Assembly: GCF_009649845.1 (NCBI RefSeq)
Contig: NZ_WJIE01000017.1
Coordinates: 62,001-126,000, forward strand
Source of the DNA: Polyangium spumosum
GTDB lineage: Bacteria; Myxococcota_A; Polyangia; Polyangiales; Polyangiaceae
Direction of reading: 5' to 3'
DNA: 64,000 bases
In this document: positions 1 through 64,000 of the stretch, piece by piece
Position numbering within the stretch: position 1 is the first letter of the stretch
How the letters are laid out: every line of letters begins with the position of its first letter
The notes under the pieces: model-generated
The model's input: the letters and a program-made list of their open reading frames with translations, nothing else
Databases searched by the model: none
What the model was told of the DNA's origin: nothing
Made by a program: the position numbers and the translations under genes

Positions 1-1
1 G

Positions 2-103
2 CCCATCCCGCGCCGCTGGGGCGAGGATCGGCGCGCCTTCCCGCCGAGGCCCGAGGGCCGCCGCGTCTCGAGCGGCCGCCGCGCCACCGATCCCCACGAT
101 TGA
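2..103 (+). CDS. C-terminal tail of a truncated upstream gene (hypothetical)
   Basis: An open frame runs from the left edge to a TGA at 101-103 and gives about 33 residues rich in Arg and Pro, ending RATDPHD. Composition fits a disordered C-terminus of a gene that starts outside the window. It lies 22 nt before folK, so it could belong to the same transcript. Too little is visible to name a product, and the frame could be chance in such GC-rich DNA. Confidence 0.3.
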   Translation, partial: PIPRRWGEDRRAFPPRPEGRRVSSGRRATDPHD

Positions 104-125
104 GCGGGCGCCCTACACGCGCTGT

Positions 126-614
126 ATGAAACACGCCCGGCGTATCGCCCTCGCCCTCGGCTCGAACCTCGGCGACCGCGAGGCCACCCTCGCGCGCGCT
201 ATCGCCGACCTCCGCGCCACACCCGGGTTTGTCGTGGTCGACTGCTCGCCGCTGTACGTCACGCCGCCCGCGGGCGGGCCACCTCAGGGGGATTACTTGA
301 ATGGCGCCGTCCTCCTCTCGACGGCCCTGCCGGCGCGGGAGGTCCTCGAGCGCACGCAGGCCATCGAGCGAGCGCTCGGCCGTGTCCGGCCCGATCCCGT
401 GCGCTGGGGCCCTCGCACGATCGACATCGACATCCTCTGGATCGAGGGTGAATGCATCGACGAACCCGGCCTCGAAGTCCCGCACCCGCGCCTCGAAGGC
501 CGCGTCTTCGCGCTCCGCCCGCTGCTCGACGTCGCTCCCGACGCGGCGCACCCGCGCACGGGCAAACGTTACGACGTGTTGCCTGCGGCGAGCTTGCCGA
601 TCACGCGGGCATAA
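126..614 (+). CDS. folK: 2-amino-4-hydroxy-6-hydroxymethyldihydropteridine diphosphokinase
   Basis: FolK transfers pyrophosphate from ATP to 6-hydroxymethyl-7,8-dihydropterin in folate biosynthesis, in the cytoplasm. The 162-residue length is typical. The N-terminus has the family start ALGSNLGDR (residues 10-18). YLNGAVLL lies near 57-64, and the signature WGPRTIDIDIL (about 94-104) carries the Asp pair that binds Mg-ATP. PHPRL (about 119-123) completes the conserved core. The ATG at 126 is chosen because the conserved strand begins six residues later; no strong Shine-Dalgarno is visible. The next gene starts 15 nt downstream on the same strand but is unrelated in function, so co-transcription may be incidental. 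Confidence 0.95.
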   Translation: MKHARRIALALGSNLGDREATLARAIADLRATPGFVVVDCSPLYVTPPAGGPPQGDYLNGAVLLSTALPAREVLERTQAIERALGRVRPDPVRWGPRTIDIDILWIEGECIDEPGLEVPHPRLEGRVFALRPLLDVAPDAAHPRTGKRYDVLPAASLPITRA

Positions 615-629
615 CTGTATCTTCGCGCC

Positions 630-1262
630 ATGCGAATGCTTCGACTTTCCTTGATCGGGATTTTTCTTGTGGGTGCCCTTCCTCTCGTCGCCGCTTGCGG
701 CGGGAACGTGACGCAAAACGGGCAAGGGGGTTCGGGCGGCGGCAGCGGCGGCGCCGGCGGCGCGGGCGCGGGCGGCGGGTCGGTCGACGGCAAGCTCGCT
801 TGCATGGATTTCTGCCACCTCGCCGACGTCAACGACTGCCAGATGATGTTCGGCGATTGCACCACGTTCTGCGACGAGGTCTTCGCAGAGGGAGGGCCGG
901 AGTGCGAGGACGAATTCGGCGCGCTCTTCGCCTGCTACCTCCCCACCGCCAAGAGCTGTCCGGACGAACCGCCGCCCGAGTGCAACGACGAGGCCGCGGC
1001 GGCACAACAATGCCAGGCGCAGAACGGCTGCGTCGAGGGCGAATGCTTCGGCAGCGCCGGTATGAACGGCGAGACGAGCTGCGGCTGCACCTCGACCTGC
1101 AAGGGCACGCCCTATTCGACGAGCTGCGAGACGCCCGGCGGCGGCGGGATGACGACCTGCACCTGCTCGATGGGCGACACGGTCGTCGGCACCTGCACGA
1201 ATACCGATGCCAATGAATGCGGCGTGAAGACGAGCTGCTGCGCCGAGCTCTTCAACCTCTGA
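630..1262 (+). CDS. Gly-rich, Cys-rich lipoprotein of unknown function
   Basis: The 210-residue product begins with a short basic n-region, a hydrophobic stretch and the lipobox LVAAC (Cys23), so it should be exported and lipidated. A flexible Gly/Ser linker (about 30-50) follows. The rest holds many paired cysteines, suggesting a disulfide-stabilised extracytoplasmic domain, with CMDFC around 58-62 and further Cys pairs to the end. This architecture (lipobox, Gly-rich spacer, Cys-rich tail) is common among myxobacterial surface lipoproteins of unknown role. The gene ends one base before the convergent CBS-domain gene. I cannot assign a function. Confidence 0.8.
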   Translation: MRMLRLSLIGIFLVGALPLVAACGGNVTQNGQGGSGGGSGGAGGAGAGGGSVDGKLACMDFCHLADVNDCQMMFGDCTTFCDEVFAEGGPECEDEFGALFACYLPTAKSCPDEPPPECNDEAAAAQQCQAQNGCVEGECFGSAGMNGETSCGCTSTCKGTPYSTSCETPGGGGMTTCTCSMGDTVVGTCTNTDANECGVKTSCCAELFNL

Positions 1263-1263
1263 G

Positions 1264-1668
1264 CTAACCCACCTCGGGCGCGGGCGGCATCACCTTCTCC
1301 ACGAAATACCGGAGCACGTCGAGCGGGGTGATGATCCCGACGAGCCGCCCATTCCGTATCACCGGCAAATGGTGGATCTGGGCCGTCCGCAGGATGTTCA
1401 TCACCTCGTCCGTCGTGGCGAACTCGTCCACGACGATCGGCGGGTGGCTCATCACGTCGCGCGCCGCCGCTCCGGGCGTCAGCCCTTGCAGGAGCGTCGC
1501 CATCAGATCCGTCTCGCTCACGAATCCGACCACGCGCTCGTGCTCGTCGACGACCGGGACGCCGCCGATCCGCGCGTCCACGAGCAGCCGTGCGATCTCC
1601 TCGAGCGGCGTCCCGAGCGAGACGGCCTCGGCGTGATGCGTCATGATGTGGCGCGCGTGTCCCTTCAT
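1264..1668 (-). CDS. Tandem CBS-domain protein
   Basis: This small soluble protein (134 residues from this start) consists almost entirely of two CBS domains, a pair that usually binds adenine nucleotides or S-adenosylmethionine and regulates a partner. The first repeat contains GGVPVVDEHERVVGFVSETD, the second HHLPVIRNGRLVGIITPLD. The frame extends 13 codons upstream to an ATG at 1707, but the Met at 1668 (MKGHARHIM) lies just before the first CBS strand and is preferred. No effector domain is fused, and the neighbours give no hint of a partner. The stop almost touches the convergent lipoprotein gene. Confidence 0.88.
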   Translation of the reverse strand: MKGHARHIMTHHAEAVSLGTPLEEIARLLVDARIGGVPVVDEHERVVGFVSETDLMATLLQGLTPGAAARDVMSHPPIVVDEFATTDEVMNILRTAQIHHLPVIRNGRLVGIITPLDVLRYFVEKVMPPAPEVG

Positions 1669-1752
1669 GGCCGGGGAAGAATGCAGCCTCGCGCCTTGCC
1701 TGTCCACCCCTCGCGAGCGTCCGTCCTCACGTGAGCGGGCCAGAATTCCATA

Positions 1753-2850
1753 TCAAACGAGGCGCGAGCGTCCCCGCGCCTTGAGCGCCGCCACGACCTC
1801 CTTCACGTCCTGCGCGCGCGCCCGGGGCACGACGAGCAAGGCGTCGTCGGTCTCCACGACGACGATGTCCTCCACGCCGACGAGCGCGATCACGCGTTTG
1901 CCCTCGTCCGCGCCCGCGCGCAGGTCCATCACCAGGTTCCGCCGCGCGTCGACGAAGAGCGCGCCCTTCGGCGCCGCATTCTGCTGCGCGTCCTTCTCCG
2001 CGAGCTCGAACGCCGTCTGGAAGCTGCCCACGTCGCTCCAGCCGAAATCGCCGGGCACCACGGCGAAATGGTCGAGGTGGTCCATCACGCCGTGATCGAT
2101 GCTGACCGAGGGCAACGTCGGGAAGATCCGCTCCACGGCGCTCTGCTCCTCGCCCTGCTCGGCGGCGCGGTCGATCTGGTCGAGCCCCTCGGCGAGGGTG
2201 GGCATGTGCTCGCGAATGGCCTGCACCATGTCGCGCACCCGGAAGAAGAACATCCCCGCATTCCAGAGGTGCTTGCCGCCGGCCACGAAGGCCTCGGCCC
2301 GCGCCGCGTCCGGCTTCTCCACGAATCGCTTCGCCGGCAATGCCTCCGCGCCCCGCGCCTCCTCCTCGAGCTCGATGTACCCGTACCCCGTCTCCGGGTG
2401 CGTGGGCTTGATCCCGATCGTCGTGATCGTCCCGCGCGCGGCCGAGGCGACGGCGCGCTCGAGCGCGCGGCGGAAGCCCGGGACGTCGCGGACGTGGTGA
2501 TCACTCGGCAGGACCATCAGCACGGCGTCCGGGTTTTTCCGGGCAATGTGAAACGCCGCCCAACCAATACAAGGCGCCGTGTTCCGCGCGGCCGGCTCGA
2601 CGAGCGTGTTCTCGGCGTAAAGCTCCGGCAGGGCCTCGGCCGTCGGCTCCACGAGGTGCGTCCCCGTCGCCACGAAGAGCCGCTCCCAGCCGACGAGCGG
2701 CTCGATCCGCTCGGCCGTCTGCCGGATGAGCGGCGCCTTCCCCACGAGGGGCAAGAGCTGCTTCGGCCGCGCGGCGCGTGACGCCGGCCAGAAACGCGTG
2801 CCGGCGCCGCCGGCGAGGATCAAGGCGAAGACGTGGGGAGCGGATTGCAT
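1753..2850 (-). CDS. manC: Mannose-1-phosphate guanylyltransferase
   Basis: The enzyme makes GDP-mannose from mannose-1-phosphate and GTP for surface polysaccharide and glycan synthesis. The nucleotidyltransferase signature LAGGAGTRFWPASR lies about residues 12-25, followed by PKQLLPL. VLPSDHH and the sugar-binding EKPD are also present, and WNAGMFFFR is typical of GMP-type mannose-1-P guanylyltransferases. About 365 residues means the single-domain form without the phosphomannose isomerase domain. I chose ATG 2850, which has GGGTGA about 8 nt upstream; in-frame starts at 2865, 2871 and GTG 2874 would abut or overlap the upstream UppP-like gene. That gene is 20 nt upstream on the same strand, suggesting an operon for envelope glycan precursors. 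Confidence 0.93.
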   Translation of the reverse strand: MQSAPHVFALILAGGAGTRFWPASRAARPKQLLPLVGKAPLIRQTAERIEPLVGWERLFVATGTHLVEPTAEALPELYAENTLVEPAARNTAPCIGWAAFHIARKNPDAVLMVLPSDHHVRDVPGFRRALERAVASAARGTITTIGIKPTHPETGYGYIELEEEARGAEALPAKRFVEKPDAARAEAFVAGGKHLWNAGMFFFRVRDMVQAIREHMPTLAEGLDQIDRAAEQGEEQSAVERIFPTLPSVSIDHGVMDHLDHFAVVPGDFGWSDVGSFQTAFELAEKDAQQNAAPKGALFVDARRNLVMDLRAGADEGKRVIALVGVEDIVVVETDDALLVVPRARAQDVKEVVAALKARGRSRLV

Positions 2851-2870
2851 GCGTTTGTCACCCATTGACA

Positions 2871-3680
2871 TCACGGTAACGAACGGCCGTACGAGACCGT
2901 GGCGAAGCCCAGGGGCAGGATCCAGAACACGAGCCGCGCGAGGGCATGTTTTTCGAGCAAGCTCTTCGCGAGGCCGATCGCGACCGTCGCGCCGAGGAAC
3001 GCCGTCAGGAGCCCGAGCACGATCGCCGCCGCCCCGAGCTCCGGGACGGCCGGCGCCACGCGCAGGCCCGCGACGAACGAGGCGAGGAGCGTCACGCCCG
3101 TGAGCGCGAGGGCGAGGTCGAGGGCGCGATCGGGCTTCGCGCCCATCCAGAGGGCGATCACGAGCGCGGCGCCCACGTCCGAGCCGCCCGGCAGCGCGCC
3201 CGTGCCGTGGACGAGGCCGAGCAACAAGGCGAGCGAGAGCGGCGGCGCCTCCGCGCGCCCGACCGGCGCGAGGCTCGTCGTGCCAACGACGAGGCCCGTC
3301 CAGACGAGGCCGAAGCCCACGGCGATCGGCGCGCCGCTCCAGAGCTCGACGAACGGCGCCACGAGCGCGCGCGTGAGCAGGCTCGTGCCCGCGGCGACCA
3401 CGAGCACGGCGGCGTCGCGGGCGCCCGGCGACGAGCGCAAGAGGGAAGGACGCGCGACGGCCCGCAGGCCCTCGGAGGCCGCGGCGACGAGCAGCCGCCG
3501 CGCCCCCACGAAGAGCGCCGAGGCCGTCGCGACGTGCAGGATCGACTCGAGCATGGCGCCGCCGGGCCCCGGATCGAGCCAGAGGCGCAGGGCCGCGCCG
3601 TGCCCCGAGCGCGAGATCGGCAGCGCCTCGGCGAGGCCCTGAATCCCGGCGAGGAGCACCACCTCCGCGAGCGGCAGCAC
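2871..3680 (-). CDS. UppP/BacA-like undecaprenyl-diphosphatase family membrane protein, divergent
   Basis: UppP dephosphorylates undecaprenyl diphosphate to recycle the lipid carrier for peptidoglycan and polysaccharides. This 269-residue protein has the family length, about eight hydrophobic segments, and the first signature QGLAEALPISRSGH (about 14-27), matching the (E/Q)xxxE motif and following loop. The second signature, normally PGxSRSxxT, here reads LPGGSDVGAAL, so the conserved Arg and Ser/Thr pattern is lost. Enzyme activity is therefore uncertain; it may be a specialised relative. It starts with GTG at 3680 and is followed closely by manC, which supports a role linked to glycan lipid intermediates. 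Confidence 0.75.
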   Translation of the reverse strand: MLPLAEVVLLAGIQGLAEALPISRSGHGAALRLWLDPGPGGAMLESILHVATASALFVGARRLLVAAASEGLRAVARPSLLRSSPGARDAAVLVVAAGTSLLTRALVAPFVELWSGAPIAVGFGLVWTGLVVGTTSLAPVGRAEAPPLSLALLLGLVHGTGALPGGSDVGAALVIALWMGAKPDRALDLALALTGVTLLASFVAGLRVAPAVPELGAAAIVLGLLTAFLGATVAIGLAKSLLEKHALARLVFWILPLGFATVSYGRSLP

Positions 3681-3734
3681 GCGGGCAGTGATAGCAGCGT
3701 CGTTATGCCGTGTAAATCAGGCTGATTGCCCGCC

Positions 3735-4484
3735 CTACGCGGCCTTCTCCCGGGAACCGCCCTGCGTGAGTCCCTGCTCACTTCCGCCCGCGCCGGTCGT
3801 GGCTTGCGAGGTCCCGTGCGTGGCCTGCGCGCCGCCGGTCGTGGCCGTTTGCCCCGCGGTCGTGCTCGCGCCCGTTCCCGACGCGCCTTGCGGCCGCACG
3901 GACGATTGCGCGCCTTGCTCCTCGGACGTGCGCGCTTCACCCCGCTTCACGCTGATACGCTTGGGCTCCTCGGCCTTCGATTTGGGGATGCGCACCTCGA
4001 GCACGCCGCTGTCGAGGCTCGCGTCGATCCGGTCCGGGTCGATCCCCTCGGGCAACGTGAACGAGCGCGAAAAACTGCCGTACGAGCGCTCGTACGCCCA
4101 GTACCGGTCGCCCTCGTCGCGTTGCTCCTGCTCGCGCCGTCCGCTCACGGTCAGCCGCCGGCCGGAGACGTCGATCGACACGTCGTCCTCCTTCATGCCC
4201 GGCAGATCCGCGCGAATGCAATATCCGTCCTTGGTCTCGCGCACTTCCATGTCCGGCACGAAGCCGCGCGCGGACGGCAGGAAGGACTCCATTTCGGCGA
4301 ACGGATCCCAGGAGAGCATCTCGCGCATGCGTCGGAATGGATCGGCATACCCGAGCGAGCGGAACGGATCCGACGTCGCGAGCCCGCCCGCGCGCTGCGG
4401 CTCCCGGGCGCCTGCCTGTGTCATCTCTCGAGATTGGCCCTCTCGACCCTCTCGACCTTCTCGTCTGCGCATGAACCCAGCCAT
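3735..4484 (-). CDS. Hsp20/alpha-crystallin family small heat-shock protein with long disordered tail
   Basis: Small heat-shock proteins hold unfolding proteins in a refoldable state without ATP. An alpha-crystallin domain spans about residues 75-170, with VRETKDGYCIRADLPGMKED at its start, VSGRRLTVSGRRE and SGVLEVRIPK near its end. A Pro/Ser-poor, Gly/Thr/Ala-rich low-complexity tail of about 75 residues follows and is unusual for the family. The N-terminus carries REG repeats encoded by short direct DNA repeats (about 4438-4464). ATG 4484 is supported by AAGGAGGGGG about 6 nt upstream. I saw no CIRCE inverted repeat in the 187-nt region shared with the divergent lipoprotein gene. Confidence 0.9.
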   Translation of the reverse strand: MAGFMRRREGREGREGQSREMTQAGAREPQRAGGLATSDPFRSLGYADPFRRMREMLSWDPFAEMESFLPSARGFVPDMEVRETKDGYCIRADLPGMKEDDVSIDVSGRRLTVSGRREQEQRDEGDRYWAYERSYGSFSRSFTLPEGIDPDRIDASLDSGVLEVRIPKSKAEEPKRISVKRGEARTSEEQGAQSSVRPQGASGTGASTTAGQTATTGGAQATHGTSQATTGAGGSEQGLTQGGSREKAA

Positions 4485-4671
4485 GATGACCCCCTCCTTA
4501 TCAACGTGGTCCCTTCAACTTGGATTCGCGCGCGCCAGATATGCACGATCCGCGCGCGTGGCAAGGGGCCGATTCTGCACGTGACGGCGGAGCCCGGTCC
4601 GCTCGATGACGACCGGGCGTCCTCGAAGGGCGACGCGATTTCGCGCACGGAGGTTGCACGGATCGAACGAC

Positions 4672-5337
4672 ATGCGCCGCCTGCTCATCATCCTCGCTCT
4701 CGCCGCGACCGGATGCGGGCCCTCGTATTATTATCAGCCCGCCGAGCAGGCCGACGCGTCGGTCTCGGGCCATCCGGCGGCGCGATACGTCGTCCCGCCG
4801 GGCTCGGCCAAGGGGGACGTGCGGGTGAGCTCGTTTGGCGTGACCGACGTGCGCCTCTCGGAGGACGACGAGCCGATCCGCTCGCTGCACGTCCGCCTCG
4901 TGGTGGCGAACGAGGACGGCGAAGAGGCCTGGGCCGTGGACACGCGCGCGCTGCGTGTACAGTTCGCCGGCTTCGAGGGCGCGGCCGCGCCGGCCTTCGC
5001 CAATGCGACCGATTCGAACATGCCCGTCGTCGTGGTCCCGCGCGGCGGCTCGACGACGATCGACGTCTATTATCCGCTGCCCGAGTCGCTGCGCGGCGCG
5101 AAGGATCTGCCGCAATTCGACGTGATCTGGAGCGTGCGGACCGAGGATCGTGTGGTCACGCAGCGGACCCCGTTCGAGCGCCGCGCCATCCAGCCGCCCC
5201 CGTCCACCTTCGCGTACGGCTGGGGCGCCGGGGCGTATCCCTACTGGTGGTACGACCCGTTTTTTTATCCCCGCACGGTGGTCGTCCCGGCGGCGCCGGC
5301 GAGGCCCCGCGTCTATTATTACGGATATCCTCGCTGA
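4672..5337 (+). CDS. Lipoprotein of unknown function
   Basis: The protein (221 residues) starts MRRLLIILALAATGC, a compact lipoprotein signal with lipobox ATGC at Cys15. The mature part looks like a beta-rich domain (about 45-160) and ends in a Pro/Tyr-rich tail with YYYGYPR. An upstream in-frame ATG at 4606 would add 22 residues before the signal peptide, so 4672 is preferred. It sits 17 nt before sdhC on the same strand, so it may share the sdh transcript, but nothing in the sequence ties it to respiration. I cannot assign a function. Confidence 0.8.
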   Translation: MRRLLIILALAATGCGPSYYYQPAEQADASVSGHPAARYVVPPGSAKGDVRVSSFGVTDVRLSEDDEPIRSLHVRLVVANEDGEEAWAVDTRALRVQFAGFEGAAAPAFANATDSNMPVVVVPRGGSTTIDVYYPLPESLRGAKDLPQFDVIWSVRTEDRVVTQRTPFERRAIQPPPSTFAYGWGAGAYPYWWYDPFFYPRTVVVPAAPARPRVYYYGYPR

Positions 5338-5354
5338 CGGAGAGGAGGGCCGCG

Positions 5355-6023
5355 ATGGCGACGAGCGTGGAGCTCGGCACGACGAGCGTCGCGAAAAAAG
5401 CGCTGATGGCGGTGAGCGGGCTCGTGCTCACGGTGTACGTCGTCGTGCACCTCGCGGGCAACCTGCTCTATTTCGCGGGCCCCGAGGCGCTCGACGCTTA
5501 TGCCGCGCTCCTCCACAAGAGCCCGACGGTGCTCTGGTCGGCCCGCGCCGTCCTCTTCGCGGCGTTCGCCGTTCACGTGTTTTACGCGATCGACCTCTAC
5601 ACGCGGAAGGCCTCCGCGCGTCCGGTCGCGTACGGCCGTTACGAGCGCGCCGTGAGCAGCCCAGGCGCGCGCACCATGATCTGGACGGGGTTCGTCCTCC
5701 TCGGGTTCGTCGTTTATCACGTCCTCCACCTGACCCTGGGCCTCGCGCACCCGGCGTTCGTCCCGGGGCGCGTCCATCGGAACGTCTCGATCGGCTTCTC
5801 CTCGATCGTGCCCACCGTGATGTACGTGGGCAGCATGATCGCGCTCGGCTTGCACGTCTCGCACGGCGTGCTCTCGATGACGCAATCGCTCGGCCTGACC
5901 CTCCGGCGGCAAGGGTTGCGCGGGCTCCGGCGGTTCGCCACGGTCCTCGCCCTGATCGTCGCCGTGGGCCTGGCTGCCATTCCGATCACCGCGCTCGCCC
6001 TCGCCATGACGAGCGGGCGGTAG
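5355..6023 (+). CDS. sdhC: Succinate dehydrogenase cytochrome b subunit
   Basis: This subunit anchors the dehydrogenase to the membrane and carries heme b and the quinone site. The 222-residue product has five hydrophobic segments, the layout of the single-polypeptide cytochrome b of type B succinate:quinone oxidoreductases (Bacteroidetes, deltaproteobacterial lineages). Candidate heme-ligand histidines sit within the helices, for example VVHLAGNLLYF near residue 31, FAVHVFYAIDLY, and VLHLTLG. ATG 5355 has GGAGGGCCGCG immediately upstream. It precedes sdhA by 12 nt; no separate sdhD is present, consistent with the type B organisation. Confidence 0.9.
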   Translation: MATSVELGTTSVAKKALMAVSGLVLTVYVVVHLAGNLLYFAGPEALDAYAALLHKSPTVLWSARAVLFAAFAVHVFYAIDLYTRKASARPVAYGRYERAVSSPGARTMIWTGFVLLGFVVYHVLHLTLGLAHPAFVPGRVHRNVSIGFSSIVPTVMYVGSMIALGLHVSHGVLSMTQSLGLTLRRQGLRGLRRFATVLALIVAVGLAAIPITALALAMTSGR

Positions 6024-6035
6024 GGGAAGACGTTC

Positions 6036-7945
<1,910 letters not shown>

Positions 7946-7946
<1 letters not shown>

Positions 7947-8743
7947 TGCGGATCGCGCTCGAGGTCTGGCGCCAGCGGAGCCCCGAGGAGCCGGGCCGGT
8001 TCGTCCGGTACGAGACCACGGAGGCCTCGCCCGACATGTCGCTGCTCGAGCTGCTCGACGTCGTCAACGAGGGCCTCGTCCGCAGCGGCGAGGAGCCGAT
8101 CGCGTTCGACAGCGATTGCCGCGAGGGCATCTGCGGCACGTGTGGATTCATGGTCAACGGCCTCGCGCACGGACCGCTCCAGGGCGCGGCCGCGTGCCAG
8201 GTCTACCTCCGCAATTTCCGCGACGGAGCGACGCTTTATCTCGAACCTTTCCGCGCGAAGGCATTCCCGCTCATCAAGGACCTCGTGATCAACCGCGGCG
8301 CGCTCGATCGGATCGTCGCCGCGGGCGGCTACGTCTCGGTCAATACGGGAAATGCCCCGGAGGCGAACACCTCGACGATCCGCAAGGCCCGCGCGGAGCG
8401 GGCCATGGACGCGGCGGCGTGTATCGCCTGCGGGGCGTGTATCGCGGCCTGCCCGAATGCCTCGGCCGCGCTCTTCACCGGCGCGAAGATCACCCACCTC
8501 GGCAGCCTCCCGGAGGGCCAGCCCGAGCGGGCGCGGCGCGCGCTCCGGATGGTCCGTGCTGCGTCCGCGGAGGGCTTCGGCCATTGCACGTTCGCGGGGG
8601 AGTGCGAGACCGCGTGCCCGAAGAGCATCCCCCTCGAGGTCATCACGCAGATGAACCACGACTACCTCAAAGCCCGGCTCTCGGGCGAGGACCGGGCGCC
8701 GCCGCGGCACATCGAGCCCGGCACGCCGAAACGACGCCGCTGA
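7946..8743 (+). CDS. sdhB: Succinate dehydrogenase iron-sulfur subunit
   Basis: SdhB passes electrons from the flavin to the quinone site through three Fe-S clusters. The 265 residues hold an N-terminal ferredoxin fold with CREGICGTCGF for [2Fe-2S]. A C-terminal helical domain has CIACGACIAACPN and CTFAGECETACPKSI for the remaining clusters. The ATG overlaps the sdhA stop as ATGA; a GTG one codon earlier is also in frame. It closes the sdhCAB operon. Length and motif spacing are ordinary for the type B enzyme. Confidence 0.96.
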
Positions 8744-8776
8744 CGCGCCCGCTCGTGGTACCGTCGGCGCCGCGTC

Positions 8777-9796
8777 ATGGTACCGACCTTCCTCGCGCGG
8801 CTCGCCGATCCCTCCATCGAGACCGTCCTCGTCTGCGGCTGCGGCGGCGGCTTCGATTTCTTGCAAGGCGCGACGCTCCTGCCCGAGCTCGAGCGGCTCG
8901 GCAAGCGCGTCGTCCTCGGCAGTTATTCGTTCGGGGAGCCCGAGCGCATCGACGACGCGCCCGTCGTGTTCACGGCCGAGACCGGCGCCGTCGTCAAGCG
9001 TGTCCTCGGGCATTCGATCCCCCCGCCCGATTACGGCCCGGAGGTGCACCTCGCGAGCTTCCTCGACCAGGAGCGCCCCGAGGGCGCGCCGCATTTCGTC
9101 TACGCCTATTATGCCCGCGCCTTCACCGTGCCCGCCCTCCGCGCCTTTTACGCCGAGCTCGTCCGGCGCCACGACATCGACGCCGTGATCCTCGTCGACG
9201 GGGGCTCGGATTCGCTCATGCGCGGCGACGAGGAGGGGCTCGGCGATCCGATCGAGGACGCGGTCTCGGTCGGGGCGGTGGCCGAGCTCGAAGGCTTGAA
9301 GCTCAAGCTGCTGCTCTCGATCGGCCTCGGCGCCGACCGTTTTAATGGTGTCTCCGACGCGGCCAGCCTGCGCGCCGTCGCCGAGCTCACCGAGGCCGGC
9401 GGTTACCTCGGCGCCGTGAGCCTCGAGCCGACGAGCCCGGGGTTTACGTTCTACAAGCGCTGCGTCGAGCACGTATATGCGAACCAGACGTTCCGCTCGG
9501 CGCTCACCGGCTTCATTTTATCGGCGACCGAGGGGCATTACGGCGGCGAGCTCGTGCCGCCCGCCTTGCGCAGCCGCGTCAGCCCCGGCCGGTTCTTCGT
9601 CTGGCCGCTCATGGCCATGATCTGGGCCTTCGACGTGGAGGCCGTGGCGCGCCGCTCGAAGATCGTCGGCTGGATCCGCGAATGCACCACCGTGCGTGAT
9701 TGCCACCTCGCGCTCCGCCGCGGCCGCGACCTGCTCGCGGAGGGCCCGCGCGAGGTGGAGAACCTGCCGCGGCAGGAGGACATGGTCGGTTATTGA
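8777..9796 (+). CDS. DUF1152 family protein
   Basis: The 339-residue product matches the DUF1152 pattern known from bacteria and archaea: an N-terminal VCGCGGGFDFLQG (about 19-31) that looks like a nucleotide- or phosphate-binding glycine loop, an internal VDGGSDSLMRGDEEGLGDP (about 144-162), and a conserved core to the end. Biochemical function is not established for the family. ATG 8777 starts shortly before the first conserved strand. It follows sdhB by 33 nt, so readthrough from the sdh operon is possible. It ends with a 7-bp overlap with the convergent STAS gene. Confidence 0.8.
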   Translation: MVPTFLARLADPSIETVLVCGCGGGFDFLQGATLLPELERLGKRVVLGSYSFGEPERIDDAPVVFTAETGAVVKRVLGHSIPPPDYGPEVHLASFLDQERPEGAPHFVYAYYARAFTVPALRAFYAELVRRHDIDAVILVDGGSDSLMRGDEEGLGDPIEDAVSVGAVAELEGLKLKLLLSIGLGADRFNGVSDAASLRAVAELTEAGGYLGAVSLEPTSPGFTFYKRCVEHVYANQTFRSALTGFILSATEGHYGGELVPPALRSRVSPGRFFVWPLMAMIWAFDVEAVARRSKIVGWIRECTTVRDCHLALRRGRDLLAEGPREVENLPRQEDMVGY

Positions 9797-11028
9797 GTCG
9801 GCGTGGCGAGGCCGCGCTTCTCCTCCGCCATCCGGCGAATGCAGAGCCGGAGCCCCTCCCGCAGGTTCGCGCACGTCGTCAAGCTCGACAGGTCGAGCCC
9901 GAGCGTCACCATCGTCTGCGCCACCGTGGGCCGGATCCCCGTGACGATCCCCTCCGCGCCGAGCAGCCGGATCGCGCGAAGCAGGCTGAAGATGTGGCTC
10001 GCCGTCATCGTGTCGACCATATCGACGCCGGTCAAATCCAGGATCGCGAAGCGCGCCGAGGTCCGCACGACCGTCGCGAGCAGGTCGTCCATCACGCGCG
10101 CCACGCGCTGGCTGTCGACGACGCCCATCATCGGCAGCGTGATCACCTTCTCCCAGACCTGGATCACCGGCGTCTCGAGGTTCCGGATGACCTCCTCCTG
10201 CCGCTCGATGAGCTCCATCTTCACCCGCAGCTCGGCCAGGGCTTTCGCCACGTCGTTTTTCGCGAGCGTCACGCCGAGCATCACCGGGATCTCGCCATTT
10301 TCGTCCTGCATGGGGAGGAAAATGCTCTCCCACAGGATGTCGTGGGCCTCGGTCGCCACGCGGACCGGCTCTCCGGCGAGCGCGCGCTTGATACTCAGCA
10401 CGCCCTCCTGCTCGGGCCCATACAGATCGACCACGCTCGTCCCCACGAGCTGCCCGGGCTCGAATCCGCCCGTTCGGCACCCTTTGCCGTCCTGCATCAC
10501 GTACATGCAATTCTGATCGATCAAATAAGCCGAGATGTCCAGGTGATCGAGGATGGCGCGGAGCACGCGCTCGGGCGCGGTCGGGGGCAAGGAGGCGAGG
10601 TCCTCGGCCGGGGGCACGACCAGCCGACCCGCGGAGATTCGCGGCGTGGGGACGATGGTCACGTAGATCTCGGCCCCGCCCGGCGCGCGCCGCGCGCTCA
10701 GGGAAAAGGAGCGATACGCGCCCGCGGCATCACGAATCTGGCACGCGGCGCCAAAGTCCTCGCCTTCGGCCATTCGCGCCCACGCCGAGGCGACGTTCGC
10801 CTTGTGATCGGGGTGCATGGCCTCGAAGAGCGAGCCGCCTCGTACGCGCTCGGCCCCGAGGACCCGCTCGGCCTCTGGATTGAAGCCGCCGATCGCGCCT
10901 TCCGGGTTCGTGGCAAGAAAGACACCCGGGCAATGCTGGAACCAAGCCGAATCCATTACGCACTCCGCGACCGAGGAGACGAGCGATGATTCGAATATCA
11001 CGACCGTATCATCGAGGTCGAGCCCCAA
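9790..11028 (-). CDS. PAS-PAS-STAS sensor, RsbR (stressosome) family
   Basis: RsbR-type proteins form stressosome complexes that relay stress to RsbT-like kinases. This 412-residue protein has two PAS-like sensor regions (about 25-130 and 155-265), a short helical linker, and a C-terminal STAS domain (about 285-400). The STAS domain keeps the B. subtilis RsbR pattern LDLTGVDMVDT and TGIRPTVAQTMV, including both threonines phosphorylated in RsbR. MYVMQDGKGC in the second PAS contains Cys and Met that could matter for sensing, which is speculative. A Met at residue 25 (MDSAWFQH) is an alternative start. No RsbS or RsbT gene is adjacent. It is one of three RsbR-type proteins in the window. Confidence 0.85.
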   Translation of the reverse strand: MGLDLDDTVVIFESSLVSSVAECVMDSAWFQHCPGVFLATNPEGAIGGFNPEAERVLGAERVRGGSLFEAMHPDHKANVASAWARMAEGEDFGAACQIRDAAGAYRSFSLSARRAPGGAEIYVTIVPTPRISAGRLVVPPAEDLASLPPTAPERVLRAILDHLDISAYLIDQNCMYVMQDGKGCRTGGFEPGQLVGTSVVDLYGPEQEGVLSIKRALAGEPVRVATEAHDILWESIFLPMQDENGEIPVMLGVTLAKNDVAKALAELRVKMELIERQEEVIRNLETPVIQVWEKVITLPMMGVVDSQRVARVMDDLLATVVRTSARFAILDLTGVDMVDTMTASHIFSLLRAIRLLGAEGIVTGIRPTVAQTMVTLGLDLSSLTTCANLREGLRLCIRRMAEEKRGLATPTQ

Positions 11029-11111
11029 AACGTACGGACGGACGGATCCCGTCGAAAAATCCGAGGTGGCACGTCAACGACGTGACGCCCTTTTGGCTTG
11101 GGTGAGCCGGA

Positions 11112-11489
11112 TCAGTCTTCCACCCGCGATGCGAGCGCCTTCGGGGCGATCATCTTGTAGCTGCCCACGACGAGCGCCCGCACCTCGTTCCAGTCGACGG
11201 GCCCGTCCTTCTGCTCGTCGATCCGCACGTCGACCCAGCCGTGTTTGCCCACGTATTTCGCGATCGTGAAGCGCGGATCGGTGGCGACGAGCCCGGCCTG
11301 CATCTCGAGCGTGGTCTTCACGCCGAACGACCACACGCCATTTTTACCGCCGATCCCGGCGAAGATCTTGTCCTTCACGCGGAACGTCGGGTGTCCCCAG
11401 GCGAGGACCTCGGTCGCCTCGGGGAGGCTCATACAGATGGCGCGGAACCGCTCGAGGATGCCCCCGGGCCCCTGCATCTTGCTCACCAT
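11112..11489 (-). CDS. MmcQ/YjbR-like protein
   Basis: A small protein (about 125 residues) of the MmcQ/YjbR family, which adopts a CyaY-like fold and is of uncertain function (sometimes described as DNA-binding). Features matching the family are SLPEATEVLAWGHPTFRVKD (about 21-40), GVWSFGVK, and a C-terminal YVGKHGWVDVRI with the conserved Gly-Trp. The start is ambiguous: ATGs at 11492 and 11489 lie directly after GGAGAG, while ATG 11477 (MQGPGG) is better spaced from it. The gene diverges from the MYXO-CTERM-like gene across about 124 nt. Confidence 0.8.
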   Translation of the reverse strand: MVSKMQGPGGILERFRAICMSLPEATEVLAWGHPTFRVKDKIFAGIGGKNGVWSFGVKTTLEMQAGLVATDPRFTIAKYVGKHGWVDVRIDEQKDGPVDWNEVRALVVGSYKMIAPKALASRVED

Positions 11490-11613
11490 CATCTCTCCAT
11501 ACCCGATGTCGCGGACCTTTTCGACCTCCTCGTCGCGCCGCCGTGACCACGACGCGCCGCGACGGGGCCCCGTCGCGCTTGACTTCGCGGGGCGGAGGAG
11601 CGAGAAATCGCGG

Positions 11614-12021
11614 ATGCGCGCTTTCAATTCCCAGGACAAACGTTCCTCGACGCGCCGTCTTTGCGGCGCCCTCCTCGCGCTCGCGGCGCTCGTGGGCCCG
11701 GCGATCGCCGCCGCCGACGAGGTCGCGCGGGACGAGGAGAGCTGCATGAGCAAGAAGGCCGGCGATACGTGCGCCGATCCGGCCGGCGCCCCGGGGACGT
11801 GTGTCGCCGCCAAGGACTTTCGCGACCGCGAGCGGCTCCGCTGCGTGGCGGGCGCAAAAACCCCGACGCCGACGCCCTCGGCCGCCACCACGTCCGTGGT
11901 CGAAAAAAAGGGCTGCGCCGTGTCCGCCGCGGGAGACCAGGACCGAGGGGCGCCGCTCGCGATCGGCTTCGCCCTGGCCGCGCTCGCCCTCGGCCGCGCG
12001 AGGCGCCGCGCCGCGGGGTGA
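11614..12021 (+). CDS. Secreted protein with MYXO-CTERM-like C-terminal tail
   Basis: The 135-residue product starts with a signal peptide (basic RR, hydrophobic LCGALLALAALVGP, cleavage near AIAAADE). A short Cys-containing domain (Cys44, Cys53, Cys63, Cys77) follows, then a Thr/Pro linker. The C-terminus has a Cys (CAVSAAG), a hydrophobic helix LAIGFALAALALG and a terminal RARRRA cluster. That order, Cys then membrane helix then Arg cluster, is the MYXO-CTERM sorting signal found in myxobacteria. ATG 11614 is chosen because the signal peptide follows it. The membrane-protein gene begins 3 nt after its stop, so the two are likely co-transcribed. Confidence 0.75.
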   Translation: MRAFNSQDKRSSTRRLCGALLALAALVGPAIAAADEVARDEESCMSKKAGDTCADPAGAPGTCVAAKDFRDRERLRCVAGAKTPTPTPSAATTSVVEKKGCAVSAAGDQDRGAPLAIGFALAALALGRARRRAAG

Positions 12022-12024
12022 CGG

Positions 12025-12393
12025 GTGGACTGGTTCTGGGCATTCGTCTTCACGCAGGTCGTCGAGATCCCCATTTACATCTACGGCCTGCGCGTCCGCG
12101 CCTACGAGGCCTTCGGCGCGAGCGCCCTGACGCACCCGATCGTCTGGTTCGTCATCCCGGCGCTGTGGGAGCGCCTCTACCTCGCCGTCTTCGCGCCGCA
12201 CCCCTCGTTATGGATCGCGCAGACGCCGCGATACTGGATCATGGTGGTCATCGCGGAGACGTTCGCCGTGACCGCGGAGGCGGGGTATTTCCATTTCATC
12301 GGCAAGAAGAAGGCGCTGCGGTGGACCTTCGCGGCGAACATGGCGAGCGTCACCCTGGGGTTGGCGAGCCGCGCGATCTTCGATTGGCCGTGA
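12025..12393 (+). CDS. Small integral membrane protein, unknown
   Basis: A 122-residue protein with four predicted hydrophobic segments (about 3-23, 35-57, 70-92 and 99-118) and charged loops such as GKKKALRW. It begins with GTG at 12025, 3 nt after the stop of the MYXO-CTERM-like gene; translational coupling is likely. Nothing in the sequence identifies a transporter or enzyme family. The pairing with a surface-anchored protein may mean a shared envelope role, but that is inference. Confidence 0.7.
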   Translation: MDWFWAFVFTQVVEIPIYIYGLRVRAYEAFGASALTHPIVWFVIPALWERLYLAVFAPHPSLWIAQTPRYWIMVVIAETFAVTAEAGYFHFIGKKKALRWTFAANMASVTLGLASRAIFDWP

Positions 12394-12427
12394 CCGCCGG
12401 ACGAGCGCCCTGACAAACCTCGACGCC

Positions 12428-13126
12428 TCAGGCCTCGCCCGGCCCTCTTCGAGGAGGTCCGCCGCCGAACGAGGCCTCGGCGCCCGGCTCCGGCGGGGCC
12501 TCGTGGCCCGTGCCGTAGGCGCGCAGGAAGGCCTCGACGTGCTCGTCGGCGAATTTCTCCCAATCGAGCGGGCGCGCCTTCGTCCCGCCGAGCGGGCCTT
12601 GATGCAGGAGCGCGAGCAGGGGCGGCGAGGCCAGCGCGAGCGCCATTTGCCGCACGTCCCCCGCCCGGAGCTCGCCCCGCGCGACGTGCCGGGCGAGCCG
12701 CGCCTCGACGCATTCGAGCGTCGGATCGAGCACCTCGCAGAGGTATCTCGGGCCGAGCGTGGGCTCACGCAGGCCGCAGGCGAGGCCAATCGCGTGCACC
12801 TCGCCGACGCCGCTGCGGAAGCCGAGCTCGAGATAAAACAAAAACCCCCGGAGCGACGCGCGGACGGGAAGGAGCGGGCCCGTCGCGACCTCCAGGAGGT
12901 ACCGCTGCCCCCGCTCGTGCCAGTGCGAGAGCACGGCCGCGATGACACCCTCGCGCGAGCCGAAATAGTGCCGCAGCGTCGCCACGCTCACCCCCGCGGA
13001 CGCCGCCATTTCGCGAAAACTCACGCGCACGCCGTCGGGCGCCGAGAGCCGCCTCTGCACGGCGGCGACCAGCGACGCGCGGGTCGCCTCGAAGTCCGGG
13101 TTGCGTGAGCCTGCGGGCCTGCCCAT
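12428..13126 (-). CDS. TetR family transcriptional regulator
   Basis: The N-terminal helix-turn-helix is recognisable: FREMAASAGVSVATLRHYFGSREGVIAAV (about 38-66, shown in two parts by the HTH and recognition helix VATLRHYFG). TetR proteins repress nearby genes and release DNA on binding a ligand through the C-terminal helical domain, here about 70-205. The last 25 residues are Gly/Pro-rich and probably disordered. It is divergent from the two Rieske-related genes, with 136 nt between starts that contain an inverted repeat at 13236-13250, so it probably controls them and itself. The ligand is unknown. Confidence 0.88.
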   Translation of the reverse strand: MGRPAGSRNPDFEATRASLVAAVQRRLSAPDGVRVSFREMAASAGVSVATLRHYFGSREGVIAAVLSHWHERGQRYLLEVATGPLLPVRASLRGFLFYLELGFRSGVGEVHAIGLACGLREPTLGPRYLCEVLDPTLECVEARLARHVARGELRAGDVRQMALALASPPLLALLHQGPLGGTKARPLDWEKFADEHVEAFLRAYGTGHEAPPEPGAEASFGGGPPRRGPGEA

Positions 13127-13235
13127 CTCCTGGGTGGGTACTCTAGATCATCCGTCCAGCCGTTCAAGACCCCGGCGAGGCCGGCCGAAGCGGGCTCGGC
13201 GCGGCCTCCTTGACGAGCGCCTCATCTTTCGTACC

Positions 13236-13250
13236 TTGTACGTTCTACAA
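13236..13250. promoter_or_regulatory. Inverted repeat, candidate TetR operator
   Basis: TTGTA-CGTTC-TACAA is a 5-bp perfect inverted repeat with a 5-nt centre, placed just upstream of the ribosome-binding site of the first Rieske-related gene and between it and the divergent TetR gene. A partial GTAC repeat flanks it on the left. Position is right for repression of the Rieske genes; assignment as an operator is inference. Confidence 0.35.
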
Positions 13251-13262
13251 AACGGAGGTTTC

Positions 13263-13931
13263 ATGTTCGAGGGCTTCGCGAACGTCTGGACGCCGGTCCT
13301 CTCGGCGCGGGATCTGCGCGACGAGGCGCGTCGTGTTCGGGTGGCCGGAGAGGCGATCGTGCTCTTCCGCGACGAGGGCGGCGAGCCGGGGGCGCGCCTG
13401 GATCGCCCTTCGCCGTCCGAGGTGGTCGCGGTGGAGGAGCGCTTGCCCGCGCGCGAGGCCCTCAGCCTCGTCTGGATCTTCACGGGCCACGAGGCCCCGC
13501 CCGAGGGGCCGACCTTGCCTTCGATCGATCCGGTGCGGCCCCTCGTGATCCACGCCGAGACCTGGCCCGCGCCCTTTTCGCGCGTGGTCTCCGCCCTGCA
13601 AGACCCGGCGAACCTGCCCTTCACGTGGGCGCTCGGCGACGCGCCTGCCGAGCGCGCGCTCGAGTTTCACGCGCCCGGCTGCATCGAGTATTTTCTGCCC
13701 CCGCGCGCGAGCGAGAAGCGCACGCTCGTCTACTGTTTCCCCGAGTCCGAGCGGGCCACGCGTGTCCTCTTCTGCGCCACACGCGCGCCGGGCGACGGGC
13801 CCGTTCCGTCCTGGATCACCGAGTATTTCGCGGCGACGGACCTCGCCCGCGAGCGCGCCTGCGAACCCACCACGGTGAGCTCCGGCGGGGGCTTGACGAA
13901 GACGCTGCGTTTCTTAGAGCACTCGATGTAA
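13263..13931 (+). CDS. Rieske oxygenase paralog lacking both metal sites
   Basis: The 222-residue product is clearly related to the adjacent Rieske oxygenase: it begins MFEGFANVWTPVLSARDL against FESFANVWTPVITAREL, and both genes share ACAAAACGGAGG just before their starts, pointing to tandem duplication. Where the neighbour has CPHRG and CPFHGW, this protein has no Cys-x-His or Cys-x2-His. The mononuclear iron motif DMPHLPFIH has become DPANLPFTW. It should therefore bind neither the [2Fe-2S] cluster nor catalytic iron. It may be a structural or regulatory partner, or a decaying copy, but the frame is intact. The strong GGAGG before ATG 13263 argues for expression. Residue count and alignment are by eye. 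Confidence 0.75.
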   Translation: MFEGFANVWTPVLSARDLRDEARRVRVAGEAIVLFRDEGGEPGARLDRPSPSEVVAVEERLPAREALSLVWIFTGHEAPPEGPTLPSIDPVRPLVIHAETWPAPFSRVVSALQDPANLPFTWALGDAPAERALEFHAPGCIEYFLPPRASEKRTLVYCFPESERATRVLFCATRAPGDGPVPSWITEYFAATDLARERACEPTTVSSGGGLTKTLRFLEHSM

Positions 13932-13947
13932 CAAAACGGAGGCCACC

Positions 13948-15000
13948 GTGTTCGAGAGCTTCGCCAACGTCTGGACCCCGGTCATCACCGCCAGAGAGCT
14001 CGGAAAAAAGCCACGCTCGGTGAAGGTCGCCGGCGAGACGCTCGCCCTCTTCCGCGACGGCAAGGGCGGCGTGGGCGCGCTCGTCGATCGGTGCCCGCAC
14101 CGGGGCGTCGCGCTCTCGCTCGGCCAGGTCAACGCGGACGGTTGCCTCGCTTGCCCCTTCCACGGCTGGGCATTCCAGAAGGACGGCGCCTGCACGAAGG
14201 TCCCACTGAACACGATTTCTGCGGAGAAACGCGCTCGTTTTGGCGCGACGGCCGTGCCCGTGCGGGAGGTCGGCCATCTCGTCTGGGTCTTCACCGGGCC
14301 CGACCCCGCCGGCACCGAGCCCGAGCCGCCGCCCGCGCTCGTCGAGCCGGGGTGGCACGTCGGATACAATCAGGAGATCTGGAAGACGCACTGGACGCGG
14401 GCCATGGAGAACATGCTCGACATGCCGCACCTGCCGTTCATCCACGGAAAGAGCATCGGCCGGGAGCTCAAGCAAAAGATGACGCCGGATACGCGGCTCG
14501 ACGTGCGGATCGAGCCGGCGCCCTTCGGCGGCCGGATCTTCTCGAAATGGGACCACGAGCCGGCCGAGGTGGAGATCCTCGAGTGGCGCAAGCCAAACGC
14601 GATGGAGCTGCACATCATGGACGGGGCGAAGCGCAAGATGTACCTGCACGTCTATTGCATCCCGATCGACGAGGGCCACACGAAGATGCTCGTCGCCTCG
14701 GCGCGGACGTTCTTCGGCTCGCAGGTGTTCACCTGGATCGCGACGAGGTTCAACAACGTCCTCGGCGAGGATCGCGCCGTCCTCGAGACCTCGAGCCCGC
14801 TCGAGGTGCCGCCGCCGGGCGAGGAGCCGTCCGTCGCGACCGACGCGCCGACGCTTTATTTCCGCAAGTATTACTTCCGCGAGCTGCGCGGCTCCACGAC
14901 GACGCTCGTGCCCACGGGCCGGCTCGTCCGCAAGGCCGACGCGCCCCAGCCCGAAGCCGAAGAAGCGGGCATGCCCGACGGTGCGGCGGCCGTCCACTGA
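13948..15000 (+). CDS. Rieske [2Fe-2S] domain oxygenase
   Basis: A 350-residue terminal oxygenase of the Rieske non-heme iron type. The N-terminal Rieske domain has C49-P-H51 and C69-P-F-H72 ligands, with FHGWAF following. The C-terminal catalytic domain has NMLDMPHLPFIHG, which fits D-x2-H-x4-H for mononuclear iron. Such enzymes hydroxylate, demethylate or desaturate aromatic, steroid or alicyclic substrates with a reductase and ferredoxin, none of which is adjacent. It starts with GTG 13948 after GGAGG, 16 nt behind its metal-less paralog, so the two are one operon, likely under the divergent TetR. Substrate unknown. Confidence 0.9.
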   Translation: MFESFANVWTPVITARELGKKPRSVKVAGETLALFRDGKGGVGALVDRCPHRGVALSLGQVNADGCLACPFHGWAFQKDGACTKVPLNTISAEKRARFGATAVPVREVGHLVWVFTGPDPAGTEPEPPPALVEPGWHVGYNQEIWKTHWTRAMENMLDMPHLPFIHGKSIGRELKQKMTPDTRLDVRIEPAPFGGRIFSKWDHEPAEVEILEWRKPNAMELHIMDGAKRKMYLHVYCIPIDEGHTKMLVASARTFFGSQVFTWIATRFNNVLGEDRAVLETSSPLEVPPPGEEPSVATDAPTLYFRKYYFRELRGSTTTLVPTGRLVRKADAPQPEAEEAGMPDGAAAVH

Positions 15001-15060
15001 CTTCGCCCCCACATTCTTATTGGGAACGGCGCCCGGAATGCGCTATCTCCCGGGCTGCCC

Positions 15061-16929
15061 GTGAGCTCGCCTGCACCCGAACAGAATCCGCTCCGTCGCG
15101 CCACCATCCCGCATTTGCCCGCGCTCGACGGGCTGCGAGGGCTCGCCGTGCTCGGCGTGCTCCTCTTCCACGATGGCAGGCTCGACGGCGGTTATCTCGG
15201 CGTCGACCTGTTCTTCGTCCTGTCGGGATATCTCATCCACTCGCTCTTGCTCGCGGAGTGGAGCAAGACGGGGACGATCGATCTCAAGGCTTTCTGGGTG
15301 CGCCGCGCGCGCCGCCTTTTCCCGGCGCTCCTCGCGCTCCTGCCCGTGGTCGCGGCCTACGCGTACTGGCTCGCCAGGCCGGAGGAGCTCGATCGGATCC
15401 GCAAGGACGGCCTCGCCACGCTGGCGTACGTGGCGAACTGGCGCGCGATTTTTTCGGGGCGGAGCTACTGGGACATGTTCCAGGCCCCGTCGCCGCTCGA
15501 GCACACCTGGAGCCTCGCGATCGAGGAGCAATTCTACGTCGTCTGGCCGCTCCTCGCGTTCGGGGTCCTTCATCTCGCGCGGGGCTCGCGGCGCGTGATG
15601 CTCGCCGTCGCGCTCGGCCTCGCCCTGCTCTCGGGCGCGGCCATGGTTTGGCTGGGCACGCGGGCGGACACGGCCCGCGCGTACATGGGCACGGATACAC
15701 GCGGGGTGGCGATCCTGCTCGGCGCCGCGCTCGCGTGCCTGATGGCCGAGCGGGGGCCGTCGAAGGATCCGCGCGTCGTCCGGGCGCTCGACGGGCTCGG
15801 CGTTCTCGCGGCGGCGGCCCTCGCGTTCGCGTGGGTGAAGCTCGACGGGCAAAACCCGCTGCTCTACCGCGGAGGTTTTTTCGCCACCGAGCTCTGCGTG
15901 CTCGTGCTCATCACGTGCGCGGCGCACGGCGAGAGGAGCCTCGTCGCGCGCGCGCTCTCGTTCCGCCCGCTGGCCTGGGTGGGGCTCGTGAGTTACGGGC
16001 TCTACCTCTTTCACTGGCCGATCTACGTGGTGCTGCGGCCGGAGCGGCTGGGTTTGTCGGGGCTGCTTTCGTCGGCCTTGCGGTACGTGGCGACGTTCGG
16101 GGTGACGCTCGTGTCGTACCATTTCCTCGAGCAGCCGATCCGCAAGCGTGGCGCGCCGCTCGGGCGGCCGGCGCTCTCGCTCTCGTCGTCGGTGGCGCTT
16201 TGCGTCGGGGCGCTGGTGGTCGGGACGCAGCATCGAGCGGTGATGCGGATCGGGCTGCAGCTCTTGCCCTGGCCGGCGCCCGAGAATGCGGTGAAAATCC
16301 TGGTGGTCGGCGACTCCGCCGCGCAATCGCTCGGCGAGCGGATGCACGCGGTGCAATCCGGCACGGGGACGATCGTGTTCGAGAAGGGCACGCCCGATTG
16401 CAGCATCATGGAAGGCAGGCGGCCGGCGCGGTCGCTCACGAACGTGCCTCACGCGGGAGGGCCCTGCGACGCGCGCTGGGCGAGCGACGCGGACGAGCTC
16501 CACCCCGACGTGACGCTCGTGCTGCTCGGCGGCGGTTTTTACGCGCGCGTGGAGCTCGACGGCCGCTGGCAACGTATCTGCGATCCAGCCTGGGACGCGG
16601 CGTATGCCGAGGTGCTCGGGGACCAGCTCGTGAAACTCGCCGGCAAGACCCAAAGGCTGTACGTCGCGCGTATCCCCCCACCGGTGGGCGGCTGGGACAA
16701 ACCGGAGCTCGCAGGGCAGGTCGCCTGTTTCAACCGGCTCATCGAGAAGGCGGCAGAGCGCGACAAACGTATCCACGTGCTCGACCTCGCAGGGAGGTTG
16801 TGCCCGGGCGGGGTGTGCACGCTCGTGAATGAAGGCGAGCCGATCCGGCCGGATGGAATGCATTTTGGTGGGCCGGGGGCGAAGGAGATCGCGCGGTGGG
16901 TGATCGAGCAGGTCAAGCAGCCGCGATAG
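15061..16929 (+). CDS. OafA/YrhL-type acyltransferase with SGNH domain
   Basis: This 622-residue membrane protein is of the acyltransferase-3 family fused to an SGNH hydrolase domain, as in enzymes that O-acetylate LPS, peptidoglycan or exopolysaccharide. The N-terminal about 390 residues have some ten hydrophobic helices with the family motifs LPALDGLRGLAVLGVLLFH, GVDLFFVLSGYLI and EHTWSLAIEEQFY. The soluble C-terminal part has GDSAAQS (catalytic Ser) and PDGMHFGG with a D-x-x-H pair. It starts with GTG 15061. The next gene begins inside its last codons (34-nt overlap), suggesting coupling. Confidence 0.9.
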   Translation: MSSPAPEQNPLRRATIPHLPALDGLRGLAVLGVLLFHDGRLDGGYLGVDLFFVLSGYLIHSLLLAEWSKTGTIDLKAFWVRRARRLFPALLALLPVVAAYAYWLARPEELDRIRKDGLATLAYVANWRAIFSGRSYWDMFQAPSPLEHTWSLAIEEQFYVVWPLLAFGVLHLARGSRRVMLAVALGLALLSGAAMVWLGTRADTARAYMGTDTRGVAILLGAALACLMAERGPSKDPRVVRALDGLGVLAAAALAFAWVKLDGQNPLLYRGGFFATELCVLVLITCAAHGERSLVARALSFRPLAWVGLVSYGLYLFHWPIYVVLRPERLGLSGLLSSALRYVATFGVTLVSYHFLEQPIRKRGAPLGRPALSLSSSVALCVGALVVGTQHRAVMRIGLQLLPWPAPENAVKILVVGDSAAQSLGERMHAVQSGTGTIVFEKGTPDCSIMEGRRPARSLTNVPHAGGPCDARWASDADELHPDVTLVLLGGGFYARVELDGRWQRICDPAWDAAYAEVLGDQLVKLAGKTQRLYVARIPPPVGGWDKPELAGQVACFNRLIEKAAERDKRIHVLDLAGRLCPGGVCTLVNEGEPIRPDGMHFGGPGAKEIARWVIEQVKQPR

Positions 16930-18752
16930 GGCTTCTTTTCGCCCTCACCGCCTGCGGCGGCTCCTCCCCGCCCCCCGCGGAGGTGCCCTCCCCTCCGCCC
17001 CCGGCGCCACTCACGCAGGAGCGCATTCAGGCTCTCGTCGCCGAGGTCGCGCACCTGCGCGGATTGCCGCTGCGCGCGGCCGTGCCGGTGTACCTGCTCG
17101 ACGAACCGACCTTCCTCGCGGCCCTGCGCGAGCGGGCCGATCGCAGAGCCGCGGCGGCCGAGGTCGAGGCGCGGACGGCATTTCATCTCGCATTCGACCT
17201 CTTGCCCGACGGAAAGCCAGGCGCCGGGCCGCCGCCGAGCTCCACGCGCGAGGTGCTCGAGGAGCAGGTGCGCGGGTTTTACGATCACGAAAAGAAGATC
17301 ATCGTGGTCCGCGCGTCCCGGCCGCGCACCGAGGCCGAGTCCGAAAAGGAGCGGGCGATCCTCGCCCACGAGATCGAGCACGCGCTGCAGGACCAGAGCT
17401 TCGGGCGGCCCGACGCGCGAGAGCAGGCGACCATGGGCGCCGACGAGGTCCTCGCGTACGGATCGCTGCTCGAAGGCGACGCGATGCTCACGATGTTCGC
17501 GTATCTCGCCTCCGAGCGCGGCGTACCCATGCAGCGGATGGTGCGCAGGGCCGCCGACGTCATGCGCGACGTGCCCGCCGAGAGGTTTGTCGCGAACGAC
17601 GGAGACACAGCGCTGCTTCGCGCCCCGCCCATCGTGCGCGAGCGCCTCCTCTTCCGGTATCACGCCGGAACGGCCATGGTGGCCGAGCTTTATCGCGCAG
17701 GCGGGCTCGATCTCGTCAATCGAATGTTCGTGTCGCCGCCCGTCTCGACCGAGCAGGTGATGCATCCCGAAAAATACCTCGCCGGCGAGCGGCCGGTCGT
17801 GCTCGCCGCGCCGCAGGCGCCCGCGGGGTATCGGCCCCTCGACGAAGGGACGCTCGGCGAGCTCGAGACGCGGGTCGTGCTCGATCGCTGCACCCCGCTC
17901 TCCACGCAGGCCGCCGCGGGCTGGGGCGGCGATCGGTACACGCTGGTCGCGGCGCAGAGCGGCGGCGTGGGGCTGCTCTGGAGCACGGCGTGGGACGCGG
18001 AGAGCGACGCGGTCGAGTTTGTCGCGGCAATTCAATCGAGCCCCGGGTGCCTCCGCGCGCTCTCGCTCGGATCTGCGTCGATCGAGGGCGGGATCGTGGT
18101 GCGCGCCGAGAAGAACCGGGTGGCCGTGGTCCGAGGTTTGGCAGGGCCGCTCGCCGAGGCGTCCGCGCGGCAGATCCTCGAATCGCCGATCGCCGCCCCG
18201 ACGAGCCCGCCCGTGGCCCTGCCCTATCGGCTTCCGCCGCGCGCGCCCTTGCCGAGGCGGGAGCCCGGCTGGCTCGTCGGGCACGATTATTTCAGCCGGT
18301 GGCTCGGGATCGCCGGGCGGATCCCGCTCGGGGTGAACGCGATCGTCGGGCACGAGGGGCTCGAGCTCCGGATCAGCCGCCCCGACGTGCTCGTGAGCGG
18401 GGCCCTCTTCGTGTCGGATCTCGTGACGGCCCCGCGGTTCCAGGAAAAACTCTTCGCGGACGTCGCCGGCGGGCTCGAAAGAGGCGCGGAGGGAAGCCGG
18501 GTCGTGACCGCGAGGACCGGGCCCGTGCCGACGCCGCTCGGGGCCGGGATCGAGAGGTGGTGGACGGTGGGAGAGACGCCGATCTCGGTGCGGGCCGTGA
18601 TGGTCCCGATCTGCGGGGGGACGGGGTCGATCGTGTTTTTGCAATCGTTCCGGGACCCGGACGCGCAGCGGACGCTCGACGGATGGATGCACTCGTTCCG
18701 CTGGAACACGGGCGTGAAGCCGCCCGTGTGCGAGGCGCTCGATCCGCGCTGA
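16896..18752 (+). CDS. HEIEH-motif lipoprotein, putative metalloprotease
   Basis: The 618-residue product has a lipoprotein signal ending in LTAC (Cys20) and a Pro-rich spacer. It then carries AILAHEIEHALQDQ with H158-E159-x-x-H162, the gluzincin-like zinc motif, and SLLEGDAM about 30 residues on could supply a third ligand. The rest (about 260-618) is not recognised; it has no clear transmembrane part. Most likely a periplasmic or surface zinc hydrolase, but a degenerate protease is possible. It starts with GTG 16896, overlapping the acyltransferase by 34 nt. It converges with the epimerase gene. Confidence 0.7.
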   Translation: MGDRAGQAAAIGLLFALTACGGSSPPPAEVPSPPPPAPLTQERIQALVAEVAHLRGLPLRAAVPVYLLDEPTFLAALRERADRRAAAAEVEARTAFHLAFDLLPDGKPGAGPPPSSTREVLEEQVRGFYDHEKKIIVVRASRPRTEAESEKERAILAHEIEHALQDQSFGRPDAREQATMGADEVLAYGSLLEGDAMLTMFAYLASERGVPMQRMVRRAADVMRDVPAERFVANDGDTALLRAPPIVRERLLFRYHAGTAMVAELYRAGGLDLVNRMFVSPPVSTEQVMHPEKYLAGERPVVLAAPQAPAGYRPLDEGTLGELETRVVLDRCTPLSTQAAAGWGGDRYTLVAAQSGGVGLLWSTAWDAESDAVEFVAAIQSSPGCLRALSLGSASIEGGIVVRAEKNRVAVVRGLAGPLAEASARQILESPIAAPTSPPVALPYRLPPRAPLPRREPGWLVGHDYFSRWLGIAGRIPLGVNAIVGHEGLELRISRPDVLVSGALFVSDLVTAPRFQEKLFADVAGGLERGAEGSRVVTARTGPVPTPLGAGIERWWTVGETPISVRAVMVPICGGTGSIVFLQSFRDPDAQRTLDGWMHSFRWNTGVKPPVCEALDPR

Positions 18753-18756
18753 CCGA

Positions 18757-19944
18757 TTATTTCTTCTTCGACTCCTCGTGGAACGCCTTCAAAAGCTCGG
18801 CCTCGCGCTCGGGCGTGAGCCCCGCGCGGCGTTTGTCCTTCCGCTCCGGGGGCAAACCATTGAACCAGGCGAGGAGATCGACCACGGTCGTGTCGATCGG
18901 CCGGAACGTGAGGCCCGTCTTCTTCGCGCGGTCGACGTTCACGCGGTGAAAGCCCGCGGTCTCGCCCTCGGGCGGCGCCCAGATCGGCAGATCGATCCCG
19001 TCGCCGCCCTCCTTGCCCTTCTTTTCGAGCCACGCGTTCGGGACCCAGGTGAGCTTCACGTCGCTCTTCGGCGAGGCCTTCTTGCTCGCCTCGATCACGC
19101 CGCCCATCGTGAGCGGCGCGCCGGGGCCCGTGGCGTTGAAGACGCCCGTCGTGTTCTCGGCGACGAGCTTCACGAGCCACTCGGCGAGGTCGCGGACGTC
19201 GATCACCTGAATGGGATCGTTCGGCGTGCCGGGGACGAGCATCTCGCCGCCCTTCGCGACGCGGAGCGGCCAGTACGTGAATCGATCCGTCGGATCACCC
19301 GGGCCCACGATGTACCCGGGCCGCACGTTCGCGACGCGGCCGGGCATGGCCTTCTCCGCGGCCTGCTCGCAGAGCGCCTTCAACGGGCCGTAATTCTCGA
19401 ACTCCTTGCCCATGGTCTCCACCGTGGGATCGGAAATGGTCCCGACGGCCGCGGTCTCGTCCATGTTGGGCGTGGAGTTGTCCTTGTAGACCGAGATGCT
19501 CGAGATGAAGATGTATTGCTTGACGTTCTTCGCGAGCAGCTCGGCCGAGGCGCGGACGATGCGGGGGACGTAGCCCGAGGTGTCGATGACCGCGTCGAAG
19601 CTGCGGCCTTCCAGGGCCTTGAGGCCCTCGTCCTTGTTCGGATCGCGGTTGCCGCGGAGCTTCTCGATATCGGGGAAGAGCTCGGGGCGGGTCTTTCCGC
19701 GATTGAAGAGCGTGACCGAGAACCCGCGCGCCCGCGCCGCCTCGACCACGGCGGGCCCGACGAACCCCGTGCCGCCGAGGATGAGCAGGCTCTTTTTCTG
19801 GTTCGTCTCAGGCGGAGGCGGAGCGCTCGGGCCCGCGGCCCCCGCGGGATCGGCGGGGGGCGGCGGGGCCTGGGAAGCACAGCCGAGGGTCGTGGACGCG
19901 GCCGCGGCGAGCGAGCCGAGGAGGAAGGAGCGACGTTCGATCAT
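18757..19944 (-). CDS. NAD-dependent epimerase/dehydratase with Tat-like lipoprotein signal
   Basis: A short-chain dehydrogenase fold protein of 395 residues: LLILGGTGFVGPAVVEA (about 53-69) is the NAD-binding Gly motif, and ENYGPLKALCE carries the catalytic Y-x3-K pair. An unusual N-terminus precedes it: MIERRSFLLGSLAAAASTTL then Cys22, a twin-Arg signal with a lipobox, and a Pro/Ala linker to about residue 48. This predicts Tat export of a folded, cofactor-bound protein and lipidation. Family members are normally cytoplasmic, so the substrate outside is unclear. It is separated from the convergent HEIEH gene by 4 nt. Confidence 0.82.
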   Translation of the reverse strand: MIERRSFLLGSLAAAASTTLGCASQAPPPPADPAGAAGPSAPPPPETNQKKSLLILGGTGFVGPAVVEAARARGFSVTLFNRGKTRPELFPDIEKLRGNRDPNKDEGLKALEGRSFDAVIDTSGYVPRIVRASAELLAKNVKQYIFISSISVYKDNSTPNMDETAAVGTISDPTVETMGKEFENYGPLKALCEQAAEKAMPGRVANVRPGYIVGPGDPTDRFTYWPLRVAKGGEMLVPGTPNDPIQVIDVRDLAEWLVKLVAENTTGVFNATGPGAPLTMGGVIEASKKASPKSDVKLTWVPNAWLEKKGKEGGDGIDLPIWAPPEGETAGFHRVNVDRAKKTGLTFRPIDTTVVDLLAWFNGLPPERKDKRRAGLTPEREAELLKAFHEESKKK

Positions 19945-19990
19945 GGCAAGGGGTGGACGACGGCCCTCGGGGGTTGTGAACGACGATCGT

Positions 19991-20917
19991 TCAGCCGTCG
20001 GCGTTGATCCGGGTGATGAGGGTCCGGAGGACCTCGTCGGACTTGTCGTTGTCGATCTGGCAGGTGCCGGCCGCCTCGTGCCCGCCGCCGCCGTATTCGA
20101 GCATGAGCGAGCCGACGTTGGTCTTGCTGCTCCGGTCGAGGATCGATTTGCCCGTGGCGAGCACGGTGTTCTGCTTCTTGAGCCCCCACATCACGTGGAT
20201 CGAGATGTTGCACGCGGGGTGGAGCGCGTAGATCATGAAGCGGTTGCCCGCCCAGATCGTCTCCTCGTTCCGCAGGTCGAGCACGACGAGGTTTTTGTGC
20301 ACGGTGGAGCAGCGCTGGATCTGCTCCTTGAAGCGCGCCTCGTGCTCGAAATACATGTCGACGCGCTCCTTGACGTCGGGCATCTCGAGGATCTCTTCGA
20401 CGGAATGCTCGAGGCAAGCGTCGATGAGGCGCATCATGAGGTCGTAGTTCGAGATGCGGAACTGTCGGAATCGGCCGAGGCCCGTGCGCGCGTCCATGAG
20501 GTAGTTGAGCAGCACCCACCCCTTCGGCGAGAGGATCTCGTCCCGGGAGAACTGCGCCGCGTCGGCCTTGTCGACGGCCTCCATCATGTCGTCGGGGATG
20601 TCCGCGAACCGCTCCTTGCCGCCGTAATGGCGCCACACGACGCGGGCCGCCGAGGGGGCGTGCGGGTCGATGATGTGGTTTTCGCGCTTGCCGACCCGCT
20701 GCGTCTCGCTGGCGTGGTGATCGAAGGCGAGGTGCACCCCCTCGACGTACGGGAGGTTCGTCGAGATGTCCCGGTCCGTGACGGGGACCTTGCCGTCCTG
20801 CATGTCCTTCGGGTGGACGAACTTGATTTCGTCGAGGATGCCGAGCTTCTTCAAGAGGACGGCGCAGACGAGGCCGTCGAAGTCGCTCCGCGTCACCAGC
20901 CGGTACTTTTCCGCCAT
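19991..20917 (-). CDS. DHH-family phosphoesterase (exopolyphosphatase/nanoRNase-like)
   Basis: The 308-residue protein contains the DHH-family signature motifs: RSDFDGLVCAVLL (about 10-22), AFDHHASE, and the C-terminal DHHA1-type EYGGGGHEAAGTC. Related proteins hydrolyse short oligonucleotides, pAp, cyclic dinucleotides or polyphosphate. Which substrate applies here cannot be read from sequence. The ATG at 20917 has GGAGG about 9 nt upstream. It lies downstream of no obvious partner; the epimerase gene follows on the same strand after 46 nt. Confidence 0.85.
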   Translation of the reverse strand: MAEKYRLVTRSDFDGLVCAVLLKKLGILDEIKFVHPKDMQDGKVPVTDRDISTNLPYVEGVHLAFDHHASETQRVGKRENHIIDPHAPSAARVVWRHYGGKERFADIPDDMMEAVDKADAAQFSRDEILSPKGWVLLNYLMDARTGLGRFRQFRISNYDLMMRLIDACLEHSVEEILEMPDVKERVDMYFEHEARFKEQIQRCSTVHKNLVVLDLRNEETIWAGNRFMIYALHPACNISIHVMWGLKKQNTVLATGKSILDRSSKTNVGSLMLEYGGGGHEAAGTCQIDNDKSDEVLRTLITRINADG

Positions 20918-21055
20918 GATCTTCTGCCTCCGAGACGATTTTCGCGGGCAGGATAGCCGAGGCGAAGGGCGCGGGGAAGCGCGAAGGCAGGCGAGCGGGC
21001 TTTTACGAAGGGCGCGCTTGACGCGAACGCCGGGCCTGAGTACCGCCAGGATATC

Positions 21056-22195
21056 GTGCACGCCGAAGACCCGATCTACCTCGACTACAACGCGTCGACG
21101 CCGCTCCTGCCCGAGGTCGTCGACGCCATGTTGCCCTGGCTGCGAGGCGGGTTCGGCAATCCCTCGAGCAGCCACGTCTACGGCAGGCGCGCGCGGGCCG
21201 CGATCGAGGCGGCGCGGGCCGAGGTCGCCGCGCTCATCGGGTGCGCGCCGGAGGAGCTCGTCTTCACGTCGGGCGGGACCGAGGCGAACAACCTGGCGAT
21301 CCGAGGCGTGGCCGAGGCGCTGCCCGATCGGCCCCAGATCATCACGTCGAACATCGAGCACCCGGCGACGATGAGGTGCTGCGTCGAGCTCTCGAAACGA
21401 AAGAATCGCGTCTCCATCGTGCGCGCGGACGCCGAGGGGCGCGTGCGCGCCGAGGACGTCGCGCGCGAGCTCTCGGACGCGACGGGCGTGATCACGGTGA
21501 TACACGCGAACAACGAGACGGGCGTGCTCCAGCCGATCGAGGAGATCACGCGCGCGGCGTGGCGCGCGGGCGCGGTCGTGCACACGGACGCGGCGCAATC
21601 CGTGGGCAAGGTGCCGATCCACGTGGCGACGCTCGGGGTGGATCTCCTGTCGATCGCGGGGCACAAGCTCTACGCGCCGAAAGGCGTGGGGGCGCTGTTC
21701 ATCCGGAAAGACATGCCGATCGCGCCGTTCATGGTCGGCGCGGGGCACGAGCGGGGGATCCGGCCCGGGACGGAGAACGTGCCGGCGATCGTGGGGCTCG
21801 GGGTCGCCGCGGCGCGGGCGGCGCGGGACCTCGAGGAGGAGGGCGCGCGGGTGAAGGTTTTACGGGACAAGCTGTTTGTCCTGCTCCGGGAGCGCGTGCC
21901 GGGGCTCTTGCTGAATGGCCACGCGGACAAACGTTTGCCGAACACGCTGAACGTGCGGTTCCCGCGGGTGAGCGGGACGGCGCTGCTCGCGGAGGCCGCG
22001 GAGGTGGCCGCGTCGACGGGCTCGGCGTGTCACGACGGGCACGAGGCGGCGTCGAGCGTCATCCTGGCGATGGGCGTGAAGCCGGAGGAGGCGCTCGGCT
22101 CGGTGCGATTGACGCTCGGGCGCGGGACGACGGAGGCGGAGAGCACGCGGGCGGCCGAGGCGCTCGCGGCGGCGTGGAGGAAACTCGCGCGGTAG
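21056..22195 (+). CDS. Cysteine desulfurase, class V aminotransferase (NifS/IscS-like)
   Basis: PLP enzyme that removes sulfur from cysteine for Fe-S clusters or thiolation. The 379 residues include TSGGTEANNLAIRG (about 71-84), the PLP-binding AGHKLYAPKGVGAL with Lys204, and the catalytic STGSACHDG with Cys325. The short active-site loop (STGSAC then HDGHEA) resembles NifS/IscS group I. No iscU, iscR or suf genes are next to it, so it is a stand-alone desulfurase. It starts with GTG 21056. The TGT-to-stop and following region hold no partner. Confidence 0.93.
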   Translation: MHAEDPIYLDYNASTPLLPEVVDAMLPWLRGGFGNPSSSHVYGRRARAAIEAARAEVAALIGCAPEELVFTSGGTEANNLAIRGVAEALPDRPQIITSNIEHPATMRCCVELSKRKNRVSIVRADAEGRVRAEDVARELSDATGVITVIHANNETGVLQPIEEITRAAWRAGAVVHTDAAQSVGKVPIHVATLGVDLLSIAGHKLYAPKGVGALFIRKDMPIAPFMVGAGHERGIRPGTENVPAIVGLGVAAARAARDLEEEGARVKVLRDKLFVLLRERVPGLLLNGHADKRLPNTLNVRFPRVSGTALLAEAAEVAASTGSACHDGHEAASSVILAMGVKPEEALGSVRLTLGRGTTEAESTRAAEALAAAWRKLAR

Positions 22196-22489
22196 GTCCG
22201 TTTCGCCTGATCACGAAGGCCGGGCCGCCGGGCATCCTGCAAGATGGACGTCGGCTCACCCTCGCGGGCGTGTGCCGTGAAGTAAAACGCATTCATTGTT
22301 CACAACACCGCGCGGCCGCTCGCAATCGGCGCGAGGCGGCGGATTTGTGCATCGTTTCTTTGTACGGACCACGGCCTCTGGCCTAGCGTATTCGAACGAG
22401 GACGGAGCTCTCGTGAAGCGCCGGCATACGTGTCGCTTTACGACGTCCCGATATCCATTCACCTGTCACGATTCGCAGGAGGTCTCGCC

Positions 22490-22867
22490 ATGACCCGTCG
22501 TTTCGTCTTTCGTTCGCTTCTCGCTTGCTTCGTGGGTGTCCTCGCGGCCGGTTGTGTCGCCGGCGCCGGTGACGAGGAGACCGACGTCGGATTGCACGAG
22601 CTGACCCGCGATGGCGCGGGCAACGTCGTCCGCGCCGAGACGCCGCTCGAGCGCGCCAACCTCGATCCTTCGAGCGTCCAGGAGTTCGGTCGGGCGCCGA
22701 AGGTCGCGAATGAGGACCTCGCGTCCGTTCCGGGGCTCGAGACCCAGAAGGTCGACGAGCTCGCCGATAGTTGCTCCGGGTGGTGCAACGCCACGAGCTG
22801 CTCCTGCACCGGGTCGTTGAGCTGCTGCTTGGCCGGGTGCAGCGCGTGCTGGGGTTCGCTGCCGTAA
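22490..22867 (+). CDS. Short Cys-rich lipoprotein
   Basis: The 125-residue product has a lipoprotein signal ending in AAGC and an acidic spacer. A compact C-terminal Cys-rich block of about 31 residues starts CSGWCNATSCSC and ends CCLAGCSACW, with nine cysteines and two tryptophans. ATG 22490 is well placed after AGGAGG. The terminal block resembles cysteine-dense ribosomally made peptides, but the lipobox argues for a surface-anchored protein. The next gene encodes a SAM-dependent methyltransferase 133 nt downstream, so modification is conceivable yet unproven. The gene lies in a locally AT-richer region. Confidence 0.7.
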   Translation: MTRRFVFRSLLACFVGVLAAGCVAGAGDEETDVGLHELTRDGAGNVVRAETPLERANLDPSSVQEFGRAPKVANEDLASVPGLETQKVDELADSCSGWCNATSCSCTGSLSCCLAGCSACWGSLP

Positions 22868-23000
22868 TCGTCGACGGAAGCCGGGCCCTCCTCGCGAGAC
22901 ACGAGCGAGGGCCCGCCGCCGCGGACACGAAGCCGGACGGTCCGTCCCGGGTGGAACGTGGACGTTGCGCGCTGCGGCATGGCCTGTCATTCTGGGGACG

Positions 23001-23834
23001 ATGCAGCAGCCGAGCCGAACGGCGAGGATGATCGCGGCCCTCCGAGCGCGCGCGACGGAGCGAGAGACGCCGCTCTGCAACGATCCGTTCGCCCGTGCCC
23101 TCGCCGGACCCGGCGGGTTCGAGGACGCAGCGCGTTACGAGCTCGGCTACCAGCACATCGAGCTCTTCGTGGCGCTGCGCACGGCGCTCTTCGACCACGA
23201 GACCACGCGGTGGCTCGCGCGAGGGTGCACCCAGGTGGTGGTGCTCGGCGCCGGGCTCGATACACGCGCCGCGCGGCTCGGGCAAAGAGGCGTGCGTTTC
23301 TTCGAGGTGGATCACCCGACGACGCAGGCGGACAAACTCGCGCGGGTCTACGCGCTGCCCGGATACCCGTCCGAGAATGCGACGTACGTGCCCTGCGATT
23401 TCGCGGTGAACGATTTCGTGGAGCGCCTCGATTCGAGCGGGTTTCGCGCGGACCTGCCGGCGCTCCTGCTCTGGGAGGGCGTGACGTATTACCTCGACGA
23501 AGCGGCCGTCCGCGCGACGCTGCGGCGCATCGCGGAGAAGCTCGACCCGCGCTCGGTCATCGTCTTCGATCACGTGGGCAAACGCATGGGCCAAGGCGAC
23601 GTGCGTGATCCGTCGTCCGTCGCCGCGCGGGAAGGCGTGGCCGAGATGGGCGAGCCCGTCGTGTTCGGCGTCGATCACGCGCTGCCGATGCTCTACGAGG
23701 AGGGCTTCCGTCGCGCGCGGTGCGCGTCGTTCGACGAGATCGCGCTGAACCTGACGGGGACGTACGATCGGGCGCGGACGTTCCGGTTCCAGCACGCGGT
23801 CGTGGCGAGCGTGGCCGAAGACGTGTGGGCCTGA
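23001..23834 (+). CDS. SAM-dependent methyltransferase, LCM/TcmP-type (PF04072-like)
   Basis: A class I methyltransferase of about 277 residues. SAM-binding VVVLGAGLDTRAARLG (about 72-87) and the downstream EVDHPTTQADK identify the leucine carboxyl methyltransferase-like family, which in bacteria includes many polyketide and small-molecule O-methyltransferases. Start: ATG 23001 (MQQPSRTARMIAALRARA) directly precedes the conserved N-terminal helix; an upstream ATG at 22965 adds 12 residues. It follows the Cys-rich lipoprotein gene on the same strand but no polyketide or peptide synthetase is present. Substrate unknown. Confidence 0.85.
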   Translation: MQQPSRTARMIAALRARATERETPLCNDPFARALAGPGGFEDAARYELGYQHIELFVALRTALFDHETTRWLARGCTQVVVLGAGLDTRAARLGQRGVRFFEVDHPTTQADKLARVYALPGYPSENATYVPCDFAVNDFVERLDSSGFRADLPALLLWEGVTYYLDEAAVRATLRRIAEKLDPRSVIVFDHVGKRMGQGDVRDPSSVAAREGVAEMGEPVVFGVDHALPMLYEEGFRRARCASFDEIALNLTGTYDRARTFRFQHAVVASVAEDVWA

Positions 23835-23928
23835 CGCGTTCGCCTCACGAAAGAGCCCGCTCGGCGAGGCGCGGCGCGGCACGTCGACGCGGGACAACAC
23901 GCCCGGCCTCGGTCATCCTGCTCGCGAC

Positions 23929-25347
23929 GTGCCCCTGCCCTTCCCGTTCCCCGTACCCGTGCTTTTCCTGATCGCCGCGGCCATCGGGGCCATGTTCACA
24001 TTGAACGCGCTCCGGCCCGCCCGGAGGTTCTGGCCGCTCGTCGGCGCGGGCTTCTTCGCGTCGTGGCTGACGGGCGAGCTCGCGGCGCATCACCTGTTCT
24101 GGCAAGCCCTCGCGACGACGCTGTTCGTCTGGGCCGGCGGGCTCGACGGCTGGCCGGGCTGGCTCGCGCTCTGCGTGGTGTCGCTCTCGTGGGTCGGGCT
24201 CGTGCGGATCGTGGTCGACGCACGCAAGACGCGCGACGTGACGGAGTCAGCGCTGCGCGAGGGGCTCGGCGCGGAGTACCGGCGCCTGATCCCGGAGGAG
24301 ATCGGCGCGCACGTCGACGAGCACTTCCCGCTGCGGCAGCGCCTCTTGCCGCTGCCCGTGCTCGACGGCCGCGTGGAGGTCGTGCGCGACATCGTCTTCT
24401 CGCGCGCCGGCGGAGTGAACCTGCGCCTCGACGTGTACAGGCCACGCGGCAACACGAAGCCGCGCCCCACGGTGCTCTTCGTGCACGGCGGGGCCTGGGT
24501 GATCGGGAGCAAGGACGACCAGGGCAAACCCCTCGCCTACCGGCTCGCCGCGCACGGATGGGTCGTGGTGTCGGCGAACTACCGGCTCTCGCCGCGCTTC
24601 ACGTTCCCGGATCACCTCATCGACGTGAAGAGCGCGATCCGGTGGATCCGCGAGCACGGCGCGGCGTACGGGGCGGACCCGAGCTTCCTCGTGATCACGG
24701 GAGGCTCGGCCGGCGGCCACCTCGCGGCGCTCGCCGCGCTCACGCCGAACGATCCGCAGTACCAGCCCGGCTTCGAGGACGTGGACACACGCGTGCAAGC
24801 CTGCGTGCCGTTCTACGGGGTCTACGATTTCACGGACCGGCGCGGGATCTGGAAGGGCACGCTGCTGCGCGCGATCCTCGAGAAGAGCGTGATGAAGAAG
24901 CGGCTCGACGAGGACCGGGCGGCGTTCGAGGCGGCCTCGCCGATGAGCCTGGTGCGACAGGACGCGCCGCCGTTCTTCGTGGTGCACGGCGATCGCGACT
25001 CGCTCGTGCCCGTGGCGGAGGCGCGGCTCTTCGTGGAGCTCTTGCGCAAGGAGAGCCACGCGCCGGTGCTCTACGCGGAGCTGCCGGGCGCGCAGCACGC
25101 CTTCGAGGTGTTCCCCTCGGAGCGCACGGGGCACGCGCTCGCCGCGGTGGAGCGGTTCCTCGTGTACCAGTGGGTGAAGCTACAGCGTCGCCGCGATGAT
25201 CTCGTCGAGCGACGCTTCGTCGACGAGCCCCGTCAGGTACCGGACGACCTTCCCCTCGCGATCGATCACCACGAGGCTCGGCAGGTTGGTCACGTCGTAG
25301 GCCTGCGCCGCCTCCTGGCCCGCGTCGATGACGATGGGATACGATAA
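23929..25347 (+). CDS. Membrane-associated alpha/beta hydrolase (HSL-like carboxylesterase)
   Basis: Residues 1-95 contain three hydrophobic segments; a lipase/esterase domain follows. HGGAW at H186-G187-G188 forms the oxyanion hole, TGGSAGG (Ser260) is the nucleophile elbow (family usually GDSAGG), VHGDRDS holds the acid and AQHAFE the His. The domain's natural end is near VYQWVKLQRRRD, where the convergent thioredoxin gene begins. The frame runs on for about 56 codons, 168 nt antisense to that gene, before a stop at 25347. The true C-terminus may be shorter, or the stop may have been lost. It starts with GTG 23929. Confidence 0.8.
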   Translation: MPLPFPFPVPVLFLIAAAIGAMFTLNALRPARRFWPLVGAGFFASWLTGELAAHHLFWQALATTLFVWAGGLDGWPGWLALCVVSLSWVGLVRIVVDARKTRDVTESALREGLGAEYRRLIPEEIGAHVDEHFPLRQRLLPLPVLDGRVEVVRDIVFSRAGGVNLRLDVYRPRGNTKPRPTVLFVHGGAWVIGSKDDQGKPLAYRLAAHGWVVVSANYRLSPRFTFPDHLIDVKSAIRWIREHGAAYGADPSFLVITGGSAGGHLAALAALTPNDPQYQPGFEDVDTRVQACVPFYGVYDFTDRRGIWKGTLLRAILEKSVMKKRLDEDRAAFEAASPMSLVRQDAPPFFVVHGDRDSLVPVAEARLFVELLRKESHAPVLYAELPGAQHAFEVFPSERTGHALAAVERFLVYQWVKLQRRRDDLVERRFVDEPRQVPDDLPLAIDHHEARQVGHVVGLRRLLARVDDDGIR

Positions 25348-25731
25348 TCCCTTCTTTTCCGCGTAACTCTTGGCCCTGGCCGGCGGGTCGTGGGCGTTGA
25401 CGCCGAGCACGATGAGGCCCTGCTTCTCGTAACGACGCGCGATCCGATCGAGGATCGGCGCCTGCGCGGCGCAAGGGCCACACCAGGTCGCCCAGAAATC
25501 CAGGACCACCGGGTGCCCCTTGAGCTGCTCGATCTGCATACGCGCCCCGGGATCGCCGTTCGCCGCGACCGAAAAGACCGCGTCCGGCGCCGGCTTGCCC
25601 TCGAACGGGCTGCCGCCGCCCACGACCCGGGGCATGAGCGACAGACCCGCGAGCGCGCCCAGGCCGAGGAGGCCAGCAAACACCCAGGATCGGAGCTTCC
25701 CGTCGGAGGTCTCGGCGGCAGGCATCGGCAC
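25180..25731 (-). CDS. TlpA/ResA-like membrane-anchored thioredoxin
   Basis: A 183-residue thiol-disulfide protein: a single N-terminal membrane helix (about 15-35) puts the thioredoxin domain outside the cytoplasm. WATWCGPCAAQAP (about 99-111) is the redox CxxC site, and TNLPSLVVID contains the cis-Pro. Such proteins reduce disulfides during cytochrome maturation or envelope protein folding. The 3' end overlaps the convergent hydrolase by 168 nt. The gene's start is close to the HEAT-repeat gene, which is divergent (start 25850). Confidence 0.9.
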   Translation of the reverse strand: MPMPAAETSDGKLRSWVFAGLLGLGALAGLSLMPRVVGGGSPFEGKPAPDAVFSVAANGDPGARMQIEQLKGHPVVLDFWATWCGPCAAQAPILDRIARRYEKQGLIVLGVNAHDPPARAKSYAEKKGLSYPIVIDAGQEAAQAYDVTNLPSLVVIDREGKVVRYLTGLVDEASLDEIIAATL

Positions 25732-25849
25732 CCGTCTCCCTTAGCAGTTCTTTGCGGCTGCGCCCGAAAGCCCACCCCTGGTATGTTCGGTCCCCGCAAA
25801 GCGGCGCCGCCGCTCCGCCGGTCGCACGAGAGCGACGCGGGGAGGAACC

Positions 25850-28606
25850 ATGCTCGATCGTCCGAATCCACAGCCCGAACCGTCTCCTCTTCCCAACGGA
25901 AAACAGCCTCCTCCCCGGGGGATCGGGGGCAACACGAGACCCATCAAGCGGCGGCTCCGAACGCCCGATCGGCTCCTCGCCAAGTGGCCCCCGGACGACG
26001 CCGATCTGCCCGGCGCGCCGCCCGGCGGCGCCGTCCCCCCCGCGCCCGCGGGCGGCGGCGGCGCCGACTTCGGCGACGGCGACTTCAAGAAGGGTCGCTT
26101 CAACCCCGTCACGATCATCGTGGCGCTGCTCATCGTCGCGGGCGGCGCGGCCGCGCTCTTCTTCGGCATCAAGCAGGGCCAGGAGAAGATGACGGTCGAG
26201 CAGGTCGTCAAGGAGAAGAAGAACATCTTCGTCCTGCCCGTGAAGGACCAGATCCCGCGCTGGCGCACCTGGGCCGCGAACTCGAACGAGTGGTCGCTGC
26301 AGCAAGAGGCGCTCATCCAACTCGCCTACGCCGAGGATCCCGAGGGCGTCACGCTCGCGGTCAAGGCGCTCGAGCAGCCCGATCATCGCGTGAAGGGCGT
26401 CGCCGCGCAGGTGCTCGCCTACTACGGCACGCCGAAGGGCGACGCCGGCAAGGCCGCGCTGCTCAAGGCGCTCGCGGACGCCGACGAGAGCGACAGGCCG
26501 CAGATCGTGTGGGCCCTCGTCACGCTGAAGGAGCCGGCCGTCTTCAAGGACGCGATGGACCAGTACAGGAAGGGCTTCCTGTCGAAGGTCGAGCGCCTCG
26601 GCGGCGGCGTCGCGTTTGATCCGGAGAAGCTCGCGCAGCTCGTGTCGCTCGACGAGTTCGCCAAGCTCGCGGGTGATCAGAGCCCGTCGGTGCGCCAGCT
26701 CGTGGCCACGTTGCTCTCGCGCGACGCGACCCCGAAGTGGACGCAGACGCTCATCCAGCTCGTGAAGGATCCCGACTCCGAGGTCGGCCGCGAGGCCGCC
26801 ACGGGCCTCGGCAAGATCGGCGACGAGACCGCGCGCGCGCCCTTGCTCGCCGCGCTCGGCACCTCCGACAAGGAGAACCGCCAGAAATTCCTCGAGGCGC
26901 TGCGCGACGGCATCGGCGGCGAGGGCCTCGTGCTCGCGCTCGCCAGCGTGAAGAAGGATCCGCCCGAGACCGAGTGGTTCCAGACGAAGCAGCTCTTCGA
27001 GATGATGAAGGACATCGCCGATCCGCGCGTCGGTGACTCGCTCGTGAAGTGGCTCGACGGCTCGAAGCCCACGCTGCACTGGCAGGGCGAGGCCGGCACG
27101 CGCCTCGCCGAGGTCGGCGACGTCCGCGCGGCGAAGTACCTCGGCGAGCGCATGCGCGCCGATCCCTTGAAGCTCTACGCGCAGGAGCGGTTCTGGGAGG
27201 CCGACGAGGGCGGCCATCTCTCGCGCACCGATCTGCCGCGTGTCGTCGCGACCCGCATGCTCGCGGACCTCGCGACGATCCACCCCGACAAGAAGGACGA
27301 GCTCAAGGCCGCTGCCGAGGACAGCGTGATCTTCTGGATCAAGGACCGCCCGCAGCCGCACGCGAACGGCCTGCGTTTCCTCGCCGCCGTGCAGAGCGAG
27401 AAGATCAAGAACGACCTGCGCGACTGGGCGTTCCCGAAGGATCCGCTGCCGAAGGAGGGCGCGCAGCCTCCCTTCCCCACGTCCTTCGAGACGGCGCAGA
27501 GCGCGCTCCGCTACGTCGGCCTGATGAAGGACGAGCCGTCCTTCCCGAAGCTGCTCGAGCAGTTCAAGCGCAAGCCCGACAAGAAGATGGACATCACGCA
27601 GGACGCGCTCCAGGGCGCGGGCCTCGCGATGCTCGGCATGGCGCTGCGCGCCGTCGGTTACGGCGCGGCGCAGGGCCTCGGGCAGTGGGGCGACAACAAG
27701 GCCTCGAAGCCGCTCATGGAGTTCATCGAGGACGAGTCGTGGCACGAGGAGGCCCGCCAGGCCGCGTGTGACGCGCTCGCGTGGTGCGCCGACGACAAGA
27801 CGATGAGCGAGGTCGCGAAGAAGGCGAAGGAGTACGGGGCGAAGAAGGAGCCGCGCAAGCAGCTCATCGGCGCCTGCTACGCCTCGACGCTCTCGCTCAA
27901 GCCCGTGCCGGCGATCGCGGGCGAGCTCGCGGACCTGCTCACGCCCGAGCTCGACATCGGCCTGCGCATGGCCTACGCCCGCGCGATCGGCATCGGCGGC
28001 TTCGATCAGGCGACGGAGGTGAAGCTCTTCGAGAAGCTTCAGAACCCGGAGATCCGCAACGCCGCGGCGCTCGCGCTCATCCTCGGCGGCACGGCGGAGA
28101 CGGCGGCCCGCACGGTCGCCATGTACGGCGACTTCGGCCCGGACGCGCTGAATGACCTGAAGGATCACTACTTCCGGGCGTTCGGTTACTGGTCGGACGA
28201 GGACTTCAAGCGCGGCAACCTCTACCGCTGGGTGACGAACGCCGAGGCGATCGCGCGCATCAAGGTGGCGGACGTGCCGCAGGAGTGGTCGCGCCAGCGC
28301 CTCCAGTCGCAGTTCGACAACCTCAAGTTCGACAACGGCCCGCACTCCGAGACGCGCGTCGTCTTGCGTTACCGCCTCTGGCAGGACGCGAAGGCGGGCG
28401 ACGCGACGCGGAAGAAGGGCGCGATCCAGACGCTCAAGTTCATGAAGGAGCGCGGCGTCTTGATGGCGCTCCGTCAGGAGCAGGGCGAGACGGGCGAGAT
28501 GGCGAAGAGGGCCTTCTTCGAGCTCATGAACCCGAAGGCGATGATCGCCGAGGACCTCACGGCGCTGCAGCCGAAGGACAAGGGCGGCAACGGCGACAAG
28601 CAGTAA
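25850..28606 (+). CDS. Membrane-anchored HEAT-repeat protein
   Basis: An 918-residue protein with a Pro-rich cytoplasmic N-terminus (about 1-85), one membrane helix VTIIVALLIVAGGAAALFFG (about 86-106) and a long helical-repeat region. HEAT-like units are visible as paired helices with Asp/Pro and Arg/Lys patterns, for example DPDSEVGREAATGLGKIGDE and DESWHEEARQAACDALAW. Repeats of this kind scaffold protein complexes. No catalytic motif is visible. A strong bidirectional terminator lies 22 nt downstream. Function unknown; similar large membrane-tethered HEAT proteins are expected in myxobacteria but I could not check. Confidence 0.8.
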   Translation: MLDRPNPQPEPSPLPNGKQPPPRGIGGNTRPIKRRLRTPDRLLAKWPPDDADLPGAPPGGAVPPAPAGGGGADFGDGDFKKGRFNPVTIIVALLIVAGGAAALFFGIKQGQEKMTVEQVVKEKKNIFVLPVKDQIPRWRTWAANSNEWSLQQEALIQLAYAEDPEGVTLAVKALEQPDHRVKGVAAQVLAYYGTPKGDAGKAALLKALADADESDRPQIVWALVTLKEPAVFKDAMDQYRKGFLSKVERLGGGVAFDPEKLAQLVSLDEFAKLAGDQSPSVRQLVATLLSRDATPKWTQTLIQLVKDPDSEVGREAATGLGKIGDETARAPLLAALGTSDKENRQKFLEALRDGIGGEGLVLALASVKKDPPETEWFQTKQLFEMMKDIADPRVGDSLVKWLDGSKPTLHWQGEAGTRLAEVGDVRAAKYLGERMRADPLKLYAQERFWEADEGGHLSRTDLPRVVATRMLADLATIHPDKKDELKAAAEDSVIFWIKDRPQPHANGLRFLAAVQSEKIKNDLRDWAFPKDPLPKEGAQPPFPTSFETAQSALRYVGLMKDEPSFPKLLEQFKRKPDKKMDITQDALQGAGLAMLGMALRAVGYGAAQGLGQWGDNKASKPLMEFIEDESWHEEARQAACDALAWCADDKTMSEVAKKAKEYGAKKEPRKQLIGACYASTLSLKPVPAIAGELADLLTPELDIGLRMAYARAIGIGGFDQATEVKLFEKLQNPEIRNAAALALILGGTAETAARTVAMYGDFGPDALNDLKDHYFRAFGYWSDEDFKRGNLYRWVTNAEAIARIKVADVPQEWSRQRLQSQFDNLKFDNGPHSETRVVLRYRLWQDAKAGDATRKKGAIQTLKFMKERGVLMALRQEQGETGEMAKRAFFELMNPKAMIAEDLTALQPKDKGGNGDKQ

Positions 28607-28628
28607 TCACGTCGCATCTCGCCTGAAG

Positions 28629-28664
28629 ACCCCCTCTCATCCACGTGATGGGAGGGGGTTTTGC
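28629..28664. terminator. Intrinsic terminator, bidirectional
   Basis: A 12-bp stem (arms 28630-28641 and 28647-28658, one G-T wobble, loop CACGT) is followed by TTTT on the plus strand, and by A/T-rich sequence on the other side. It sits between the convergent HEAT-repeat gene and P450 gene and should end both transcripts. Confidence 0.85.
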
Positions 28665-28667
28665 TTT

Positions 28668-29879
28668 TCAGAAGGCGACGGGCAACGCTTCGAGGCCGCG
28701 CACGATGTACGTCGGGCGCCAGCGCAGGGTGTGCGGGGCCGCGTCGAGGCGCAGGTCGGGGAGCGTTCGCAGCAGCGTGGCGAGCGCGATCTGCCCTTCG
28801 AGCCGCGCGAGCGGTGCGCCGAGGCAATAATGAATGCCCTGGCCGAAGGCGACGTGGCGGTTCGGGTCGCGCGCGAGGTCGAGTTTGTCCGGGTCAGCGA
28901 ACTGGGAGGGGTCGCGGTTCGCGGAGGCGAGGACCACGAGCACGAGCTCGCCGCGGCGCATCCGGACGCCGCCGAGCTCGACCTCCTCGCGGGCATAACG
29001 CTCGGTGGCCATCTCGACGGGGTTCGTGAACCGCAAAAGCTCCTCGATGGCCGTCTTGAAGAGGGAGGGATCGCTCCGGAGGCGCTCGAGCTCGCGCGGG
29101 TGTTGCAAGAGCGCGAGCGTGCCGGAGGCGATGAGGTTCACCGTGGTCTCGTGCCCGGCGACGGTCAGGAGGATGATCATCGCGAGCAGCTCGTTCTCGC
29201 TGAGGCGGCTGCCCTCCTCCTCGACCTGCACGAGCGCGGTGAGCAGGTCGTCTCGCGGCCGCGCGCGCCTCTCCTTGATGAGCGCGCGCAGCTCCCGGAT
29301 CACGAGCCAGAAGAGCGGCAACGAGAGCAGCATCTTCAGGTTCGAGGTGGTCTGCATCAAGGCGTTCGAGAATCGATGGAAGCGCGGGCGTGACGCCTCG
29401 GGCAGGCCGAGCAGCTCGGCGATCACGGTGAGCGGCAGCGGCAACGCGTAATCACGCACGAGATCCATCCGCCCGCGGGACGCGACCTTCGCGAGCAGAT
29501 CGTCGGCGATCTGCTGCACGCGCCCGCGCATGTCCTCGACCCGGGCCGGGGTGAATGCCTTGTGCACGAGGTTGCGCAGGCGCCGGTGATCGGGCTCGTC
29601 GACGTCGAGCATGTTGCGCTGCAGCCCTGCGACGAAGTCCGGGACCCACGGCTGCTCGGCGAGCTGCTCGGGCGAGAGGACGGCCATGCGGTCCTTGAGG
29701 AAACGAGGGTCCTTGAGGACGGCGACGACGTCGTCGTATCGCGTGACCAGGTAGGCCGTGCGCCCGTCCTCGAGCTTCGTGGGATGGACGGGCGCTCCGG
29801 CCCGCAGGCGGGCGTAATAGGGAAATGGATTCGCCTTGAATCCGGGGTCGAGGATGTTCACCGGCGCGGGGTGGGTCAT
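28668..29879 (-). CDS. Cytochrome P450
   Basis: A 403-residue bacterial soluble P450 monooxygenase. The I-helix oxygen-activation motif AGHETT, the K-helix ELLR (ExxR), and the heme-binding FGQGIHYCLGAPLAR with the proximal Cys are all intact. Bacterial class I P450s need a ferredoxin and reductase, which are absent here. The ATG at 29879 (MTHPAPVNILDPG) is preferred since the conserved N-terminal FKANPFPYYARLR follows. It is divergent from the GH31 lipoprotein gene by 78 nt. Substrate unknown. Confidence 0.95.
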   Translation of the reverse strand: MTHPAPVNILDPGFKANPFPYYARLRAGAPVHPTKLEDGRTAYLVTRYDDVVAVLKDPRFLKDRMAVLSPEQLAEQPWVPDFVAGLQRNMLDVDEPDHRRLRNLVHKAFTPARVEDMRGRVQQIADDLLAKVASRGRMDLVRDYALPLPLTVIAELLGLPEASRPRFHRFSNALMQTTSNLKMLLSLPLFWLVIRELRALIKERRARPRDDLLTALVQVEEEGSRLSENELLAMIILLTVAGHETTVNLIASGTLALLQHPRELERLRSDPSLFKTAIEELLRFTNPVEMATERYAREEVELGGVRMRRGELVLVVLASANRDPSQFADPDKLDLARDPNRHVAFGQGIHYCLGAPLARLEGQIALATLLRTLPDLRLDAAPHTLRWRPTYIVRGLEALPVAF

Positions 29880-29957
29880 CGTGCGCCGAGCGTACCACGG
29901 GTACGGGGCGCGGGCAGGCGAGTGACAGGGGCGGACGAGGCGCGATAGGCTCGCCGA

Positions 29958-31802
29958 ATGAAGATGGTCTCGCTCACGCGGTATACCTTGATGCCTTTGC
30001 CTCTCCTCGCGCTTGCCTTCTTCGGTTGCTCGGACGAGCCCGAGGCGAAGCCCCCGCCGCCGGTCCCGGTCGACCCTTGCGAGAGGCCCGCCGAGGACAT
30101 CCCGGAGCCGGCGCGCCACACGCCGCGCTGGGCCTTCGAGCCGTGGATCTCGAAGGACATCTCCGACGGGGCCGACACGTACGCCTTCGTCGCGGGCTTC
30201 CGCGAGCGCGACATCCCCGTCGGCGCCGTGGTCCTCGATAGCCCCTGGGAGACCCATTACAACACGTTCGTCCCGAACCCCTCGCGGTACCCCGATTTCC
30301 AGAAGATGGTGGACGACATGCACGCGGACGGCGTGCGGGTCGTCCTGTGGATCACGAACCTCGTGAATTCGGTCTCGTACGACCTCGAGGCGGGCGGCGA
30401 CGCGTACATGGGCCCCTCGCCGAACCTGGCCGAGGGCGAGGCGTGCGGGTATTTCGTGGAGGACGCGAATCGATTCTCGTGGTGGAAGGGCTCGGGCGCC
30501 GCCGTCGACTTCTTGAACCCCTCGGCCCGGTCGTGGTGGCACGAGCAGCAGGATCACGTGCTCGATATGAAGATCGACGGCTGGAAGATCGATTTCGGCG
30601 ACAGCTACGTCCGCCTCGACACGGTGAACACGAAGGCGGGGCCCGTCCCGCACCAGACGTATTCGGAGGCTTATTACCAGGACTTCCTCGCGTACGGCGT
30701 CGCGAAGCGGGGCAAAGAGTTCGTCACGATGGTCCGCGCCTGGGATGAATCGTACGATTTCAAGGGCCGGTTCTTCGCCAGGAAGGAGCACGCGCCCGTC
30801 GCGTGGATGGGCGACAACCGCCGCGACTGGGTCGGGCTCGCCGACGCGCTCGACCACACGTTCCGCTCGGCGGCCGCGGGGTACGTGGTCCTCGGCTCCG
30901 ACATCGGCGGCTACCTCGATCGCAACGACAAGGACCTTCTCGGCGAGGCGATCCCGCTCGACCCCGTGAATTTCGCGCGGTGGACGGCGATCGGCGCGCT
31001 CTCGCCGTTCATGCAGCTCCACGGCCGCGCGAACATCACGCCCTGGACCGTGCCCCAGAATGGCACCGAGGTCGTCGATGCGTATCGATTCTGGTCGAAG
31101 CTCCACCACGAGCTCGTCCCCTTCTGGTACAGCCTCAGCGAGGAGGCGTACGCGGGGGCGCCCGTCCCCGTGCGGCCCGTGGGCGCGGAGGCCGAATGGC
31201 CCGGCGATTATCGGTACATGCTCGGCGACGCCCTCCTCGTCGCGCCGCTGCTCGACGGCACCGGCAAGCGGGACGTCCTCTTGCCGCCGGGCGCGTCGTA
31301 CGTCGATTTCTGGACGCAATCGGAGGACCCGATCGCGGGCGGGACGACGGTATCCGTCGATTACTCGAACGATCTGCGCAAGGTGCCGCTTTATTTCCGG
31401 CTCGGCGCCATCGTGCCGATGCACGTCGCGGACGAGGTCACGGGGCTCGGCAATACTTTCTCCGGCGGCAAGCTCACGCTGCTCGTGTTCCCGGCCTCCA
31501 CGGAGACGAGCTTCTCCCTGCACGACGCGGACGACATGGTGACCGTGGTGAAGACGTCCACGAACGCGGACGGCTCCTTCGTGTCGATCTCGCGCACGCT
31601 CGGGGATACGCTCTTTCGCGTCCGCAGGGACGGCAAGCCCGCGGCGGTGCTCGTCTCCGGGAGCATGGTCCCGGAGCACGCCACGCGGGACGCCTTCGAC
31701 GCCGCGAATGCGGGCTGGTTCTTCGAGCCGGAGACGCGCTCGGCGTGGGTGAAGGTCCCCGCGGCCGCCGGGGAGACCACGATCTTCCTCCAGGCGCCCT
31801 GA
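29958..31802 (+). CDS. Glycoside hydrolase family 31 lipoprotein
   Basis: GH31 enzymes cleave alpha-glucosides, alpha-xylosides or sulfoquinovosides with retention. A lipobox (FFGC, Cys24) and Pro-rich linker precede the (beta/alpha)8 domain starting at about residue 55. The nucleophile is Asp212 in DGWKIDFGDSY and the acid/base is likely Asp286 in WMGDNRRDW; VVLGSDIGGY is a further family motif. C-terminal beta domains follow (about 440-614). The N-terminal beta-sandwich usual before the barrel in GH31 is missing. Likely surface-exposed, degrading external glycans. Substrate specificity cannot be read from sequence. Confidence 0.9.
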   Translation: MKMVSLTRYTLMPLPLLALAFFGCSDEPEAKPPPPVPVDPCERPAEDIPEPARHTPRWAFEPWISKDISDGADTYAFVAGFRERDIPVGAVVLDSPWETHYNTFVPNPSRYPDFQKMVDDMHADGVRVVLWITNLVNSVSYDLEAGGDAYMGPSPNLAEGEACGYFVEDANRFSWWKGSGAAVDFLNPSARSWWHEQQDHVLDMKIDGWKIDFGDSYVRLDTVNTKAGPVPHQTYSEAYYQDFLAYGVAKRGKEFVTMVRAWDESYDFKGRFFARKEHAPVAWMGDNRRDWVGLADALDHTFRSAAAGYVVLGSDIGGYLDRNDKDLLGEAIPLDPVNFARWTAIGALSPFMQLHGRANITPWTVPQNGTEVVDAYRFWSKLHHELVPFWYSLSEEAYAGAPVPVRPVGAEAEWPGDYRYMLGDALLVAPLLDGTGKRDVLLPPGASYVDFWTQSEDPIAGGTTVSVDYSNDLRKVPLYFRLGAIVPMHVADEVTGLGNTFSGGKLTLLVFPASTETSFSLHDADDMVTVVKTSTNADGSFVSISRTLGDTLFRVRRDGKPAAVLVSGSMVPEHATRDAFDAANAGWFFEPETRSAWVKVPAAAGETTIFLQAP

Positions 31803-31805
31803 CGA

Positions 31806-32267
31806 TCAGGCCGTCTTCGGGTCGCGGAGCCGCTGGTAAAACCACCAGTGGTGGCCGCCGATGTCCACGCACTCGTATCCGCGGTCCGACCAGTATTCCT
31901 CGCCGTAATCGACGGTCTCCGGCTCCTTGACGATCCGCGCGCCGGCGGCCCGGGCCCGCGCGCAATGTGCCTCCACGTCGTCGACGTACACCATCATGTT
32001 CTGCGTGTTCGCGCCGCCGATCTGGTTCGGGGCCCGCGTGTGCGGGAACTTCTCCGGCTTCGGGTGAGCGACCATGACGAGCCCGTCGCCGTAAACGAGC
32101 TCCGAATGCTCGACGCTCCCGTCCTTGCCCTCGACGAGCAGCCGCACCTGGAAGCCGAAGGCGCGGCAGAGCCATTCGATCGCGGCGCGTGAGTCCTCGT
32201 AATAAAGGGCGGACGAGATGCGGGGCCAGTTCGAAGGTGCCGGCTTCGACGGTTCAAGAATGCTCAT
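31806..32267 (-). CDS. VOC (glyoxalase/bleomycin resistance) superfamily protein
   Basis: A 153-residue vicinal-oxygen-chelate fold protein. SALYYEDSRAAIEWLCRAFG (about 19-38) and the later MVYVDDVEAHCARARAAGARIV show the repeated beta-alpha-beta-beta-beta units, with PETVDYGEEYWSDRGYECVD before the C-terminal H/W pairs. Members include glyoxalase-like enzymes and antibiotic-binding proteins; this one resembles a general PhnB-like group. ATG 32267 has GGAGGG 7 nt upstream. It converges with the GH31 gene and ends 3 nt from it. Confidence 0.85.
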   Translation of the reverse strand: MSILEPSKPAPSNWPRISSALYYEDSRAAIEWLCRAFGFQVRLLVEGKDGSVEHSELVYGDGLVMVAHPKPEKFPHTRAPNQIGGANTQNMMVYVDDVEAHCARARAAGARIVKEPETVDYGEEYWSDRGYECVDIGGHHWWFYQRLRDPKTA

Positions 32268-32416
32268 GGGGGTTCCCTCCTCTTTCGAGCGAAGGGGAGC
32301 ATTCCGAAGACCCGCGTTCGCGTCAAGGCCCTCGGGCGCGGCGGGGAGGTTTTTCCGGGGAGAACGGGCGGCGCGGCGGGGAGCACGCCCGAGGGGCGCG
32401 CTCCCCTTCGCTTCGT

Positions 32417-33805
32417 TCACTCGAGCGTGATCGACAGGTTGTAGAGCGCGCCGGAGTAGCCGTAGGTCGAGTTCGAGACCTTGATGTAATACTTGCCCGC
32501 CCCCGGGAGCGGGGCGCTCGTGAAGTCCTCGTGGTAGTCCGAGTCCTCGCTCACGCCGAGCGACGTCATGCAGTCCGGGCCCACGAGCTCGACGACCGTG
32601 TCGGTCTGCGCCTCGCCGGGCGACGTGACGACGTGCAGCACCTTGCCCACGTCCGCCTCGGCGATGTCGACGACGAGCCAGTCCTGGTCGTCCTTGTCCG
32701 ACATCTTGAACGCGTCGAGGGTCGCCGGCAGCGAGGCGACCGCTTGCGCCTCCGCGCAGGCGTTGTTCGGCTCGGTCTCGGCCGGGACGAGCTCCTTGAC
32801 CTCGACGTTGACCGCGTAGTTCGACGCCCCCGAGTTGTCCCAGTACACGAGGTAGATCGGGTCCGCGCCGACCTCGAGCGACGGGGCCACGGCGAAGTCG
32901 ATGATCTCGGCGAACTTGCCGCTCGCCGGCAGCACCGCGAAGCCCGGCCGGGCGTTCGGCGAGTCGGCCGTGGCCTCGACCGTGATGACCTTCCCCGGGC
33001 CCGAGGGCGTGTACTGGAACAGGAGCGACGCGAGCGGCTGATCGACCGTGCCGCTGACGCTCATGCCCGGCGCGAGCGCGACCGGCGTGCGCGCCTCGAT
33101 CTGCAAGCTGCCCGACGCGGGCGAGATGATCTCCTCGCCGCTCGGGCCGCTCTCGATCGAGATGTCCGCCGGCCCGGCCGGCACGTTCACGTCCGTGAAG
33201 AGGATCAGATCGGCGCCGTAGAGCTGCACGTCCTCCACGTCGCCGGAGACGCCGGACGAGCCCGACACGAAGACGTTCGTGTACACGATCGGCGTGAACA
33301 ACCCGTCGCCGGTCGAGGTCAGGTCGAGCGGCGTGGAGAGGTCCTTCATCTTCGCGCTCGCCACGAGGATCGAGCCCTGCGCCTGCGTGCCGGTGACCAG
33401 GACATCGAGCGGCGCGTCGAGCGTGAAGGCGCCCTTGTAGGTGACCGTCGAGCTGCCCTCGGTGACGTTCACGTCACGCGCGCCGGCGGCGGCCGACGCG
33501 TCGATCTCGATCGTCGCGACGATCGCCGTGGGGCTCGCGACCTTCTTGTCCACGACCGTGACGCCCGGCCCGAAGTCGACGGTCGTGGCCTCGGTCCAGG
33601 CCGTGTTGAACCCGCTGATCGTGACGTCCGCGCGGCGCGAGATGAACGCCTTGCCCGGCGTGATCCCGTTGATGCTCGGCTCCGTGCTCGGCCCCTCCCG
33701 CCCCGGCGGCCCCGCGGGCCCTTGCGGGCCGGGATCGCCGCTGCAACCCAGCGCGAACAGCGTGACCAGCGACAACGACAGCAGACCGATTCGGCTCTTT
33801 CGCAT
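32417..33805 (-). CDS. Lipoprotein with collagen-like spacer, IPT-like and PPC domains
   Basis: A 462-residue surface protein. The signal peptide ends in the lipobox FALGC. A collagen-like spacer GDPGPQGPAGPPGREGP follows immediately, then a beta-sandwich region starting PSINGITPGKAF (IPT/TIG-like). The last about 120 residues match a bacterial pre-peptidase C-terminal (PPC) domain, with ETEPNNACAEAQ and GKYYIKVSNS. No catalytic motif is present; adhesion or ligand binding is likely. ATG 33805 has GAGGAGC about 9 nt upstream. Downstream on the same strand is the VOC gene. Confidence 0.8.
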   Translation of the reverse strand: MRKSRIGLLSLSLVTLFALGCSGDPGPQGPAGPPGREGPSTEPSINGITPGKAFISRRADVTISGFNTAWTEATTVDFGPGVTVVDKKVASPTAIVATIEIDASAAAGARDVNVTEGSSTVTYKGAFTLDAPLDVLVTGTQAQGSILVASAKMKDLSTPLDLTSTGDGLFTPIVYTNVFVSGSSGVSGDVEDVQLYGADLILFTDVNVPAGPADISIESGPSGEEIISPASGSLQIEARTPVALAPGMSVSGTVDQPLASLLFQYTPSGPGKVITVEATADSPNARPGFAVLPASGKFAEIIDFAVAPSLEVGADPIYLVYWDNSGASNYAVNVEVKELVPAETEPNNACAEAQAVASLPATLDAFKMSDKDDQDWLVVDIAEADVGKVLHVVTSPGEAQTDTVVELVGPDCMTSLGVSEDSDYHEDFTSAPLPGAGKYYIKVSNSTYGYSGALYNLSITLE

Positions 33806-33969
33806 GAGAAGAAGCTCCTCGTTCAGTAAGGGAGACGATAGGCCGGCGACGGCCGGACCGGCGCCGGGCGGGCATGTTCGGCGCAAAGGCGAGGCGCTTT
33901 CAACCGTTGTGCAAGATTTCCGCCGGGCAGCGGGGTGGATGACGCCCGACGAAAATGGAACGTGGAGGA

Positions 33970-34551
33970 CTACGCCGTCGCGGCGTATCCGCGCCGACGG
34001 ACGACATCGAGCAGGATACGCCCGATTTCGACGATCTGACCGATACGACGCGGCGGCCATTCCACGTGCGGGAAGGGCGCGCTCCCCCAGAACGCGGACG
34101 GGCGCGGGGGCGGGGCCGCGGAGGAGGCGGGAGCGCCCTCCGAGGCGCCGGCGCCGAGGCGCGGGGCGAGGTGATTCGTGAGGGCCTCGCCGATGACGTT
34201 GCTCAGGTCGCGGTCGTGCTGAATGCAATGGACCGTGAGGCGCTCGGCGAGCTCGGGCGTCAGGTAAATGGTCACCGGGCGCAGCGGCACGCCGCCCACG
34301 ACGGTCGGCTCGGCGGGCGCGGCGGCGGGCTCCGCGGGCGCCTCCACGCGCGTGGCGGTCGCGACGACGGCGCTCTCCGGGACGGGCGTGACGCTCTCCG
34401 GGACGGGCGTGGTCTCGGTCGATTTCGCGCGGCGAGCGCGCTTCGGCGCCGCGGCCGTCGGCGCGGGCGCCTCGTCCCCGCTGACGAAAGCGTCGATCGA
34501 TTCAGGCGACGGCGGCTTGCGGAGCGAAACCGCGACTTGCTTCTTGGCCAT
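33970..34551 (-). CDS. ParA partner, ribbon-helix-helix-like protein
   Basis: The 193-residue product has disordered Ala/Pro/Thr-rich segments around a conserved middle (about 91-130): RPVTIYLTPELAERLTVHC then DLSNVIGEALTNHL, which fits a ribbon-helix-helix strand and two helices. It overlaps the end of the ParA gene by 50 nt, so translation is coupled and the two probably act together. A basic segment PKRARRAKS (about 36-44) could help DNA contact or bind ParA. RHH proteins serve as partition adaptors for plasmid ParA systems and as cargo adaptors for chromosomal ParA-like ATPases. Confidence 0.7.
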   Translation of the reverse strand: MAKKQVAVSLRKPPSPESIDAFVSGDEAPAPTAAAPKRARRAKSTETTPVPESVTPVPESAVVATATRVEAPAEPAAAPAEPTVVGGVPLRPVTIYLTPELAERLTVHCIQHDRDLSNVIGEALTNHLAPRLGAGASEGAPASSAAPPPRPSAFWGSAPFPHVEWPPRRIGQIVEIGRILLDVVRRRGYAATA

Positions 34552-35185
34552 GGTGGAACCTCGTGAGCTCGTCGAGCAATTGGTGAATCTCTCTGGCGGA
34601 GGCGTCGCGCGGGGCGTACGTGGTCACGCCCTTCCCCACGGCGATCGCCTCCTGATAAGCCACGCGAAACCCGAGCTCGGCGCCGAGCACCGGCAGGCCC
34701 GAGGTCTCGAGCACGGCGCGCGCGCTCTTCGCGAGCGCGGTGCGGCCCTGCTTGCGGGTGATGAGCACGCACCCCGCGAGCTTGTCCCGGAGCGCGCTGG
34801 CCTCGCGGAACACCTCGATCGCGGAGGCGAGCGCCCACGCGTCGGCCGCGGTCGGGCCGCAGGGGAAGACGGCGATGTCCGCGACCATGAGCGCTGCCCG
34901 CGAGATCTCGCCGTGACGCGGCGGGCAATCGATGATCGTGAGGTCGTACGCGGGGGAGACGGAGTCGAGCTGCCCGGGGCGATGCATCTGCGCGCCCATG
35001 GCCACGATCGTCGGCGTCGCCTGGCCCGCCTCGCTCGCGACCTCGCCCCACGTGCGCACCGTGCCCTGCGGATCGGCGTCCACGAGCAGCACGCGTTTCC
35101 CCCGCGCGAGCGCGGCCACGGCGAGGCTCACCGCCGTGGTGCTCTTGCCGATCCCACCCTTCTGTCCGGTGAGCGCGATGATCAT
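34502..35185 (-). CDS. ParA/Soj/MinD family ATPase, orphan
   Basis: A 227-residue P-loop ATPase: GQKGGIGKSTTAVSLA (about 7-22) is the deviant Walker A with signature Lys, VDADPQGTV the A' motif, and DLTIIDCPPRHG the Walker B. ParA-type ATPases bind the nucleoid and position plasmids, chromosomes or protein complexes. Length is that of short single-domain ParA proteins. It lies away from any replication origin features and is followed by an overlapping RHH-like gene, with no parB or parS visible. It may position a cellular structure. Confidence 0.88.
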   Translation of the reverse strand: MIIALTGQKGGIGKSTTAVSLAVAALARGKRVLLVDADPQGTVRTWGEVASEAGQATPTIVAMGAQMHRPGQLDSVSPAYDLTIIDCPPRHGEISRAALMVADIAVFPCGPTAADAWALASAIEVFREASALRDKLAGCVLITRKQGRTALAKSARAVLETSGLPVLGAELGFRVAYQEAIAVGKGVTTYAPRDASAREIHQLLDELTRFHHGQEASRGFAPQAAVA

Positions 35186-35264
35186 GTTGCCCCCCTACCG
35201 GAAGCGACCTGGAAGGGCCCAATTTTTGGCGACGCGCCGCGCCGACCGCCTAGGATGATCGATC

Positions 35265-36209
35265 GTGGGGAGCGAGGACGGGGGGACGACCGAGGAGCGC
35301 GTCGCGGCGCTCGAGCGAACCCTCGCCGAGAGGGAGCGCGACATCGAAGCTCTCCGCGGCGAGCTCGCGCGCCTCGAAGCGGACAGGGAGGCCGGATCCG
35401 CGGCGCTGCGGAGGGTGAACGCGGAGAACCGGATCTTCGGCGCGCTCGCCGAGCACGCGGCCGACGCGGTCGTGATCGCGAGCCCCGAGGGCGACGTGAC
35501 GCGCGTGAGCCCGGCCTATCGCAAGATGTTCGACGCAGGCGACGAGGTGATCGGCCTGCCGCTCGTCGACGTGATCCGGCCGAGCGACACGCCATCACGC
35601 GAGGCGCTCTACGCGGCCCTCGTGGACGGGAGCTCGTACCGAGGGATCCTCTCGCTGCGCGGCGCGGACGGCGCGCCCTTGCCGGCGCAGGTGGACTGTT
35701 ACGTGGTGCGCGCGGGCCCCGAGGAGGTGCTCGGCCTCGCCGCGATCATCCGCGACCTGTCGCTCGAGCAGCGGGCGGTGGTGGAGCGCGCGGCGCTCGA
35801 GGCGAGGGTGATCGCATCGCAGGACGCGCTCATCCGCGAGCTCTCGACGCCACTCATGCCGATCGCCGAGGGCGTGATCGCGATGCCGCTCGTCGGCTCG
35901 ATCAGCGACGCGCGCGCGCAGCAGATCCTCGACGTGTTGCTCGCGGGGATCCAGGCGCAGCGGGCGACGACGGTGATCCTCGACATCACGGGCGTCTCGA
36001 TGGTGGACACACACGCGGCGAACGCGTTGATCTCGGCCGCGCAGGCGGCGCGGCTGCTCGGCGCGCGGGTGATCCTCTCGGGCATCGGCCCGGCCGTGGC
36101 GCGGACGCTGGTGGACCTCGGCGTGGAGCTCTCCGGGATGACGACGAAGGGCACGCTCGCGGCGGCGATCACGGAGGTGATGCGGACGCGGGGCGCGCGT
36201 CGGCCTTGA
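35265..36209 (+). CDS. Coiled-coil-PAS-STAS sensor, RsbR family
   Basis: A 314-residue stressosome-type sensor. A coiled-coil helix (about 8-55) precedes a PAS domain (about 60-175, with GDEVIGLPLVDVI), a linker, and a STAS domain (about 195-305). The STAS domain keeps LDITGVSMVDT and SGIGPAVARTLV, with Thr at both RsbR phosphorylation positions. No RsbT-type kinase is adjacent. It begins with GTG 35265 and overlaps the convergent membrane transporter gene by 41 nt. Input signal unknown. Confidence 0.85.
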   Translation: MGSEDGGTTEERVAALERTLAERERDIEALRGELARLEADREAGSAALRRVNAENRIFGALAEHAADAVVIASPEGDVTRVSPAYRKMFDAGDEVIGLPLVDVIRPSDTPSREALYAALVDGSSYRGILSLRGADGAPLPAQVDCYVVRAGPEEVLGLAAIIRDLSLEQRAVVERAALEARVIASQDALIRELSTPLMPIAEGVIAMPLVGSISDARAQQILDVLLAGIQAQRATTVILDITGVSMVDTHAANALISAAQAARLLGARVILSGIGPAVARTLVDLGVELSGMTTKGTLAAAITEVMRTRGARRP

Positions 36210-37245
36210 GCTTCCCCTGCCGCGCCGCCGCGATCGTCGGCCACGCGAGCACCACGATCGCGAGGAGCACGAGCCCCGCCCCGGCGAGCTCGCTCATCGG
36301 CGTCGCCCGACCGAGCCCGAGCAGCGCGAGCGTCGCCGAGGCGAGCACGCCGGCGAGCACGCTCGACGCGCGGTTCACCGGCACGCAGAACGCGTTCTCG
36401 CGCCCGTCGAGCAGGATGAGCGCGCCGAAGATGCCCGTGCCCTGCGAGAGCAAGCCGATCCCGATCGCCGGCAGGAGCGCGCCCGCGCTGCCGAGCGACA
36501 CGAACCCCGAGCGCAGCGCCTCGAGCGCCGCGCCCTTGCCGATCAGCGCGCCCACGGCGAGCGTGAGCACCACGACGGGCGTCGCGATCATCTGCTCCTC
36601 GACGAAGTAACGGAGCATGACGTCCGGGTCGTCGGACTTCGCGAGCTTGCTCATGAAGCGCAGCCGGAAGAAGTAACTCGCGAGGTAAGCGGCGACGTCG
36701 ATCGCGGCGATCAGGGTGAGCTCGTAGCTCGCGCCCGTGCCGAGCGAGACGACGAGCGAGGCGAGGCTCAAGCCGAGCGCGACCCACGAGACGATCCGCA
36801 CGCGCCTGCCGGAGAGCACGTCGACGAAGGGCGCGAGGACGAGCACGCCGCCGCGCATGAGCAACATCATGAGGACGATCGAGACGCCGTCGAACGTGTA
36901 CGCGAGCGTGGTCGTCGGGATGATGACCGCGGTGGCGACACCCGAGAGGAAGGTCCAGCGCGTGGGGAAAGGGACGCGGAGGCCGAGGACGGTCCGATGC
37001 GTGGCGTACCGGAAGAGGCCACGCCACGAGAGGAAGACGAACATGCCGACGAGCGAGGCGATCGTCGTGACGGGCAGGAGCTCGGCGCCGGAGACCACGC
37101 GTGTCATGCCGGGGATCCGGCCCTGCGAGGCGAGCTTCGTGAGCGCGCTGTAGGGCCAGTAGCAGGCGAAATAGCCGAAGGCGTAGAGCCAGATCCGGGC
37201 GTCGTGGGCGGGGCGAGCGTCGGGCACGAGGGGGCGAGGATGCAC
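36169..37245 (-). CDS. Multi-pass membrane protein, EamA/DMT-like
   Basis: About 358 residues with nine to ten hydrophobic helices, starting IWLYAFGYFACYWPYSAL. Layout and internal pseudo-symmetry resemble drug/metabolite transporters of the EamA type, with short basic loops. The N-terminus is set at GTG 37245; a GTG at 37227 is an alternative and no clear Shine-Dalgarno is visible. It ends inside the convergent PAS-STAS gene and is divergent from the DASS transporter by about 69 nt. Substrate unknown; family placement is tentative. Confidence 0.6.
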   Translation of the reverse strand: MHPRPLVPDARPAHDARIWLYAFGYFACYWPYSALTKLASQGRIPGMTRVVSGAELLPVTTIASLVGMFVFLSWRGLFRYATHRTVLGLRVPFPTRWTFLSGVATAVIIPTTTLAYTFDGVSIVLMMLLMRGGVLVLAPFVDVLSGRRVRIVSWVALGLSLASLVVSLGTGASYELTLIAAIDVAAYLASYFFRLRFMSKLAKSDDPDVMLRYFVEEQMIATPVVVLTLAVGALIGKGAALEALRSGFVSLGSAGALLPAIGIGLLSQGTGIFGALILLDGRENAFCVPVNRASSVLAGVLASATLALLGLGRATPMSELAGAGLVLLAIVVLAWPTIAAARQGKLKADARPASASPP

Positions 37246-37314
37246 CGCCCCACGCGCGAAGCAAAGCGCGGAGAGGCGTGTGCGTCGCGGCCGGCGGGCG
37301 GGTAAGAAGCGGCC

Positions 37315-38745
37315 ATGTCGCGGGAGCTTCCCAGGGTCTCGAACCTCGCGCCCCTCGTGTTGCGGGTCGATCCACGCGCGCTCGTCGGGGTCACGTTGGC
37401 GATCGTCGGAGCCGTCGCGGCGCACCGCGGCTGGCTCGCCGCGCCGCTCGGGCTCGCGCGGCCTGCGGAGATCACGCTCGGCATCGTGATCGTCGCGGCC
37501 GCGCTCTGGCTCACCGAGGCGGTGCCGCTCTTCGTCACGAGCCTCGTCATCCTGGCGCTCGAGCTCGTCTGGCTCTCGCCCGCGCTCGACCCCGCGCGCC
37601 ACGGACCGACGCTCTTCTTGAACGCGTTTTTCTCGGACGTGACGCTCCTCTTCCTGGGCGGCTTCGTGCTCAGCGTGGCCATCGAGCGCACCCAGCTCGA
37701 TCGGCGCATCTCGCGCTTGATCCTCCGCCGCGCGGGCACGTCGCCTCCGCGCATCGTGCTCGCCATGATGATCGCGACGAGCGTGATCGGCGTGTGGATG
37801 AGCAACACGGCCGCGTGCGCGCTGATGCTCGGCCCGGCGGCGGCGATGCTCGCGCGTGTCCCGCCGGGGGACGGGTTCCGCAAGGCGCTGCTGCTCGGCA
37901 TCGCGTTCTCGGCGAACCTCGGCGGCCTGGCCACGCCGATCAGCTCGCCGCCGAACGCGATCGTGATGCGTTACCTCGACGCGGAGGCGCCGAGCTTCGT
38001 CACGTGGATGGCGCTCGCGGTGCCGCTCCAGGTGGTGCTGCAGCTCATCCTGCTCGTCTACCTCGGCCGGCGTTACCCGAGCGGCGTGAAGGAGATCGTG
38101 CTCGACGACGGCGAGCCGCTGCAGCCGTTTGGTCGTCCGCAGGCGCTCGTGCTCGGCGTGTTCGTGTTGACCGTGGCGGGCTGGGTCTTCGGCGGCGCGC
38201 TCTCGCTGACCTCGGGCACGGTCGCGCTGCTCCCGGTCGTGATCTTCTTCGGCACGGACCTCCTGCGCGCGCCGGACCTGCGCGCGTTGCCGTGGGACGT
38301 GATCCTCCTCATCGGCGGCGGCCTCGCGCTCGGCGCGGCGGTCGAGCAGTCGGGGCTCGCGACGTGGGCGACGCAGCGGCTCCCGACGGCGGGGCTGCCG
38401 CCCTTCGTGGTGATGGGCGTGGTGGCGGTCTTCGCGGTGGTGGTCTCGTCCGTCATGAGCAACACGGCCGCGGTGAACCTGCTCGCGCCCGTGGTGATGG
38501 GGCTCGAAGGCGTGCCGCACGCGCCGCTCCTGCTCGTCGCGGCGTTCGCGTGCACGCTGTCGATGCCGCTGCCCGTGAGCACGCCGCCGAACGCGATGGC
38601 ATACGGCTTCCGCGTGGATGCATCGAGCAAGGGCGAGTTCACGGCGCGGGACATGATCGCGCCGGGGATGTTCATCACGCTCGTGGGGCTCGTGGCGCTC
38701 GCGGCGTTCACGCGGTTCTGGTTCACGAGGTTTCTGGGGGGCTGA
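37315..38745 (+). CDS. DASS family (SLC13-like) divalent anion:sodium symporter
   Basis: A 476-residue, roughly eleven-helix transporter. The two SNT motifs that form the Na+/carboxylate site are present as MSNTAACALMLGP (about 162-174) and MSNTAAVNLLAP (near 380). The C-terminal repeat has LPVSTPPNAMAYG, matching the N-terminal ISSPPNAIVM. These proteins import dicarboxylates such as succinate, citrate or sulfate. In this context it could feed the TCA cycle genes (sdh, suc, fum) found in the window, but there is no direct linkage. ATG 37315. Confidence 0.9.
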   Translation: MSRELPRVSNLAPLVLRVDPRALVGVTLAIVGAVAAHRGWLAAPLGLARPAEITLGIVIVAAALWLTEAVPLFVTSLVILALELVWLSPALDPARHGPTLFLNAFFSDVTLLFLGGFVLSVAIERTQLDRRISRLILRRAGTSPPRIVLAMMIATSVIGVWMSNTAACALMLGPAAAMLARVPPGDGFRKALLLGIAFSANLGGLATPISSPPNAIVMRYLDAEAPSFVTWMALAVPLQVVLQLILLVYLGRRYPSGVKEIVLDDGEPLQPFGRPQALVLGVFVLTVAGWVFGGALSLTSGTVALLPVVIFFGTDLLRAPDLRALPWDVILLIGGGLALGAAVEQSGLATWATQRLPTAGLPPFVVMGVVAVFAVVVSSVMSNTAAVNLLAPVVMGLEGVPHAPLLLVAAFACTLSMPLPVSTPPNAMAYGFRVDASSKGEFTARDMIAPGMFITLVGLVALAAFTRFWFTRFLGG

Positions 38746-38856
38746 GCGGGCGGCGGGGCGCCTCGCGCGGCCGAGCTCTCTCCTCGCACGCGCCGGGAGG
38801 CGCTCCCCACGCCCCGAGTAAAGCGAGCCACATCACACGCCTTCCTTCCCACGGGT

Positions 38857-38961
38857 TTGCGGTTCGCTCCGACGGATGTGCGGTTCGGTCCTGCGGCCGT
38901 GCCGTTGGCTCCCGCGGCCGTGCCGTTCCTTCGCACGAAGGTGCGTTTTTCTCGTGCGCAC
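38857..38961. repeat. 21-bp tandem repeat array, five units
   Basis: Five consecutive 21-bp units (38857, 38878, 38899, 38920, 38941) with decaying identity, for example GTGCGGTTCGGTCCTGCGGC followed by GTGCCGTTGGCTCCCGCGGC. The rest of the 369-nt gap (38746-39114) between the DASS gene and the unknown gene holds no other gene. The period, a multiple of three, would leave any reading frame open, but I see no signal of coding use. A comparable array precedes the paralogous gene at 62761-63387. Confidence 0.8.
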
Positions 38962-39114
38962 TCGCGCCGGCTCTCCGCACCACCGCCCGACCTTCCCGAG
39001 CGACCCCTCCTCGCGCACGTACAGCAGCACGGTTCTGCCTCCCGATTCGACGACTTCCTGATACCGTCCACACGGAACCAGCACACGCACGCTGGTGTGG
39101 AGGCAAGGGAGAAC

Positions 39115-39750
39115 ATGGGTGCGATCGATTACAAGCGTTTTCATCGGCTCCTGACGCGTTGTCAGGAGCTCGGCACGGACGCGAATGCGCCGATCGTCGT
39201 GAGGCGCGTGTATGCGGACGTCTTGAAGGCCCCGGCGGATACGTTCCTCGCCGCGCAGAAGTCCGTGTCGGCGGGCGAGAGCGCGGCCGCGAAGGAGGAC
39301 TCCGAGGCCTCGACCGCGCTCGAATCGATCGACAAACCCTATCGCGAAGCGCGCGCCGTCACGCTGGCCTACCTGCCCACGCTGAAGGTGCCGGACACGC
39401 TGAAGCGTCAGCCGACCGATACCGACAAGGTGACCGCGATCGAGGAGCTGCTCGACGCGATCGACGATCACCTGGGGACGCCATGGGCCGACGAGGTCCT
39501 GAGCGGCGAATTCGGCAAGCGCGCGCCTCTGGCGATCAAGGAGATCAGCGAATCGGTGGAGGCAAACAAGGACCTCGGCAGCGCCAAGCAAGCACGCGCA
39601 GCAGCGTACGGGCCGGCCTACGAGAAGTATCTCGCGTTCAAGCGCGTGGTGCGCGAATCCCACGGGCCGGCGTCGAAGGAGTACAAGCGGATTCATCTGC
39701 GGGCGGGCGCAGGCGGGGAGGAGGAGGAAGGGCCGGGCGGGGAGGGTTGA
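39115..39750 (+). CDS. Unknown conserved protein, paralog A
   Basis: A 211-residue soluble helical protein, unknown family. The second half is highly similar by eye to the protein at 62761-63387: VPDTLKRQPTDTDKVTAIE against LPDTLKSQPTDTDQLKAIE, and AYGPAYEKYLAFKRVVRES against AYGPTYEKYLAFKRVVRNA. ATG 39115 has AAGGGAGA upstream. The C-terminus is Gly/Glu-rich. An array of 21-bp tandem repeats lies about 150 nt upstream, and a terminator-like hairpin overlaps the stop. No function can be assigned. Confidence 0.8.
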   Translation: MGAIDYKRFHRLLTRCQELGTDANAPIVVRRVYADVLKAPADTFLAAQKSVSAGESAAAKEDSEASTALESIDKPYREARAVTLAYLPTLKVPDTLKRQPTDTDKVTAIEELLDAIDDHLGTPWADEVLSGEFGKRAPLAIKEISESVEANKDLGSAKQARAAAYGPAYEKYLAFKRVVRESHGPASKEYKRIHLRAGAGGEEEEGPGGEG

Positions 39751-39777
39751 GGGGCGATCGCCCCGAGCCCCTCAACC
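39745..39777. terminator. Hairpin overlapping the stop codon, candidate terminator
   Basis: Perfect 11-bp arms (GGTTGAGGGGC at 39745-39755 and GCCCCTCAACC at 39767-39777) with an 11-nt loop. The stop codon of the unknown gene lies in the left arm. No U-run follows, so termination would be Rho-assisted or the hairpin may act in RNA stability. Confidence 0.5.
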
Positions 39778-39870
39778 AGAACGCGACTTCGGGACGGCGG
39801 CGGGGGCCCGATTCAGAATGCCCGCAACGCAAACGCCATTGCCCCCGATATCAACCCCATTGAATCCGAA

Positions 39871-39897
39871 GGGGGCTTCGATTCCCGGGAAGCCCCC
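39871..39897. other. Inverted repeat upstream of the kinase gene
   Basis: Perfect 9-bp arms GGGGGCTTC (39871-39879) and GAAGCCCCC (39889-39897), 9-nt loop. It lies about 100 nt before the Ser/Thr kinase start and could be a terminator for upstream transcription or an operator. There is no further support. Confidence 0.35.
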
Positions 39898-39999
39898 GGC
39901 ATAACGCGGAGCACGCGTCGAGGGCGGATCCCCACAATCGCCGGCAGGCTGCTGGGCGACGACGAACCCGGTGGTAGGATCGCCGACCGAGAGGGCAGC

Positions 40000-41703
40000 A
40001 TGAAGGTCGGAGACGTCGTCCGAGGCGAATACAAGCTCGTCCGTCCAATCGGTGACGGCGCGATGGGGGCCGTGTGGGAGACGCTGCACGAGCCCACGGG
40101 GAGGCGCGTCGCGCTCAAGTTGATCAAGAGCCAGGATGAGCACCTCCGGAGGCGCCTCGTCCGAGAGGCTCGCCTCTGCGGGCAATTGCGTCACCAGAAT
40201 ATCGTGGAGCTCTACGAGGCGGGTGAGACGGAGAAAGGTGATCCCTTCCTCGCCATGGAGCTCCTGACGGGGGAGACCGTCGCGGCGCTCTTGCAACGAC
40301 GACACACCCTTTCGTCCAGCCTCACCGCGCGTATCGGGCGGGACGTGGCGTACGCGCTGTCCGTCGCGCACGAGGCGCGGATCGTTCATCGCGACCTGAA
40401 GCCCACGAACATCTTCCTTCACCGGGACAGGGCGACGAGCGATTGGTACGTGAAGGTCCTCGATTTCGGCGTGGCCAAGCAGATCGACGGGCAGGACAGT
40501 TGCCTCACGCAGACCGGGGGGGTCGTCGGGTCCCTGGCCTACATGAGCCCCGAGCAGCTCTGCGTGGCCAAGAACCTCGATCATCGCACGGACATCTGGT
40601 CGATCGGCGTGGTGATGTTCGAGATGATCGTTGGCGTCCGCCCCTTCGGGGGTTCGACCGAGGATCTGATTCACGCGATCTTGACCGAGGACGCCCCGCT
40701 CGTGTCGCGGCGTGTGCGTCACGTCGACCCGGGCCTCGCCGAGATCATCGCGCATTGCCTCACGCGTGACCGGCAAAAGCGCATTGGCTCGGCGCTCGAG
40801 CTCGCCGCCATGCTGGAGGCCTGCACGCGCGGAGGCTCGCTCGCCGACGAGCTCGGAGCCGCCCCCCCGGACTCGGGCGAGGCCACACGGGTGATGCCCT
40901 CCAAGGCAGCGCCGCCACTCGACGGGAACCGGAGGTTGACGGCGAACGGCACGGTGGTGCTCGGCCCCGAGGAGCTCGCGGCAAACAAGCGTCAGCCTCG
41001 CGCGGAATCGCAGCCGGAGCCGACGACAGCCGTCCTCGCCGCGACAACGCCGCTCCCGGAGCTCCCGGAGACCCCGCCTGGGTCCTCGCGGCGCGGGAGC
41101 GCGGACGGTCCGGAGGAGGCGCCGCCGGGGACGTCGTCCATCGACGGGGTGGTCCGGTGGGTCGCGCCGCCGCGCCCGGGGAGCATTCCGGAGATCATCC
41201 CATCCGCACCGATGGCCCCCTCCGCGTCGACCACGCCGCAGGTCCGGCGATCCGTCATCGATATCAAGGTGGCGACGGGTTTGCTCGTCGGGGCGCTGGG
41301 CCTTCTGGCCTTCGCGGTGGTACGCGACAAAGCCTCGACGGCGACGCCTCCCGCGATTGCGCCCGCGGCGGTAGCGCAAGCTCCCATGGACGTTGCGCGC
41401 CCGGGCGAGGCGCAAACGGGCGCGGCGATCCCGCCCGCGCTGGAGCCACCAACAGCGCCGGCCCCGACGGTCGCGCCCATACCCAACACTCCCGATCCAG
41501 CCTCGACGCCACCCGCGAAGGCAGACGCGCACGACGCGCCAAAGCGGGACGCCACGACGGTCAAAGCGAAGGAGCCGGGCGTCAAGGTGCCCGTTCCGAA
41601 CCGAGGCGGAACTCCAGCGCCACCGAAGCCCAAGCCTCCGCAGCCTGGCGCGAAGGGACCCATCGTCAAGGGCACGAAGCGCTTCATCCCGGACTCCCTT
41701 TAA
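40000..41703 (+). CDS. Hanks-type Ser/Thr protein kinase, membrane anchored
   Basis: A 567-residue kinase. The catalytic domain (about 11-280) is intact: GDGAMGAV glycine loop, VALKLIK with Lys40, HRDLKPTN with Asp132, DFG with Asp155, and GSLAYMSPEQL. A disordered Pro/Ala/Thr tail surrounds a single membrane helix VATGLLVGALGLLAFAVV (about 421-438), giving a short extracytoplasmic C-terminus rich in Pro and Lys. No sensor domain is evident. It is followed by two PEGA proteins and a Cys-rich lipoprotein on the same strand, a recurring kind of neighbourhood in Polyangiales; they may be substrates or partners. Confidence 0.93.
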   Translation: MKVGDVVRGEYKLVRPIGDGAMGAVWETLHEPTGRRVALKLIKSQDEHLRRRLVREARLCGQLRHQNIVELYEAGETEKGDPFLAMELLTGETVAALLQRRHTLSSSLTARIGRDVAYALSVAHEARIVHRDLKPTNIFLHRDRATSDWYVKVLDFGVAKQIDGQDSCLTQTGGVVGSLAYMSPEQLCVAKNLDHRTDIWSIGVVMFEMIVGVRPFGGSTEDLIHAILTEDAPLVSRRVRHVDPGLAEIIAHCLTRDRQKRIGSALELAAMLEACTRGGSLADELGAAPPDSGEATRVMPSKAAPPLDGNRRLTANGTVVLGPEELAANKRQPRAESQPEPTTAVLAATTPLPELPETPPGSSRRGSADGPEEAPPGTSSIDGVVRWVAPPRPGSIPEIIPSAPMAPSASTTPQVRRSVIDIKVATGLLVGALGLLAFAVVRDKASTATPPAIAPAAVAQAPMDVARPGEAQTGAAIPPALEPPTAPAPTVAPIPNTPDPASTPPAKADAHDAPKRDATTVKAKEPGVKVPVPNRGGTPAPPKPKPPQPGAKGPIVKGTKRFIPDSL

Positions 41704-41871
41704 TGGGACCACGTCGAGGGCGATCGGCCCCGCGCGACGACGACCCCATTTGCTGGATTGGCGCCGCAATCGTGTCATAAAAGCCTCGTGGTCAACACGA
41801 GAAAACAAGGCAAGTTCGGCGCGAACGCTCCCCGTGATACGCGCTCGGAATCAACGGCAGACGCAATCGTG

Positions 41872-42795
41872 GGGCGAGGCATTCGGCGCGCCCCTCGCTG
41901 GGCGCTCGTGGCGGGTTTCCTCGTGGGCATCTCTTCCGTGACCCCCGCATGGGGCGCCGGACCGGCGGGTACGGCCTCCGTCATGGAAGAACAGAAGCGC
42001 CATTTCAAAGCAGGCGTGGCTGCGGCCGACGCGGGAGACTGGGCGCAAGCGGACGTGGAGTTCGCCGCGGCCTGGGACGTAAAGCCTCACTACAAGATCG
42101 CCTGGGCCCGGGGCGGGGCGAAGATCGAGCTCGGCAAGTATCGCGAGGCGACGGCCCAGCTCGAGGCCTGCCTGCGCGAGGGTACGAAGATGACCAAGGC
42201 CGAGCGAAAGCAGGTCGAGGAGCTGCTCGCGGAGGCGCGCGCGAAGCTCGTGAAGCTGCACATTCGCCTGAGCGTACCGGGGGCGGAGATCCGGGTGGAC
42301 GGAGAGCCCGTGGGGACGTCGCCGCTCGAGGCGGACGTGATCGTCGATCCCGGGCAAAGGAGCATCGCGGCGACGAAGCCCGGGGTGAAATTCGTCCCGG
42401 TGACGCTCTCGGTGTCACCCGGGCAGGCGATGAACGTGGACATCGAGGTCGAGCCGCCGCCTCCCGCTCCTCTTCCCGTGAAAAAGGACGCAGCAAAGCC
42501 CGCGGAAGGCGGCGGTTGGAAGCCGTGGGTCGTGGGCGCAGGGACAGCGGTGGCCGTCACGGGCATCGGGACGGGCGCTGCGATCCTGGCGCTCACGCCG
42601 GCGGAGTCTTGGGACGAGAACATGAAATGGGCGATGACATCCTTCGCCGTCGGGGGCACGGCGGCGATCGGCGCGATCATCGTGGGGGCGCTGTGGGCGA
42701 CGGAGAAGAAGCCGGCCGCGCAGAGGAGCGCGGTGTGGGTCGCGCCCGTGGTGAGCGGGCGGGAGAATGGGGTCTGGCTGGGCGGGGCGTTCTGA
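41872..42795 (+). CDS. TPR/PEGA-domain exported protein, copy 1
   Basis: The product has a signal peptide (RRAPRWALVAGFLVGISSV, cleaved near AWGAGP), TPR-like helices (about 50-125), a PEGA beta domain with IRVDGEPVGTSPLEADVIVD, and two C-terminal hydrophobic segments. The start is uncertain: GTG 41872 gives a signal peptide of normal length, while GTG 41788 and TTG 41758 would add 28 or 38 residues. The next gene is a paralog, sharing GNxHF/AG and PGxEVxVDG elements, consistent with duplication. PEGA domains are common on bacterial surface proteins; role unknown. Confidence 0.7.
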   Translation, partial: GRGIRRAPRWALVAGFLVGISSVTPAWGAGPAGTASVMEEQKRHFKAGVAAADAGDWAQADVEFAAAWDVKPHYKIAWARGGAKIELGKYREATAQLEACLREGTKMTKAERKQVEELLAEARAKLVKLHIRLSVPGAEIRVDGEPVGTSPLEADVIVDPGQRSIAATKPGVKFVPVTLSVSPGQAMNVDIEVEPPPPAPLPVKKDAAKPAEGGGWKPWVVGAGTAVAVTGIGTGAAILALTPAESWDENMKWAMTSFAVGGTAAIGAIIVGALWATEKKPAAQRSAVWVAPVVSGRENGVWLGGAF

Positions 42796-42811
42796 AGGCG
42801 AGATTCTTACC

Positions 42812-43870
42812 ATGACAACGATGTCGAAGGCGCCCTTGCGTTCGGCCGCGCTCGCGGCTGCGGTGTCGGCGCTCCTGGTCAGCAGCGCGGGGATGGCGTC
42901 CGGGCCGGCGGACGCGGCACGAAAACACTTCAATGCCGGGCTCGTGGCGAGGGGAGCCGGTCACTGGGACGAGGCGTATGCGGAGTTCACGCGGGCGTAT
43001 CTGCTCAGCAAGGAGCCGAGGTACGTCGCGAACCTCGGCCTGGCGGAGCTCAAGGTGGGCAAACCTCGCGCCGCCGTCGCGCACCTCTCGTCGTTCCTGC
43101 GCGAGGCCATCGACGCGAGCGACGAGGATCGCATGCTCATCGCGAAGCTCTTGCTCGAGGCACGCTCGAAGCTCGGGGCGCTCCGGGTTCGCGTGGACGA
43201 GCCGGGGGTGGAGGTGCTCGTGGACGGCGTCGTCGTGGGGCGAGGGCCCTTGATGGAGGTGCTCGTCGAGCCGGGGCCGCGGAGGGTGACGGCGCGGAAG
43301 CCGGGGGTTCGGTTCGCCACGGAGACGGTCGACGTCCGGCCGGGGGATGCGCCGCGGGAGATGCGAATCGGGCGGGAGGTCGCCGGGGTCGGTCCGGTCG
43401 AAAGCCACGGGGCGGGAGGCGCTACGAAGCCGGCGGAGCGACCGACGAACTGGAAGCCGTGGGCGATTGCAGGGAGCGCCGTGGTGTCGGCTGCGGGGTT
43501 CGGGCTGGGGGCCGGGATGGTGCTGCACGCGAACGGGCTGGCGAGTGAGGCCAATGCCACGGCCAAGAAGGCGGAGGAGGAAGCACGAAAGGAGCTGTGG
43601 GAGACGCCGCTGGAGGCGGGCGATCCGAGGACCGTCGAGGTGTGCGCGGGCGTGAGGCAGGAGATGTGTGACTCCTACGATAGCCTCAGCGCTCGCCATG
43701 CCGAAGCCGTCCGCTGGGCGACGGCCGGTTTCATCGTGGGAGGTGTTGCTGCTGCGGCGACGATCACGCTGTTGCTATTGCCGAATGCCGAGCAGAAGCG
43801 CTCGAGCATGACGGTCCTGCCCGTCCTCGGCGACGGGGTGCGTGGGATCGGGGTTGTGGGTTCTTTCTGA
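42812..43870 (+). CDS. TPR/PEGA-domain exported protein, copy 2
   Basis: A 352-residue paralog of the preceding protein: signal peptide (LRSAALAAAVSALLVSSAG), TPR-like part with ARKHFNAGLVARGAGHWDEA, PEGA domain with VEVLVDGVVVGRGPLMEVL, then two hydrophobic C-terminal segments with an intervening charged loop. ATG 42812 precedes the signal; an upstream in-frame ATG at 42767 overlaps the previous gene. Both paralogs likely sit in the envelope. The gene is 16 nt after copy 1, indicating one transcript. Confidence 0.78.
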   Translation: MTTMSKAPLRSAALAAAVSALLVSSAGMASGPADAARKHFNAGLVARGAGHWDEAYAEFTRAYLLSKEPRYVANLGLAELKVGKPRAAVAHLSSFLREAIDASDEDRMLIAKLLLEARSKLGALRVRVDEPGVEVLVDGVVVGRGPLMEVLVEPGPRRVTARKPGVRFATETVDVRPGDAPREMRIGREVAGVGPVESHGAGGATKPAERPTNWKPWAIAGSAVVSAAGFGLGAGMVLHANGLASEANATAKKAEEEARKELWETPLEAGDPRTVEVCAGVRQEMCDSYDSLSARHAEAVRWATAGFIVGGVAAAATITLLLLPNAEQKRSSMTVLPVLGDGVRGIGVVGSF

Positions 43871-43880
43871 CCGGGGGCTT

Positions 43881-44843
43881 ATGATGAATCGGACGACGAT
43901 CGGGGTTCTGCTGGTCGCGGGGTTGCCCGTCGGCGCGGTTGGTGTCTACGGGGTCGGATGTACGACGATTCGAGAACAGGAAGACCTGGCACCCCTCGAG
44001 TGGAAGTGCGAAGCGGACGATGGGAATCCGTGCACGAAGGATTTTTGCGTCGATGGGGGGACGATGTTCGTGCCGCTCGACGCTGGGACGGTGGTGGAAA
44101 GTGACGCCGGGCCGTGCCAACGATTCGAGTGCGTTGACGATGGAGATGGGGGAGTCAAGGAACAACTAGTGGATCTCGACGCGGGAACAACGTGCCCGCT
44201 CAGTGAGATGTCGGGCTTCTGCCATGCGGGCAAGTGCGTCGAGTGCACGAGCGATGCCCAATGTGGCGGCGGCCAATGCAACACCCAAACGAACATGTGC
44301 ATGCGAGCCGACGGCTCCCCATGTACGGAGCCAGCGCAGTGCCAAAGCAACCATTGCGCGGACGGGGTCTGCTGCAACAACGCCTGCACGGGCACGTGCG
44401 AGGCCTGCAACCTGCCAGGGAGCCAAGGGAACTGCTTGCTTGTCAAGTGGACAAAAGACACTGACACATGCAATGGTCCTAGGTCATGCAATGACAGCGG
44501 AGCGTGCTTACTCGACAATGGTGAAGCTTGCGATGAGGGGGACACGTGCCTGGGAACCGTCTGCCGTGGGGCGTGCGGCCTGAACCCTAACATACCGTGC
44601 ACGACGGACGGCGACTGCACAAAATGCGACTACCAGCTCGGCACGTGCACAAGCAACGAACAAAAAGAGTGCGGCGTACACAATGACTGCCTTGGTACCG
44701 ACGCGTGTGAAGCCAAGGTATGCCTAGCTTCGCCGGATCACCCGTGCGACCCCCATAGAAATAGCCAACAGTGCTCAGTTGCTAACAAATCTTGCAAGCC
44801 CTGCAACGCGGCAGGGTGCAAAGCAGAGTATACTTGTCAGTAA
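43881..44843 (+). CDS. Cys-rich lipoprotein with dickkopf-like repeats
   Basis: A 320-residue lipoprotein-like protein (hydrophobic N-terminus ending YGVGC) with more than 30 cysteines in short repeats such as CQSNHCADGVCCNNAC and CEACNLPGSQGNC. Such repeats are frequent in myxobacterial surface proteins. The 3' third (about 44440-44843) is markedly less GC-rich, about 52-55 % in three 60-nt lines I counted, against roughly 70 % nearby; it may have been acquired separately or be under different selection. Start at ATG 43881 or 43884. It closes the kinase-PEGA module. Confidence 0.78.
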   Translation: MMNRTTIGVLLVAGLPVGAVGVYGVGCTTIREQEDLAPLEWKCEADDGNPCTKDFCVDGGTMFVPLDAGTVVESDAGPCQRFECVDDGDGGVKEQLVDLDAGTTCPLSEMSGFCHAGKCVECTSDAQCGGGQCNTQTNMCMRADGSPCTEPAQCQSNHCADGVCCNNACTGTCEACNLPGSQGNCLLVKWTKDTDTCNGPRSCNDSGACLLDNGEACDEGDTCLGTVCRGACGLNPNIPCTTDGDCTKCDYQLGTCTSNEQKECGVHNDCLGTDACEAKVCLASPDHPCDPHRNSQQCSVANKSCKPCNAAGCKAEYTCQ

Positions 44844-44882
44844 TGTAAGCAGGGCCGATCAGTTCTACACCGGCCCCTCCCC

Positions 44883-46280
44883 TCACTCCGGACAATCCCC
44901 CAACACCCCCGGCTTGCACGGCTTCTTCCCCGTCGGCGCCGGCGTCTTCGTCGGCGCCGGCTTGCTCCCCTTCCACGTCGTACCCGCGCCAGGCCGCACG
45001 CCCGTAGCTCCCGCCGGCCTCGGCGCCGACGTCTTCGCCGTGTGCGCATGGCCCGGCGCCTTCTTCTTCGCCTCAGGCCCCGGCACCTCGTCGGCCTCCG
45101 TCGCCTCCTCCTCCGTCACCCGCACCGGCGCAGGCGTCGACAGGGCCGGCGGCGCCTCCACCTCGGGCTCCGGCTGGCCTTGCAGCACGGCCGCGCCGAT
45201 GCCTGCCGCCGCGACCAGCGCAATCCCGAGAAATGCCACCCACCCCCGACGCCGCGGCGCCCTCCGCACCGTCGCCTCCGCGTCCTCCCGGTCCGGCGCC
45301 GCCCCTCCGCCGCGCGCCTTCTCCTCCACACGCGCCCCCGAAAGCTCCGCGCCTCGCCTCCACTCCGGCCGCGCGCCAGGCATGCCGTACTTCTGCGTCG
45401 GACGCGCGCCGAAGAGCCGCAGCGCCAGCTCCTCCTCCGCTTCCGGTAGCTCCTCCAGGCGATGCACCGCGATTCCCTCCTCGGGTACACCCGCCTCGCT
45501 CGCCGGCATCAGCCGCACCGTCAATCCGCCCGGCAGGTCGGACTCGCGGCCATCCGAGACCGCCGTCCACTTGACGTCCGAGCGATACAAAATGGCAGCG
45601 ATCCGCGACGCGGCCCGCGCGAGGTCCTCGAACGACGCGCCATCCGCGTGCAGGACCACCACGCGGCGCGGCTGCGTGACGCCCGCCGCAGAATACCGGA
45701 GGCCCGTCTTGCTCGGTCCCGGGATCGGCAGGTCCGTGAAGTCGTTCGTGTATCCCTCGAGGAGACCGCGCGCTCGCTCGGCTTCGGACACGCAACGCGC
45801 ATACGCATGGTAAAACCCGCCGTCCTCGGCGTTCGGGCGCGTGCCCGAGAAGACCCGCCGCTCGAACGCGAGGGACGCGTCGAGGATCGCATTCGCGTCG
45901 AAATCGCGGTCCACCATCGCAATCGCGTGCGAGAACGAAGGAGCCAGCCTCCCGGCGTGGTCGCGGGCGCCTCGAATGCGCAGGCTCACGATGAACGCGA
46001 GCCCGCCGTGCCCGGGCTCGTGGTGCGAGTCGTCCCGCGAGAGGTTCCCGATCGCGAACGCCGAGCCCCCGACGCCGCGCGGCTCGATGAACATGAGCAG
46101 CCGCGACAGGTGGCCGAAATGCTGGCGGGACAGCGGCCCGTCCGCCATGGTCGGCCGGTAGATGAAGTCGATCTCGTGCCCAGGCACGTTCCCGTGCAGG
46201 AAGTGATGAAAAGCCGCGCCCTTCGGCGCCTCGTACGTCGGCACCACGTAACCGGTGCCCCGGTCGCTTCGGTTGTCCAT
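44883..46280 (-). CDS. Membrane protein partner of adjacent GTPase, unknown
   Basis: About 465 residues. The N-terminal 210 residues form a conserved-looking soluble domain with HHFLHGNVPGHEIDFIYRP, FGHLSRLLMFIEPRG and HHEPGHGGLAFIVSLRIRG, rich in His; I do not recognise it. An acidic linker, a membrane helix WVAFLGIALVAAAGIGAAVL (about 348-367), and a Pro/Lys-rich tail ending CKPGVLGDCPE follow. The gene begins at ATG 46280 (or GTG 46289) 10-20 nt after the stop of the GTPase gene on the same strand, so the pair is coupled. A GTPase effector or activator is plausible, but this is inference. Confidence 0.65.
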   Translation of the reverse strand: MDNRSDRGTGYVVPTYEAPKGAAFHHFLHGNVPGHEIDFIYRPTMADGPLSRQHFGHLSRLLMFIEPRGVGGSAFAIGNLSRDDSHHEPGHGGLAFIVSLRIRGARDHAGRLAPSFSHAIAMVDRDFDANAILDASLAFERRVFSGTRPNAEDGGFYHAYARCVSEAERARGLLEGYTNDFTDLPIPGPSKTGLRYSAAGVTQPRRVVVLHADGASFEDLARAASRIAAILYRSDVKWTAVSDGRESDLPGGLTVRLMPASEAGVPEEGIAVHRLEELPEAEEELALRLFGARPTQKYGMPGARPEWRRGAELSGARVEEKARGGGAAPDREDAEATVRRAPRRRGWVAFLGIALVAAAGIGAAVLQGQPEPEVEAPPALSTPAPVRVTEEEATEADEVPGPEAKKKAPGHAHTAKTSAPRPAGATGVRPGAGTTWKGSKPAPTKTPAPTGKKPCKPGVLGDCPE

Positions 46281-46299
46281 TCGATTCACCCACCAGAGC

Positions 46300-47271
46300 T
46301 CAAGCAGCGCGCGCCTTCCCCCGCGAGGCCGGCAGAGGCGCGGTCTTCTCCTCCGCCTCCACCGCCGCAGCCGTGTTCAAGCGCTGCAAGAGCTCGCTGT
46401 CGTAGGCGCTCTTCGGGAGAATTCGCTCGACGAAATGCGAAAACAGGAGGTGCGTGCTGTGACCATAGCTCGCCGACCCCACGAAGACACGAATGTCGAG
46501 CTCCGAGGAGTACCGCTGGAGGTTCTCGATCAGCGGCGCATAGAGCTTCTTCGCCTGCTCCTCCACCTCCGCAGGCGTCCCGGGCAACACATCGCTCTTG
46601 TTGATGAAGAGCACGACCGCCTTGCACGAGGCCAGCGTCTTGCGGCCGAAGAAATACTTGAGGGTCTGCGGCTGGAACTCGCGGAGCTGCTCCTCGACCC
46701 GCGCCGGATCGACCCGCTTTCCGTCCTTGCCCGCGAGGTCCGCCACGATCAGGAGCCCGTGAATCTCGTCCACCATGAGCTCGTGGAGCGCGTCGACGAT
46801 GTGCTCGCCGCCCCAGTCGCCTACCTCGAAGACGTGATGGGTCATGATGTCATTGTCGAGCACGTGGCTCACGGTCCGCTCGTAACGCTCGATCTTCGTC
46901 CCCTCGAGCACCCCGAGGTCGACGAGGGGATTCGACCATTTCAACGTGAGCGAAGTCTTGCCCGTCGCCTTCAGCCCGAGCGTCAAGATCTTGTACGTCT
47001 TGCGCGTGATCCTCGGCCGCTTGGCGAGCTCCGCCTCCAGCCACCCGACCTTCTGCTCCAGGTGCTCGAGCCAGCCGTCTTTCTTCTTGTCCTCGTCCAC
47101 GACCACGAGGAGGTTGTTCGAGAGGGCTTTCTGTTCGGCTTGCAATCGCTCGAGCTGCCGGTCTCGCTCGAGGAGATCCTCCGACAACCGCTGGGATCGG
47201 GCCACCACGAAAAGAAGCGCGGCCCCGAGGCCGAAAATCAAAACGCACACGATTCCCATCGTCAGAGACAT
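46300..47271 (-). CDS. Membrane-anchored small GTPase
   Basis: A 323-residue protein with an N-terminal membrane helix (about 5-24), a coiled coil (about 27-85), and a Ras-like GTPase domain. G1 is GLKATGKTS (residues 99-107), G3 reads DWGG (D152), G4 is NKSD (N224), and G5 is likely GSAS (266-267). The residue after G3 is Glu rather than the usual Gln, so hydrolysis may need a partner. ATG 47271 is preferred over the upstream ATG at 47391 because GGAGGGCGG precedes it. The downstream partner gene is coupled. Confidence 0.85.
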   Translation of the reverse strand: MSLTMGIVCVLIFGLGAALLFVVARSQRLSEDLLERDRQLERLQAEQKALSNNLLVVVDEDKKKDGWLEHLEQKVGWLEAELAKRPRITRKTYKILTLGLKATGKTSLTLKWSNPLVDLGVLEGTKIERYERTVSHVLDNDIMTHHVFEVGDWGGEHIVDALHELMVDEIHGLLIVADLAGKDGKRVDPARVEEQLREFQPQTLKYFFGRKTLASCKAVVLFINKSDVLPGTPAEVEEQAKKLYAPLIENLQRYSSELDIRVFVGSASYGHSTHLLFSHFVERILPKSAYDSELLQRLNTAAAVEAEEKTAPLPASRGKARAA

Positions 47272-47434
47272 TCCGCCCTCCCACCCAATACAAATGTCGT
47301 CTCGAACGGGTGTGCACGGCCGTCGATTGTGAATTCGACACCCCCCGCCGACGCGGGGAGTGTAGCGCGCTCCGCCAATGAGGCAGGTCATCCCCGCAGG
47401 GAAGATGACGAACGACCCAGACGATCACGCCTCG

Positions 47435-50400
47435 CTAACGCTTGCCGCGCAGCCCCATCGCAAACGCGATCCCCGCCTGCAAGCTCCCCTTCGTCACGAT
47501 CCCCTGAAGCTCCGCCGAGCTGCCCACGAGCGACCGCGCCACGTCTGCGCGCATCCCCGTCAGGATCGCCTGCGCCCCGAGCAGCTTCAGCGCCGACGCC
47601 GTTCGCACGAGCGCCTCCGCGATGTACACGTCCCCGCCCTTCACGCCCGTCACGTCGAGGATCACCGCCCGCGCCCCTCGCCCCGACGCGCCCCGCAGCG
47701 CCGCGCCCATCACCTCGTCCGCGCGCGCTCGGTCCATCGTCCCGATGAGCGGCATCACCACCACGTCGTCCGTGATCGGGATGATCGGCGTCGACAGCTC
47801 CGCCAGGCGCTCGCGTTGCACCTCGATGATGTGCGCCTGGAGCGACTCGCGCTCGAGCTCGGTGATCATCCGCTGCTCGAGCTCGAGGCGTAGCTGCTCC
47901 GCGGTCTCGTTCGCCTCTCGCGTCCGCCGCGCGACCTCCTCCTCGAGGTTCTCGTTCGTGCGGAGCAGCTCCTCCGTCACCCGCTGCACCTCCGTGTAGA
48001 GCAGCGCGCTCTCCACCGCGGCGCCCGCTTGCGAGGCCAGGAAGTCCACGAGCGTCAGGCGCGCCGGCACGAACGCCTCGGTCGCGAGCGCGTGCTCCAG
48101 GTAGATGATCCCCACGAGCCGGCCCTTGTGCAGCATCGGCGTGCACAGGATCGAGCGCGGCGCGCGGGCCACCATGTAACGGTCCTTCACGAAGCGCCGA
48201 TCCGAACGCGCGTCGCCGAGCAGGAGCGGCTCGCGCGTGCGCCGCACGTACTCCACCACCGTCAGAGGCAGCTCGTCCGTCTCCTCCGCCAGCACGCTCG
48301 GGCCCGCCGTGACGCGCTCGGGCTCCACCACCATCGTCGCCTCGACCCAGAGACGACCCCCCCGCTCGATGAGCAACATGCCCCGGTCCGCGCCCGCGCT
48401 CTCGATCACCGCGCGCACGACACGCAAGAGCACGCGCTCGAGCAGGATCTCTCCGGCGATCGCCTGCGCCGCGCGGATCACCGTCGCCGTGTCGAGCGTC
48501 GCGAACGAACGATCGCCGGGGCTCGAGTTCGCCGGCAGGTCCCACGGCGGCGACTCGTTCTCCCAGAGGTCCTCGTACCGCGCCGCGATGTTCTCCACCT
48601 TCGCGCGCGCGCCCCAGCGCTGGTAGGCCTTGCGCGCTTCGACCACGTAGGCGCGCGCGAGGCGCTTGCGGCCCCGCGCGACGTGATGCTCGGCGGCGCG
48701 CTCGCTCGCGAGCGCCTCGTCCTTGATGAAGCCGTGCTCCGTCGCGCCCGCGATCGCCGCCTCGAAGAGGTCGATCGCCGCGGCGTCCCGCCCCTCGGCG
48801 CGCGCGCGCTCGGCGCGGACGAGGTCGAGCCGGTGCTGGTAGGTCTCCGGGCAGCTCCGCGCGAGGGCCACGAGCTCGGCCTCGCGCCGGTCGAGATCGG
48901 CCCGGCGACGCGCCTGCTCCTCGGCGCTGCCCGCGCCGAGCCGCGCCGCCGCGACGAGCGCGCCGTGGAAGACGATCTCCGCCGCGTAGTACTGCGCGAT
49001 GACCGTGGGCAGCAGCGCCTCGGCCTCGGCGGCGGCCTTCTCCGCGAGCTCGAGGTCGTGGAAGAGCAAGCCGAGCTCGAGGCGCGCGGCGTGGTAGCGG
49101 CACGCGATGAAGGGCAACCTCTTCTCGACCAGCGAGGCGACGTACGAGGCCTCTTCGAACTCGCGATCCGAGAGCGAGATCCGCCCACGCGTCCGGCCAC
49201 GCAGGCAACGGATGAGCTGGTACATGATCCGCAGGTACGCCTCCGACGTCGCGTCCCGCGTCTTCTGCATCAGCGTGAGGAAACCCTCGGCCTCCTGCTC
49301 GACGACCGCGAGGTCCTCGCCGATCCCGAGCCGCACCATCGTGGTCGAGAAACACGCGTACGACAGGAACGAGAAGTCCCCCGTCGCGAGCCCCTCGCGT
49401 TGCGCGCGCTCGAGGTACGGCAGGCACGACGAGAGCGGGCGGCGGAACGGCTGCAGCGTCGCGCCCTGGTTCAGGTAGACCCGGCAGGCGATGTTCGGGC
49501 TCGGCAGGCGATCGTGCAGGCGCAGCGCGATCTCGCCCATCCGGTAGGCCTCTTCGTACCTTCGCGCCGCGACCAGGCTCATGCCGTACGCCGAGAACCC
49601 GTACGCGGAGAGCTCCGTCGGGCCCCACGCGAGCGTCGCGCGCACCATCCGCGCGCACACGTAAAACAGGAGCGAAGGCGAGGTGCCGTAGGCCGCCGCC
49701 ACGAGGTGCATCAGCGTCCGGAGCACCGCGCGCCGGCGCGCATCTTCGAGCGGCGCGGCCGAGGTGATCGACTCGACCGAGCGCGGCTCGAGCTCCGCCG
49801 CGAGCTCGGCCTGCTCGCGCGCGAGCTCCGCATCGAGGTCGGCCTCGTCGGGCAACGTCTCGCCGAGAAGCGCGAGCGCCTCGCGGCCGACACGCACCGC
49901 GTCCGCGAAGCGGCCCTGCGTCACGTAGAGGACCACGAGCAGGTCGTGCACGCTCGCCCGGTCGACCACCGAGTCCGCGTGCGAGAGCAGCAGCGCGAAG
50001 AGCTGCTCCGCCTCGTGGAACTGGCCCGTCAGGTAGGCGCACGCCGCGCGGTCCCGCGCGAGCGCGAACGTGAGGAACGGCTGCTCCTCCCAGCCGCGCT
50101 CGCCGACGAGCTCCATGCCCGTCGCGAGGTAACCGATCGCGGCCTCGTACGCGGCCGCGCCCTTCGCTTGTTGCCCGCCGTCGAGCGCGAGCCGCGCGAC
50201 CTCCAGCCGCTCGACCGGATCGGTCAGCGCCGAGGCGCCCTTGCTCATGTGCAAGAGCAGCTCGAAGAGGCCCTCGCCCTCCGCGCCGATCTCGTCGCGC
50301 AGCCGCCGCCCGATCGCGAGGTGCAGCTCGGGCACCTCGTCCGGGCGCAGGAGCGAGTAGGCCGCTTGTTGCACCCTGTCGTGCGAGAACCGGAACGCGC

Positions 50401-52426
50401 GCGGCGCGACCGGCTTCGGAGGGCTCGACTTGCGCGCGCCCGGGGGCCGCACGCGCACGGGCAGGACGAGGCCTTCGCTCAGCGCCGAGGCGAGGTCGCT
50501 GCGCACGTCGGCCTCGGCGCGACCGGCGAGCGCCGCGAGCGCGTCGATCTGGAACTCGTGCCCGAAGACCGACGCGAGCACGAGCGTCCGCCGCGCGGGC
50601 GGCGAGAGGTCGCCGATCTTGTCGAGCAGCAGCGTGACGATGTCGTCGGTGACCGTCTCCTCGATCCGCGCCTCGTCCGCGACCACGACGCCCGTCGCCG
50701 GGTCGACCTCGACGAGCCCCTCGCGGACGAGCGTGCCGAGCAGTTGCCGGATGAACAGCGGGTTGCCGCTCGTCTTGCTCCAGAGCAAGACGCCGAGCGA
50801 CTCCACGTCCGCGAGGTCGCAGCCGAGCAGCCCCGCGACGAGCGCGCGCACGTCCGAGGGGCGCAGCGGCCGGAGCTCCACCTTCGAGACCGGCACGCCT
50901 TGCCACTCGACCTCGTCGATCACGCGCCCGGCGGCGCGGAAGCCGTCGCCGTCCTCGCGCCCGCGGAACGCCGCGAGCACGAGCAGGTAACTCGACTGCG
51001 GATCGGCGAGCAGGTCCCGCAAGAGCTTGAGCGACGCGGGGTCGGCCCACTGGAGATCGTCGAGGAACAGGAGCACCGGCCGGCGCCGCGTGAACACCGA
51101 CAAGAAGCGCTGCACGACGAGCGCGAACCGGTTCTGCGACTCGATCGGGCCGAGGTCCGGCGCGGCCTCGGTGGGCCCGAAGAGCAGCCCGACCTCGGGC
51201 ACCACGCGCGTGACGAGCTCCGCGTTCGGCCCGAGCGCCACGTCGATCTCGCTGCGGATCCGGGCGAGCTCGGACTCGCTCTCCGTGAGCGCCGCGCGCA
51301 CGAGCTCGCCGAGCGCGTGGCCGAAGCCCGAGAACGGCAGGCCCTGCCCGATCGCATCGAACTTGCCCGTGACGATGTAGGCCTCGTCGGGCCCGAGCCG
51401 CGTGGCCGCGTCGAGCACGAGCGCGGTCTTGCCCATGCCGGCGGCGCCCTGGATCACGAAGAGCTCGCGCCCTCCGCGTCGCGCTCGTTCGATGGCCGAG
51501 GCGAGCGCCTCGCGCTCCGCGTCGCGACCGTAGAGCCGCACCGCCGTCGCCAGCATCGTCGGCCGGTCCTGCCCGCCGAGCGGGAACGGATCGATGCGGC
51601 CCGATTTGCGCAGGCGCAGGAGGCACGTCTCGAGGTCGGCCACGAGCCCACGCGCGCTCTGGTACCGGTCGTCGGCGCCCTTCGCGAGCAGCTTCAACAC
51701 GATACGCGACACGGCCGGCGGCACGTTCGGCTCGAGCTCGTGCGGCGGCTTCGGCGTCCGCGCGAGGTGCGCGTGCACGAGCGTGACCGGGTCCTGCGTG
51801 GTGAAGGGCGGCGAGCCCGTCAGCATCTCGTAGAACACGGCGCCGAGCCCGTAGAGGTCGGCGCGATGGTCCACCGGGCGGTTCGTGCGGCCCGTCTGCT
51901 CGGGCGGCATGTACGCGAGCGTGCCCTCGGGCGCCTGCGGGTTCGGCGCGCGTAGCGACTCCTCGCCGACACGCGCGGCCGAGGTGAAGTGCAGGAGGAA
52001 GAGGGCGCCGTCTTCCTCGCGGAAGAGCACGTTCTTCGGGGCGATGTCGCGGTGGACGATGCCGTGCGCCCCGATCGTGGCGAGCGCGCGTCCGAGCGCG
52101 ATCGAGATCTCCAGCGCGCTCTCGATCCGCAACCTCCGCGACGCGAGCAGCTCGGCGAGCGTGACGCCGCCGGGATCGGCGCGCAGCAGGGCGAAGACGT
52201 CGCCATGCTCCACGAGGCCGAGCGTGCGCGGGACGATGGTCTCGCCGAGGTCCTTGGCGATGGCGTGGGCCCTTCGGATCCGGGCGCGCTCCTCGCCGCG
52301 GGCGCGGGCGCGCGCCGTCTCGACGAGCACGGGCGTGCCGTCCTCGAGGTGGCCGCGATGGAGGGCGAAGCGGGCGTCCTCGGCGAGGGTTGCGAAGATG
52401 GTGCAGCCGGGAAACTCGGGAGCCAT
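47435..52426 (-). CDS. Pseudokinase-AAA/TPR-GAF-STAS signalling protein
   Basis: A 1663-residue multi-domain protein. The N-terminal kinase-like domain (about 10-275) keeps HRDIAPKN (Asp127) and YMPPEQ but has no Gly loop; the ATP-binding Lys appears as Glu36, and the DFG position reads HFT (146-148), so it is probably inactive. An NTPase follows with IQGAAGMGKTALV and LFLDDLQWAD. A long helical TPR region follows (about 700-1250), then GAF (about 1290-1450), a coiled coil and a STAS domain with LDVTGVKGGD. The second RsbR Thr is replaced by Ser (VARSLV). The ATG at 52426 starts the conserved domain. It lies 163 nt upstream of the GTPase gene on the same strand. Confidence 0.88.
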   Translation of the reverse strand: MAPEFPGCTIFATLAEDARFALHRGHLEDGTPVLVETARARARGEERARIRRAHAIAKDLGETIVPRTLGLVEHGDVFALLRADPGGVTLAELLASRRLRIESALEISIALGRALATIGAHGIVHRDIAPKNVLFREEDGALFLLHFTSAARVGEESLRAPNPQAPEGTLAYMPPEQTGRTNRPVDHRADLYGLGAVFYEMLTGSPPFTTQDPVTLVHAHLARTPKPPHELEPNVPPAVSRIVLKLLAKGADDRYQSARGLVADLETCLLRLRKSGRIDPFPLGGQDRPTMLATAVRLYGRDAEREALASAIERARRGGRELFVIQGAAGMGKTALVLDAATRLGPDEAYIVTGKFDAIGQGLPFSGFGHALGELVRAALTESESELARIRSEIDVALGPNAELVTRVVPEVGLLFGPTEAAPDLGPIESQNRFALVVQRFLSVFTRRRPVLLFLDDLQWADPASLKLLRDLLADPQSSYLLVLAAFRGREDGDGFRAAGRVIDEVEWQGVPVSKVELRPLRPSDVRALVAGLLGCDLADVESLGVLLWSKTSGNPLFIRQLLGTLVREGLVEVDPATGVVVADEARIEETVTDDIVTLLLDKIGDLSPPARRTLVLASVFGHEFQIDALAALAGRAEADVRSDLASALSEGLVLPVRVRPPGARKSSPPKPVAPRAFRFSHDRVQQAAYSLLRPDEVPELHLAIGRRLRDEIGAEGEGLFELLLHMSKGASALTDPVERLEVARLALDGGQQAKGAAAYEAAIGYLATGMELVGERGWEEQPFLTFALARDRAACAYLTGQFHEAEQLFALLLSHADSVVDRASVHDLLVVLYVTQGRFADAVRVGREALALLGETLPDEADLDAELAREQAELAAELEPRSVESITSAAPLEDARRRAVLRTLMHLVAAAYGTSPSLLFYVCARMVRATLAWGPTELSAYGFSAYGMSLVAARRYEEAYRMGEIALRLHDRLPSPNIACRVYLNQGATLQPFRRPLSSCLPYLERAQREGLATGDFSFLSYACFSTTMVRLGIGEDLAVVEQEAEGFLTLMQKTRDATSEAYLRIMYQLIRCLRGRTRGRISLSDREFEEASYVASLVEKRLPFIACRYHAARLELGLLFHDLELAEKAAAEAEALLPTVIAQYYAAEIVFHGALVAAARLGAGSAEEQARRRADLDRREAELVALARSCPETYQHRLDLVRAERARAEGRDAAAIDLFEAAIAGATEHGFIKDEALASERAAEHHVARGRKRLARAYVVEARKAYQRWGARAKVENIAARYEDLWENESPPWDLPANSSPGDRSFATLDTATVIRAAQAIAGEILLERVLLRVVRAVIESAGADRGMLLIERGGRLWVEATMVVEPERVTAGPSVLAEETDELPLTVVEYVRRTREPLLLGDARSDRRFVKDRYMVARAPRSILCTPMLHKGRLVGIIYLEHALATEAFVPARLTLVDFLASQAGAAVESALLYTEVQRVTEELLRTNENLEEEVARRTREANETAEQLRLELEQRMITELERESLQAHIIEVQRERLAELSTPIIPITDDVVVMPLIGTMDRARADEVMGAALRGASGRGARAVILDVTGVKGGDVYIAEALVRTASALKLLGAQAILTGMRADVARSLVGSSAELQGIVTKGSLQAGIAFAMGLRGKR

Positions 52427-52538
52427 GCGGGGGCAGCCTCCGCTGGGGGGCGACGTTCGGCCGGAACGATACGGCGGTTCGGCGCGCCGATGGAAGAGCC
52501 GATGCGGCGCGTGATCGTGCTCGGCTCCGGGGCAAACC

Positions 52539-53573
52539 TCAGTTCTTGGGCGGGGAGGGCTGGTGCGGCGCGCGGGTCTTCGGCGTCCATCCCTTCGAGA
52601 GGGGCCCGTGTTTTTTGGGGGTGGGCTGGGGCGGCGGGCGCCAGAGGGTCGGGTCGGCGTCGGCTTCGGGGTCGGGTTCGGCGTCGGCGCAGCAGCGGAA
52701 GGAGACGAAGTAATACGTGAACTCGGGCTCGTGGCTCACGGTCATCGGCCGGCAGGCGTTGCGCACGTGCCCCCAGGCGCCGCCTTTCAGCCCTGCCCAT
52801 TTCGACTTTTCGTATTTCTTCTCCGCGTTGACCCACTCGTCCACGTTTCCGGTTTGGTCGTGGACGCCGAAGCCGCTCACGCAGCCGGGCATCTCGCCGC
52901 TCGACACGCTCTGGTCGAGCCGGAAGAGCTCTTGATCCTGGATCCAGGCCTCGCGTGAATAGATGTTCTTGAGGACGGGCTGCAGCCAGGGGTTGTCGAT
53001 GTTGCAAGCTTTCGGGTCGCGCTTGTATCCGTGAGGGAACGGCGTCTTGTTTGGCCCTTCGCAGGCCGCGACCCACTCGCTCTCCCAGCAGAGGCGCTTT
53101 CCTTGCTCCTGGCACATGGCCAGCGAGTCGTACCAGTCGACCATGACCGGCGGGTGCGCGCCCTCTTTGTTCGGGTACTCGTATCTGTCGATGCAGTATC
53201 GCTGCCGCCGGAGCTTGGTCTTGCACGCCTGCGCCTTCTCGGCGAACTCGTGGCAGATGACGATCTTGTTCGGCTTGTTGTGCTCTCGCTTCAGGCACTC
53301 GAGCTCGACGTCGGGGCAATACGTCGTGTCGACGTAGACCATGTCCTCGGGGCAAGGCGACTTCGTTTCGGGCTCGCTCGCCGGCGCGGGCGTCGCGACC
53401 GCGCTCGCGCTCGCCTCGGTTTTCGCCGCGGGGACGAGCTCCGCCCGAGGGGCGCTCGCCGTCTGGCTCGGCACGGCCGTCGCGTGCGCCGGCACCTCCG
53501 TCGGACCGCCGCAGCTCGCTGCCGTGAGGGCCATCACGGCAGCGGCGATCAACCTGCTCAATTTCGATCCCAT
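52539..53573 (-). CDS. FGE/SUMF1-like (formylglycine-generating-enzyme fold) lipoprotein
   Basis: A 344-residue exported protein. The signal peptide ends in AASC, a lipobox, followed by an Ala/Pro/Thr linker. The FGE-like domain (about 75-300) has CIDRYEYPN, GKRLCWESEWVAAC, GVHDQTGNVDEWV and GGAWGHVRNACRP; it is Cys-rich, and the family's catalytic Cys pair is not clearly conserved by eye. Members can bind sugar or modify proteins. Tail residues are Pro/Lys-rich. ATG 53573. It diverges from sucC by 37 nt. Confidence 0.85.
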   Translation of the reverse strand: MGSKLSRLIAAAVMALTAASCGGPTEVPAHATAVPSQTASAPRAELVPAAKTEASASAVATPAPASEPETKSPCPEDMVYVDTTYCPDVELECLKREHNKPNKIVICHEFAEKAQACKTKLRRQRYCIDRYEYPNKEGAHPPVMVDWYDSLAMCQEQGKRLCWESEWVAACEGPNKTPFPHGYKRDPKACNIDNPWLQPVLKNIYSREAWIQDQELFRLDQSVSSGEMPGCVSGFGVHDQTGNVDEWVNAEKKYEKSKWAGLKGGAWGHVRNACRPMTVSHEPEFTYYFVSFRCCADAEPDPEADADPTLWRPPPQPTPKKHGPLSKGWTPKTRAPHQPSPPKN

Positions 53574-53610
53574 GCTGGACTCATGCGTGTGATACCTTGC
53601 CCGCCCTCTC

Positions 53611-54804
53611 ATGAAAATCCACGAGTATCAAGCCAAGCAAATCTTCGCACGCTACGGGATCCCCGTGCCGAAGGGTGAGCCTGCCTTCTCCGTGGCGGAG
53701 GCGGAGGCCGCTGCGAAGCGCCTGATCGAGGCGACCGGGATCCCGGTCGTCGTCGTGAAGGCCCAGATCCACGCCGGAGGCCGCGGCAAGGGCGGCGGCG
53801 TGAAGGTCGCCAAGGGTGGCGTCCCCGAGGCGCGCGCGCTCGCCGAGAAGATCCTCGGCATGCAGCTCGTCACGGTGCAGACGGGCCCCGAGGGGCAGAA
53901 GGTCCGCAGGCTCTACATCGAGCAGGGCCTCGACATCGAGCGCGAGATCTACCTCGCGTTCACGCTCGACCGCGATCGCCGCCGCATCGCCGTGATGGCG
54001 TCGAGCGAGGGCGGCATGGACATCGAGCAGGTCGCCCACGACACGCCCGAGAAGATCCACACCCTGCACGTCGACCCGGTGATCGGCCTCGCCCCCTACC
54101 AGGCCCGCAAGCTCGCGTTCGCGCTCGGGCTCGGGGCGAAGGAGCAGATGCGGCAGTTCCTCAAGCTGATGGACAGCCTCTACCGCTGCTTCCTCGCCGA
54201 GGACTGCACGCTCGTCGAGATCAACCCGCTCGTCGTCACGAAGAAGGGCGACATCGTCGCGCTCGACGGCAAGATCAACTTCGACGACAACGCCGAGATC
54301 CGCCACCCCGAGTGGGCGGATCTGCGCGACCCGGACGAGGAGGATCCGGTCGAGGCCGAGGCGAAGAAGGTGGGCATCTCGTACGTCTCGCTCGACGGCG
54401 ACATCGGCTGCCTCGTGAACGGCGCGGGCCTCGCGATGGGCACGATGGACATCATCCTGCACTACGGCGGCCAGCCCGCGAACTTCCTCGACGTCGGCGG
54501 CGGCGCCACGCAGGAGCAGGTGAAGAAGGCGTTCCAGATGATCCTGCGCTCCGAGAAGGTGAAGGGCATCTTCGTCAACATCTTCGGCGGCATCATGCGC
54601 TGCGACGTGGTCGCGGCCGGTGTCGTCGCCGCGACGAAGGAGCTCGGCCTGAAGGTGCCGCTCGTGGTGCGGCTCGAGGGCACGAACGTCGAGGCGGGCC
54701 GCAAGATCCTCGACGAGAGCGGCCTGACCATCCAGAGCGCCTCGTCCATGGCCGACGGAGCGCAAAAGATCGTCGCCGCGGTGAAGCAGGGCGCCGCGGC
54801 CTGA
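53611..54804 (+). CDS. sucC: Succinyl-CoA synthetase, ADP-forming, beta subunit
   Basis: Beta subunit of the TCA enzyme that forms succinate and ATP/GTP from succinyl-CoA. The 397 residues start [20 protein letters not shown], have the ATP-grasp [20 protein letters not shown], and [13 protein letters not shown]. The succinate/CoA-binding C-terminal half ends with [11 protein letters not shown]. Length is typical. sucD starts 40 nt downstream, giving the usual operon. The upstream lipoprotein gene is divergent. Confidence 0.97.
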
Positions 54805-54844
54805 TGCCGGGGATGATTTTCGTCACCAGAAGGAACCAGTTGCG

Positions 54845-55717
54845 ATGAGCATTCTCGTCAACAAGGACACGCGGGTCGTCATCCAGGGCATCACCGGGGA
54901 GTACGGCTCGCAGCACGCCCGCGCCTGCATCGCGTACGGCACGAAGGTCGTCGCCGGCGTGACGCCCGGCCGCGGCGGCCAGCGCTTCGAGGACAAGGTC
55001 CCGATGTTCAACACGGTCGAGGAAGCCGTGAAGAACGAGGGCGCGGACGTCTCCTGTATCTTCGTCCCGCCCGCGGGCGCGGCCGACGCGATCGTCGAGG
55101 CCGCGGACGCCGGCTGCCGCCTCGTCATTTGCATCACCGAGGGTGTCCCGGTGCTCGATATGGTGAAGGTCCGGCGCTACCTCGAAGGCAAGGCGACGCG
55201 GCTCGTCGGGCCGAACTGCCCCGGCGTGATCACCCCCGGCCAGTGCAAGATCGGCATCATGCCCGGGCACATCCACAAGCCGGGCCATATCGGCGTGCTC
55301 TCCCGCTCGGGCACGCTGACGTACGAGGCCGTCGGTCAGCTCACGGCGCTCGGCATTGGCCAGTCGTCGTGCGTCGGGATCGGCGGCGATCCCGTCGCGG
55401 GGATGGACTTCGTCGACGTCCTCGAGCTCTTCAACCAGGATCCGGACACGCACGGCGTGATCATGATCGGCGAGATCGGCGGCGGCGCGGAGGAGCGCGC
55501 CGCGGCGTGGATCAAGGCGAACATGAAGAAGCCCGTCGCGGCGCTCATCGCGGGCCGCGCCGCGCCTCCGGGCAAGCGCATGGGCCATGCGGGCGCGATC
55601 ATCTCCGGCGGCAAGGGCACGGCGGCCGCGAAGATCGAGGCGCTCGAGGACGCCGGCGTCAAGGTCGCGCAGACGCCCGCCCACATGGGCGAGACGCTCG
55701 CGAGCCTGCTCAAGTAA
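54845..55717 (+). CDS. sucD: Succinyl-CoA synthetase, alpha subunit
   Basis: The alpha subunit binds CoA and carries the phosphohistidine intermediate. The 290 residues include [37 protein letters not shown], and the active-site [17 protein letters not shown] that contains the phosphorylated His (about 246). Everything matches normal SucD. It follows sucC by 40 nt and is followed by an inverted repeat that probably ends the operon. Confidence 0.97.
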
Positions 55718-55722
55718 TCGAT

Positions 55723-55751
55723 CGCGGAGGCCTTTTTCCAGGGCCTCCGCG
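55723..55751. terminator. Hairpin after sucD, candidate terminator
   Basis: CGCGGAGGCC (55723-55732) and GGCCTCCGCG (55742-55751) form a perfect 10-bp stem with a 9-nt loop TTTTTCCAG, 5 nt after the sucD stop. The T-run lies in the loop and no U-tract follows, so it is not a classical intrinsic terminator. Confidence 0.5.
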
Positions 55752-55825
55752 CCTTCCATCCCATCTCTGGGCCCGCTTGCCGGGCAGACACGGCCGCCGC
55801 ATGGTCCCCCCGGGAGGACACGACC

Positions 55826-56446
55826 ATGAGGCACGTCGCGCTCTCTTTCCTCACCTTCTTCGCCACGATCGCCACCTTCTCCATCGAAGCGCGGGCCGAG
55901 GCGCCGGAGACCTTCTCGATCCGGGACCTCAAATATTCGGGCCCCGGCTGCCCCGACGGATCCGTCGCCTGGCTCGCCTCGCAGGACCACGAGGCCTTCA
56001 CGGTCCTCTTCGCCCACCTCTACGCCGAGGTCGGCCCCGGCGTGAATCGCGGGAACGGAAGGACCCGCTGCAACCTCAACATCCTCTTCGATTTCCCGCC
56101 TGGCTGGTCCTTCTCGATCGAGGGCGGCGACGTGCGCGGGTACGCCTTCCTCGAGGCGGGCCTCAGCGGCGTCATCCGCTCGACCTATTCGTTCCCCGGT
56201 TTGTCCCGGGAGGAGCGCGCCTTCGAGCTCTTCTTCCAGGGCGAGATGGACGAGAACTACGAAAAACGCGACGTCGTCACGCCAAGCCGCCCCGTCCCCT
56301 GCACCGGGCGGCGGAACCTGCACATCAAGACGGAGACGCAGATCGACGACAAACGCGCCCGCGGCAGGAGCGGCCTGCTCACCGTCGACAGCGTGGACGG
56401 CGTGGTCCGACAAACCTACCGATTGCGCTGGACCCGGTGCCGCTGA
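55826..56446 (+). CDS. DUF4360 family secreted protein
   Basis: A 206-residue exported protein with a signal peptide (LSFLTFFATIATFSIEARA). The mature protein has the DUF4360 pattern: SGPGCPDGSVAWLASQD, then F..LYAEVGPG, RTRCNLNILFDFPPGW, and a Cys-terminated end. Function is not known; the family is common in actinobacteria and myxobacteria and is thought to be extracellular. It is preceded by GGGAGG 13 nt upstream. It converges with the PP2C-like gene, 6 nt apart. Confidence 0.75.
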   Translation: MRHVALSFLTFFATIATFSIEARAEAPETFSIRDLKYSGPGCPDGSVAWLASQDHEAFTVLFAHLYAEVGPGVNRGNGRTRCNLNILFDFPPGWSFSIEGGDVRGYAFLEAGLSGVIRSTYSFPGLSREERAFELFFQGEMDENYEKRDVVTPSRPVPCTGRRNLHIKTETQIDDKRARGRSGLLTVDSVDGVVRQTYRLRWTRCR

Positions 56447-56452
56447 ATGACG

Positions 56453-57172
56453 TCACGGAAACCGGCTCCGCCGCCTGCGCGAAGGCACGCCCGAGCTCCG
56501 CTTCGGGCCTCCGGCGACGACCCGCCGCGGCACTTTCGAGATACGCTTCCGCACCGCCGGGTTTGGCGGCAAAAACGAGATCGCCACCGCGGCGACGTCC
56601 GCCCCCTCCGCGCCCTGACGCGCCTCCGTGAGGCCTCCGCCGAGGAAGCGGCTCACGAGGCCCTCCACCGCCTCCGCCCCGCCCGGCGAGAGCAGGCCGT
56701 CCGTGAACAACAAAAGGTGCCGCACGCCCGCGAGCTTGCGCTCTCCGGCGCGCACGTGCGCCTCGGCGGACGGCTCGCCGGAGAGCACGTGCTCGTCCTC
56801 CGGCGCGAGGCGCTCGAACGAGCCGTCCGCGCGGACCACCACGACCTGGCTCTTGCCGACCATCACCCACTCGAACGAGTCCTTCGCCACGCGCACCACG
56901 GCCGCTGCGCTGCCCGCGAGCGCCCCGCCCTCGGCCCGCGCCTCGCCGATGCGCCGGTTCGCCTCCTGGCAGAGCTCCAGCAGCGACGCGAGCGTCCGCT
57001 CCCCGAACACCTCGCTGGCGATCGTCGCGCTCCGCCCCCCGTCGAACACGCCGTAGACGTGCCCCGACACGAGCAGCACGTCCTCGTTCGACGCCAAAGC
57101 CTCGTGCAGCGTCTCGACCGTCATGGCCAGCGCTCTCCGGGGGGGCTTTCGCGTCATGTCCCTACCATCCAA
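56453..57172 (-). CDS. PP2C-like protein phosphatase, divergent
   Basis: A 239-residue protein resembling PPM/PP2C phosphatases. VYGVFDGG (near 40) corresponds to the D-G metal motif, and LLLFTDGLLS to the TDG motif (Asp 157). The C-terminal 40 residues are Arg/Ser-rich and probably disordered. Several metal-binding aspartates of canonical PP2C are not clearly visible, so activity is uncertain. A Met at residue 17 (MTVETLHEAL) is an alternative start at 57124. It could act with the Ser/Thr kinases in this region, but no linkage is direct. Confidence 0.65.
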   Translation of the reverse strand: MDGRDMTRKPPRRALAMTVETLHEALASNEDVLLVSGHVYGVFDGGRSATIASEVFGERTLASLLELCQEANRRIGEARAEGGALAGSAAAVVRVAKDSFEWVMVGKSQVVVVRADGSFERLAPEDEHVLSGEPSAEAHVRAGERKLAGVRHLLLFTDGLLSPGGAEAVEGLVSRFLGGGLTEARQGAEGADVAAVAISFLPPNPAVRKRISKVPRRVVAGGPKRSSGVPSRRRRSRFP

Positions 57173-57208
57173 CCAGGCCCGCGGAGCTCCGTCAATCGCC
57201 GGCCACGC

Positions 57209-58183
57209 TCACTTCTTGCTGCGAAACGCGTCCGTCGCCGTGATGAGCTCGTGGATCATACCCGGCTCGAAGGCCGAGTGCCCCGCGTCGGGCACGATCC
57301 GCAGGTTTGCCTCGGGGAAGGCGCGGTGCAGGTCCCAGGCGCTCTTCGCGGGGCAAACCACGTCGTAGCGCCCCTGCACGATGACCGTGGGGATGTGGCG
57401 GATCTTGCCCACGTCCGTGAGGAGCTGGCCGTCGTGCTCGAAGAACCCGCCGTTCACGAAGTAATGGCACTCGATGCGGGCGAACGCGTCGGCGAACGTG
57501 TCGCCCGCGCAGCGCGTGATGTAGTCCTGGTTCTGCAGGAGAAAACTCGTGCTGCCCTCCCACACGCTCCACGCGCGCGCCGCGGCTTGCCGCACGGCCG
57601 GATCGTCGCTCGTGAGGCGCCGGTAATAGGCTCGCACGAGGTCGCCCCGCTCCGCCTCGGGGATCGCGGCGAGGTAAACCTCCCAGGCGTCGGGGAACAC
57701 CGCGCTCGTGCCCTCCTGGTAAAACCAGTCGATCTCCCACTTGCGCAGGAGGAAAATGCCCCGGAGCACGAGCTCGCTGACGCGGTCCGGGTGCTTCTCG
57801 GCGTACGCGAGCGCGAGCGTCGAGCCCCACGAGCCGCCAAAGACCTGCCACCGCTCGATCCCGAGGTGCTCGCGCAGCCGCTCGATGTCCGAGACGAGGT
57901 GCCAGGTGGTGTTGTCCACGAGCGAGGCGTGGGGCGTGCTCTTGCCGCAGCCGCGCTGATCGAAGAGGACGATACGATAATGGGCGGGATCGAAGAAGCG
58001 CCGCTGCTTCCCGTCGCTGCCTCCGCCGGGCCCGCCGTGCAGGAAGACCACGGGTTTTCCGTGGGGATTGCCGGACTCCTCGAAAGAAAGCTCGTGCACG
58101 TCGGAGACGCGCAGGCGCCCTGTGCGATAGGGCTCGATTTCGGGGTACAAGGTCCTGCGTGTAGGAAAAGGTCCGGCTGCCAT
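57209..58183 (-). CDS. pip: Proline iminopeptidase
   Basis: A cytoplasmic or periplasmic alpha/beta hydrolase releasing N-terminal proline. The 324-residue product has VVFLHGGPGGGSDG, FDQRGCGKSTPHA, the nucleophile elbow FGGSWGSTLAL, and DAGHSAFEPGM with the catalytic His. Proline iminopeptidases keep HGGPG and DQRGxGxS. I chose ATG 58183 (MAAGPFPTRRTLYPEIEPY) as the conserved N-terminus; upstream in-frame ATGs only add about 62 poorly conserved residues. No signal peptide at this start. Confidence 0.9.
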   Translation of the reverse strand: MAAGPFPTRRTLYPEIEPYRTGRLRVSDVHELSFEESGNPHGKPVVFLHGGPGGGSDGKQRRFFDPAHYRIVLFDQRGCGKSTPHASLVDNTTWHLVSDIERLREHLGIERWQVFGGSWGSTLALAYAEKHPDRVSELVLRGIFLLRKWEIDWFYQEGTSAVFPDAWEVYLAAIPEAERGDLVRAYYRRLTSDDPAVRQAAARAWSVWEGSTSFLLQNQDYITRCAGDTFADAFARIECHYFVNGGFFEHDGQLLTDVGKIRHIPTVIVQGRYDVVCPAKSAWDLHRAFPEANLRIVPDAGHSAFEPGMIHELITATDAFRSKK

Positions 58184-58408
58184 GGGCGCGCGAGCTTGCC
58201 AGACGAGCCCACGCCTGTCCATCGCTCGCTCGGCGGCTCCCCGTGGTCCAGCCGAGCGCGCCCCCCGCGTCATGCCGCCGCGTGTCACGTCGGAGCGACA
58301 CAAGCAGCCGCCTGGGGAGCGGCCGTAAGGAGGTCGGGCCCCTCCTATGGCGAGCGGTTCGGTACGCAACCGCGCGCTGGAAAATGAGGCCAGCGTGAGC
58401 AGATCCTC

Positions 58409-58437
58409 TTTTCAATGTCGCTGGCACTCGCTATATT
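58409..58437 (+). promoter_or_regulatory. Candidate sigma-70-like promoter
   Basis: TTTTCA (58409-58414) and TATATT (58432-58437) are spaced by 17 nt in an AT-richer patch, about 85 nt upstream of ATG 58524. It is the clearest -35/-10 pair I saw. The other sequence in the 340-nt gap 58184-58523 between the divergent genes holds nothing I recognise. Confidence 0.5.
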
Positions 58438-58523
58438 CGTGTTTGCCATTGGATTCGGGGGCGGATGTCCGCCCCCCACGGTCACCGGCGCGCGCTCGGC
58501 GTGCGTCCATGGAGGAGCGTGCG

Positions 58524-58985
58524 ATGGGAGCTTCCACGAAAATGCTGGGCGTCGTCGCGCTGGCGGTCGCGCTCGGCGCGCCAGCGTCGGCCTGGGCGCA
58601 GGCGCCCCTGGCCCCGCTGACCACGCCCGCGGCCGTGCCCTGGCAGCCTGGCCAGGCCATCACGCCGGCCACGCCGTTCGGGGATGGGTACCGCCGGGTC
58701 CTCTCGGATTTGTCCGAGGCATTCGAGGCATTCGCCGACCTCACCCGTTATGGCGCCCCGCGCGCCATCACGCCCGCCGTGCCGCAGACCGTCCCCTCGC
58801 AGTTCTGGGGCGCGGACACGCGCACGTTCATCCCCCAGAGCCCGGAGCAGCCCACCATTTACGTCGGGCCTGCGCGGGCCCAGTTGATCCCCATCGAGAC
58901 CGCCACGACGGTGGTCGCCGAGTCGCGCGGCATGCAGGGCGTGCTCGTGGGCTTCCAGCTCGAGCTGCCCTGGATGATCCCGTAG
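58524..58985 (+). CDS. Exported protein of unknown function
   Basis: A 153-residue secreted protein: a signal peptide (MLGVVALAVALGAPASAWA) and a mature part rich in Pro, Thr and Ala, with FADLTRYG and FIPQSPEQPTIYVGPARA. No cysteines remain and no motif is recognised. ATG 58524 has GGAGGAG about 7 nt upstream; an ATG at 58509 is an alternative start. Nothing in the neighbourhood suggests a role. Confidence 0.6.
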   Translation: MGASTKMLGVVALAVALGAPASAWAQAPLAPLTTPAAVPWQPGQAITPATPFGDGYRRVLSDLSEAFEAFADLTRYGAPRAITPAVPQTVPSQFWGADTRTFIPQSPEQPTIYVGPARAQLIPIETATTVVAESRGMQGVLVGFQLELPWMIP

Positions 58986-59081
58986 CGGCCCCTGTCGGGC
59001 CGCCCAGAGTTTCCCGCCGCCGGGCGCGCGTGGTGGTCCCCCTGGCCACGCGTGCCCGGTATTTTTTTGGCGGTCGGCTCG

Positions 59082-59771
59082 TCAGGCCGACCAGAGCCGC
59101 ACGCCGCCGCGCATACACGCCACGTTGTCGACGAGGACCACGTCGCTCGGCAGCCCCTCGGCCTCCACGTGCCGCGCGTTGCCGCCGCCGAGGTAGAGCT
59201 TGTGATGGTTGAAGATGGGCGCGATCTGGGCGACCGTCTCCCGGACGCGCTCGTTCCATCGGCGCTTGCCGAGCCTCTTCCGCGCCTCGTTGCAGACCCG
59301 CTCCTCGTACGTCTTGCGCCGGCGGAACGGGTGATGCGCGAGCTCGATGTTCGGCACGTAAAACCCGTCCACGTACAGCGCGAAGCCCATCCCCGTGCCC
59401 AGCGTGATCAGGATCTCGGTCCCGCGGCCCTCGATGACCCCGAACCCTTGCAGCCCCGCGTCGTTGATCACCCGGACCGGCCGCCCCATGCGCCCCTCGG
59501 CCTCCTGCGCGAGCGGATAACCGGCCCAGGCCTCGTGCAGGTTCGGCGCCGTGCGGGTCGCCCCTTCGGTCACCACCCCGGGAAAACCGATGGATACCCG
59601 ATCGAATTCGCCGAGGCCCCCGACGACCTTGGTGATCGCCCCGAGCACCGCCTCGGGATCGGCCGGCTGGGGCGTGCGGACGCGGGCGCGCTCGGTGAGC
59701 GCGTTTCCCTCGGCGTCGAGGACCATTCCCTTGATGCCCGTCCCTCCGATGTCGATGCAGAGCGTGCGCAT
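59082..59771 (-). CDS. ROK-family sugar kinase, polyphosphate-glucokinase-like
   Basis: A 229-residue kinase. CIDIGGTGIKG (about 5-15) is the phosphate-binding motif, and ITLGTGMGFALYVDG the second phosphate loop. GFYVPNIELAHHPF resembles the substrate-binding loop of polyphosphate/ATP glucokinases (PNTELGH). The protein lacks the Cys-rich zinc loop of many ROK regulators, so it is catalytic. It would phosphorylate glucose to glucose-6-phosphate. ATG 59771. It lies 32 nt downstream of fumC on the same strand. Confidence 0.85.
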   Translation of the reverse strand: MRTLCIDIGGTGIKGMVLDAEGNALTERARVRTPQPADPEAVLGAITKVVGGLGEFDRVSIGFPGVVTEGATRTAPNLHEAWAGYPLAQEAEGRMGRPVRVINDAGLQGFGVIEGRGTEILITLGTGMGFALYVDGFYVPNIELAHHPFRRRKTYEERVCNEARKRLGKRRWNERVRETVAQIAPIFNHHKLYLGGGNARHVEAEGLPSDVVLVDNVACMRGGVRLWSA

Positions 59772-59803
59772 GGCTGCATCGTCCCAGAGCCCGCTCGCCG
59801 TGG

Positions 59804-61201
59804 CTAGATCGATTTGTTCGGCCCGATCATGAGCTCTGGCCGCACGATCGTGTCGAACTCCTCCCCCGTGAGCAGCCCGAGCCCGAGCGTCGCCTCGCGT
59901 AACGTCGTCCCCTCGGCGTGCGCCTTCTTCGCGATACGCGCCGCCGCGTCGTAGCCGAGCCGCGGCGCGAGCGCGGTCACGAGCATGAGGCTCTTCGTGA
60001 GGTTCTCGGCGATCCTCGTGTGGTTCGGCTCGATCCCGCGGGCGCAATGCTCCTCGAACGAGGCCATCACGTCGCCGAGCAGCCGGATCGACTGGAGCGT
60101 CGCGTGGAGCAGCAGCGGCTTCATCACGTTCAGCTCGAAGTTCCCGCCCGCGCCGGCGATCCCCACGGCGACGTCGTTGCCTTGTACCATCGCCGCGACC
60201 ATGATCACGGCCTCGCTCTGCGTCGGGTTCACCTTGCCCGGCATGATCGAGCTGCCGGGCTCGTTCTCGGGGATCGTGATCTCGCCGAGCCCTGCGCGTG
60301 GCCCGCTCGACAGCCACCGCACGTCGTTGGCGATCTTCGTCAAGCTCGCGGCGAGCGTCTTCAGCGCGCCGTGGGCGAACACGACGGCCTCGTGCCCGGC
60401 GAGCGCCTGGAACTTGTTCGGCGCGGGCACGAACGGCAGCCCCGCGAGCTGCGCGATCGTCGCCACCGCGCGTGCTGAAAAATCCGGGTGCGTGTTCAGC
60501 CCCGTGCCGACGGCGGTCCCGCCGAGCGCGAGTTCGTAGAGCGGCGGCAGCGCCCGCTCGATCATCCCCTTTGCTTGATCGAGCTGCGCGACCCAGCCCG
60601 AGATCTCCTGCCCCAGCGTCAGCGGCGTCGCGTCTTGCAGGTGCGTCCGGCCGATCTTCACGACCTCCGCGCACGCCTCGGCTCTTCGTGCCAGCGTCTC
60701 GCGCAACGTGGCGAGCTTCGGCAGGAGCGTGGCCGAAATTTCGGAGGCGATCGCCACGTGCATCGCGGTCGGGAAGACGTCGTTCGAGCTCTGGCCGAGG
60801 TTGACGTGATCGTTCGGGTGGATGGGCTTCTTCGAGCCCATGACGCCGCCGCTCGCCTCGATGGCGCGGTTCGCGATCACCTCGTTCGTGTTCATGTTCG
60901 TCTGGGTGCCGCTGCCGGTTTGCCAGATCGAGAGCGGGAAGTGCGCGTCGAGCTTCCCCTCGATCACCTCCTCGGCGGCGGCGACGATCCGCGCCGCCTC
61001 CTCGCGCCCGAGCAGCCCGAGCGCGGCGTTCGTGAGCGCGGCGGCCTTCTTGACGAGGCCGAGGGCGCGGAGGAGCGGGCGCGGGAAGCGCTCGGCGCCG
61101 ATCGCGAAGTGATGCAGCGAGCGTTCGGTCTGGGCGCCCCAGTAGCGGGAGGCCTCGACCTCGATGCTTCCGAACGTGTCGGTCTCGATACGCGTCGTCA
61201 T
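59804..61201 (-). CDS. fumC: Fumarate hydratase class II
   Basis: Hydrates fumarate to malate in the TCA cycle. The 465 residues include [55 protein letters not shown] (catalytic His), and [15 protein letters not shown], the superfamily signature. All active-site motifs are intact and the length is normal for FumC. The start at 61201 is preceded by the divergent desaturase gene after 86 nt. Class II enzymes lack the oxygen-sensitive Fe-S cluster. Confidence 0.97.
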
Positions 61202-61287
61202 GACGCAGGCTTAGCAGCGTCCGCGCTTGTCATCCGTCCGGATCTTTGCCACCTTCCGCCCCCGACGATTCTTACGTGGAGCGAGCG

Positions 61288-62298
61288 ATGGCCGGACAGG
61301 GCATGGATGCGGTACCCCGGGAGATCTTGCGCGCGGCCTACGAGCGCAAGCCAATTTACTTGCTCAAGATCCCGCTGCATTACGGCCTCTGGGCGGGCCT
61401 GACGTGGGTCCTCTACGCGACGCAACATCACCCCTTCGCGATGCCGATCGGCGTCGCCGTCTCGTTCACGATCGCGAACCTGATCCGCGGGCTCGGGGCG
61501 GCGGGGCACGACGCCGTGCACGGCAACCTCTCGCGCTCGAAGACGGTCTCGTACCTGCTCGCGCTCCTGTGCTGGTCGCCCTCGGGCTTCCCGGTGACGC
61601 TCTACGCGAACTACCACCTGCACCATCACAAGATCACGAACACGTACCCCGACGTCGACAACGTCGTGGTCACCGATTACACGAAAAACCCCACGCTGGC
61701 GAAGCTCTTCCTCTTCTGCGTCTACACGTTCGCCTACCCGATGTATTTCCTCGGGCAGATGATGAAGTTCTACATGAAGCGCCTGACGCTGGCGCAGCAG
61801 GTGAGGACGCACCTGGAGACGCTCGGCTACTTCTCGCTCGTGGGCCTGGCCGCCTGGAAGATGCCGTTCCAGGTCTGGGTCTTCTGCTTCCTGCTCCCCT
61901 TCGTCTTCGGGGCGATCCTGGCCAGCGTGACGTCGATGATCGAGCATTTCGAGATGCCGGCGACCGACGACGACGCCTACAGCTCACGCACGTACGGGAC
62001 GAGGAGCCATTTCCTCAATTTCTTGTGGAACAACGTCACGTACCACAACGAGCACCACAAGTACCCGGGGATCCCGTTCTACAACCTGAAGAGCTTCCAC
62101 CACGCCGCGTATCCCTATTACGACGATCGCGTGAAGTCCGAATGTTACGGCTCGGTCCTCGGCCCGACGTTCATGCTCTGGGGCCGGATCGTGAAGCTCG
62201 ACGTGGAGAAGCTCGAGGCGAAGTACGAGGGCCTCGACAAGCAAAAAGAGCGCGAGAAGATGCTCGCGGTGCAGGGCATTCAGCCCGGCGCGGCCTGA
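61288..62298 (+). CDS. Membrane fatty acid desaturase
   Basis: A 336-residue integral membrane di-iron desaturase. Three His boxes are visible: GHDAVHG, HLHHHK and HNEHHKYPG. Four to five hydrophobic helices lie between them. Enzymes of this type introduce double bonds into acyl chains or hydroxylate carotenoids and lipids; exact substrate unknown. ATG 61288 (MAGQGMDAV) has GGAGCGAGCG just before; an upstream ATG at 61246 adds 14 residues. Convergent with the lipoprotein gene, 7 nt apart. Confidence 0.88.
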   Translation: MAGQGMDAVPREILRAAYERKPIYLLKIPLHYGLWAGLTWVLYATQHHPFAMPIGVAVSFTIANLIRGLGAAGHDAVHGNLSRSKTVSYLLALLCWSPSGFPVTLYANYHLHHHKITNTYPDVDNVVVTDYTKNPTLAKLFLFCVYTFAYPMYFLGQMMKFYMKRLTLAQQVRTHLETLGYFSLVGLAAWKMPFQVWVFCFLLPFVFGAILASVTSMIEHFEMPATDDDAYSSRTYGTRSHFLNFLWNNVTYHNEHHKYPGIPFYNLKSFHHAAYPYYDDRVKSECYGSVLGPTFMLWGRIVKLDVEKLEAKYEGLDKQKEREKMLAVQGIQPGAA

Positions 62299-62305
62299 TC
62301 CTCTT

Positions 62306-62695
62306 TCAAGGCCCGCCCGGCACGCAGATCGCCGTCGGCCCGCCCGCCCCCAGGCACGAGAACCCCGGATTACAATCCTGCGCCGAGCCGCAAGGCATCG
62401 CGCACCTTCCGACCTGCGCATTGCAGCGATGGCCGCCGCACACGATCGCGGTGGCCTCGGTGCAGAGGGGCGAGAGCGGGCTCGGCGGAGGCGTCTGCGG
62501 GGCGACCTGCGCGCCCGCGGGCTGGCCTACGGGCGTGGTGCCGTACGTCGCCTGCTGCCCTGCGACGGGCGCTTGTCCTGGCGCGGGCCCGTACGCGTTG
62601 CCGCCCTCGACCGTCGGGGGTGAACCGTCCGCCTGGCTCCCGCCGCAGGCCGCGACGAAGAGCAACCCCAGAACCCCGCGATGTCCTCGGCCCAT
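62306..62695 (-). CDS. Short Cys-containing lipoprotein
   Basis: A 129-residue lipoprotein (lipobox VAAC, Cys17) with a Gln/Pro/Ala/Gly-rich spacer and a small C-terminal Cys-rich domain with CGGHRC, CAMPCGSAQDC and CLGAGG. No recognised family. ATG 62695 gives the signal peptide directly. The arrangement resembles the lipoprotein at 630-1262. It lies downstream of the paralog B gene on the same strand after 65 nt. Confidence 0.72.
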   Translation of the reverse strand: MGRGHRGVLGLLFVAACGGSQADGSPPTVEGGNAYGPAPGQAPVAGQQATYGTTPVGQPAGAQVAPQTPPPSPLSPLCTEATAIVCGGHRCNAQVGRCAMPCGSAQDCNPGFSCLGAGGPTAICVPGGP

Positions 62696-62760
62696 ACCCG
62701 CAGCGTAGCGGAGACGAGGGCGGCGGAAAACACGTTCGAGAGGCGGGGGTGTGCTTCCGT

Positions 62761-63387
62761 CTACGCCTCCCCCGCCTCCTTCTCGGCCGTCCCCGGCGAA
62801 GCCCGGAGGTGGATCCTCCGGTACTGCTTCGACCCTGGCCCATACGCGTTCCGGACGACCCGCTTGAAGGCGAGGTACTTCTCGTACGTGGGCCCGTAGG
62901 CCTGGGCGCGTGCTGTCTGCGCCTTCGAGAGCGCCTTGTTCGCGACAATGGACTCCGTGATCTCCTTGACGGCCTTGGGCGCCTTCTGGCCGAACTCGCC
63001 ATCGAGGAGCGCGTCCGCCCACGCTTTGCCCACGTGATCGTCGATGAGATCGACGAGCCTCTCGATCGCCTTGAGCTGGTCCGTGTCGGTCGGCTGCGAT
63101 TTCAGGGTATCGGGCAGCTTCGTGTCCGGCAGGACGGCGAGCAGCGCGGAGCGGGCGACGCGATAAGGACCATCCAGGCTGGCGAGCGCATCGAGCGCCT
63201 CCCGGTTCTCCTTGGCAAACGCCGTCATCGCATTCGCGACGGCTTGCTCGGTGGCGAGGTACGCGGTCGCGGGTTCGGCGAGCGTCTCGTTGAAGACCGC
63301 GACGACGACGGGGTTGGCGTCGGGCTCATGGGCAATTTCGATGGAGCGGGCGACGACACGCGCGAAGCGCTCGTAATCAATGGACAC
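62761..63387 (-). CDS. Unknown conserved protein, paralog B
   Basis: A 208-residue soluble helical protein, paralog of the one at 39115-39750. Conserved blocks include LPDTLKSQPTDTDQLKAIE, DALLDGEFGQKAPKAVKEI, AYGPTYEKYLAFKRVVRNA and YRRIHLRA. Between paralogs the N-terminal half diverges, and both begin with MxxIDYxRF. ATG 63387 has TAGGAGG upstream. About 70-280 nt upstream is a ten-unit array of 21-bp repeats, as in paralog A. Function unknown. Confidence 0.82.
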   Translation of the reverse strand: MSIDYERFARVVARSIEIAHEPDANPVVVAVFNETLAEPATAYLATEQAVANAMTAFAKENREALDALASLDGPYRVARSALLAVLPDTKLPDTLKSQPTDTDQLKAIERLVDLIDDHVGKAWADALLDGEFGQKAPKAVKEITESIVANKALSKAQTARAQAYGPTYEKYLAFKRVVRNAYGPGSKQYRRIHLRASPGTAEKEAGEA

Positions 63388-63455
63388 GGAGAACCTCCTA
63401 CGTCTGGGGTGGCAGTCAACGAGGCGACCTTACAACCGGGCGAGCCGGACGTGCA

Positions 63456-63665
63456 AGGGCGACGTGCGCGCGAAGGTTGGGAGGCGAACGGCGAAGCCTC
63501 GGCAGGCGGCGGCGAAGGTCGGGGACGTCGGCGCGAAGGTCGGCCAGGGCGCGGCGAAGCTCGGAGACCGAGCCGCGAAGGTCGGCCAGGCGCCAGGGAA
63601 GGAAGCTAAGTTACCGGCGGAGCTTCTTCACGGACCGGCGAAGCTCGGTCACGGACCGGCGAAGC
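63456..63665. repeat. 21-bp tandem repeat array, ten units
   Basis: Ten consecutive 21-bp units (starts 63456, 63477 and so on to 63645), drifting but with a shared GCGAAGC/G end; two adjacent right-hand units share ACGGACCGGCGAAGC. On the minus strand one frame reads as Leu/Arg-rich heptads (for example SVTELRR) but is cut by a TAA within the array. The array lies between the paralog B start (63387) and the next gene. It is a DNA feature or a remnant of coding sequence. Confidence 0.85.
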
Positions 63666-63673
63666 AACGGGAG

Positions 63674-64000
63674 TTACAGATCGCACCCCTCGGCCCCGGC
63701 GGTGCAGTAGACGCTCCACCACGGGTTGCAATCGTCGCTGTCTTCGTGATCGCCGACGCTCATGTCGAGGAGGGCCTTCGCCGTGGTCGAGCCGTCGCCG
63801 TACCGCATATGCATGTGCTTGACCGCGCCGTCGCCGTGAGGAGGCCGGAGGATGACGTGCGTGAACGCGTCGCACGCGGCGTCCCCCGCGGATCGCTCGA
63901 ACACGAGCCACACGGACGACGGGGACTCCGGGAAGTAATGGGGATCCGGCTCGAATCCCTTGTATTCGTAGGTGCACCCCTCGGCGAGGGGCATCGTGCC
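63674..64000 (-). CDS. Partial gene, unknown secreted-like protein
   Basis: The frame reads from the right edge to a stop at 63674 and encodes at least 106 residues. The start MPLAEGCTYEYKG at 63994 may not be the true one, since the frame stays open to the edge. It contains several Cys (CDAFTHVILRPP, DDCNPWWSVYC, GCDL) and Asp/His-rich segments. No family recognised. The gene is truncated by the end of the window. Confidence 0.55.
   Translation of the reverse strand, partial: GTMPLAEGCTYEYKGFEPDPHYFPESPSSVWLVFERSAGDAACDAFTHVILRPPHGDGAVKHMHMRYGDGSTTAKALLDMSVGDHEDSDDCNPWWSVYCTAGAEGCDL

Follow-up and report, generated by a model that had tools for sequence, protein, structure and literature searches.

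Why would a bacterium keep, directly in front of an intact Rieske oxygenase gene, a shortened paralog of that gene that lacks both metal centres? The question is raised by a locus of Polyangium spumosum, in a stretch of 64,000 nucleotides that we call, as a whole, the window. Two genes lie there in tandem on the forward strand, 16 bases apart. The upstream gene, P1 (13,263..13,931), starts with ATG and encodes a protein of 222 aa, and the downstream gene, P2 (13,948..15,000), starts with GTG and encodes a protein of 350 aa. The original prediction, a Rieske oxygenase with a tandem paralog missing both metal centres, was confirmed at these coordinates, as were the leader shared by the two genes (ACAAAACGGAGG) and the motifs that it described.

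P2 is a predicted Rieske non-heme iron oxygenase, as indicated by both of its metal-site motifs and by its modelled fold. It matches the Pfam domains Rieske (E = 2e-21) and VanA_C (E = 8.4e-14). The C-x-H ... C-x2-H motif of the cluster is present as C49-P-H51 ... C69-P-F-H72 (14,092..14,163, forward strand), and the iron motif reads D158-x2-H161-x4-H166 (14,419..14,445, forward strand). All these ligands are invariant in the 13 aligned P2-type proteins, as is D275, which we take from its position and from general knowledge to be the third iron ligand. The P2 model is nearest to GxtA/SxtT, NdmA and dicamba monooxygenase (Foldseek to GxtA, 5.8e-23).

P1 is 128 residues shorter than P2 and matches it with 27% identity over 283 columns, 80 of which are gap positions (BLASTP, E = 5e-22 for a single comparison). 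Homology along the length of P1 and its conservation across species rule out a chance open frame in GC-rich DNA. In the alignment with P2, a deletion of about 42 residues follows R48, and all four cluster ligands are gone with it; a short linker (residues 49-62, 13,407..13,446) replaces the cluster-bearing segment, approximately residues 49-90 of P2. The ligands are deleted or replaced in all four aligned P1 copies and absent by reading in the fifth, that of G004. The mononuclear iron motif has degenerated to DPANLPFTW (13,602..13,628), i.e. D114-P-A-N117-L-P-F-T-W122, where the bridging Asp (D114) is retained and both histidines are replaced, by Asn and Trp. These replacements are found in 5/5 P1 orthologs, with the motif reading DPANLPCTW in G003. 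The residue aligned with D275 of P2 is E197 (13,851..13,853), a Glu in 5/5 orthologs. P1 has also lost a stretch of about 40 residues following the iron helix and, at the C-terminus, approximately the final 65 residues. These extra deletions, the retention of D114 and the change from D275 to E197 are points that the original prediction did not include. Judged from its motifs, P1 is able to hold neither a Rieske-type [2Fe-2S] cluster nor a mononuclear iron.

Which residues has P1 kept? We scored retention on the 83 columns that are invariant in the 13 P2-type proteins, against the four aligned P1 copies. Within residues 1-48 of P2, 16 of 18 invariant residues are retained in all four copies, while in residues 49-95 none of 18 is, 16 of them being deleted. 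Retention is 4/5 in residues 96-144, 4/17 in the iron helix (residues 145-171), 3/13 in residues 172-283 and 0/12 past residue 283. Hence, the residues of the scaffold and of the structural Rieske base stay, and those of the active site go. Family searches agree with a distant Rieske origin. The only Pfam match of P1 up to E = 1 is Rieske (E = 0.023, residues 9-44, under the curated cut-off) and its NCBIfam match is also weak and Rieske-type (E = 0.075). A sequence search against the PDB returned two weak matches only (E = 0.87 and 0.91), to sensor proteins/histidine kinases, which we took as chance. Rieske beta subunits are not known to be paralogs of alpha subunits. The likeness to beta subunits drawn in the original prediction therefore fails: the sole Pfam match and the clear homology to the alpha-type P2 speak against a beta subunit, and the model too places P1 among alpha-type paralogs.

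The AlphaFold2 model of P1 has a pLDDT of 73.4, with 30 residues under 50. It superimposes on dicamba monooxygenase (3gke) with Z 18.5 and an rmsd of 3.1 over 220 of 222 residues, a fit that must be read knowing that 13 of the 17 rows of the alignment behind the model were P2-type, biasing it to the P2-type fold. P1 thus shares its modelled fold with the Rieske alpha subunits (dicamba monooxygenase, SxtT/GxtA, NdmA), whose two motifs and fold are also those of P2, but differs from them in having neither cluster ligands nor iron histidines, and in its length. By homology and modelled fold, it is a relative of Rieske oxygenases by common descent. The structure prediction of both proteins, suggested as a check beforehand, supported their assignment to this family. 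The P1 model retains the Rieske domain's structural base and, from the catalytic domain, the core sheet and a helix; the deleted stretch of about 40 residues corresponds to two strands and a helix in the P2 model. In trimeric Rieske oxygenases, the parts deleted in P1 include those that carry the cluster and face the iron site of the neighbour. Since P1 lacks these cluster- and contact-bearing lobes, it is unlikely to occupy an ordinary place in a trimer.

The distribution of P1 is narrow. It is intact in five of the six Polyangium genomes, the window included, and lies directly upstream of P2 in all five. The homolog search thus found the pairing to be conserved (5/5), and the ligand loss too (5/5). 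The sixth genome (G001) has only a remnant in the 319 bases between the TetR gene and P2. One piece, 32-71 bases long, aligns to P1 codons in the range 71-96 of each of the five other genomes (82-91% identity), and another, of 15 bases, corresponds to the final P1 codons of three of the five; no other trace of P1 was seen in this interval. These pieces indicate that the species once had the gene. The remnant lies at 7654-7972 of locus L065 (reverse complement), where the promoter-like site of P2 described below is still in place. One of the five P1-bearing species, G004, has a frameshifted C-terminal tail. Outside the genus, a profile search retrieved full-length P1 in none of the 102 other genomes of the family (108 in total; best 27 candidates or fewer per genome), and the partial matches obtained there fit P2-type genes. 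In a draw of 377 genomes from the phylum, the full-length matches were four, all from Polyangium (best seven candidates or fewer per genome). Fourteen loci outside the genus (L034-L042, L071-L075) have one P2-type match each and no second copy among frames of at least 80 codons at E 1e-5, some of these loci being short (in L041, only some 0.8 kb precedes P2). An older family of metal-less paralogs was thus not found in the family, the phylum draw or the 14 loci.

P2-type genes are much more widespread: at E 1e-60, 29 of the 289 genomes from the class have one. Divergent from the pair is a TetR-type regulator (12,428..13,126, reverse strand; Pfam TetR_N and TetR_C_7), and a TetR gene like this one adjoins P2 in four of the 14 loci outside the genus, there without P1. 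This suggests that regulator and oxygenase are probably the older unit, and P1 a later addition. Downstream, P2 is followed in all six genomes of the genus by a gene for an acyltransferase-3 plus SGNH protein (15,061..16,929, forward strand), whose only link to P2 seen here is its position.

Is P1 maintained by selection? We fitted codon models to 201 codon columns from five species, excluding the tail after ARERA and the columns with three or more gaps. Omega (dN/dS) was 0.245 under F3x4 and 0.323 under F1x4, and omega = 1 was rejected in both cases (2dlnL 83.4 and 55.4). The respective values were 0.155 and 0.219 for P2, 0.133 and 0.176 for the TetR gene and 0.142 and 0.207 for the acyltransferase (last 590 codons). 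IQ-TREE gave 0.181 for P1 and 0.112 for P2. Constraint is therefore looser on P1 than on P2 (2dlnL 4.06 and 5.66). Neutral simulations on the fitted tree (n = 60) yielded omegas of 0.77-1.40, none down to the observed value of P1. At the tips, P1 omega was 0.29 in the window, 0.23 in G002, 0.34 in G003, 0.27 in G004 and 0.48 in G005, and omega = 1 was rejected at four of the five, the exception being G005 (2dlnL 3.02). The three indel sites before the tail are all of whole codons. Intergenic differences (65-66 sites, leaving out the last 70 bases before P1) exceed the non-synonymous differences of whole P1 frames in 10/10 species pairs; between the window and G002, for example, the values are 0.333 for intergenic, 0.344 for P1 synonymous and 0.153 for P1 non-synonymous sites. 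Constraint varies along the protein: omega is 0.110 for residues 1-48, 0.385 for 49-77, 0.276 for 78-124 and 0.555 (2dlnL 5.5) for the segment after 124 up to ARERA, which derives from the catalytic core and is the least constrained.

P1 is thus kept by purifying selection and is very unlikely to be a dying copy. This is what the original prediction had proposed from the intact frame, and it holds given an intact gene in five of six genomes, the same ligand loss in 5/5 and omegas well below 1 (the dN/dS check gave 0.25-0.32 for P1 and 0.16-0.22 for P2). Rare, frameshifted or relaxed homologs had been named as the signs of a decaying copy. P1 was indeed found in one genus only and has one frameshifted tail, but its omega is not that of a decaying gene. 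With both lost catalytic residues and purifying selection, it has an attribute expected of a regulatory pseudoenzyme. P2 does not depend on it: at the G001 tip, P2 omega is 0.251 against a background of 0.228 (2dlnL 0.07), such that its constraint is unchanged without P1. Together with the occurrence of P2 alone in 14/14 loci outside the genus, this makes P1 accessory, and not an obligate subunit of P2. Of the earlier suggestion of a structural or regulatory subunit, the obligate structural part is consequently contradicted by the restriction to one genus, the loss in G001 with unchanged P2 constraint and the frameshift in G004; a role as partner or regulator is still plausible.

The region upstream of each gene suggests how the pair arose. 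The leader ACAAAACGGAGG, with its Shine-Dalgarno, precedes P1 (13,247..13,258) and P2 (13,931..13,942), and that of P1 is recognisable, with single-base variants, in 5/5 P1-bearing genomes. Further upstream are two promoter-like sites, so called because of their conservation: TTGACG-16-TACCTT before P1 (13,210..13,237) and TTGACG-16-TAGAGC before P2 (13,893..13,920), the latter within the last codons of P1. Before P1, TTGACG stands 53-54 bases from the start in 5/5 genomes and the second hexamer is variable; in G003 the best-scoring pair of hexamers sat elsewhere. Before P2, TTGACG or TTGACA occurs 55-60 bases from the start in all six genomes of the genus and is followed by TAGARC, with a spacing of 16 in five of them and of 17 in G001. 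The P2 gene of G036 (locus L071) has a comparable site in front of it, TTGACC ... TAGACC, and none was seen by eye at the other eight of nine printed loci outside the genus. A consensus promoter scan called neither TTGACG site and found another, probably irrelevant one. From its sequence, P2 seems to have its own promoter. Because the promoter-like site of P2 falls within the final codons of P1, promoter, leader and gene appear to have been duplicated as one unit. The conserved C-terminal tail of P1 may then be, at least in part, promoter DNA, in which case the frameshift of the tail in G004 carries little weight. In a tree of 24 sequences and 223 columns, leaving out the L074 and G004 copies, P1 is placed on a long branch with a stem of 1.76 substitutions per site (stem of the genus P2: 0.43), and constraint followed. 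Its attachment is weakly supported (48 and 44), so the tree does not fix the date of the duplication.

Four explanations compete with the one we prefer. That P1 is a decaying duplicate, in frame by chance, would be in line with its presence in one genus, its loss in one of six species, the frameshifted tail in one of the five others, an omega above that of P2 and the tip of G005. This explanation is largely refuted by the rejection of omega = 1 (2dlnL 55-83), by the 60 neutral simulations, all at 0.77 or above, by the whole-codon indels and by the intergenic comparison; besides, the frameshifted tail overlaps the promoter-like site of P2 and lies outside the stretch used in the codon models. 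We regard as less probable still that the DNA is kept mainly for a role in cis, such as spacing, the P2 promoter or translation coupling, with a protein that does little. The promoter-like site and the leader of P2, placed at the end of P1 and just behind it, would suit such a role. However, the 201 codon columns, which exclude the tail, show protein-like constraint that peaks at the 5' extreme, and G001 keeps the site after losing most of P1, showing that the site can do without the rest of the gene. A new enzymatic or metal-binding function at another site is improbable, if slightly less so than decay. It could account for the long stem followed by constraint and for three cysteines (C140, C158, C171) that are invariant in the four aligned copies. 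Yet inspection by eye revealed no conserved set of residues in P1 that might serve in catalysis or bind a metal, and its family matches do not go beyond the weak Rieske-type ones.

The remaining alternative, which we consider unlikely although the most serious of the four, is a free-standing binder of a small ligand, which would take up what P2 consumes or produces, as a carrier, sensor or decoy, and would make no contact with P2. Strands and a helix of the catalytic-domain core are retained in the model, and P1 stands beside the same divergent regulator as P2. A conserved pocket should nevertheless leave the opposite trace: omega is highest where P1 descends from the catalytic domain (0.555, compared with 0.110 in residues 1-48), and this part has lost about 40 residues that form two strands and a helix in the P2 model. 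With the strongest constraint in residues 1-48 and the weakest in the catalytic-core part, contact with a protein fits better than a ligand pocket. The most likely explanation, which we nonetheless put somewhat below an even chance, is that P1 is a pseudoenzyme which, although not essential, partners with P2 and modulates it through binding.

In the history that P1 as a modulator of P2 would imply, a tandem copy of the whole P2 transcription unit, promoter and leader included, would have given rise to P1, which would then have shed both metal centres and retained the Rieske base and the catalytic core sheet. Both proteins may be made under the same divergent TetR regulator. P1, if expressed, would bind P2 and modulate its assembly, its stability or the docking of its electron donor; it could cap, chaperone or present another surface. 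Given the strong constraint on residues 1-48, the Rieske base is our best guess for the site of contact with the partner. Such a role is plausible, and the points that speak against a need for P1 are the remnant in G001, the P2-type genes that stand alone outside the genus and the promoter-like site that P2 has of its own.

Are there precedents for such a pair? NdmC, of the NdmCDE complex, belongs to the Rieske oxygenases but has no Rieske cluster, and works as a non-heme iron monooxygenase in an assembly of several proteins (PMC4408171). NdmC keeps its non-heme iron and is the oxygenase, whereas P1 lacks both centres, its mononuclear site not being intact. In the chlorophyllide a oxygenase (CAO) of Micromonas pusilla, the centres are divided between two chains, one on each. 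The Polyangium pair differs in that P2 has both and P1 neither. The two chains of this CAO were suggested to form a heterodimer (PMC9615114). A parallel in regulation comes from another enzyme class: prozyme, a catalytically dead paralog, regulates and activates AdoMetDC in Trypanosoma brucei (PMC5201418). Binding to the partner is proven for prozyme and only inferred for P1. We think it possible, with some reservation, that this metal-less Rieske paralog is a prozyme-like regulatory subunit of its active twin. No Rieske paralog without either centre was found among the papers listed by the literature searches, a coverage outside which most subscription journals fall; the nearest precedents found have one centre missing (NdmC) or divide the centres between two chains (algal CAO). 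Electron transfer in Rieske oxygenases is believed to run between subunits, leaving the cluster of one and reaching the iron of its neighbour via a bridging Asp (PMC12445004). Judged from its sequence, P1 could act neither as the giving nor as the receiving subunit. Because electrons pass in this way between subunits, a conserved, metal-less subunit-like protein would, if the explanation is true, be a new way of adjusting Rieske oxygenases. The natural loss in G001 would serve as a ready control, and the locus would be a clean case of a duplicated enzyme turned into a non-enzymatic helper.

The window has further genes around the pair. A 618-aa protein (16,896-18,752) has a weak match, under the curated cut-off, to the putative metallopeptidase family DUF6782, and the frame at its position in G002 gives the same weak match. 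A protein with PAS plus STAS domains (9,790-11,028, reverse strand) is 74-77% identical in the three relatives whose examined stretch showed it. A 122-aa protein encoded at 12,025-12,393 is 89-90% identical in the five other genomes of the genus and has no Pfam match at E 0.01. Between its gene and that of TetR (12,393-12,428 in the window), G002-G005 have an open frame of about 1180 aa that is absent in the window and in G001; the one scanned, in G002, encodes a protein kinase with WD40 repeats.
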